In this document: positions 1-33,252 of the stretch, piece by piece
How the letters are laid out: each line of letters begins with the position of its first letter
How positions within the stretch are numbered: the first letter of the stretch is position 1
Assembly (NCBI RefSeq): GCF_004343035.1
Contig: NZ_SMCQ01000031.1
Location: forward strand, 1 to 33,252
Origin: Longibaculum muris
GTDB lineage: Bacteria; Bacillota_I; Bacilli_A; Erysipelotrichales; Coprobacillaceae
Length of the DNA: 33,252 bases
Direction: 5' to 3'
Program-made: the position numbers and the translations under genes
The notes under the pieces: generated by a model
Told to the model about the DNA's origin: nothing
The model's input: only the letters and a program-made list of their open reading frames with translations
Databases searched by the model: none

Positions 1-42
1 CCCCATAAATAATTATAGCTAGAATATTGGAGAATAGAAAAA

Positions 43-64
43 GACCACACGATAATGTGTAGTC
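43..64 (-). terminator. Hairpin with T-tract, minus-strand terminator-like
   Basis: The arms GACCACAC and GTGTAGTC pair around a 6-nt loop, with one C-A mismatch that becomes a G-U wobble on the minus strand. On the minus strand the hairpin is followed by TTTTT (complement of 38-42), so it would stop leftward transcription. On the plus strand no T-tract follows. No convincing leftward gene lies to its right, only a 28-codon frame at 154-68. It may serve a small RNA or peptide, or be a remnant. Confidence 0.4.
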
Positions 65-128
65 AGTTCAAACCACGTTAAATTTTAAATAGTCATATTT
101 ATTAGCAGTTTTTCTTTTTATGTTCATA

Positions 129-143
129 AAGAAAACGCTTTCA
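129..143. promoter_or_regulatory. cre-like CcpA operator
   Basis: The stretch AGAAAACGCTTTCA (130-143) differs from the cre consensus TGWAAACGNTWNCA at one position, the first base. It overlaps the likely -35 region of the hydrogenase operon promoter. That position is typical of CcpA-mediated carbon catabolite repression by promoter occlusion. The match is seen directly; regulation is inferred. Confidence 0.6.
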
Positions 144-168
144 TTCTTTTGCATACCTATGTTATAAT
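139..168 (+). promoter_or_regulatory. Promoter of the hydrogenase operon
   Basis: A perfect TATAAT at 163-168 is preceded by TGT, giving an extended -10 (TGNTATAAT). The -35 is weak: TTTCAT at 139-144 with an 18-bp spacer. It drives the hndA-hndD operon; the start codon of the first gene is 30 bp downstream, with GAGGTGA at 188-194. Confidence 0.65.
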
Positions 169-198
169 AAAAATAGATTAAAAGAATGAGGTGAAAGT

Positions 199-690
199 AT
201 GAAAAAATTGAATCAAAAGTCTTTAGATTTTATAGATGATACTATCTATAAGCATAAAGATGAAAAGGGTCCAACAAAACTTATTTTACATGAGATTCAA
301 AGAGAATTAGGGTATATTCCTTTTGAAGCAATGGAAAGAATGAGTGAAGTATTACAAATCCCTATTTCCAAAATTTATGGTGTTGTGACATTTTATTCGC
401 AATTTACAACTGAACCTAAAGGAAAACATGTTATTAGTGTTTGTTTAGGAACAGCTTGTTATGTTAATGGTTCACAAACAATTTTGGATTTGTTAGTTGA
501 AATGACAGGAGCTCCAGTCAATGGAACAAGTGCTGATGGTATCTTTTCAATAGATGCAACACGTTGTGTGGGCGCATGTGGATTGGCACCTGTTGTAAGT
601 GTGGATGGAACCGTTTTTGGATGTACGAAACAGTTGGAAGATTTGAAGATGCTGGTATTGAATTATAAAAAAGAGGAAGCACCTGCATGA
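199..690 (+). CDS. hndA: NADP-reducing/bifurcating hydrogenase subunit A (NuoE-like, [2Fe-2S])
   Basis: A 163-residue thioredoxin-like [2Fe-2S] protein of the NuoE/HndA/HydC family. The four cluster ligands are visible as C82 and C87 (CLGTACY) and C123 and C127 (CVGAC), in the spacing normal for the family. It probably relays electrons between the flavin subunit HndC and the catalytic subunit HndD in a soluble NAD(P)-linked [FeFe]-hydrogenase. It is the first gene of a ten-gene operon, has a good Shine-Dalgarno (GAGGTGA) and overlaps the next gene by 4 bp (ATGA). The catalytic partners lie over 3.5 kb downstream, separated from it by accessory genes. The family is certain; which electron carriers are used cannot be read from the sequence. 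Confidence 0.93.
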   Translation: MKKLNQKSLDFIDDTIYKHKDEKGPTKLILHEIQRELGYIPFEAMERMSEVLQIPISKIYGVVTFYSQFTTEPKGKHVISVCLGTACYVNGSQTILDLLVEMTGAPVNGTSADGIFSIDATRCVGACGLAPVVSVDGTVFGCTKQLEDLKMLVLNYKKEEAPA

Positions 691-1040
691 AACTTCAAGA
701 AATTTTAGATATTGTTGATGGTCGAGAACTTTATATTGATAGCCCTCATGTTTATGAAATTGATTTCCAAGATGCTTTTGGAACTGATTTGATGTCTGAT
801 GCCCTATGTCATTTAAGAGATGCTGATGAGACAGAATTATTGATTACTGGTTTAGCGAATATGCAAATCTTTCATACTGCTAATACTTTAGATTTAGCAG
901 CTATCCTAATTGTAAGAGGAAAAACAATTGATGAGCATATGATTCAAGGTGCAAAGATGAGTAATGTGAGTGTCTTTGTAACAAATTATACAATGTATGA
1001 GACATGTGGTCGTTTATATGAAAAAGGTTTAGGCAAATGA
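687..1040 (+). CDS. DRTGG domain protein 1
   Basis: A 117-residue soluble protein that resembles a stand-alone DRTGG domain, the small alpha/beta domain also found between CBS and phosphotransacetylase domains. The characteristic segment is degenerate (FGTDLMSDAL around residues 31-40) and is followed by an alternating strand/helix pattern. No catalytic residues can be assigned. It overlaps hndA and the following ATPase gene by 4 bp each, so it is probably translationally coupled. Such proteins recur in clostridial hydrogenase operons, where their role is unknown to me; ligand sensing is a guess. A second, divergent copy lies at 2613-2960. Confidence 0.75.
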   Translation: MKLQEILDIVDGRELYIDSPHVYEIDFQDAFGTDLMSDALCHLRDADETELLITGLANMQIFHTANTLDLAAILIVRGKTIDEHMIQGAKMSNVSVFVTNYTMYETCGRLYEKGLGK

Positions 1041-1444
1041 GAAAGACATATCAAATAGAAAAAGATAATTATGAAGATGCTGGACAAGCTTCACGTGATA
1101 TAAAAATGACATTAAAGACTTTGGGATTAGATCCAAAGGTCTTAAAAAGAGTTTCAATCGCATGTTATGAAGCGGAAATTAATCTGGTTATTCATTCAGA
1201 TGGTGGAGTAATTACATTTGAAATCGATGATGAGGGTGTTGTCCATTTGAGTTTTGATGATGTCGGACCAGGTATTCCAGATATTGAACTAGCGATGACA
1301 CCGGGTTATTCAACAGCTTCTAAAAAAGCGAGAGAATTTGGTTTTGGTGCAGGAATGGGACTTGATAATATGAAAAATTGTGCTTCAACATTTGATATTC
1401 AATCTTCAAAAGAAGGCACACATTTAAAAATGAGTTTTGTATGA
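1037..1444 (+). CDS. GHKL ATPase, anti-sigma-factor (RsbW/SpoIIAB)-like
   Basis: A 135-residue single-domain ATPase of the histidine kinase/anti-sigma type. The N box is ACYEAEINLVIHS (about residues 43-55), the G1 box DDVGPGIPD (75-83) and the G2 box GFGAGMGLDNMK (101-112). The length equals that of SpoIIAB and RsbW. It could therefore be a serine kinase or a switch protein, but no STAS-domain antagonist or dedicated sigma factor is encoded nearby. It overlaps both neighbours by 4 bp within the hydrogenase operon. The ATP-binding fold is well supported; the target is unknown. Confidence 0.82.
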   Translation: MRKTYQIEKDNYEDAGQASRDIKMTLKTLGLDPKVLKRVSIACYEAEINLVIHSDGGVITFEIDDEGVVHLSFDDVGPGIPDIELAMTPGYSTASKKAREFGFGAGMGLDNMKNCASTFDIQSSKEGTHLKMSFV

Positions 1445-2616
1445 AACCAGTGATTAGTTATTTAGATACAAAGTGTACTCATTGTATTAAATGTTTAAAA
1501 TCATGTCCTATGGATGCTATTTCAATTGTTAATCACCAAGTGAATATTGACGAAAGCAAATGTATTCATTGTGATGTTTGTATTCAAAACTGCCCATCTC
1601 GTGTTTTAAAAGTTCAAAGTGCTCATATGAATGAGACGATGAAGAATCATCAATATAATATTGCGTTAATTCCAACCAGTTTATTATCTGATATGAAATC
1701 TTATGAAGATTTTCAAAGAATCTGTCAAGCTATCTTAGAGTTAGGTTTTGATGAAATTGAACAATATAGTGACATTGAAGGTTATTTATATAATAAAGCT
1801 ATTGAGGAAAGTCATCAAAAACCTGGTTTATGGTTGACTTCATTTTGTCCAACCATCAATCAATTGATTGAAAAAAATTATCCAACATTATATGATCGTA
1901 TTTTACCTTATGATTATCCTGTAGAAATTGCAGCAAGAAGAATTAGAAAAAAACATCAAGGTCAAGATGTTGGAATTTATTCTTTATGTGAATGTGTAGG
2001 AAAAATGATGCTAGCTAAAGAACCTTTTGGAAATATGGAATCTGCTATTGATTATGCAATGACAATTTCCCATGTCTTTCCTAAAATTAATAAATTAAAA
2101 AGTAATCAAAAATATCCAATTGAAATGAATAGAGAAGGCGTTAAAAGTAATGTTGAAGATTTATTTGGAAATAGGAGTATGTCTATTGTTAGAGTTGAAG
2201 GGTTAAATCAAAGTCGAAGTTTATTAGATTTAATTGAATTTGATCAAATTCAACACATTGATTTAGTTGCGATGTTTGCTTGTTATCAAGGATGTATTGG
2301 TGGCTATTATTTATGGTCAAATCCTTTTGAAGGCAGTTACAATATTGAAAGTATGATGGAACAATATACATTAAGTGATCTTAAGTTAAATGATGAGGAA
2401 TATCGTATTCATCGTCAATTAGATCATCAAGAAATGTTATCAATGAAAGAACGAATGGCTTGGTTTGCTAAAGTTAATGATATTTTAGAATTATTACCTC
2501 AATATGATTGTGGGGCATGTGGTTTTGCTAATTGTCGTAGCCTAGCTCAAAGTATTGTTGATCATAAAGTTGATATTCAAGTTTGTCGAGTTAGAAAAAA
2601 AGGTGATGAGAAATGA
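1441..2616 (+). CDS. Iron-sulfur protein with degenerate [FeFe]-hydrogenase domain
   Basis: A 391-residue protein with three visible parts. An N-terminal 2[4Fe-4S] ferredoxin has C12/C15/C18/C22 and C41/C44/C47/C51. The middle resembles the hydrogenase large-subunit domain, but the H-cluster motifs are altered: SFCP around C136, SLCECVGK with C183/C185, and FACYQGCIGG with C281/C285. The C-terminal four-cysteine cluster domain has C357/C360/C365/C382. The H-cluster motifs TSCxPxW, MPCxxK and ExMxCxxGCxxG are kept only in outline. The likeliest role is as a redox or H2-sensing relative (HydS/HfsB-like) or a redox relay rather than the main hydrogenase, which is HndD at 6364-8112. It overlaps its neighbours by 4 bp on both sides. 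Confidence 0.82.
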   Translation: MKPVISYLDTKCTHCIKCLKSCPMDAISIVNHQVNIDESKCIHCDVCIQNCPSRVLKVQSAHMNETMKNHQYNIALIPTSLLSDMKSYEDFQRICQAILELGFDEIEQYSDIEGYLYNKAIEESHQKPGLWLTSFCPTINQLIEKNYPTLYDRILPYDYPVEIAARRIRKKHQGQDVGIYSLCECVGKMMLAKEPFGNMESAIDYAMTISHVFPKINKLKSNQKYPIEMNREGVKSNVEDLFGNRSMSIVRVEGLNQSRSLLDLIEFDQIQHIDLVAMFACYQGCIGGYYLWSNPFEGSYNIESMMEQYTLSDLKLNDEEYRIHRQLDHQEMLSMKERMAWFAKVNDILELLPQYDCGACGFANCRSLAQSIVDHKVDIQVCRVRKKGDEK

Positions 2617-2960
2617 ATTTAGATGAAAGTAAAAACTTAAAAGAAATTGTTTCTAAGGTTGATTTAACACTTATTAATGAACAATCACTTGATCGAGAAG
2701 TCCAAGGTATGTATGTTGGTGATTTATTAAGTATGGTTCTTGGTAAAGCGGATGAACAATTCTTATGGATAACTGTTCAAACTCATGTGAATGCTATTGC
2801 AGTTGCCCAGATGTTAGATTTTTCAGGAATTATTTTTGTTGAAGGACTTATGCCTGATGATGAAGCAATTTCAAAAGTAAATGAATTAGATTTACCTTTA
2901 TTTTCAACTAAGGATGATGCTTATACTCTGATTCGAAAATTAACTGCAGCAGGTATATAA
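2613..2960 (+). CDS. DRTGG-like domain protein 2
   Basis: A 115-residue soluble protein with the same overall layout as the protein at 687-1040: a degenerate motif LDREVQGMYVGDLLSMVL (about residues 26-43), then IDE-rich strands and a VEG turn near residue 78. Sequence identity between the two copies looks low, so they are old or functionally split paralogues. It overlaps the preceding gene by 4 bp and is followed after 2 bp by the PHP gene. No enzymatic motif is seen. Pairing with its paralogue or with the ATPases of the operon is plausible but unproven. Confidence 0.68.
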   Translation: MNLDESKNLKEIVSKVDLTLINEQSLDREVQGMYVGDLLSMVLGKADEQFLWITVQTHVNAIAVAQMLDFSGIIFVEGLMPDDEAISKVNELDLPLFSTKDDAYTLIRKLTAAGI

Positions 2961-2962
2961 GA

Positions 2963-3658
2963 ATGTTTTATGATTTGCATATTCATTCGGCATTATCGCC
3001 TTGTAGCGATGATGATATGACACTTAATAATATTGTCAATATGGCTTGTTTAAAAGAATTAGACTTGATTGCCATTACTGATCATAATTCAGTCAAACAA
3101 CTTTATCATTTAGCTGATGTGGCTCAGGATAAGATTCGTTTTATTTATGGTGTTGAAATTCAAAGTCGTGAAGAAATTCATGTGTTAGCTTATTTTTTAG
3201 ATAAACAATTATTGGATACTTTTCAAGCGTTTCTTGATTGTTATTTAATTGAAGAACCTAATGATGAATATTATTTTGGTCATCAATATATATTTAATGA
3301 AGTAGATGAAGTCGTGAATGAAGAAAGAAGGTTATTGATTAAATCATTGGATTTATCATTAGTTGAGATTATTGATTGGATTCATCATCATCACGGAATT
3401 GCTATTTTGGCTCATGCTATGAGTGAACGATTTTCAATCATGAATGTTTTTATGAGAATTGATGAAGATTTAGATATTGATGGAATAGAAGTGACAAAAG
3501 AGGATCATCGAACTTTATTGATGGAAAGATTTCCTTATTTAAAAAATCAATTTTGGTTAATGAATAGTGATGCCCATCGTTTAGAAATGATTAGTGAACC
3601 TATTCATCAATTTGATGAAAAAGAATTTTTTGGTTTATGGAGGAAGCGCTATGGATGA
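2963..3658 (+). CDS. PHP domain metal-dependent phosphoesterase
   Basis: A 231-residue PHP-family protein. The metal-binding residues are in place: HIH motif H6 and H8, the ITDHNS motif with D40 and H41, E65, H73, H151 in ILAHAM, and D203/H205 in NSDAH. It is therefore likely to hydrolyse a phosphoester, as trinuclear-metal relatives do on nucleotides or histidinol phosphate. The substrate cannot be deduced. Its position between a DRTGG protein and a GHKL ATPase inside a hydrogenase operon argues for a signalling or repair role rather than histidine synthesis. The upstream Shine-Dalgarno is weak (AGGT at 2951-2954), in line with coupling to the gene before it. Confidence 0.87.
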   Translation: MFYDLHIHSALSPCSDDDMTLNNIVNMACLKELDLIAITDHNSVKQLYHLADVAQDKIRFIYGVEIQSREEIHVLAYFLDKQLLDTFQAFLDCYLIEEPNDEYYFGHQYIFNEVDEVVNEERRLLIKSLDLSLVEIIDWIHHHHGIAILAHAMSERFSIMNVFMRIDEDLDIDGIEVTKEDHRTLLMERFPYLKNQFWLMNSDAHRLEMISEPIHQFDEKEFFGLWRKRYG

Positions 3659-4184
3659 GTTAGCATTGAACATTTTAGATATAGCTTATAATTCTATTCG
3701 GGCAAAGGCAACGCTCATTCAAATTCGTATTGAAGATAGTGTGAATCAAAATCATATTCTTATAGATATCATAGATAATGGTTGTGGAATGGATAAAGAA
3801 ACCATAGAAAAAGTAACTGATCCTTTTTATACAACCAGAACAACTCGCAAAGTTGGTTTAGGCATTCCACTTTTTAAACAAAATGCTGAATTAACTGGTG
3901 GTTATCTAAAAATGAATTCAAAACTTCATCAAGGAACTCATGTTAGTGCGATGTTTGTCAAAAATCATATTGATACGCCTGTAATGGGTAATATCATTGA
4001 TACAATAATAACCTTAATTCAAGCGAATGATCAAATTGATTATGAGTTTGTATATATAACAGATGAATTTTCTTTTGAAATGAAAACAAAGGAAATGAAA
4101 GAGATTCTAGGTGATGTAAAGATTACTGAACCTGAAGTCCTTTTATGGATTAAAGATTATATGAAGGAGGGATTAAGAAAATGA
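3651..4184 (+). CDS. GHKL histidine-kinase-like ATPase
   Basis: A 177-residue ATP-binding protein starting MDELALNILDIAYNSI. GGAGG at 3639-3643 lies 7 nt before this ATG; an in-frame upstream ATG at 3594 has no such site. The N box is in the first 20 residues, the G1 box is IDNGCGMD (about 41-48), followed by a DPFYTTRTTRKVGLGIPLFKQ lid and G2 region (about 55-75). There is no sensor, dimerisation or phosphoacceptor-His domain, so it is not a complete histidine kinase. It overlaps the PHP gene by 8 bp and hndB by 4 bp. Relatives occur in clostridial hydrogenase operons; the function is unassigned. Confidence 0.82.
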   Translation: MDELALNILDIAYNSIRAKATLIQIRIEDSVNQNHILIDIIDNGCGMDKETIEKVTDPFYTTRTTRKVGLGIPLFKQNAELTGGYLKMNSKLHQGTHVSAMFVKNHIDTPVMGNIIDTIITLIQANDQIDYEFVYITDEFSFEMKTKEMKEILGDVKITEPEVLLWIKDYMKEGLRK

Positions 4185-4549
4185 AATCACTAGAGGATTT
4201 AAAAAAGATTAGAGAGGCTGCACAAAATAAAATGACAATGCGTATGGAAGATGATACAAAATACCGTGTTGTTGTAGGTATGGCAACATGTGGAATTGCA
4301 GCAGGAGCACGTCCTGTCTTAAATACAATTGTTGAAGAAGTTGCTAAAGCAAAATTACCAGTTACAGTTTTACAAACAGGTTGTATTGGAATGTGTACAC
4401 TTGAGCCTATTGTTGAAGTCTATGATAAAGATGATCATAAAACAACATATGTTTTAATTGATGCCAAAAAAGCAAAAGAAATTGTTTTGCGTCATTTGAT
4501 GAATGATGAAGTTGTTGATGAATATACAGTTGGTAAATATAAGAAGTAG
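4181..4549 (+). CDS. hndB: NADP-reducing hydrogenase subunit B (2Fe-2S thioredoxin-like)
   Basis: A 122-residue member of the HndB family of [2Fe-2S] thioredoxin-like subunits. Key features are MATCGIAAGA (C37) and TGCIGMC (C68, C72), a reduced set compared with NuoE. In HndABCD-type enzymes this subunit carries electrons between the flavin and hydrogenase subunits. The ribosome binding site AAGGAGGG just upstream is strong, suggesting that from here on the structural subunits are made at higher level. It overlaps the ATPase gene by 4 bp and is followed 11 bp later by hndC. Confidence 0.87.
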   Translation: MKSLEDLKKIREAAQNKMTMRMEDDTKYRVVVGMATCGIAAGARPVLNTIVEEVAKAKLPVTVLQTGCIGMCTLEPIVEVYDKDDHKTTYVLIDAKKAKEIVLRHLMNDEVVDEYTVGKYKK

Positions 4550-4560
4550 GAGGGATGGAC

Positions 4561-6354
4561 ATGGAGAGAATACAAGTATTGGTCTGTGCTGGTACGGGCT
4601 GTAGTATTGGAAATTCTGGTGATTTGATAGAAGCTTTTAAAAGTGAAATCAAATCTATGGGATTGGAAAAAGAAGTAAGTGTTTTACGTACTGGATGTTT
4701 AGGACTTTGTGGGGTTGGACCAAATGTGTCTATTTATCCTGATAATATTATTTATAAATCAGTAAAAGTTGAGGATGTTAAAGAAATAGTGATGGAACAT
4801 TTCTATAAAGGACGTCCTGTTCAACGATTGATGCTTAATGAATCTGATCAAGAAACAAATGAAATTCATGATATTAACAAAACAAAATTCTATTCTAAAC
4901 AAAAACGTATTGCATTGCATAATTGTGGTGTGATTGATCCGGAAAATATTCAAGAATATATTGCTAAGGATGGTTATTTTGCTTTAGGTAAGGTTTTAAC
5001 AGAAATGACGCCTCAACAAGTTGTTGATGAAATCAAAGAGAGTGGCTTGAGAGGCCGTGGTGGTGGAGGTTTCCCTACTGGATTGAAATGGCAATTTGCC
5101 TTAAATGAACCAGGACCAGAAAAGTATGTTATTTGTAATGCTGATGAAGGTGATCCTGGGGCATTTATGGATCGTTCAATTTTGGAAGGAAATCCACATA
5201 GTGTTATTGAAGCGATGGCGATTGCAGCTTATGCGATTGGGGCTCATTATGGCTATATTTATATTCGTGCTGAATATCCAATTGCTGTAGAACGATTGAA
5301 ACATGCTATTAATGAAGCAAAAGAATTAGGTTTATTAGGTGAGAATATTTTTGGTACAGGATTTAATTTTGATTTGGAAATTCGTTTAGGGGCTGGGGCT
5401 TTCGTTTGTGGTGAAGAAACGGCTTTGATTCAATCTATTGAAGGAGAAAGAGGAATGCCTCGTCCAAAACCACCATTCCCAGCTCATAGTGGTGTTTGGG
5501 GAAAACCAACAATTATTAATAATGTTGAGACTTATGCCAATGTAGCACAAATTATTATTAATGGTGCAAAATGGTTTAAATCAATTGGAACGGAATCATC
5601 ATCAGGAACAAAGGTCTTTGCTTTAGGTGGTAAGATTACTAATACTGGACTTGTTGAAGTTCCAATGGGAACAACATTACGTGAAGTTATTTATGAAATT
5701 GGTGGAGGATGTCCAAACCGTAAACAATTTAAGGCTGTCCAAACTGGAGGGCCATCAGGTGGATGTTTAACAGAAAAACAACTAGATACACCAATTGGTT
5801 TTGATGAATTGATTAAGCTTGGCTCAATGATGGGTTCAGGTGGAATGATTGTCTTAGATGAAGATAACTGTATGGTTGATGTGGCTAGGTTCTATATGGA
5901 TTTTATTGTTGATGAATCATGTGGTAAATGTTCACCTTGTCGTATTGGAACAAAACGTATGCTTGAAATATTGGAAGATATTTGTGATGGCAAGGGAACA
6001 ATGGAATCACTTGAAGAACTTGAAACATTAGCTCATACCATTAAAGATACAGCTTTGTGTGGATTAGGACAATCAGCACCAAATCCAGTTTTATCAACAA
6101 TTTCACAATTTAGAGATGAATATATTGCTCATATTGTTGATAAAAAATGTCCAGCAGGAGTTTGTAAAGCATTATTATCATATGAAATTGATGCTGATAA
6201 ATGTCGTAAGTGTGGACTTTGTGCAAGACAATGTCCAGCAAATGCTATTGATGGTGAACTTGGTAAGGTAGCTTATCATATTGATCAGGATAAATGTATT
6301 AAATGTGGTAACTGTCTCAAAGCTTGTCACTTTAATGTGATTTCTAGAAAGTAG
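4561..6354 (+). CDS. hndC: Hydrogenase flavin/NAD(P)-binding subunit (NuoF-like)
   Basis: The flavin subunit, 597 residues from the ATG at 4561, which sits 7 nt after AGGAGG; the in-frame ATG at 4555 abuts that site and is less likely. Domain order: N-terminal [2Fe-2S] thioredoxin-like domain (C9, C14, C46, C50); NuoF FMN/NAD(P) core with GRGGGGFPTG (165-174), CNADEGDPG (192-200) and GAGAFVCGEE (277-286); SLBB region; NuoF [4Fe-4S] site C454/C457/C460 and C500; C-terminal 2[4Fe-4S] ferredoxin C548/C551/C554/C558 and C579/C582/C585/C589. This matches HndC/HydB, where NAD(P)H, ferredoxin and hydrogenase electrons meet, so confurcation or bifurcation is the likely chemistry. Confidence 0.94.
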   Translation: MERIQVLVCAGTGCSIGNSGDLIEAFKSEIKSMGLEKEVSVLRTGCLGLCGVGPNVSIYPDNIIYKSVKVEDVKEIVMEHFYKGRPVQRLMLNESDQETNEIHDINKTKFYSKQKRIALHNCGVIDPENIQEYIAKDGYFALGKVLTEMTPQQVVDEIKESGLRGRGGGGFPTGLKWQFALNEPGPEKYVICNADEGDPGAFMDRSILEGNPHSVIEAMAIAAYAIGAHYGYIYIRAEYPIAVERLKHAINEAKELGLLGENIFGTGFNFDLEIRLGAGAFVCGEETALIQSIEGERGMPRPKPPFPAHSGVWGKPTIINNVETYANVAQIIINGAKWFKSIGTESSSGTKVFALGGKITNTGLVEVPMGTTLREVIYEIGGGCPNRKQFKAVQTGGPSGGCLTEKQLDTPIGFDELIKLGSMMGSGGMIVLDEDNCMVDVARFYMDFIVDESCGKCSPCRIGTKRMLEILEDICDGKGTMESLEELETLAHTIKDTALCGLGQSAPNPVLSTISQFRDEYIAHIVDKKCPAGVCKALLSYEIDADKCRKCGLCARQCPANAIDGELGKVAYHIDQDKCIKCGNCLKACHFNVISRK

Positions 6355-6363
6355 GTGGATGAA

Positions 6364-8112
6364 ATGGGAAAAATAAAATTAACAATTAACAATCGCCAAG
6401 TTGAAGCATATGAAGGAAAAACAATCTTAGAAGTGGCAAGAGAAAATGGTATTCATATTCCTACTTTATGTTATTTAAAGGATTATACAGGAACAGGGGC
6501 TTGTCGTGTTTGTCAAGTCGAAGTAGAAGGAGCAAGAAACCTTTGTGCTGCTTGTGTATATCCTGTAAGAGAAGGAATGGTTGTCAAAACAAATTCTATG
6601 CGTGCTTTGGATGCGCGTAGACGTGTTGTCGAATTAATTGTTTCTAATCACTCTAAGGATTGTTTATCTTGTATTCGTAATACAAACTGCGAATTACAAA
6701 GACTATGTCAAGAATTAGGGGTAAGAGAAGATGCGTTTAAAGGGCAAAAAACAGTACCTACATTTGATGAAGTATCACCAGGTGTAGTAAGAGACACTTC
6801 GAAATGTATTTTATGTGGGCGATGTGTAGCAGCTTGTCAAAAACATCAAGGATTAGGTGTTTTAGATTTTATGGAACGTGGTTTTAAAACTAAAATTGGT
6901 CCAGTCTTTGATCGTAGTTTTAATGATGTTAATTGTATGCAATGTGGTCAATGTATCAATGTTTGTCCAGTTGGAGCGTTACATGAAAAAGAAGAAATTC
7001 ATAATGTTATTGCGGCTTTAAATGATCCAAATATGCATGTTGTTGTACAAACTGCACCAGCAGTTAGAGCAAGTTTAGGTGAAGAATTTGGAATGCCAAT
7101 TGGAACGCGTGTGACTGGGAAAATGGTTGCAGCTTTAAAACTTTTAGGTTTTGATAAAGTTTATGATACAAACTTTGGGGCTGATTTAACAATTATGGAA
7201 GAAGGCTATGAATTTATACATCGTGTTCAAGAAGGTGGCGTTTTACCAATGATTACATCTTGTTCACCAGGATGGATTAATTATTGTGAAAAAGAATATC
7301 CAGATCTATTAGATCATCTTTCAACATGTAAATCACCTCATATGATGTTAGGAGCAATGATTAAATCACATTATGCCAAAACATATCAGTTAGATCCAAA
7401 GAATATCTATGTTGTCTCTATTATGCCTTGTGTTGCTAAAAAAGGTGAAAAAGAAAGACCACAAATGATCAAAGATGAAATGAAAGATGTTGATGCAGTT
7501 TTAACAACAAGAGAATTAGGTAAACTGATTAAAATGTTTGGAGTTAACTTCGTTGATTTAAAAGATGAAGAATTTGATCAGGATATGTTTGGTGAATATA
7601 CTGGTGCTGCTGTTATCTTTGGGGCAAGTGGTGGTGTCATGGAAGCCGCTTTACGTACAGTTGTTGATGTTTTAACTTCACAAGATTTAGATAATATTGA
7701 ATATCATGCAGTAAGAGGACAACGTGGGTTAAAAGAAGCAAGTTTAAAAGTTGGTGATTTAACAGTCAATGTTGCTGTGGCACATAGTATGCAGATTGCT
7801 AAACCATTATTAGATGATATTCGTGCTGGAAAATCAAAATATCATTTCATTGAAATTATGGGATGTCCAGGTGGATGTATTAATGGTGGAGGACAATCTT
7901 ATGTCAATGCAATGATTCGTAATAGTGGTTTTGATTTTAAAGGTGCTCGAGCAAAAGCCTTATATGATGAAGATCGTGCAATGCCAGCCAGAAAATCTCA
8001 TAAGAATACCCAAATTCAAAAGCTTTATGAAGATTTCTTGGGACATCCAAACTCTCATTTGGCACATAGTTTGTTGCATACAACTTATGAGAAAAAAGAT
8101 AAATATAAATAA
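6364..8112 (+). CDS. hndD: [FeFe]-hydrogenase catalytic subunit
   Basis: The catalytic subunit, 582 residues from the ATG at 6364, 5 nt after AGGTGG; an in-frame GTG at 6355 lies inside that site. Modules in order: plant-type [2Fe-2S] domain (C36, C47, C50, C64); His-ligated [4Fe-4S] domain (H96, C100, C103, C109); 2[4Fe-4S] ferredoxin (C148/C151/C154/C158 and C191/C194/C197/C201); H-cluster domain with TSCSPGW (298-304), MPCVAKK (353-359) and GCPGGCINGGG (500-510, C501 and C505). It makes or oxidises H2 in the cytoplasm. It is complete and closes the operon; a strong terminator follows. The clostridial enzyme CpI has TSCCPGW at the first motif, so Ser301 is a variant residue. Confidence 0.96.
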   Translation: MGKIKLTINNRQVEAYEGKTILEVARENGIHIPTLCYLKDYTGTGACRVCQVEVEGARNLCAACVYPVREGMVVKTNSMRALDARRRVVELIVSNHSKDCLSCIRNTNCELQRLCQELGVREDAFKGQKTVPTFDEVSPGVVRDTSKCILCGRCVAACQKHQGLGVLDFMERGFKTKIGPVFDRSFNDVNCMQCGQCINVCPVGALHEKEEIHNVIAALNDPNMHVVVQTAPAVRASLGEEFGMPIGTRVTGKMVAALKLLGFDKVYDTNFGADLTIMEEGYEFIHRVQEGGVLPMITSCSPGWINYCEKEYPDLLDHLSTCKSPHMMLGAMIKSHYAKTYQLDPKNIYVVSIMPCVAKKGEKERPQMIKDEMKDVDAVLTTRELGKLIKMFGVNFVDLKDEEFDQDMFGEYTGAAVIFGASGGVMEAALRTVVDVLTSQDLDNIEYHAVRGQRGLKEASLKVGDLTVNVAVAHSMQIAKPLLDDIRAGKSKYHFIEIMGCPGGCINGGGQSYVNAMIRNSGFDFKGARAKALYDEDRAMPARKSHKNTQIQKLYEDFLGHPNSHLAHSLLHTTYEKKDKYK

Positions 8113-8116
8113 TCGT

Positions 8117-8144
8117 AAAAAGGTTCCGTTTTGGAACCTTTTTT
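8117..8144 (+). terminator. Terminator of the hydrogenase operon
   Basis: An 11-bp perfect stem, AAAAAGGTTCC with GGAACCTTTTT, around the loop GTTTT, ending in a T6 run. It begins 4 nt after the hndD stop. The A-tract on the other side would also let it work leftward. Confidence 0.9.
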
Positions 8145-8192
8145 GACAAATTTCAAAGTGTTTATCAATTATAATGAATTTGGTGATGAAAT

Positions 8193-8546
8193 ATGAAATA
8201 TAAAATTGTTTATTTAAAAGATAAATATGTTGATATGGTTGATGTTTATCCTCAATTGGTTGATTTATTATATACTCATCAAAATAATACATATGAAACA
8301 AAGCAGGTTGAATTAATATTTAAACCATTAGGAGAAGAAAAAGAAAAGCTTTTAAAATCTATTCAACAACGAGATGATTATTCTTATTATCATGGAATAC
8401 ATCTATTATATAATCACATTACAGAGGATAAAGTGACACTAACAATGAATGAATATGATATAGATGTTGAAGAAAATGGTCAAAATCATATCATTTTTGA
8501 TAAAATGAAGGCTTTTTCTAAAAACTTTTATATGATTATGACATAA
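8193..8546 (+). CDS. Hypothetical protein (117 aa)
   Basis: I do not recognise this family. The 117-residue product is soluble, with no signal peptide or membrane segment, rich in Tyr, Lys, Asp and Glu, and has no cysteines or obvious motif. It looks like a small alpha/beta protein. GGTGAT at 8182-8187 supports the ATG at 8193. It lies alone between the hydrogenase terminator and the promoter of the next gene, so it is probably monocistronic. A TATAAT occurs at 8170-8175 but lacks a correctly spaced -35. Confidence 0.7.
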   Translation: MKYKIVYLKDKYVDMVDVYPQLVDLLYTHQNNTYETKQVELIFKPLGEEKEKLLKSIQQRDDYSYYHGIHLLYNHITEDKVTLTMNEYDIDVEENGQNHIIFDKMKAFSKNFYMIMT

Positions 8547-8551
8547 TTGGT

Positions 8552-8581
8552 TTTACAAATGAAATCATTCTATGCTATAAT
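8552..8581 (+). promoter_or_regulatory. Promoter of the UPF0154 gene
   Basis: TTTACA at 8552-8557 and TATAAT at 8576-8581 are separated by 18 bp. TGC before the -10 makes it an extended -10. The Shine-Dalgarno GGAGG (8599-8603) and ATG at 8612 follow. Confidence 0.8.
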
Positions 8582-8611
8582 AGACGAGTAATTGAAATGG
8601 AGGATTGAAAA

Positions 8612-8812
8612 ATGTTATATGGATTTTTAGGACTTGCTGTGGGTCTTGTTATAGGATTCTTTGCTTCTCGTTATGTTTTCAAGAAAAACTTAAAGAAGAA
8701 TCCACCAATTAATGAAAAAATGATTCGTGCAATGTTTATGGAAATGGGACGTAAACCAAACGAGACTCAAATCAAGAGAATTATGAAAAGTATCAATGAT
8801 CAATATAAATAA
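8612..8812 (+). CDS. UPF0154 family membrane protein (YneF-like)
   Basis: A 66-residue protein with one N-terminal membrane helix (about residues 2-20, with GLAVGLVIGFF) and a basic cytoplasmic tail. The tail carries the family signature NPPINEKMIRAMFMEMGRKP followed by a QIKRIMK helix. Length and pattern match Bacillus YneF (UPF0154). The function of the family is not known to me. A good promoter and Shine-Dalgarno precede it, and its stop codon lies in the ascending arm of a terminator hairpin. Confidence 0.9.
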   Translation: MLYGFLGLAVGLVIGFFASRYVFKKNLKKNPPINEKMIRAMFMEMGRKPNETQIKRIMKSINDQYK

Positions 8813-8831
8813 GGGTAGACCCTTATTTTTT
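8807..8831 (+). terminator. Terminator overlapping the UPF0154 stop codon
   Basis: A perfect 9-bp stem, AAATAAGGG with CCCTTATTT, loop TAGA, T6 run at 8826-8831. The stop codon TAA is inside the stem. The start codon of the next gene follows only 5 nt after the T-run, so this element also occupies the place of that gene's leader. Confidence 0.85.
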
Positions 8832-8836
8832 GTTAT

Positions 8837-9478
8837 ATGAAAATATATTTGACGAGGCATTCGAAAACGCTTTGGAATCAAGAAAAAAGATTACAAGGAC
8901 GTTTAGATTCACCTTTAACTCAAGAAGGCATTGAAAATGCCCAAGCATTAAAAAAATATCTTCATGATTCTCATTTGAAGTTTGATTATATTTATACTAG
9001 TCCCATATTAAGAGCCTATCATACAGCATCTTTATTGTTTGATGAAAACAAATTAATTCAAGATGAACGTTTAATGGAAATGAATTTTGGTGATTTTGAA
9101 GGTCGTAAGATTGCTGATATTCATTTAACTGATCATGAAATTTATGATAACTTATGGAATCATCCTGAAGCTTTTACACGTATTCAAAATGGTGAAAGCT
9201 ATGATGATGTGATTGCACGAGTGAATAGTTTTTTGAATGATTTAACAAAGTTGCCATCCCAAAGTCAAGTTTTGATTGTGACACATGGAATGTATTTTAT
9301 TATTATGTTGGCCGTGATGTTGCGTTTAGAAAGAAAAGATTTTATCCAAATTAATCAAAAAGTTGTTGAAGGGTGTTCACTAACATGTGTTGAATATGAT
9401 GGACAATATTACCATGTCTTATCTTATAATCAACATGATTATTTACCACATGTAATGAATGCAAGTTTTGCTAAATAA
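8837..9478 (+). CDS. Histidine phosphatase family protein (phosphoglycerate-mutase-like)
   Basis: A 213-residue member of the branch-1 histidine phosphatase superfamily. The phospho-accepting H8 is in LTRHSKT (the usual RHG reads RHS here), with R59, E81 in EMNFGDFEG and H150 in VTHGMYF. CobC/PhoE-type broad phosphatases have the same plan; a glycolytic mutase is less likely. The RHSKT motif at residue 7 fixes the start at or very near this ATG. No Shine-Dalgarno is present, because the preceding terminator hairpin ends 5 nt upstream. Expression may come from readthrough or an internal promoter. The substrate is unknown. Confidence 0.88.
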   Translation: MKIYLTRHSKTLWNQEKRLQGRLDSPLTQEGIENAQALKKYLHDSHLKFDYIYTSPILRAYHTASLLFDENKLIQDERLMEMNFGDFEGRKIADIHLTDHEIYDNLWNHPEAFTRIQNGESYDDVIARVNSFLNDLTKLPSQSQVLIVTHGMYFIIMLAVMLRLERKDFIQINQKVVEGCSLTCVEYDGQYYHVLSYNQHDYLPHVMNASFAK

Positions 9479-9492
9479 GTTAATTGTCTTTT

Positions 9493-9519
9493 AGAAGTAT
9501 CAGTGATACTTCTTTTTTT
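9493..9519 (+). terminator. Rightward terminator after the histidine phosphatase gene
   Basis: The stem AGAAGTATC/GATACTTCT with a 3-nt loop is followed by a T7 run. It faces the leftward terminator at 9522-9548, insulating the convergent genes. Confidence 0.88.
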
Positions 9520-9521
9520 AT

Positions 9522-9548
9522 AAAAAAAGAGTGAATTTTCATTCACTC
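9522..9548 (-). terminator. Leftward terminator of plsY
   Basis: The inverted repeat GAGTGAAT/ATTCACTC (9529-9536, 9541-9548) has a 4-nt loop. On the minus strand it runs into T7, complement of the A-tract at 9522-9528. It lies 10 bp beyond the plsY stop. Confidence 0.88.
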
Positions 9549-9558
9549 AATCATTATT

Positions 9559-10167
9559 TTACATCCATGTAATTTTATTTTCAGTCCCATTTTTTATTCT
9601 TTGAATATTGGCTTTATGTTTATAAATTAATAAAGCAACAATACAAGCATTTGTTAAGATTCCCACATGACTATAGCCAATAAATGGTGATATCAATAAA
9701 ATTGTTGTCGAACCCAAGATAGAAGAAAGTGATACATATTTAGAAATCTTGAGAGTTATTAAGAAAACAACGATTGCAACAATAAAAGCATAAATATTTG
9801 TAACAAGAGCATATCCAATCGCTACAGAAACAGCTTTACCACCTCTAAATCCTGCAAAGATAGGATAACAATGTCCAATCACACAAGCCAAAGCACAAGG
9901 ATAAATAATATCAGCATTTAATCCCATATGAGCAGCAATTGTTTGTGACAATAAGACTGAGATACAACATTTTGAAGCATCTAAGATAATAACAGCAATC
10001 CCAGCTTTCTTACCAAGAACACGTCCAGCATTTGTTCCTCCAAGATTACCAGAGCCACTTTCTCTAACATCAGTATGATAAAATAATTTTCCAATGACCA
10101 AAGCAAATGGAATTGAGCCATATAAATAACTCATTAAAATTAATAATATATAAATAAATACGTCCAT
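9559..10167 (-). CDS. plsY: Acyl-phosphate:glycerol-3-phosphate acyltransferase PlsY
   Basis: PlsY makes lysophosphatidic acid from acyl-phosphate and glycerol-3-phosphate at the membrane, the first step of phospholipid synthesis. The 202-residue protein is highly hydrophobic with about five membrane segments. It carries the family motifs YLYGSIPFALVIG near the N terminus, GSGNLGGTNAGR, and GHCYPIFAGFRGGKAV. I start it at the ATG at 10167 (MDVFIYILL), preceded by GAGGAT with 8-nt spacing; an in-frame ATG at 10197 has no ribosome binding site. It diverges from parE, the same neighbourhood as in Bacillus subtilis (plsY next to parE-parC), although there the genes can be arranged differently in orientation. 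Confidence 0.95.
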   Translation of the reverse strand: MDVFIYILLILMSYLYGSIPFALVIGKLFYHTDVRESGSGNLGGTNAGRVLGKKAGIAVIILDASKCCISVLLSQTIAAHMGLNADIIYPCALACVIGHCYPIFAGFRGGKAVSVAIGYALVTNIYAFIVAIVVFLITLKISKYVSLSSILGSTTILLISPFIGYSHVGILTNACIVALLIYKHKANIQRIKNGTENKITWM

Positions 10168-10188
10168 ATTTTCACATCCTCGTTCATA

Positions 10189-10216
10189 ATTATACATAAA
10201 TAGGCATAAAAATCAA
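10189..10216 (-). promoter_or_regulatory. Probable plsY promoter
   Basis: On the minus strand TATAAT (10194-10189) lies 16 bp downstream of TTGATT (10216-10211). The -35 overlaps one arm of the inverted repeat at 10212-10234. Confidence 0.5.
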
Positions 10217-10234
10217 TCTTTTTAAAGGATTGAT
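10212..10234. repeat. Inverted repeat between plsY and parE
   Basis: ATCAATC and GATTGAT flank 9 bp. The repeat overlaps the plsY -35, so it could be an operator, but it matches no regulator site I know. It might equally be a weak hairpin. Confidence 0.4.
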
Positions 10235-10299
10235 AAAACAAATAAAAAGAGAATTTTAGGTGGAAGTCATAAAATCATGTAGCGTAAAGAAAAGTTTTT

Positions 10300-10308
10300 T
10301 GGTATAAT
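10300..10308 (+). promoter_or_regulatory. Extended -10 promoter of parE-parC
   Basis: TGGTATAAT is an extended -10 (TGN plus TATAAT at 10303-10308). No good -35 is seen at 16-18 bp. The first strong Shine-Dalgarno downstream (AAAGGAGG, 10321-10328) belongs to the parE start at 10338. Confidence 0.6.
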
Positions 10309-10337
10309 TAATGAGTTGCGAAAGGAGGAAATCATCA

Positions 10338-12266
10338 ATGAAAAAGAATCATTATGATGAATCAAACATACAAATCTTAGAAGGTCTTGAAGCTGTTAGA
10401 AAAAGACCAGGGATGTATATTGGCTCTACAGATTATCGTGGACTTCATCATCTTATTTGGGAAATCGTTGATAACTCAATTGATGAAGCCTTGGCAGGTT
10501 ATGGTAATAAAATAACTGTCACTATTGGTAAAGATAATAGTATTAAAGTTGAAGATGAAGGACGTGGAATGCCAACAGGAATGCATGCTTCAGGGAAACC
10601 AACAACCGAAGTTATTTTAACGATTCTTCACGCTGGTGGGAAATTTAGTGAAGATGGTGGTTATAAAACATCAGGAGGATTGCATGGTGTTGGATCATCA
10701 GTCGTTAATGCATTAAGTGAATGGTTGGAAGTGACTGTTTATCGTGATGGAAAAATTCATCAGCAGAGATTTGAAGATGGGGCTAAGAAAATTTCTAAAT
10801 TGAAAGTCATTGGAAAAACAACCAAAACTGGGACAACTATTCATTTTAAACCTAACCCTGAAATCTTTTCAACAATTGAATTTAATTATTCAACAATTTG
10901 TGAAAGATTAAGAGAGAGTGCTTTTTTATTAAAAGGCATTCAAATGAATGTGATTGATGAAAGAACTGATAAACATGAATCTTTTCAATATGAAAATGGT
11001 TTAGAAGCATTCATTGAATATTTAAATTATGATAAAAAAACATTACATACAACAGTTTCATTTGATGATGTCTCAAATCCTATTGAGGTAGAAGTCGCTT
11101 TTCAATTTACGGATGGATATCAAGAAAATTTAATTTCTTTTGTTAATCTTGTAAGAACAGGTGATGGAGGAACACATGAAACTGGTTTTAGATCTGGTTT
11201 TACAAAAGTTTTTAATGAATATGCTAGAAAATACGGTTTGTTAAAACAAAAAGATAAAAATTTAGAAGGTAGTGATGTTCGCGAAGGATTGACAGGGATT
11301 ATTTCGGTGAAAATTCCGGAGTCATTACTTCAGTTTGAAGGTCAGACAAAATCTAAATTAGGAACACCAGAAGCAAGAAATATTGTTGAAAATGTTGTTT
11401 ATGAACAAATTAATTATTTCTTAGAAGAAAATAAAGAAGCTGCTAATCAATTGATCAATAAAATGATTAAGGCATCACAAGCAAGAAATGCAGCAAGAAA
11501 AGCCCGTGAAGAAGCCCGTAAAGGAAAAGGAAATAAAGTCGAAAAGATATTGAGTGGAAAGTTAGCACCTGCTCAATCAAAAGATAAGAAGCGTAAAGAG
11601 CTTTATTTGGTCGAAGGGGATTCTGCTGGAGGTAGTGCGAAACAAGGCCGTGATCGTAAATATCAAGCGATTTTGCCATTGCGTGGTAAGGTTGTTAATA
11701 CAGAAAAGGCAGCTATGGCTGATATTTTAAAAAACGAAGAAATCAGTACCATTATTAATACAGTTGGAGCTGGAGTTGGGGCAGATTTTAATGCTGATGA
11801 TTCCAATTATTCAAAAGTCATTATTATGACCGATGCTGATACTGATGGAGCACATATTCAAGTTTTATTACTTACTTTTTTCTATCGTTATATGCGTGGT
11901 TTAATTCAAGCAGGTAAAGTTTATATTGCTTTACCACCACTTTATAAAGTTTCTAAAAAGAGTGGAAAACATGAAGATGTTGTTTATGCTTGGGATGATG
12001 ATGAATTAGAAGAAGCAAAGAAAAAAATTGGTCGTGGTTATGCTGTTCAAAGATACAAAGGTTTAGGAGAAATGAATGCTGATCAATTATGGGAAACAAC
12101 AATGAACCCAGAAACCAGAACGTTAATTCAAGTTTCAATTGAAGATGCAGCTTTAGTCGAAAGAAGGGTTTCTGTTTTAATGGGGGATAAAGTAGAACCA
12201 CGTCGTGAATGGATTGAAGATAATGTCCAATTCTCATTAGAAGATTCATTCTTTATTAATCAATAA
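10338..12266 (+). CDS. parE: DNA topoisomerase IV subunit B
   Basis: The ATPase subunit of topoisomerase IV, which decatenates daughter chromosomes. The 642-residue product has the GHKL ATPase site ([11 protein letters not shown]42/N46; [21 protein letters not shown]), a transducer domain, and a TOPRIM domain with EGDSAGG (about 426-432) and DADTDGAH (about 498-505). The opening [20 protein letters not shown] and the [14 protein letters not shown] stretch fit ParE better than GyrB, and the plsY-parE-parC order agrees. The start at 10338 is 9 nt after AAAGGAGG; an in-frame ATG at 10311 lies directly after the -10 box and is rejected. parC follows after 11 bp with its own AAGGAGGG. Confidence 0.93.
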
Positions 12267-12277
12267 GGAGGGTAAGC

Positions 12278-14905
12278 ATGAAAGAAAAAATCATAACACA
12301 ATCATTAGATGATATTATGGGTGATCGTTTTGGTAAATATTCTAAATATATTATTCAAGATCGTGCATTACCCGATGTGAGAGACGGTTTAAAACCCGTT
12401 CAAAGAAGAATTTTATATGCTATGTTTAAAGAAGGAAATACCCATAACAAACCTTATCGTAAATCTGCTAAGACAGTGGGGAATGTTATTGGAAATTATC
12501 ACCCTCATGGAGATTCTTCGGTTTATGAAGCAATGGTTCGTTTATCACAAGATTGGAAAATGCGTATTCCACTTGTTGATATGCAGGGAAATAACGGTTC
12601 GATTGATAACGATCCAGCTGCGGCAATGCGTTATACTGAAGCACGATTGTCACCAATTGCCTTAGAGTTATTAAAAGATCTTGATAAAGAAACAGTACTT
12701 ATGGCTTTAAACTTTGATGATACTGAATATGAGCCAACTGTTTTACCGGCTAAATATCCAAATATTCTTGTTAATGGAGCAACTGGTATTTCAGCTGGGT
12801 ATGCAACTGACATTCCACCACATAACTTAGAGGAAGTCATTGATGCAACAATTCATCGTATTTTGCATCCTCATTGTACATTAGATGATTTAATGAATTA
12901 TATATTAGGGCCAGATTTCCCAACTGGTGCGATTGTGGAAGGAAAGAAAGGGATTCGTACAGCTTTTGAAACAGGAAAAGGAAAGGTTGTTGTGCGTTCA
13001 CGTACACAAATTGTTGAAGAAAAAAACATTAATAAAATTATTGTTTCAGAAATTCCTTATGAAGTCAATAAAGCTGAACTTGTTAGAAAATTAGATGAAA
13101 TTCGTTTTAATAAAAGTGTAGATGGAATTATTGAAGTACGTGATGAATCAGATCGAAATGGTTTAAGTATTGTGATTGATCTAAAAAAAGATGTTGATGT
13201 TCAAAATACATTGAATTATTTTTATAAAAATACTGATTTACAAAAAAATTATAATTACAATATGGTTGCTATTAAAAATAAAAGACCAGTTTGTATGGGA
13301 ATTGTTGAAATTCTTGATGGATATATCCAACATCAGATTGAAGTTATTACCAAACGTTCGCTTTATGATTTAAAAAAAGCCGAAGAACGTAAACATATTG
13401 TTGATGGTTTAATCAAGGCTGTTTCTATTTTAGATGAAGTGGTTCATACAATTCGTCATTCTAAAGATAAACAAGATGCCAAGAAAAATTTACAAGAACA
13501 ATATCTTTTTTCAGAAAGGCAAGCAGAAGCTATTGTGATGTTACAACTATATCGTTTAACAAATACTGATATTGTTGCATTAGAAAACGAAAAAAATGAA
13601 TTAGAAGCTTTGATTTTACGTTTACATGAAATTTTAGAAAGTGATAAAGTTTTAAGAAAAGTCATTATTTCAGAATTAAAACAAATTAAAAAACAATATC
13701 CTACACCTCGTTTAACAGAAATTAAAGATGAAGTCTTAGAAATTACGATTAATGAGGAAGCAATGATTTTACCAGAAGATATTTATGTTTCAGTCACAAG
13801 AGATGGTTATGTTAAAAGAATCTCTCAAAGATCTTATAAAGCTAGTGAAAATACACCATTTGGTAAAAAAGATGAAGATGTTTTAATTGATCTTCATTAT
13901 GCAAATACATTAGATAAATTATTAGTTTTTACAGATAAGGGAAATTATTTATATATTCCATTACATCGTTTAGAAGAATTTAAATGGAAAGAGCTAGGAA
14001 AACATATTAGTTATTTAATAAAAGTTTCACCTGAAGAAAAGGTTATTGCTTCAATTCTTGTGAAGTCATTTGATTTACCACTTTATGTTATTCTTGCTTC
14101 ACGTTTAGGACAAATGAAACGTGTTCAATTAAAAGATTTTGAAGTGACACGTTATTCTAAATCAATGAAATGTATGAATTTGAAAAATGGTGATACACTT
14201 GTTCAAGTGGGATTAAGTGATGGGCGTCAAGGAATTGTATTAACAAGTCAGGCTGGTTATGCTTGCTTATATAGTGAAGAAGAAATTTCAATCTTAGGAA
14301 TTAAAGCTGGTGGTATTAAGGGAATGAATTTAAAAAATGATGAACTTGTATCTATGAATATTTTCAATCCTTTAAAAACAGACTCATATCTTTTGATAAG
14401 TGATCAGCCAGGGATAAAACGTTTACGTATTTCTGATATTCCAAGTTGTAATCGTGCAACTAAAGGAAATCTTGTTTTCAAATCACCTAAAACAAATCAA
14501 ATTCATGCTTTGACATCTTTTGTTTTAGAAACTCAAGATCAATTAGTCATTGAAACAAATAATCAAAATGTAACCATAACTGTGAAAGATTTTGCTTATG
14601 GACAGTTGATGAATAAACCAAGTTTATTAACAGCATGTAAAGATGAGATAATTAATTATATTTATAATCCAAAAGCATTATCAACTGATCTTTATGATTT
14701 AAAGATTGTTAAAGAAGAAACACTGGATAAACCAGCTATCTTTGAAGTTGAAGATGATTTAAACTTATTTAAACAAGATGATGTCAAAGAAAAAGTTGAA
14801 CCACAAATTGTTCAACAAGTTCAAAAAGAGTCACCAAAAGAAGAAGATGATGATAAACATTTTGAACCAATTTCTTTTGATGATTTATTTAGTGGTGATT
14901 TTTAG
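12278..14905 (+). CDS. parC: DNA topoisomerase IV subunit A
   Basis: The DNA-breaking subunit, 875 residues. The catalytic tyrosine is Y119 in [10 protein letters not shown]. The quinolone-resistance region reads [13 protein letters not shown], with Ser80 and Glu84 both wild type by Staphylococcus GrlA numbering, so no classic fluoroquinolone-resistance substitution is present. The C-terminal half holds the beta-pinwheel DNA-wrapping repeats, with G-R/K-G-type turns such as [17 protein letters not shown]. The last 60 or so residues form a low-complexity acidic tail ending DDLFSGDF, an extension not usual in short ParC proteins. It is cotranscribed with parE and ends in a terminator that shares its stop codon. 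Confidence 0.94.
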
Positions 14906-14931
14906 AATATGAGATATTCTCATATTCTTTT
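14904..14931 (+). terminator. Terminator of parE-parC
   Basis: A perfect 11-bp stem, AGAATATGAGA/TCTCATATTCT, loop TAT, followed by T4. It starts inside the parC stop codon and its T-run overlaps the sigK stop on the other strand. On the minus strand the hairpin is not followed by a T-tract, so it is weaker for sigK. Confidence 0.8.
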
Positions 14932-15607
14932 ACTTATCATTAAGATAAGCTTTTAAAAGCTTGATGAGAGCACGTTTTTCTAAACGAGACACATATGAAC
15001 GAGAGATATGCATGTTAGCTGCAATTTCTTTTTGGGTTAAGACCTGGTGGTTGTTTAGTCCATAGCGTTTAATAAGAATCTCTTGTTCTCTTGGAGTTAA
15101 TAGAGTAAAATATTCTTGAAGTTTACGGATTTGATCATTTGTTTGAATTTGATCGATAATTTCTTTTTGTTCGGTGGGTAAAATATCTAAGAGGGTCATT
15201 TCTCCACCATCTTTGTCAACGCCTAAAACTTCATTTAAAGAAACATCAAGAGCGATTTTCTTATTTCCTCGCATATGCATAAGAATTTCATTCTCAATGC
15301 ATTTTGCTGCGTAAGTGCCTAGTTTTGTCGCTTTATCACTTTTATAGCTATCAACTGCTTTAATTAGGCCAATCGTTCCAATACTAATAAGGTCCTCTTG
15401 TAAATCTTTACCACCCTCATATTTTTTAACAATATGGGCAACTAAGCGTAAATTGTGTTCAATAAGCTGATTCCTAGCATCTTGATCACCTTGAAAATAT
15501 TTTTCAAGTAATTCGCTTTCTTGTTTTGCGGTTAATTGGGGTTTAAAGGCTTGTGTTTTAATAAAGGAAACAAATAAGAATTGTTGTAAGAATGCAATTA
15601 GTGTCAT
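14930..15607 (-). CDS. sigK: Sporulation sigma factor sigma-K (pro-form)
   Basis: The late mother-cell sigma factor, 225 residues from the ATG at 15607. The N terminus MTLIAFLQQFLFVSFIKTQAF is a hydrophobic pro-sequence like that of Bacillus pro-sigma-K, which SpoIVFB removes at the membrane. Region 2 follows (NQLIEHNLRLVAHIVKKYE, EDLISIGTIGLIKAVDSY), then region 4 with LTPREQEILIKRYGL and the helix-turn-helix EIAANMHISRSYVSRLEKRA. GAGGTGA (15623-15617) directly abuts an ATG at 15616, so the second ATG, 9 nt away, is the likelier start. The gene is uninterrupted: there is no skin-type element inside. It implies an endospore former. Confidence 0.92.
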   Translation of the reverse strand: MTLIAFLQQFLFVSFIKTQAFKPQLTAKQESELLEKYFQGDQDARNQLIEHNLRLVAHIVKKYEGGKDLQEDLISIGTIGLIKAVDSYKSDKATKLGTYAAKCIENEILMHMRGNKKIALDVSLNEVLGVDKDGGEMTLLDILPTEQKEIIDQIQTNDQIRKLQEYFTLLTPREQEILIKRYGLNNHQVLTQKEIAANMHISRSYVSRLEKRALIKLLKAYLNDK

Positions 15608-15629
15608 CAAAATCATTCACCTCAAAATA

Positions 15630-15673
15630 ATATATGAAAATTGTCGATGTTTATGTTTAGTCTTTTCATATAT
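15630..15673. repeat. Inverted repeat in the sigK-yqeH divergent region
   Basis: ATATATGAAAA (15630-15640) and TTTTCATATAT (15663-15673) are perfect 11-bp inverted copies 22 bp apart. The right copy overlaps the yqeH -35. The left copy holds CATATATTA on the minus strand, which fits the sigma-K -10 pattern CATAnnnTA, but it is very close to the sigK ribosome binding site. Confidence 0.45.
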
Positions 15674-15691
15674 GAAGAAATAGGGTACAAT
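15663..15691 (+). promoter_or_regulatory. Probable promoter of the yqeH operon
   Basis: TTTTCA (15663-15668) and TACAAT (15686-15691) are separated by 17 bp. The Shine-Dalgarno GGAAGG (15701-15706) and ATG at 15712 follow. Confidence 0.6.
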
Positions 15692-15711
15692 AGTCACGAA
15701 GGAAGGTAAGT

Positions 15712-16812
15712 ATGGAAAAAGTTATGAAATGCTATGGCTGTGGAGCCATTATTCAAAGTGAAGATGAAAAACATATTGGTTATGTGCCTAAACAGGCTAT
15801 CAATCATGATCATGTTTTATGCCAACGTTGTTTTCAATTAAAAAATTATCATAGATTACAAGACACACATATGAGTAAAGATGATTTTTTAGAAATTTTA
15901 GGACTTGTTGGTGAAAAAGATTGTTTGGTTGTTTATATGATTGATTTATTTGATTTTCAAGGGAGTTTGATTCAAGGATTAATTCGTCATATTGGTTTTA
16001 ATGATGTTTTGGTTTTAGCAAATAAACGTGATTTATTGCCTAAATCAGTCAAAGAAAGAAAATTAGAACACTGGGTTCGTAGACAGTTGAAAGAAGAAGG
16101 TTTAAAACCAGTTGATGTTATTATTACAAGTGGTAAGAAAAACTTAAATTTAGATACAATTTATGATGCAATTGATACATATCGTAAAGGTCGAGATGTT
16201 TATGTTGTAGGAATGACGAATGTTGGAAAATCTACTTTTATTAATGCTTTATTAAAACATTATGCAGAAGTTGAAGAACAAAATTTGATTACTGTTTCTG
16301 AATTTCCAGGAACAACTTTAAATTTAATTGAAATTCCTTTAGATGAAAATTCTAAATTATATGATACACCAGGAATCATGAATGAAAATCAAATGACCCA
16401 TATGATTAAACCTCAAGAACTTAAAAAAGTGATTCCACAAACTGAATTAAGACCAATGGTTTATCAATTAAATGTTGGGCAAACAATTTATTTTGATGGG
16501 CTTGGAAGAATTGATTACTTAGAAGGTAATCAAGCAAGTTTTATTGCTTATTTTTCTAGAAATTTAAAGATTCATCGTACAAAAACACAAAAAGCAGATG
16601 ATTTATATAATCGTCATATGACTTTAACATATGAAATTGAAGGGATTGATACAATCCAAGATATGAAAGCTTATGAATTTACTTTACCTCAGGGTAAATG
16701 TGATATCGTTATTTCAGGATTAGGATTTATGACAATTTCTTCGCATGGAGGAAAGGTGAGAGTTTATGTTCCACCAAGAGTTTCAGTTATGATTAGAGAA
16801 GCTATTATATAA
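15712..16812 (+). CDS. yqeH: Ribosome biogenesis GTPase YqeH
   Basis: A circularly permuted GTPase needed for assembly of the 30S subunit. The 366-residue protein starts with a treble-clef zinc finger (C7, C10, C37, C40). The G motifs are in permuted order: G4 NKRD (104-107), G5 TSGKK (139-143), G1 GMTNVGKS (167-174), G2 PGTT (199-202), G3 DTPG (218-221). An RNA-binding C-terminal domain follows. It heads the conserved operon with yqeI/yhbY, nadD, yqeK, rsfS and yqeM, although aroE, present in the Bacillus operon, is absent here. Confidence 0.95.
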   Translation: MEKVMKCYGCGAIIQSEDEKHIGYVPKQAINHDHVLCQRCFQLKNYHRLQDTHMSKDDFLEILGLVGEKDCLVVYMIDLFDFQGSLIQGLIRHIGFNDVLVLANKRDLLPKSVKERKLEHWVRRQLKEEGLKPVDVIITSGKKNLNLDTIYDAIDTYRKGRDVYVVGMTNVGKSTFINALLKHYAEVEEQNLITVSEFPGTTLNLIEIPLDENSKLYDTPGIMNENQMTHMIKPQELKKVIPQTELRPMVYQLNVGQTIYFDGLGRIDYLEGNQASFIAYFSRNLKIHRTKTQKADDLYNRHMTLTYEIEGIDTIQDMKAYEFTLPQGKCDIVISGLGFMTISSHGGKVRVYVPPRVSVMIREAII

Positions 16813-16827
16813 GAAAGGAAAGATGTT

Positions 16828-17115
16828 ATGTTAACAGGAAAACAAAAAAGATTTTTAAGAGGAGAAGCACATCATTTAAATGCTATTTTTCAAGTTGGAA
16901 AAGATGGTGTGAATACAAATCAAGTAAAGGGTGTTTTAGAAGCTTTAGATGCACAAGAACTTATTAAGGTGAAATTACTTGATAGTTGTCCAGATGATGT
17001 GAATACAGTTGCTTTAGAATTAAGTGTACAAACAAAATCAGATGTTGTTCAAATTATTGGACATACAATTGTATTGTATAAAGCAAGTGATAAAGGGTTG
17101 TATAAATTACCATGA
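16828..17115 (+). CDS. yhbY: YhbY/YqeI CRM-domain RNA-binding protein
   Basis: A 95-residue single CRM (CRS1-YhbY) domain that associates with pre-50S ribosomal particles. The typical opening LTGKQKRFLRGEAHHLNAIFQVGKDGVN includes the GKDGV loop that matches the family GxxG RNA-binding loop. The rest forms the usual alpha/beta fold ending GHTIVLYKAS. AAAGGA at 16814-16819 is its ribosome binding site. The stop overlaps the nadD start (ATGA), indicating translational coupling. Confidence 0.94.
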   Translation: MLTGKQKRFLRGEAHHLNAIFQVGKDGVNTNQVKGVLEALDAQELIKVKLLDSCPDDVNTVALELSVQTKSDVVQIIGHTIVLYKASDKGLYKLP

Positions 17116-18212
17116 GAAAGATAGGATTATTTGGTGGGAGTTTTGATCCCATTCATAAAGCCCATGTTGAAATTGCTAAGATGGCTTTAAAACAATTACA
17201 ATTAGATGAAGTTCAATTGATTCCAACAAAAAATAATCCATGGAAAGATAAAGATTGTGCTAGTCAGCAAGAGCGTTTAGAAATGATGAAAATTGCTTTA
17301 AAAGATGAAAAGCAATTAACCATTAATACAATAGAGATATTACAAGACAGTGAAGAAAAAAACTACACTATTGATACTATTTTAAGTTTAATAAAAGAAC
17401 ATAGAGATGATGAGTATTATTATATTATGGGAATGGATCAAGCAAATCTCTTTTATAAATGGAAAGAAGCTAAAAAAATAAGTGAACTTGTTCATCTTGT
17501 GGCTTTTCATCGAGGTGGTTATGAAATTGATATGAACCAAATAACAAATTTTCATTTTACGCTTTTAAAAAATGAAGCCATTGATGCATCAAGTAGTGCA
17601 GTAAGAGAGGGTCATGTTGAATTACTAGATAAAGACGTTTTAAGATATATCACATCACAAGGTCTTTATTTAGAAACAATCGTAGCAAGTCAAATGAAAG
17701 AAAAACGTTGGAAACATACATGCAGTGTTGCAAAGTTAGCTAGTGAAATAGCCAAGGCAAATCATTTAAATGAAAAACAAGCTTATATTGCAGGAATGTT
17801 TCATGATATTGCTAAGGAGATGGACTATGAAAAGTCTCGCCAAATTATGCAAGCTCATTTTCCACAATATATTGATAAACCGGTTGCTATTTGGCATCAA
17901 TGGGTATCACGTTATGTGAGTGAACATGTCTATTTAATTGATGATAAAGTTGTTTTAGATGCAATTGAACATCATACAACAGGGTCAACAAAGATGTCAG
18001 CAATTGGTAAATGTGTTTATGTGGCAGATAAATTAGATCCTTTACGTGGTTATGATTCTTCAGCACAGATTGCTATTTGTAAGCAAGATATACATCAAGG
18101 ATTTAGAGATTCTTTAATTGATTTTTATGAATTTTCAACAAAAAATCATCGAGATATAGATGAATGTTTTTATGAAATATATGATTATTTTATTACGAGA
18201 GGAGAAATATAA
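17112..18212 (+). CDS. nadD: NadD-YqeK fusion: nicotinate-nucleotide adenylyltransferase with HD hydrolase
   Basis: One 366-residue frame joins two proteins that are separate genes in Bacillus. Residues 1-190 are NadD, which adenylates nicotinate mononucleotide in NAD synthesis: GGSFDPIHKAH (8-18, with H15 and H18) and the ISSTxIR-like DASSSAVRE (158-166). Residues 195-366 are the YqeK HD domain: H202, HD at 231-232, H262, H287/H288 and D306. YqeK proteins hydrolyse diadenosine tetraphosphate symmetrically. No stop or frameshift lies in the linker. A NadD-HD fusion is known in mycoplasmas, supporting an Erysipelotrichia/Mollicutes relationship. It overlaps yhbY by 4 bp and rsfS by 1 bp. Confidence 0.94.
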   Translation: MRKIGLFGGSFDPIHKAHVEIAKMALKQLQLDEVQLIPTKNNPWKDKDCASQQERLEMMKIALKDEKQLTINTIEILQDSEEKNYTIDTILSLIKEHRDDEYYYIMGMDQANLFYKWKEAKKISELVHLVAFHRGGYEIDMNQITNFHFTLLKNEAIDASSSAVREGHVELLDKDVLRYITSQGLYLETIVASQMKEKRWKHTCSVAKLASEIAKANHLNEKQAYIAGMFHDIAKEMDYEKSRQIMQAHFPQYIDKPVAIWHQWVSRYVSEHVYLIDDKVVLDAIEHHTTGSTKMSAIGKCVYVADKLDPLRGYDSSAQIAICKQDIHQGFRDSLIDFYEFSTKNHRDIDECFYEIYDYFITRGEI

Positions 18213-18559
18213 TGACAAAATTAGAATGTATTGTTAAAGCAATGGATGATAAATTAGCAACTCATATCACAGCAATTGATATGCGTGATGCAAGTCCAAT
18301 TTTTGATACTTTTGTATTGTGTACAGCAAGTAATGATAGATTGATGCATGCAATTCAACAAAATATTAAAGATGAATGTGATAAACATGGTTATGAAGTA
18401 AAAAGTGTTGAAGGTTTAAGAGATTCTAAATGGATTTTAATTGATTTAGGTGATATTGTTTGTCATATTTTTGAAGCAAGTGAAAGAGAAAATTATAATT
18501 TAGAAAAATTATGGGGAGATATGCCTCGTATTAATGTTGAAGGAATGTTAGCAAAATGA
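18212..18559 (+). CDS. rsfS: Ribosomal silencing factor RsfS
   Basis: A 115-residue RsfS/YbeB/Iojap protein, which binds uL14 on the large subunit and blocks 30S joining in starved cells. Characteristic segments are DMRDASPIFDTFVLCTASNDRL (about 23-44), VEGLRDSKWILIDLGDIVCHIF (about 70-91) and the closing ENYNLEKLWGD. Length is normal. Stop and start overlap as TAATG with the fusion gene and as ATGA with the methyltransferase gene. Confidence 0.95.
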   Translation: MTKLECIVKAMDDKLATHITAIDMRDASPIFDTFVLCTASNDRLMHAIQQNIKDECDKHGYEVKSVEGLRDSKWILIDLGDIVCHIFEASERENYNLEKLWGDMPRINVEGMLAK

Positions 18560-19269
18560 GTTATGAAACTTTTGCTTATTATTATGATAGTCTCATGGAA
18601 CCGCAATTTTATGATGATTATGAAAATTTTATCATGAATCATGCTTCATTTGATGAAGTTTTGGAACTTGGATGTGGCACAGGGGAAATGGCTATTCGTT
18701 TAGCTAAAAGAAAAAAATCAGTCTTTGCGACTGATTTATCAACAGATATGTTAGAAGTAGCTAAACAAAAAGCTATGGCTGAAAATGTTAATTTGATTTT
18801 ACAGAGAATAGATATGAGTGATTTTTCGACTTCTCATCAAGTTGATTTGATTTTATGTTTATGTGATTCGATTAATTATTTATTAGATGTTGAGGATGTC
18901 ATTCAAACATTTCGTAATGTTTATCAATCATTAAAGGCAGAGGGAACATTTATTTTTGATATTGATAGTCTTTATAAGATGAATGTTATTTTAAAGGATT
19001 ATTGTGAAAAAGAGGATGATGAAGAATTTGCTTTTGAATGGAATGTTGAATTATTAGATGAAGGATATGTTCATCATCATGTTTATATAGAAGATAAGAT
19101 TGAACATGAGATTGTTGATGAAGAACATTATCAAAAGACTTATAGTGTTGCACAATATTTATATTGGTTAAAAGAAGTTGGATTTGAAAAAATTGAATAT
19201 TATAGTGATTTTGATGAATATCATGATGATTGTGAAAGAGTGATTTTTGTTTGTAGAAAAGAGGAATAG
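18556..19269 (+). CDS. yqeM: Class I SAM-dependent methyltransferase YqeM
   Basis: A 237-residue class I methyltransferase. Motif I is VLELGCGTGE (35-44), the acidic end of strand 2 is FATDLSTDML (about 56-65), and the post-I strand reads LILCLCDSINYLL. It belongs to the YqeM family that always follows rsfS in Firmicutes; the substrate is not established to my knowledge. Its location suggests ribosome- or tRNA-related work. It overlaps rsfS by 4 bp, and mtnN follows after 2 bp. Confidence 0.9.
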   Translation: MSYETFAYYYDSLMEPQFYDDYENFIMNHASFDEVLELGCGTGEMAIRLAKRKKSVFATDLSTDMLEVAKQKAMAENVNLILQRIDMSDFSTSHQVDLILCLCDSINYLLDVEDVIQTFRNVYQSLKAEGTFIFDIDSLYKMNVILKDYCEKEDDEEFAFEWNVELLDEGYVHHHVYIEDKIEHEIVDEEHYQKTYSVAQYLYWLKEVGFEKIEYYSDFDEYHDDCERVIFVCRKEE

Positions 19270-19271
19270 TT

Positions 19272-19961
19272 ATGATTGGTATTATTGGTGCAATGGAAGA
19301 AGAAGTTGCGGAAATTTTGAAGTTAGTTGAAATATATGAAAAGAAGGATTATCAAGGATATACTTTTTATGAAGGAGTTATGAATTATCATCAGGTTGTT
19401 GTTTTACAAGGTGGAATTGGTAAAGTTAATGCAGCTATTTCTACAACTTTATTATTAACTCATTATGATATTGATGTTGTTATTAATATTGGATCAGCTG
19501 GTGGATTGCATAAGGATCAAAATGTCGGTGATGTTGTTATTTCATCAGGTGTTATTCATCATGATGTTGATGTAACAGCTTTTGGGCGTGCTTTAGGAGA
19601 AGTTCCAGGGATGCCATGTATCTTTTTACCTGATGAAAAATTATTGACATGTGTACAAGGAATTTTACAAGAACAAAAGATTCCTTCACATGTTGGTTTA
19701 ATTGCTTCTGGTGATCAATTTATTGCCAGAAAGGAACAAGTCGCTGCTATTCAAAAAGCTTTCCCAGAAGCCATGTGTGCTGAAATGGAAGCTGCTTCGA
19801 TTGCACAAGTTTGTCATGTCTTTAACAAACGTTTTATTATCACACGTTCTTTAAGTGATGTTTTTGACAAAGGAGAAAGTCCTATGCAATTTGATGAATA
19901 TTTAAAAAAAGCAAGTATCGCATCTGCCAAGATGTGCTATGAAATTGTTTCAACGTTTTAG
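19272..19961 (+). CDS. mtnN: 5'-methylthioadenosine/S-adenosylhomocysteine nucleosidase
   Basis: MtnN (Pfs) cleaves adenine from methylthioadenosine and S-adenosylhomocysteine, recycling the by-product of methyltransferases such as the YqeM protein encoded just upstream. The 229-residue sequence has the opening IGIIGAMEEEV, GGIGKVNAA, INIGSAGG and ASGDQF. The catalytic residues of the E. coli enzyme correspond to E11, E173 (AEMEAAS) and D196 (SLSDVFD). It is the last gene of the operon and is followed by a terminator. Confidence 0.95.
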   Translation: MIGIIGAMEEEVAEILKLVEIYEKKDYQGYTFYEGVMNYHQVVVLQGGIGKVNAAISTTLLLTHYDIDVVINIGSAGGLHKDQNVGDVVISSGVIHHDVDVTAFGRALGEVPGMPCIFLPDEKLLTCVQGILQEQKIPSHVGLIASGDQFIARKEQVAAIQKAFPEAMCAEMEAASIAQVCHVFNKRFIITRSLSDVFDKGESPMQFDEYLKKASIASAKMCYEIVSTF

Positions 19962-19990
19962 CAATAACGACATGTTATTGCTTCTTTTTT
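19960..19990 (+). terminator. Terminator after mtnN, abutting the next gene's Shine-Dalgarno
   Basis: The 9-bp stem AGCAATAAC/GTTATTGCT, loop GACAT, runs into a CTTCTTTTTT tract that ends at 19990. GGAGGTGA for the next gene starts at 19991. Readthrough would be needed for expression of the U32 gene unless another promoter exists. Confidence 0.85.
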
Positions 19991-20002
19991 GGAGGTGAAA
20001 TT

Positions 20003-22336
20003 ATGAAAAATATTGAATTATTAGCTCCTGCAGGAGATCAAGAATCGTTAATTGCTGCAGTACAAAATGGTGCTAATGCGATTTATTTAGGGGGAACTTT
20101 ATTTAATGCACGAGCATTTGCAAAAAATTTTGATCATGAACAAATGAAATGGGCTGTTGAGTATGCACATTTACACCATGTTAAAATTTATGTAACCGTT
20201 AATACATTATATAAAGATGAAGAATTTGAACAATTATTTTCTTATATCCAAGATTTATATGATTTACAAGTCGATGCTTTGATTATTCAAGATATTGGTT
20301 TGTTTGATATTGTAAGACAATGTTTTCCTGATTTTGATGTTCATATGAGTACCCAGTCAACGATTATGAATCCTTATGCAGCCCACTATTTTGAACAACT
20401 TGGAGCAACAAGAATAGTTTTAGCCAGAGAAAATACAATTGAGGAAATTAGAGATATCTGTCAATCAACTTCTTTAGAAGTCGAAGTCTTTGTCCATGGA
20501 GCAATGTGTGTATGTTATTCAGGGCAATGTTTGATGAGTAGTATGATTGGCAAACGTAGTGGAAATAGAGGAGCATGCGCTCAACCCTGTCGTTTACAAT
20601 ATCGTTTAGAAAAAGATGGTCAATTGTTAGAAAACAAAATTCCATATTTGCTTTCTCCTAAAGATATGATGACGATTGAGCATGTTGGATTGTTAATTGA
20701 AGCAGGTGTAACATCTTTTAAAATTGAAGGTAGGATGAAACGTCCTGAATATGTAGCTAGTGTTGTAAAAGCTTACCGCCATGCGATAGATAGCTATTTA
20801 GCTAAGAAAAAAGTTGATTTAAAAGAAGATATTGCCTATATGAAAGCTATGTTTAATCGCAATTATACAAGTGGATATATGAATCATGATACTTATCTTT
20901 TAGATGGTGATTATTCAGGGAATAAAGGAATTGTGATTGGTGAAGTTGTTTATTATGATCGTAGTCATAAACGTGTGTCAGTTTTATTGCAACATGATTT
21001 ATATCAAGGAGATAGTATTGTTTTTGAAAAAATTGATAAAGGTAGACCTGTTAATAAGATTTACTTGAATAAAAAATTAGTAAATCAGGGGAAAAAGGGG
21101 GATACTGTTGAAATTGAATTTGATTTTCCTGTTTCAAAGGGATTGGTAAGAAAGACGATAGATAAACAAGTTATTGAAAAAATGCAAAAAACATATGATA
21201 AAGAATATCGTCAAAGTGCGATAAAGATGTCTTTTTATGCACATATTGGACAAAATGCTCAATTAACAGTTGAACAAGGTGATTATCAAATCACAGTGAA
21301 AAGTCCTTCTTTGGTGGAAAAGGCATTAAAAACGCCTCTTGATGAACAAAGAATAAAAAAACAATTATCAAAATTAGGCCAGACGCCATTTTATGTCCAA
21401 ACAATGACAATTGACATTGATGATCAAATCATTATGCCAATTAAAGAACTCAATGAATTACGACGAGAAGCAGTTCTTTTATTAAGTGAGCAATTATCAC
21501 ATCAACAAATTCATCAAAAACACATGCCATCTTTACCACAACTACCAATTCAAGAAGCTAAAAAAACAACCCAAATCTATGTTCAGGTCAGTACCCTTGA
21601 ACAATTAGAATGGGCTTGTCAATATCCCGATTTTTTGATTGTTTACCCATATCAATCAAATCTTGAAAAAGCAAACCACATTTGTCAAACATATCAAAAA
21701 GAATTGATTTTAGCAACTCCACGAGTTTGTAAAAAACAAGAAATCGATGAAATTAAAACAATTATCAAGCAACAAAATATCAAAACGATCTTAGTTAATG
21801 ATTATGGAGCTTATGATGCTTTTAAAGATTACTCAAGAATTGTAGGAACTGGGCTAAATGTTTATAATTCTTATGCTAGTCATCATTATCAGTTACCAAC
21901 AATTGTTTCCTTAGAGATGTCATTAAAAAATATCAATCAAATGCAAACTGATTTTTCTAAGTGTATTGTTCAAGTCTATGGAAAAGTTGAAAATATGATT
22001 AGTGATTATTGTCCAATATCACAATATTATTTTGGTTATCAAAAGAAACAATGTCAGATTTGTAAACAAGGAAAATTTGCTTTAGTAGATCGAAAGAACG
22101 AACATTTTGATATTGTCTGTGATGAACAATGCCGAATGCATTTATTAAATTGCCATACACTTTATTTAGAACAGCTAGATAAATTAAAAGCTGGCGGATT
22201 ATTTATACATATTACAAATGAAGATGAACAAACGACAAAATTCGTTTTTGATGAAATGATTTCATTTATCAAATATGGAAATAAGCCTCAAATAAAAGAG
22301 AAAATAAAAACAACATCAGGATATTTTAAAGATTAA
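20003..22336 (+). CDS. U32 family protein (RlhA/TrhP-type RNA hydroxylation), DUF3656-like
   Basis: A 777-residue U32 family protein. The signature segment EVFVHGAMCVCYSGQCLMSS (161-180) runs into GKRSGNRGACAQPCR (183-197). Cysteines C169, C176, C192 and C196 match the iron-sulfur ligands of this family. Members act in prephenate-dependent hydroxylation of tRNA (TrhP) or 23S rRNA (RlhA); the old peptidase name is misleading. The long C-terminal half fits the DUF3656 type, and a second Cys-rich segment lies at 670-717 (C670, C684, C687, C706, C710, C717). Whether it modifies tRNA or rRNA is unclear. Shine-Dalgarno GGAGGTGA directly follows a terminator. Confidence 0.88.
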   Translation: MKNIELLAPAGDQESLIAAVQNGANAIYLGGTLFNARAFAKNFDHEQMKWAVEYAHLHHVKIYVTVNTLYKDEEFEQLFSYIQDLYDLQVDALIIQDIGLFDIVRQCFPDFDVHMSTQSTIMNPYAAHYFEQLGATRIVLARENTIEEIRDICQSTSLEVEVFVHGAMCVCYSGQCLMSSMIGKRSGNRGACAQPCRLQYRLEKDGQLLENKIPYLLSPKDMMTIEHVGLLIEAGVTSFKIEGRMKRPEYVASVVKAYRHAIDSYLAKKKVDLKEDIAYMKAMFNRNYTSGYMNHDTYLLDGDYSGNKGIVIGEVVYYDRSHKRVSVLLQHDLYQGDSIVFEKIDKGRPVNKIYLNKKLVNQGKKGDTVEIEFDFPVSKGLVRKTIDKQVIEKMQKTYDKEYRQSAIKMSFYAHIGQNAQLTVEQGDYQITVKSPSLVEKALKTPLDEQRIKKQLSKLGQTPFYVQTMTIDIDDQIIMPIKELNELRREAVLLLSEQLSHQQIHQKHMPSLPQLPIQEAKKTTQIYVQVSTLEQLEWACQYPDFLIVYPYQSNLEKANHICQTYQKELILATPRVCKKQEIDEIKTIIKQQNIKTILVNDYGAYDAFKDYSRIVGTGLNVYNSYASHHYQLPTIVSLEMSLKNINQMQTDFSKCIVQVYGKVENMISDYCPISQYYFGYQKKQCQICKQGKFALVDRKNEHFDIVCDEQCRMHLLNCHTLYLEQLDKLKAGGLFIHITNEDEQTTKFVFDEMISFIKYGNKPQIKEKIKTTSGYFKD

Positions 22337-22400
22337 TATCGAAAAATGGTAAAGATTGTATTTATGCTTTTTTACAAATGAATTTTTTTATAATTCTAAA

Positions 22401-22429
22401 TTGATATCGTCTATATTTAATGATATAAT
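22401..22429 (+). promoter_or_regulatory. Promoter of the XRE regulator gene
   Basis: TTGATA (22401-22406), a 17-bp spacer and TATAAT (22424-22429) preceded by TGA: a near-consensus extended promoter. GGAGGTGG follows just before the ATG. Confidence 0.87.
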
Positions 22430-22449
22430 AAATCCATGGAGGTGGCATT

Positions 22450-22791
22450 ATGGCAATAGATATGGATTTAGCAAAAAGATTGAAAACCTATCGTAACTTT
22501 AAACATTTGACACAAAAAGAAGTCGCTGCTCATCTTAATGTTCCACATTCTGCCATTTCAGATATTGAAAATGGGAAACGTGATGTGACTGTTGGAGAAT
22601 TAAAAATTCTTTCACATCTTTATGGACGTAGTGTTGAAGAAATCATGAGCGGTAAAAAATATGATTATTATAATATCGCTAATATTGCGCGACTTTTAAC
22701 AGAATTACCAGATGAAGATTTAAAAGAAGTTATGTTTATTATCGAATATAAACGTAAAAGATTAGAAGAAAAAAACAAGGCCAGTCAATAA
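22450..22791 (+). CDS. XRE-family transcriptional regulator
   Basis: A 113-residue DNA-binding protein. The helix-turn-helix spans about residues 20-44 (LTQKEVAAHLNVPHSAISDIENGKR), followed by the GELKILSHLYGRSVEEIM helices. The C-terminal 45 residues are charged helices and carry no known effector domain. Such regulators often pair with an ImmA-type protease; none lies nearby. It has its own strong promoter and a terminator. Targets are unknown; autoregulation would be usual. Confidence 0.88.
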   Translation: MAIDMDLAKRLKTYRNFKHLTQKEVAAHLNVPHSAISDIENGKRDVTVGELKILSHLYGRSVEEIMSGKKYDYYNIANIARLLTELPDEDLKEVMFIIEYKRKRLEEKNKASQ

Positions 22792-22808
22792 GCTAGTCTT
22801 GTTTTTTT
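22771..22808. terminator. Bidirectional terminator between convergent genes
   Basis: AAAAACAAGGC...AG pairs with CTAGTCTTGTTTTT over about 14 bp with one mismatch and wobbles. The A-tract on the left and T7 on the right let it serve both the XRE gene and the leftward phosphoesterase gene, whose stop codon is at its edge. Confidence 0.75.
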
Positions 22809-23340
22809 ATAAAAGAGTTTTAAATTCCTCTAATAAATCTAAACCCTCTGTTAATATTGTATCAGGACACAATGTATCTTTATGATGATGAAAATATTGG
22901 ACATTTATGGAGTCATCTTCAATTGTTAAAATAGCATAAGTCCCATAAGCATAACTTCCTCGATTCATCATTAAACTTCCTGGATTGATAAAATGAATAC
23001 CTTGATGAATTTGATGAGTAGGGACATGAGTATGTCCATGTAAACAAATACGACAATGATGTTGTTGGCAAAGTTCAATTAATTGATCATATCCATAATA
23101 TACTTGATAAAGATGACCATGCGTTATACATATATGATGGAAAATACGATAGGCTGGATAGGGAGCATAATCATGATTGCCTTTCACAACGACATCAAAT
23201 TTTTCAATTACTGGATCGTCCATTGGCAAAGAAGAATCTCCACAATGAACCATATAATCAACTTGATGTTGATATTTTTTTACAACACGTTGTAAATCAT
23301 TTCCAAACAAATGACTATCACTAATAACTAAAATTTTCAT
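22807..23340 (-). CDS. YfcE/YsnB-type metallophosphoesterase
   Basis: A 177-residue calcineurin-like phosphodiesterase of the YfcE/MJ0936 family. The two-metal site is complete: D8 and H10 (DSH), D35 (CGD), N55/H56 (GNHD), H74 or H76 (THGH), H101, and H103/H105 (HGHTH). Relatives hydrolyse phosphodiesters in vitro; the natural substrate is unknown. The gene is transcribed leftward on its own, with a promoter at 23393-23365. The Shine-Dalgarno is poor (GGGA). Confidence 0.9.
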   Translation of the reverse strand: MKILVISDSHLFGNDLQRVVKKYQHQVDYMVHCGDSSLPMDDPVIEKFDVVVKGNHDYAPYPAYRIFHHICITHGHLYQVYYGYDQLIELCQQHHCRICLHGHTHVPTHQIHQGIHFINPGSLMMNRGSYAYGTYAILTIEDDSINVQYFHHHKDTLCPDTILTEGLDLLEEFKTLL

Positions 23341-23364
23341 AATCCCATCTCTTTTCTTGTTTCT

Positions 23365-23393
23365 ATTTTATCATAAGTTTAATCATATTGAAA
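23365..23393 (-). promoter_or_regulatory. Promoter of the phosphoesterase gene
   Basis: On the minus strand TTTCAA (23393-23388), a 17-bp spacer and TAAAAT (23370-23365) with TGA before the -10. Confidence 0.65.
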
Positions 23394-23495
23394 TGAGTTC
23401 TTCTTTGATTTATCACAATTATCTTGATACTTATTCAGGGATTTTTCATAAATACAGAATATTTTTAGTCGTTTTTTGCTGATTAATTCTTTATA

Positions 23496-23512
23496 TTTTC
23501 TGAAACAGAAAA
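23496..23512. repeat. Short inverted repeat upstream of the PTS gene
   Basis: TTTTCTG and CAGAAAA flank AAA. It lies 18 bp upstream of the -35 at 23530 in an otherwise featureless AT-rich stretch (23394-23529). It could be an activator site, or chance. Confidence 0.3.
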
Positions 23513-23529
23513 AAATTGCTTCGTAAGTG

Positions 23530-23558
23530 TTTACAATCGAGGGAAAAGTTGGTAAAAT
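23530..23558 (+). promoter_or_regulatory. Strong promoter of the PTS IIB gene
   Basis: TTTACA (23530-23535), a 17-bp spacer and TAAAAT (23553-23558) preceded by TGG (extended -10). AAGGAG at 23581-23586 is 8 nt from the ATG. Confidence 0.85.
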
Positions 23559-23594
23559 AATATCAGTGAAATAACTAGAAAAGGAGTAACGAAT

Positions 23595-23912
23595 ATGAAA
23601 ACTATTTTATTAGTATGTTCTGCAGGAATGTCTACAAGTTTATTAGTAACAAAAATGGAAGGAGCAGCTAAAGATGCTGGTGTTGAATGCAAAATCTTTG
23701 CATTACCATTCTCTGATGCACCTAGAGTATTAGAAGAAGTTGACTGCATTTTACTTGGCCCTCAAGTAAGATTCCAAAAAGCAGCTATCGAAAAATTAGC
23801 AGCTGGAAGAAAAGCTGGACCTATCCCAGTTGATGTTATCGATATGAGAGATTATGGAACTATGAACGGTAAAGCTGTATTTGACCGTGCAATGAAATTA
23901 TTAGGAGAATAA
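23595..23912 (+). CDS. PTS sugar transporter subunit IIB, lactose/cellobiose type
   Basis: A 105-residue IIB domain with the phosphocysteine C8 in LLVCSAGMSTSLL, typical of the lactose/cellobiose/chitobiose family. It takes phosphate from IIA and passes it to sugar at IIC. It stands alone between its own strong promoter and a terminator: no IIA, IIC, glycosidase or regulator gene is adjacent. Its codons use more C-ending and optimal forms (ATC, GGC, CGT, TTC) than its neighbours, which suggests high expression. It must work with a permease encoded elsewhere, or have a regulatory role. Confidence 0.93.
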   Translation: MKTILLVCSAGMSTSLLVTKMEGAAKDAGVECKIFALPFSDAPRVLEEVDCILLGPQVRFQKAAIEKLAAGRKAGPIPVDVIDMRDYGTMNGKAVFDRAMKLLGE

Positions 23913-23918
23913 TCAAAT

Positions 23919-23942
23919 AAAAGGAGCTTGGCTCCTTTTTTT
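23919..23942 (+). terminator. Terminator of the PTS IIB gene
   Basis: The stem AAAAGGAGC/GCTCCTTTT, loop TTG, with a T7 run. It lies 6 bp after the stop. Confidence 0.92.
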
Positions 23943-23963
23943 CTTTCCTTTTGAGATAAGGTT

Positions 23964-23972
23964 TGCTATAAT
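23964..23972 (+). promoter_or_regulatory. Extended -10 promoter of the ACT-UPF0210 pair
   Basis: TGCTATAAT is an extended -10 with TATAAT at 23967-23972. The -35 region (TTTCCT, 23944-23949) is weak and touches the preceding terminator. Confidence 0.55.
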
Positions 23973-24001
23973 ATTAAAAAATATTGGAGGATGATAGACA
24001 A

Positions 24002-24274
24002 ATGGAAAAAGCAATTATAACTGTCGTTGGAAAAGATCAAGTAGGAATTATCGCTAAGGTTTGTGCTTATTTAGCTGATGCGCAAATTAATATTCTTGAT
24101 ATTTCTCAAACAATTTTAGATGGATTTTTTAATATGATGATGATTGTTGATGCAAGTCATGCTAAGGGTGAATTTTATGAAATTGCTGAGGAATTAGAAA
24201 AACTTGGTGAAGAAATTGGGGTTAATATTAAATTGCAACATGAAGATATCTTCAATAAAATGCATAGAATCTAA
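24002..24274 (+). CDS. ACT domain protein, UPF0237 family
   Basis: A 90-residue single ACT domain ([21 protein letters not shown], then [21 protein letters not shown]). ACT domains bind amino acids or other small ligands and usually regulate a partner. The partner here is presumably the UPF0210 protein encoded 11 bp downstream; the pair is conserved in streptococci and clostridia. The ATG at 24002 follows GGAGG (23986-23990) by 11 nt. An in-frame TTG at 23984 precedes that site and is not credible. Confidence 0.92.
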
Positions 24275-24285
24275 GGAGGAAAAAG

Positions 24286-25650
24286 ATGATTAATTTATTT
24301 GAAGTTGCCGAAACAAATAAAATGATTGAACAAGAGAACTTAGATGTGCGTACAATCACAATTGGTATTAGTTTATTAGATTGTATGGATGCAAATATTG
24401 ATGTTCTTTGTCAAAACATATATCAAAAAATCACAAGTATTGCCAAAGATCTTGTGAAAACTGGTGAAGCTATTGAAAAGAAATATGGTATTCCCATTGT
24501 TAACAAAAGAATTTCTGTAACACCAATTGGTTTTGTTGGTGCAAGTGCATGCCATAGTACAGATGATTTTGTTAAAATTGCACATACTTTAGATCGTTGT
24601 GCGCATGTTGTGGGAGTTAATTTCATTGGGGGATATAGTGCTATTGTATCTAAAGGAATGACAAAAGCAGAACGTTTATTAATCGAATCTATTCCGCAAG
24701 CAATGCGTGAAACTGAGCTTGTTTGTAGTTCGGTTAATGTTGGTTCAACAAAAACTGGAATTAATATGGATGCTGTGAAATTAATTGGGGAAATTGTTAA
24801 AGAAACAGCTGAATTAACAAAAGAAAATGATTCTATTGGTTGTGCTAAATTTGTGGTTTTCTGTAATGCACCTGATGATAATCCATTTATGGCTGGAGCA
24901 TTCCATGGTGTGAGTGAAGCTGATTCAATTATCAATGTTGGAGTCAGTGGTCCTGGCGTTGTGAGAAATGCGATTAAAACTGCTAAAGGAAAAGATTTTG
25001 GTGAGTTATGTGAAACTGTAAAGAAAACTGCATTTAAAATTACTCGTGTTGGACAATTGGTTGCTAGAGAGGCTTCAGCAGCATTGAATATTCCTTTTGG
25101 AATTATTGACTTATCATTAGCACCAACACCAGCTGTTGGAGATAGTATTGCAGATTGTCTACAAGAAATGGGTCTTGAAAGAGTAGGGGCACCTGGAACA
25201 ACAGCTGCGCTTGCAATTTTAAATGACCAAGTGAAAAAAGGTGGAGTTATGGCTTCTTCATATGTAGGTGGACTTTCAGGCGCATTTATTCCTGTTAGTG
25301 AAGATCAAAGTATGATTGATGCTGTTGAAGCGGGTGCTTTGACTTTGGAAAAATTAGAAGCGATGACTTGTGTATGTTCTGTTGGTTTGGACATGATTGC
25401 TATTCCTGGGAAAACATCAGCAAAGACAATTGCTGGGATTATTGCAGATGAAATGGCTATTGGTATGATTAATCAAAAAACAACAGCTGTTAGAATTATA
25501 CCAGTTGTTGGTAAAGATGTTGGAGAAACTGTTGAATTTGGTGGTTTATTAGGTTATGCACCAATTATGCCAGTGAATGAATTTTCATGTGATGAATTCA
25601 TTGATCGTGGTGGAAGAATTCCGGCTCCAATCCATAGTTTTAAAAATTAA
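24286..25650 (+). CDS. UPF0210 (DUF711/PFL-like) family protein
   Basis: A 454-residue protein of the UPF0210 family, distantly related in fold to pyruvate formate-lyase and ribonucleotide reductase barrels. Recognisable segments are [12 protein letters not shown] near the N terminus, [43 protein letters not shown] and [16 protein letters not shown]. No glycyl-radical motif is seen. The biochemical activity is unknown to me. AAGGAGG at 24273-24279 gives strong translation, and it is cotranscribed with the ACT protein, so ligand-controlled function is likely. Confidence 0.92.
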
Positions 25651-25675
25651 AAAGGCGATGTTTGTCGTCTTTTTT
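25649..25675 (+). terminator. Terminator of the ACT-UPF0210 operon
   Basis: AAAAAGGCGA pairs with TCGTCTTTTT (one G-T wobble) around a 6-nt loop, then T6. It overlaps the stop codon of the UPF0210 gene. Confidence 0.85.
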
Positions 25676-25700
25676 AACTATAAGGAAGAAGGTATAAAAA

Positions 25701-26927
25701 ATGTTATTAGATCATTTAATTATTTATCGTCATTTAACAAAAGATGCAGATGTTGAAAAGTGTTTATCATTTATTGAAGATGAATCACTTTTAAATGAAG
25801 AAGATTTTATTGCTACAATGCTTACACTTGCTGAACGTTATGATTTACATGGACATCTATTTCAAAGCTTACTGACGTATTTATTAGCTCATCATGAAAA
25901 TTCATTTACTTTATCTTTGGAAAGAAAACAACCTATTTCTGAAGCTTTAAAAGAAGTGATTATGAATGATCTGCAGATGCTATATCAAATGTATCATTTT
26001 GATTTTTCTAAGCTTAATCCACTATATAAAGATTTATTTATTGATTTTCCTCATAGTAAGCCAATTATTAATCAAGAAATTTATGATTTATTAACAAAGC
26101 TACAAATTATGCTTTCAAAGAGCACATCAGTAGCAGAATTTTATGAAATATTATATAATCACTATCGTCAATATGGAGTAGGAAAATATGGTTTAAATAA
26201 AGCTTTCCGTTATTTAGATAATGAGATTATACCAATTGAACATATTGGGAATAATACATTAGAACAGTTAATTGGTTATGAAAGTCAAAAAGAACGTTTA
26301 AAAGCCAATACAGAAGCTTTTTTAAATGGTAGAAAAGCCAATAATGTTTTACTCTATGGTGATAGTGGAACAGGAAAATCTAGTAGTATTAAGGCATTGT
26401 TAAATGAATATTATAAAGATGGTTTACGTATGGTAGAAGTTTATAAGCATCAATTTATTGCTTTGCCACAAATTATCAATGAATTACAAAATCGTCAATA
26501 TCGTTTTATTATTTTTATGGATGATTTATCATTTGAAGAATTTGAGGTTGAATATAAATATCTAAAAGCTGTTATTGAAGGTGGCTTAGAAAAGAAACCA
26601 GAAAATATTTTGATTTATGCGACAAGTAATCGTAGACATCTTATTAAAGAAACTTGGAATGATAGAAATCATGATCAAGAAATTAATAACAATGATGCTA
26701 AACAAGAAAAATTATCACTTGTTTCACGTTTTGGAGTACAGATTATGTATATTCATCCTGATAAACAACATTATTTGGATATTATCGATGGTTTAGCTAG
26801 TGCTTATCATTTGGATATGGATGAAGATGAATTACATGACAAAGCATTACAGTGGGAAATCAGAAATGGAGGTTTTTCTGGGCGAACTGCAAAACAGTTT
26901 ATTCATATGTTGCTTGGAAAGAAATAA
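25701..26927 (+). CDS. AAA-type ATPase, DUF815 family
   Basis: A 408-residue DUF815 protein. An all-helical N-terminal half (1-190) precedes an AAA+-like core with Walker A GDSGTGKS (220-227), Walker B IIFMDD (270-275), the sensor-like IYATSNRRHL (305-314) and arginine-finger region RFG (343-345). It is predicted to be a cytoplasmic ATP-dependent machine, but its substrate is unknown. It starts 11 nt after an AAGGAAGAAGG region and its stop overlaps the next start as TAATG, so the two products are likely to be made together. Confidence 0.9.
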   Translation: MLLDHLIIYRHLTKDADVEKCLSFIEDESLLNEEDFIATMLTLAERYDLHGHLFQSLLTYLLAHHENSFTLSLERKQPISEALKEVIMNDLQMLYQMYHFDFSKLNPLYKDLFIDFPHSKPIINQEIYDLLTKLQIMLSKSTSVAEFYEILYNHYRQYGVGKYGLNKAFRYLDNEIIPIEHIGNNTLEQLIGYESQKERLKANTEAFLNGRKANNVLLYGDSGTGKSSSIKALLNEYYKDGLRMVEVYKHQFIALPQIINELQNRQYRFIIFMDDLSFEEFEVEYKYLKAVIEGGLEKKPENILIYATSNRRHLIKETWNDRNHDQEINNNDAKQEKLSLVSRFGVQIMYIHPDKQHYLDIIDGLASAYHLDMDEDELHDKALQWEIRNGGFSGRTAKQFIHMLLGKK

Positions 26928-28630
26928 TGAAAGAATTAAAATTAGAAGATTATCCAATTATTAAACCGTATTTAGATTTAGCAAATTATGAAGGTTATAA
27001 TTCCAATTTTGTAACAATGATGATGTGGAATCATGAGTATCATATTCAATATGAAATTCATGAGCATTTCTTAGTGATGTTACATAATTATAAAGGAATG
27101 AAATTTTGGGCTATGCCTTTTACAGCACCCGAATATTATAAAGAAGCGATTGATTATATGATTGATTACAGTCATCAAAATCAATTTCCATTTATGATAG
27201 ATTGTGCAATTGAATCATTTGTTGAAATAATTCAAAAAGATTATCATGAACAATTATTATTTGAAAGAACCCCTTATAACGATGATTACATTTATGATCG
27301 TCAAATGCTTCAAACTTTATCAGGAAAGAAAATGCAAAAAAGAAGAAATCATTATAATGCCTTTTTAAAAGAACATCCACATTATGTTTATCGTGATTTA
27401 GATTTGACTGAAGATTTTGAAACTATTTTACAATGTTTGAATAAGTGGGAAGCTGAAAAAGATGATTTGAGTGAATCGATGACAAGTGAAGTTCGTGGTA
27501 TTATGTCATTATTATCTTCAAAACATCTTTTGGATTTTGAAGTAGGAGGTATCTTTATTGATGAACAAATGGAGGCTTTTATAATTGCTTCACGCTTAAA
27601 GCATTCGACAATTCAAATTCATGTAGAAAAAGCAAATAAAGAAATTCGAGGACTTTATCCTGCAATTTTAAAAGAGTTATTAGAACATCATTTTCCTGAT
27701 GAAAAATATGTCAATAGAGAAGAAGATATGGGCTTAGAAAACTTGCGTAAATCTAAGCAATCTTTACATCCATTAAAAATGATTCATAAGTATTGTATTT
27801 ATGAAAAAAAGTTATGTGTGAGTCAAGCAAGTGATGATGATTTTAATGAAATTATTGATTTATGGAAAAAATCTTTTGTTGATGAAACTTTAGAAACAAC
27901 ACATTATTATTTTGATAATCTTTATCAAAAAGAAAATACTTTTGTTTTAAAGAATTATCAGGAGATTATTTCAGTTTTACAGATTCATTCAATGATGATT
28001 AAAAATCATCAAATCGAGGAAGAATGTTATTTTATATTAGGTGTTTGTACAAAAGCGGAGTATCAAGGACAAGGGTGTATGAAATATCTTTTAAATGATG
28101 TCTTAAAACGATATGAAGATAAAAAAATCTATTTACAAGCATATGTACCTGATATTTATCGTCCTTTTGGATTCAATGCATCTCATTTTCATCAAATTAT
28201 TACTGTAGATAAATCAAAACTTGGTTTTGAACCATTGATGCCCACTGATGATGAAAACCTTTTAAAAGCTTATTATGAAGCTTATACAAGCTCTTTAGAT
28301 GAGTATTGTATAAGAGATGAACAATATTGGAAACAATTGATTTATCGATGTCATATTTTTGATGATCAAATTCTTATTTTTGAAAATCATGGTTATCTTA
28401 TTTATCATGAAGATGAAAATGAAATCTATGTAAGTGAATGTGTTTATTTAAATAATGACGCCATTTTAAAAATGTTATCTTACTTTAAAAATTCAGCAAA
28501 AGTATTGAAGGTAGAAGGGGATATGAATATAGCTATAGACGGAGATAAAGAAAGAATTATAACCATGATGTCAAATCAAGTTCAAGAAGATATTGTGGAT
28601 AATCATAAATATATTAATGAAATTTACTAA
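26927..28630 (+). CDS. DUF2156-GNAT fusion acyltransferase
   Basis: A 567-residue protein starting at the ATG in TAATG; a longer in-frame start at 26852 lies inside the DUF815 gene. Residues 1-290 are a DUF2156 domain, the GNAT-like fold of aminoacyl-phosphatidylglycerol synthases (KKMQKRRNHYNAFLKEHP near 134-151). Residues 298-425 are a GNAT acetyltransferase with the acetyl-CoA loop AEYQGQGCMKYLL (377-389). The last 140 residues resemble a sterol-carrier-like tail but I cannot confirm this. It has no membrane helices, so it is not a full MprF. The likely activity is acyl or aminoacyl transfer to an unknown acceptor. Confidence 0.85.
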   Translation: MKELKLEDYPIIKPYLDLANYEGYNSNFVTMMMWNHEYHIQYEIHEHFLVMLHNYKGMKFWAMPFTAPEYYKEAIDYMIDYSHQNQFPFMIDCAIESFVEIIQKDYHEQLLFERTPYNDDYIYDRQMLQTLSGKKMQKRRNHYNAFLKEHPHYVYRDLDLTEDFETILQCLNKWEAEKDDLSESMTSEVRGIMSLLSSKHLLDFEVGGIFIDEQMEAFIIASRLKHSTIQIHVEKANKEIRGLYPAILKELLEHHFPDEKYVNREEDMGLENLRKSKQSLHPLKMIHKYCIYEKKLCVSQASDDDFNEIIDLWKKSFVDETLETTHYYFDNLYQKENTFVLKNYQEIISVLQIHSMMIKNHQIEEECYFILGVCTKAEYQGQGCMKYLLNDVLKRYEDKKIYLQAYVPDIYRPFGFNASHFHQIITVDKSKLGFEPLMPTDDENLLKAYYEAYTSSLDEYCIRDEQYWKQLIYRCHIFDDQILIFENHGYLIYHEDENEIYVSECVYLNNDAILKMLSYFKNSAKVLKVEGDMNIAIDGDKERIITMMSNQVQEDIVDNHKYINEIY

Positions 28631-28655
28631 AAATCAGAATTATTCTGATTTTTTT
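28629..28655 (+). terminator. Terminator after the DUF2156-GNAT gene
   Basis: A perfect 11-bp stem, AAAAATCAGAA/TTCTGATTTTT, loop TTA, with a T7 run. It overlaps the stop codon. Confidence 0.9.
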
Positions 28656-28656
28656 A

Positions 28657-28685
28657 TTTACTTATTAAATAAAATTTGATATGAT
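28657..28685 (+). promoter_or_regulatory. Promoter of the MFS leader transcript
   Basis: TTTACT (28657-28662), a 17-bp spacer and TATGAT (28680-28685) with TGA before the -10. The start of transcription would be near 28692, leaving a leader of about 107 nt before the transporter start codon. Confidence 0.75.
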
Positions 28686-28711
28686 AAAAAAAGTTAAAGG
28701 ATGTGTAAAGG

Positions 28712-28729
28712 ATGAACCTACCTATTTGA
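28712..28729 (+). CDS. Candidate leader peptide MNLPI
   Basis: A five-codon frame, ATG AAC CTA CCT ATT TGA. It is preceded by AAAGGATGTG (28696-28705), which matches the ideal AAAGGAGGTG at 9 of 10 bases, with 6-nt spacing. The whole frame lies in the 5' arm of the hairpin that pairs with the transporter's ribosome binding site. A ribosome stalled here would melt that hairpin, as in erm and cat attenuation. Existence as a translated peptide is inferred from this layout. Confidence 0.55.
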   Translation: MNLPI

Positions 28730-28796
28730 TACCCATTAAAAAATAAATAAATAAAGATATAAGTTCTATTTTTTATGTGTATAAATAGGGAGGTTT
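28714..28796 (+). promoter_or_regulatory. Translational attenuator hairpin sequestering the MFS Shine-Dalgarno
   Basis: 28714-28732 pairs with 28779-28796 in 17 base pairs, interrupted by one bulge (G28728) and one A-G mismatch. This buries GGGAGG (28788-28793). Above a C-T mismatch, 28734-28745 pairs with 28767-28777 in a further 11 AU-rich pairs with one bulge. The apical loop is about 21 nt. No GC-rich stem with a T-run is present, so control would be on translation rather than termination. Confidence 0.65.
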
Positions 28797-28798
28797 TT

Positions 28799-29950
28799 AT
28801 GTACTCAAAAAAGAATATTAGAATAATGTATGCAATGTCTCTTTTACAAGGCATGGTATTTTATGGACCTATAGCAACTTTGTATCGTCAAAGTGTAGGT
28901 GTAACAGTTTTTCAAATTACATTTATTGAAAGTGTTTCTTTAGCATTAGCTATTTTATTAGAAATCCCTTGGGGTGTTGTTGCAGATAAAATAGGGTATA
29001 AGAAATCAATGATTATTTGTTCTTTGCTTTATTTTATTAGTAAAATTGTTTTTTATGGAGCAAATGGTTTTACAGCTTTTTTAATTGAAAGGATTATATT
29101 AAGTGTTGTTATTGCAGGATTATCTGGTTTGGATTCAAGTATTTTATATTTATCAGCTCCACCACAGCAATCACAAAAAGTATTTTCTATCTATAATAAT
29201 TTAGGAACTACAGGGTTGATTTTTGCTGCAGGAGTTTATTCAATCTTTATTCGTGATCATTATCGTGAAGCAGCTTTTTTAACAATGATAAGTTATGCTA
29301 TTGCTTTTTTCTTATCTTTAGGTTTAGATGAAGTGAAAGATCAGGATGAATCAAATTCCTCTTTTTCATTAAATGATTTTCGTGATTGCTTTCAAGAGTT
29401 TTTGAAGCATAAGGCATTTCTTTTGTTTTTAATTGCAATTGCGTTATTTAATGAAACTCATCAAACAATAACAACTTTCTTAAATCAATTACAGTTTATT
29501 GCTGGAGGGTTAAACAACCAACAAATAGGATATATTTATATTGTTACAACGCTTTGTGGCTTGTTAGGTCTTTTCTCAACGTATTTGACAAATAAACTAG
29601 GGGAGAGACGGTTGATTGTTATTTTGTTAATAGCTATGTTCATAGCTTGTAGCGCACTCACAATAACTTATATTCCGATTATTTCAATTGTTGCAATTGT
29701 AGGAATGCGTATTTCATTTAGTTTATTACAGCCACTACAAATGAAAATTCAAAATCAACAAATCGAAACAACAAATCGTGCTACACTTTTAAGTTTAAAT
29801 GCTGTTATGATGGACAGTGTTGCTATTATTACAAATTTAATTTTTGGGAGATTGGCCGATTTTCATTTGTCATATGCAATGATGTTAGGGGTAATTTTTA
29901 GTTTTTTATCGATTATCTGTTATACTTTATGGCTTAGATATCAAAAATAA
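28799..29950 (+). CDS. MFS transporter, probable efflux pump
   Basis: A 383-residue major facilitator with about 12 membrane helices. Motif A between helices 2 and 3 reads GVVADKIGYKK (about 54-64), and a second copy-like GRLADF lies near residue 348. A central hydrophilic loop (DEVKDQDESNSS) separates the halves. The ATG at 28799 has GGGAGG 5 nt upstream; an in-frame ATG at 28775 precedes that site and is rejected. The substrate is unknown, but the attenuator-like leader is what one expects of a pump induced by a ribosome-targeting compound. A terminator follows. Confidence 0.87.
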   Translation: MYSKKNIRIMYAMSLLQGMVFYGPIATLYRQSVGVTVFQITFIESVSLALAILLEIPWGVVADKIGYKKSMIICSLLYFISKIVFYGANGFTAFLIERIILSVVIAGLSGLDSSILYLSAPPQQSQKVFSIYNNLGTTGLIFAAGVYSIFIRDHYREAAFLTMISYAIAFFLSLGLDEVKDQDESNSSFSLNDFRDCFQEFLKHKAFLLFLIAIALFNETHQTITTFLNQLQFIAGGLNNQQIGYIYIVTTLCGLLGLFSTYLTNKLGERRLIVILLIAMFIACSALTITYIPIISIVAIVGMRISFSLLQPLQMKIQNQQIETTNRATLLSLNAVMMDSVAIITNLIFGRLADFHLSYAMMLGVIFSFLSIICYTLWLRYQK

Positions 29951-29954
29951 CAGT

Positions 29955-29988
29955 AAAAAGGAGTCTTGTTTCAATAAAGGCTCTTTTT
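29955..29988 (+). terminator. Terminator of the MFS gene
   Basis: AAAAAGGAGTCTT pairs with AAAGGCTCTTTTT with one bulged G and a wobble, loop of about 8 nt, T5 run. It ends 18 bp before the left dif-like site. Confidence 0.75.
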
Positions 29989-30005
29989 CTTTATAGATAC
30001 GCTTA

Positions 30006-30034
30006 ACTTCCATAGTGTAGATTTTATGTGAATT
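30006..30034. other. Second dif-like Xer site (degenerate)
   Basis: Left part ACTTCCATAGT, 7-bp centre GTAGATT, right part TTATGTGAATT. The right (XerD-type) arm is identical to that of the dif site at 30738-30765, and the identity extends to 13 bp (30024-30036). On the left both sites read TAACTTC then CATA, separated by one extra G in the downstream site. It is in the same orientation. The 7-bp centre rather than 6 bp makes activity uncertain. Confidence 0.5.
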
Positions 30035-30076
30035 ATTTATACATAATTAATAGATATCAATAAGAATAGACCCCTT

Positions 30077-30124
30077 ACTAAGCCTCAACAATTCTCCACA
30101 CCTCTTTATTAGGTAGTTTTTTTT
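30077..30124 (+). terminator. Weak hairpin with T8 run in the MFS to 141-aa gene gap
   Basis: ACTA-CCT (interrupted by AG) pairs with AGGTAGT at 30111-30117 across a 25-nt loop, followed by T8. It could end a short RNA starting near 30060, or be a decayed terminator. Nothing else is seen in 29989-30169 apart from the dif-like site and its inverted half copy at 30131-30141. Confidence 0.3.
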
Positions 30125-30169
30125 ATTTTTAAGTTCACATAGATAGTTTTTAGAAATATGTAATTTATA

Positions 30170-30198
30170 TTGAAGACCAGAAGAATTCATTCTATAAT
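30170..30198 (+). promoter_or_regulatory. Promoter of the 141-aa protein gene
   Basis: TTGAAG (30170-30175), a 17-bp spacer and TATAAT (30193-30198). AAAGGA (30227-30232) lies 10 nt before the ATG. Confidence 0.75.
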
Positions 30199-30242
30199 GA
30201 AACTAGCAGATAATTATTTTATAAAAAAAGGAAAATATTAAT

Positions 30243-30668
30243 ATGAAAAAAATTTTAATTATTTTAGTTTCAATAATACTCATAATTATTATTGCATCTT
30301 TCTTTGCTCTAAAAGAAAAACAATCTAATATGTATTACATTGATAAATATACAAATACAAAAATTGAATACACGTCAGATGAAGTAACGACTATTAGTAA
30401 ATTTATCAAACAATTAAAATCTGTAGAAGAAAAACAAGTTATTGATACTTATGGTGAAGGAACAGTTTATTTTGGTGAACAGCCACAAATGTTTATTGAT
30501 GGGGAAAGTGTACATATATATAACACAAAATTAGAAGAATATATTGTTATCATTAGTGATGATGGGCAAGATAATTATTATATATCCTCAAAAGACAATA
30601 TTGATAAGCTGTTAGATAACATAGCAAATATTTCAGACAGTTCAATTCATCCATGGGAAAGTGAATAA
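30243..30668 (+). CDS. Membrane-anchored hypothetical protein (141 aa)
   Basis: Not recognised. The 141-residue product has a Lys-Lys start and one strong N-terminal membrane helix (about residues 4-23, ILIILVSIILIIIIASFFAL) with no lipobox cysteine or clear signal-peptidase site, so it should be anchored with its C-terminal 115 residues outside. That part is acidic, lysine-rich and lacks cysteine, and looks like a small beta-rich domain (YYIDKYTNTKIEY, TVYFGEQPQMFID, YIVIISDDG). It is the only gene between two dif-like sites and has its own promoter and terminator. It may be cargo of a Xer-dependent cassette; toxin, immunity or surface roles are all possible. Confidence 0.75.
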   Translation: MKKILIILVSIILIIIIASFFALKEKQSNMYYIDKYTNTKIEYTSDEVTTISKFIKQLKSVEEKQVIDTYGEGTVYFGEQPQMFIDGESVHIYNTKLEEYIVIISDDGQDNYYISSKDNIDKLLDNIANISDSSIHPWESE

Positions 30669-30678
30669 AAACATTAGA

Positions 30679-30705
30679 AAAAGAGTGGCAGCCAGCTACT
30701 CTTTT
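30679..30705. terminator. Bidirectional terminator
   Basis: AAAAGAGTGGC pairs with GCTACTCTTTT (11 bp with one wobble), loop AGCCA. T4 follows on the plus strand and T5 on the minus strand. It can end both the 141-aa gene and the leftward xerD-deoB operon. Confidence 0.8.
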
Positions 30706-30737
30706 AAATTTAAAATCAATAATAATTATTATTTATA

Positions 30738-30765
30738 ACTTCGCATAATATATGTTATGTGAATT
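30738..30765. other. dif: dif site (XerC/XerD chromosome dimer resolution site)
   Basis: A 28-bp site: XerC-type arm ACTTCGCATAA, 6-bp centre TATATG, XerD-type arm TTATGTGAATT. Against the B. subtilis dif as I remember it (arms ACTTCCTAGAA and TTATGTAAACT, centre TATATA) 22 of 28 positions agree, and against E. coli dif (GGTGCGCATAA, TGTATA, TTATGTTAAAT) 21 of 28. It lies where gene orientation flips from mainly + to -, as at a terminus, and 1.5 kb from the stop of the xerD gene. The last two bases overlap the stop codon of the leftward small membrane protein gene. Confidence 0.82.
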
Positions 30766-31036
30766 ATAGAATATTCGATAATGCTGTTATTGTCACAATC
30801 AAACCAATAAATACGCTTAAAACCATTATATATTTATATATTGGTTGTGGATCTTGACGATTGTTATTATATACAGCTAAAAATGAACATACATACATTG
30901 CCATCGCAATCAAATAATTGGTTATTAAGGGCCATAAATTACCTTGTAAAGAAATCCCAAAAATAAATAACAAACTGCCTATTAATAATCCTGCTAATGA
31001 CATGATTATAACTTTTCTCGTTTTCTGATTATCCAT
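30764..31036 (-). CDS. Small hypothetical membrane protein (90 aa)
   Basis: Not recognised. The 90-residue product has about three membrane segments (residues 9-28, 35-57 and 68-89) and a short basic N terminus. AAGGAG lies 8-9 nt before the ATG. It begins 9 bp after the deoB stop, so it is probably the last gene of the xerD-deoB operon. In Bacillus that place is taken by a purine nucleoside phosphorylase gene. Its stop codon overlaps the dif site. Confidence 0.72.
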   Translation of the reverse strand: MDNQKTRKVIIMSLAGLLIGSLLFIFGISLQGNLWPLITNYLIAMAMYVCSFLAVYNNNRQDPQPIYKYIMVLSVFIGLIVTITALSNIL

Positions 31037-31045
31037 AATAACTCC

Positions 31046-32230
31046 TTAAATGATTTGTTCAAGCAATGAATCACCAATGCCTGGATTTTCAACATCAAAA
31101 TTATCAGCAATTGTTGCTCCAATAACTGCATAGCTTTTTAACAACCCTAAATGTCTTGGGCTTTGAAGTGATTTGCTATAAATAATTAATGGCACATTTT
31201 CACGCGTATGGTCTGTCCCTTTATAAGTTGGATCATTTCCGTGGTCTGCAGTAATCATCAATAAATCATCATCATTTAAATAATATAATAATTCATCTAG
31301 TTGTTGATCAAATTCTACAATAGCTTGTCCATAACCTTCTGGATTTCTTCTATGTCCAAAAACTGCATCGAAATCAACTAAATTCAAAAAAGCAAGTCCT
31401 GTGAAATCTTCTTTTGCAATATCTGTTGTTTTTTGCATTCCATCAGCATTTGAAACAGTTTTTACTTTTTTAGTAATGCCTTGATCTACAAATATATCCG
31501 GAATTTTTCCAATTCCTATAACATCTATATGATTTTCCTTCAAACTATCTAAAACAGTCTTACCAAATGGTTTTAAAGCTAAATCATGACGATTTGCAGT
31601 TCTAACAAATTCACCTTTCTTTTTTCCGATATATGGTCTTGCTATAATACGTCCAACTTTCCATTTATCATCCATAGCAATTTCTCTTGCTATTTCACAA
31701 GCTTTATAAAGTTCTTCTAACGGAATGACTTCTTCATTGGCTGCAATTTGAAAAACTGAATCAGCTGATGTATAAACAATCCAATCCCCTGTCTTTATCT
31801 GATGTTCTCCCCAATCATCTAAAATTTTTGTTCCACTCTCAGCATAATTTCCAACACATTTACGACCAGTTTTTTCTTCAAATAATTCAATAAATTCTTT
31901 TGGAAATCCTGTTTCTGTAAATGTTTGGAAAGGTTTCGTAATATGTAATCCCATCATTTCCCAATGTCCTGTCATGGTATCCTTACCATTAGAAACTTCT
32001 TCTAAACGTGCAGTATATGCCAATTGATTTTTTAAAGAATGAATTCCTTTAAAATTTCCAATACTCCCAAGACCCATGCCTTCTAAATGTGGGAGATCTA
32101 AACCATTTACACTTTCACAAATATGTCCAAGGGTATTTGCACCTTCATCACCAAATGCAGCGGCATCACATGCATCCCCTACTCCTAATGAATCTAATAC
32201 AATTAAAAATACTCTTTTATACTTTTTCAT
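31046..32230 (-). CDS. deoB: Phosphopentomutase
   Basis: DeoB interconverts (deoxy)ribose 1-phosphate and 5-phosphate in nucleoside breakdown and salvage. The 394-residue length is typical of the family. Metal and catalytic segments are VLDSLGVGD (D13), the catalytic-threonine stretch DTMTGHWE (84-91), ADHGND (328-333) and TDHTRE (339-344). I start at the ATG at 32230 (MKKYKRVFLIVLDS), preceded by AAAGGAAG; the frame is open further upstream but that part lies within xerD. One bp separates it from the xerD stop, as in the Bacillus xerD-drm operon. Confidence 0.95.
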   Translation of the reverse strand: MKKYKRVFLIVLDSLGVGDACDAAAFGDEGANTLGHICESVNGLDLPHLEGMGLGSIGNFKGIHSLKNQLAYTARLEEVSNGKDTMTGHWEMMGLHITKPFQTFTETGFPKEFIELFEEKTGRKCVGNYAESGTKILDDWGEHQIKTGDWIVYTSADSVFQIAANEEVIPLEELYKACEIAREIAMDDKWKVGRIIARPYIGKKKGEFVRTANRHDLALKPFGKTVLDSLKENHIDVIGIGKIPDIFVDQGITKKVKTVSNADGMQKTTDIAKEDFTGLAFLNLVDFDAVFGHRRNPEGYGQAIVEFDQQLDELLYYLNDDDLLMITADHGNDPTYKGTDHTRENVPLIIYSKSLQSPRHLGLLKSYAVIGATIADNFDVENPGIGDSLLEQII

Positions 32231-32231
32231 G

Positions 32232-33140
32232 TTATTTTCTTCCTTTCTGATTTCTTGGATGGAACTTTTTATATTTATCGATGGTTTTACTTTGAGAAAC
32301 ATGTGTATAGATTGTTGTTGTGGAAATATCACTATGTCCAAGCATTTCTTGAATAGATCTTAAATCAGCATCATTTTCTAGTAAATGGGTTGCAAATGTA
32401 TGGCGCAAAGTATGCGGAGTTACATGTTTTTTGATACCACTTTTTTGCACAAGTTTTTGAAGAATATGATAAAAATCATCACGTTTAATAGGTATACCTT
32501 TATTATTGATGAAAAGGTATGAACTTGTATTCTTCTCACATAATTGTGGCCGATATTCTTCAATATATTCTTTTAGTAATTGACAACAACGATGATTCAT
32601 CGGTACAATTCTTTCTTTATTCCCTTTTCCTATACATTTAATAAACCCTTTATTAAGATTAACTGCTGATAACGTTAAAGAACACATCTCACTTACTCTT
32701 AATCCTGAAGCATAGAGAACTTCCATCATACACCTATTTCGAGCTGAAATCGGATCACTGATTTCTACAGAATCAAGAAGTTGGTTGATTTCTTCTTTGC
32801 TTAATACTTCTGGGAGATATTGTTCCTTTTTCGCCATTTCAAAGGCACTCATTACATTCTGTTTTACAATATTTTCCTTGACTAAGAAAACATAGAATTG
32901 TCGTAAGGAAACCATATGTCGATTGCTAGATGATGTCGATAAGTGTTTTTTCATCTCTTTAAGATAAAGATACACATGGTCTTTTGAAATATCTTCAATA
33001 TTGTCAATGTGATATTGTTCATTAATAACATTAAAGAAATCTAATAAATCACGCATATAACTATCGATTGTATTTTGGCTATATCCCTTTTCAACAATCA
33101 TATATTGTTTATATTCTCTTAAAGCATCTTTCCATTTCAA
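32232..33140 (-). CDS. xerD: Tyrosine recombinase XerD
   Basis: A site-specific recombinase that with XerC resolves chromosome dimers at dif. The 302-residue product has the N-terminal SAM-like core-binding domain (about 1-105) and a catalytic domain with R148 (ASGLRVSE), K172 (GKGNKER), H243/R246 (HTLRHTF), H269 (LGHSDIS) and the nucleophile Y278 (TIYTHVS). The KKFHPR ending and deoB linkage favour XerD over XerC. It starts at TTG (33140-33138), 5 nt after AAGGTGAT (33153-33146), and an internal ATG at 33135 is out of frame. A dif site lies 1.5 kb beyond its stop. Confidence 0.93.
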   Translation of the reverse strand: MKWKDALREYKQYMIVEKGYSQNTIDSYMRDLLDFFNVINEQYHIDNIEDISKDHVYLYLKEMKKHLSTSSSNRHMVSLRQFYVFLVKENIVKQNVMSAFEMAKKEQYLPEVLSKEEINQLLDSVEISDPISARNRCMMEVLYASGLRVSEMCSLTLSAVNLNKGFIKCIGKGNKERIVPMNHRCCQLLKEYIEEYRPQLCEKNTSSYLFINNKGIPIKRDDFYHILQKLVQKSGIKKHVTPHTLRHTFATHLLENDADLRSIQEMLGHSDISTTTIYTHVSQSKTIDKYKKFHPRNQKGRK

Positions 33141-33157
33141 AATATATCACCTTTTTT

Positions 33158-33166
33158 ATTATATCA
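33158..33166 (-). promoter_or_regulatory. Extended -10 promoter of xerD-deoB
   Basis: On the minus strand TGATATAAT is an extended -10 (TATAAT at 33163-33158). No clear -35 is found at 16-18 bp. The rest of 33167-33252 holds nothing I can identify. Confidence 0.55.
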
Positions 33167-33252
33167 AAAACTCTCTTTAAATAACATCGTTTTTATAAAA
33201 GGATTCACATTAATAGAAATGATTTTTTGCATTCATATGAGATTTATGTCTC

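Follow-up and report, generated by a model that had tools for sequence, protein, structure and literature searches.

The window, by which we mean the whole 33,252-nucleotide stretch of Longibaculum muris DNA analysed here, contains an MFS transporter gene whose upstream region is likely to act as a translational attenuator that responds to stalled ribosomes. As far as sequences can tell, the arrangement is kept in relatives across gut and soil Bacillota while the letters themselves change. The locus has the following features:

28629..28653, + strand: intrinsic terminator-like hairpin closing the upstream gene (11-bp stem and U run; -8.7 kcal/mol, z -5.27, 0 of 200 shuffles as good)
28657..28685, + strand: putative promoter TTTACT-17-TATGAT with an extended -10 TG (9/12 match)
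28696..28705, + strand: Shine–Dalgarno (SD) of the leader, AAAGGATGTG (anti-SD duplex energy -8.9)
28712..28729, + strand: leader frame MNLPI-stop (ATG AAC CTA CCT ATT TGA); its clade keeps five codons ending in Ile
28714..28732, + strand: 5′ arm of the masking stem, 17 pairs with 28779-28796
28738..28774, + strand: A/U-rich stem extension and loop (11 bp, 28738-28748 with 28763-28774)
28779..28796, + strand: 3′ arm of the masking stem including the transporter SD (TAGGGAGGTT), from the fold and the SD opening cost
28799..29950, + strand: MFS transporter, 383 aa, DHA1-like (Pfam MFS_1, 4.9e-28)

In an unstressed cell, ribosomes would initiate on the leader, synthesise MNLPI and be released without delay. 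The vacated leader RNA would then pair with the SD of the transporter, and translation of the pump would be low. A ribosome held on the leader would cover the 5′ arm, so that the stem opens and the GGGAGG upstream of the transporter start (ATG 28799) becomes available. We infer that the cell responds to the stalling itself, that this would be caused by an inhibitor of initiating or very early ribosomes or of release, and that the pump would export the inducing compound or one related to it. Jammed ribosomes would thus probably turn the pump on, with an antibiotic as the most likely cause, and by analogy with known systems a ribosome-binding antibiotic is a plausible inducer.

Much of this anatomy was proposed in a first-pass annotation of the sequence. 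The leader and its own SD are indeed upstream of the transporter, with the ATG at 28712-28714 and the TGA stop at 28727-28729, and the annotated positions are correct to a base or two. Folding positions 28690-28810 reproduced the annotated 17-bp pairing exactly and recovered the 11-bp A/U-rich extension, together with 3 further pairs. Taken alone this fold is only moderately unusual (-24.2 kcal/mol, compared with -16.3 ± 3.0 for shuffles; z -2.66, 2 of 200 shuffles as good). Stronger support comes from shuffling the spacer between the leader and the SD. In silico, opening the transporter SD costs 11.4 kcal/mol in the free RNA and 1.1-1.4 kcal/mol once a ribosome sits on the leader, whichever codon it occupies, in agreement with the annotated release of GGGAGG, and this drop was matched by 0 of 100 shuffled spacers.

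That a ribosome on any codon of the window leader frees the SD is also what translational coupling without stalling would predict, whereby the stem would be opened often enough by routine translation of the leader to set a steady pump level, with no sensing of drugs. The anatomy would be identical, and the strong SDs of the leaders found across the homologues suit this explanation. However, a five-codon frame is occupied only briefly, known systems of such anatomy are stall sensors, and coupling gives no role to the length and the Ile-stop that are conserved in the clade of the window. We regard it as rather improbable.

The beginning of the unit is less sharply defined than the stem. The terminator-like hairpin after the preceding gene implies that the transporter is a separate unit. 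The annotated promoter, TTTACT-17-TATGAT, is present, although sites of this quality (9/12) are no commoner than in shuffles; the position of its -10 box is better supported, as a -10-like box occurs at a similar place before 19 of the 21 homologous leaders examined (9.3 expected). Two observations had been named beforehand as contrary to the attenuator, a transcription start downstream of 28732 and a joint loss of leader frame and pairing in close homologues; we found neither. Elsewhere in the window (199-8112) there is a run of genes whose translations resemble NuoE/NuoF-like and iron-only hydrogenase subunits, with anti-sigma-like and PHP-domain proteins.

Homologues of the transporter were sought in its own order, its own phylum, species-representative genomes and plasmids. 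We kept 37 including the window, the others being 28-52% identical to the window protein. The phylum-wide search yielded just one new locus (L055), as the Lachnospiraceae lay outside the part of the phylum that was sampled, and no relatives were found on viral contigs. No NCBIfam model reached its cut-off for the transporter, and the best scores lay far below the cut-offs of characterised drug-exporting MFS proteins; among solved structures it weakly matches NorA only.

In 29 of the 37 homologues, the 150 bases upstream contain an ATG frame that follows an SD and has no more than seven codons, against 4.1 expected from shuffled sequence. The other eight have no such frame. The leaders are MNLPI (the window), MSRPI, MYRPI, MNRPI, MYCPI (two) and MCLSI; MVLF[QLR]I (three), MLRI, MHAPRS, MYVPVH, MLHAPLH and MIRAPKH; MKNVD (two), MKKC (three), MAD, MNADVRS (two) and MHLQD; and five bare AUG-stop frames, of which that of L042 is doubtful. 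With one codon each of Leu, Pro and Ile in MNLPI, shortage of these amino acids had been suggested as an inducer, and slow decoding could in that case hold the ribosome and induce amino acid import or export. This is very unlikely, because leaders of one transporter family (e.g. MKKC, MAD, MKNVD, MHLQD, MNADVRS and MVLFRI) share no codon after the start and no amino acid but Met. Furthermore, the window leader has no run of codons for one amino acid, as an attenuator of the amino-acid biosynthesis type would; its codons are single and unconserved across lineages.

What the lineages do share is the pairing. For the 17 lineages with a leader of at least three codons, we calculated the duplex energy of each leader plus six bases with the transporter SD region of the same lineage and with those of the others. 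The native combinations sum to -212.6 kcal/mol, compared with -117.6 ± 10.9 when permuted, and 0 of 20,000 permutations were as good. Leader frame and SD masking are thus kept in 17 lineages despite complete sequence change, and this comparison supports the attenuator reading well. In silico, the mean cost of opening the transporter SD across these lineages falls from 8.5 kcal/mol without a ribosome to 2.3 kcal/mol with one on the last leader codon, and in 17/17 lineages the gain is larger than the average for shuffled spacers (combined z about 20). A ribosome on the start codon unmasks the SD in the lineage of the window, but has little or no effect in L054, L040, L033 and L043, so the common releasing position is the leader end. 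In L043 the SD is masked by a local hairpin that begins just past the leader stop.

Homologues had been proposed as a source of compensatory changes and as a check on the conservation of MNLPI. Among the 33 pairs of the L005-L007 stem, 30 are unchanged, 2 are compensatory, 1 is one-sided and 0 are broken. Such changes are uncountable in the window's own stem, because its closest homologue is only about 52% identical in the transporter protein. The sequence MNLPI varies, while its five codons and final Ile are kept in the clade.

An A/U-rich stem that masks an SD might also belong to an RNA thermometer or a ligand-binding riboswitch, with the leader frame being incidental. Nevertheless, a short SD-preceded frame accompanies the masking stem in every lineage, the loops are not conserved among lineages, and Rfam gave no match above gathering score for the window. 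We consider this extremely unlikely.

A different switch could be formed by a terminator nested in the stem, with masking of the SD as a secondary effect. Of 21 homologues, 8 have a terminator-like hairpin nested between the leader and the SD, where 0.8 are expected; vmlR and msrD have one as well. In contrast, the scan found none between leader and transporter in the window, nor in 12 other homologues, while SD masking is present in 17/17 lineages. Transcription attenuation is accordingly quite unlikely to be the main switch, and some lineages may add it to the masking. The homologues with nested terminators are L026, L027, L003, L005-L007, L031 and L041.

The peptide, too, seems to matter in the clade of the window, which is supported (97/87) in the transporter protein tree. 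The hairpin-bearing leaders of this clade, from six lineages, are all exactly five codons long, with Ile last and Pro (once Ser) fourth. The chance of Ile being last in 6/6 is about 1e-5, on a crude 15% Ile background and with lineages that are not fully independent. The Pro codons are CCT, CCC, CCG and CCA and the stops TGA or TAA; that all four Pro codons and both stops are used suggests that the peptide itself is under selection. Part of the Pro-Ile conservation may instead be due to pairing, of the CC in the Pro codon with the GG of the SD. The conserved Pro-Ile-stop suggests arrest at termination aided by the nascent peptide, and the peptide of these leaders is possibly a new minimal arrest peptide. 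Neither MNLPI nor the other leaders of the clade contain the known macrolide arrest motif (+X+). The annotated likeness to erm holds for the masking of the SD but not for an erm-type arrest motif in the window leader. Chloramphenicol and linezolid favour Ala, Ser or Thr for arrest, and the window leader has no Ala, Ser or Thr.

The class of mechanism is already known, and the leader family and transporter group were not found described in the open-licence literature. In the erm and cat attenuators a hairpin hides the SD of a resistance gene until a ribosome stalled on the leader opens it, as proposed for the window. Unlike the window, these have longer leaders, known arrest motifs and other target genes, and erm has several alternative hairpins. 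MFS drug pumps under ribosome-sensing leaders include fexA, cmlA and tet(L). A further MFS exporter under leader control is mefA, which uses transcription attenuation with a +X+ motif (PMC10314930). Control of an MFS exporter is shared between these four and the window, whereas the transporter groups and the leaders are different.

The closest precedents are toiL, vmlR and msrDL. In toiL-topAI of E. coli, a ribosome stalled at any point of the uORF exposes a ribosome-binding site (PMC12121999). There, too, one hairpin spans the small frame and the ribosome-binding site of the target, and a held ribosome opens it. The operon controlled by toiL encodes a toxin-antitoxin pair and is subject to Rho-dependent termination, whereas the window has an MFS pump and a five-codon leader; by analogy, the window appears to be the toiL arrangement at minimal size. 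The vmlR leader of B. subtilis has three codons, answers lincomycin via arrest at initiation and tolerates MIN, MDN and MDK (PMC9226507). It shares with the window an ultra-short and sequence-tolerant leader, an SD-masking hairpin and, if the pump is what we think, a resistance gene of the Bacillota. It differs in having an anti-antiterminator, a terminator, a NusG pause and an ABC-F target, and in that its uORF occupies a stem-loop of its own, distinct from the one masking the target SD; no intrinsic terminator of the vmlR type was found between leader and gene in the window. The streptococcal msrDL, MYLIFM, is a six-codon leader with arrest at the stop codon in the presence of erythromycin (PMC10314930). 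It resembles the window in its shortness and the proposed stop-codon arrest, and is hydrophobic like the MVLF[RQL]I of L005-L007; it differs in its transcription attenuation, its ABC-F target and the lack of a Pro-Ile end. Because of the precedents of vmlR (initiation arrest) and msrDL (stop-codon arrest), we favour a compound that blocks early translation or release as the most likely inducer.

These natural leaders are ultra-short (1 to 7 codons) and belong to one transporter group in which the pairing is kept and the peptide varies. They allow one to test how short and how unspecific a sensor of ribosome stalling can be. Furthermore, they point to an uncharacterised MFS group in gut bacteria that is likely to act as an inducible drug pump.

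The shortest frames are a separate case. AUG-UAA or AUG-UAG follows an SD in two clades (L004 and L030; L047 and L056), and the five AUG-stop frames, with L042 doubtful, exceed the chance number of 0.6. In these homologues, including the doubtful L042, they lie 40-80 bases before the transporter start. None of the five has a leader-SD hairpin, and in the two clades the transporter SD is not masked. We rejected them as the same pairing device, as 19,166 of 20,000 permutations were as good as the native combinations. It is conceivable, and we offer it tentatively, that the xxPI-stop leaders form a hitherto undescribed class of minimal arrest peptide, stopping the ribosome at termination when a specific small molecule is present, and that the AUG-stop leaders in sister clades sense in the same way but in a second form that needs no hairpin.

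The genome of the window has only one SD-preceded xxPI leader. When 311 genomes of the order were searched for an SD followed by MxRPI-stop, the matches beyond L003 and L029 were MKRPI in a repeated element or chance occurrences within genes; the leader is thus a mark of this transporter alone. The repeated element has a near-identical tail with GGAGCCATGATGAAAAGACCGATTTAA (MKRPI-stop) in several genomes of one genus (L059-L061, L063, L064 and L067) and is unlinked to the transporter. A leader of another kind, of about 35 codons and ending in NKGRVRPK-stop, precedes a different MFS gene in the same genome as the window (L002, G000:C12 near 40048) and also in L012 and L014. It carries an RVR (+X+) motif and terminator-like hairpins, its MFS gene is 24% identical to that of the window, and by appearance it looks like a macrolide-type attenuator.
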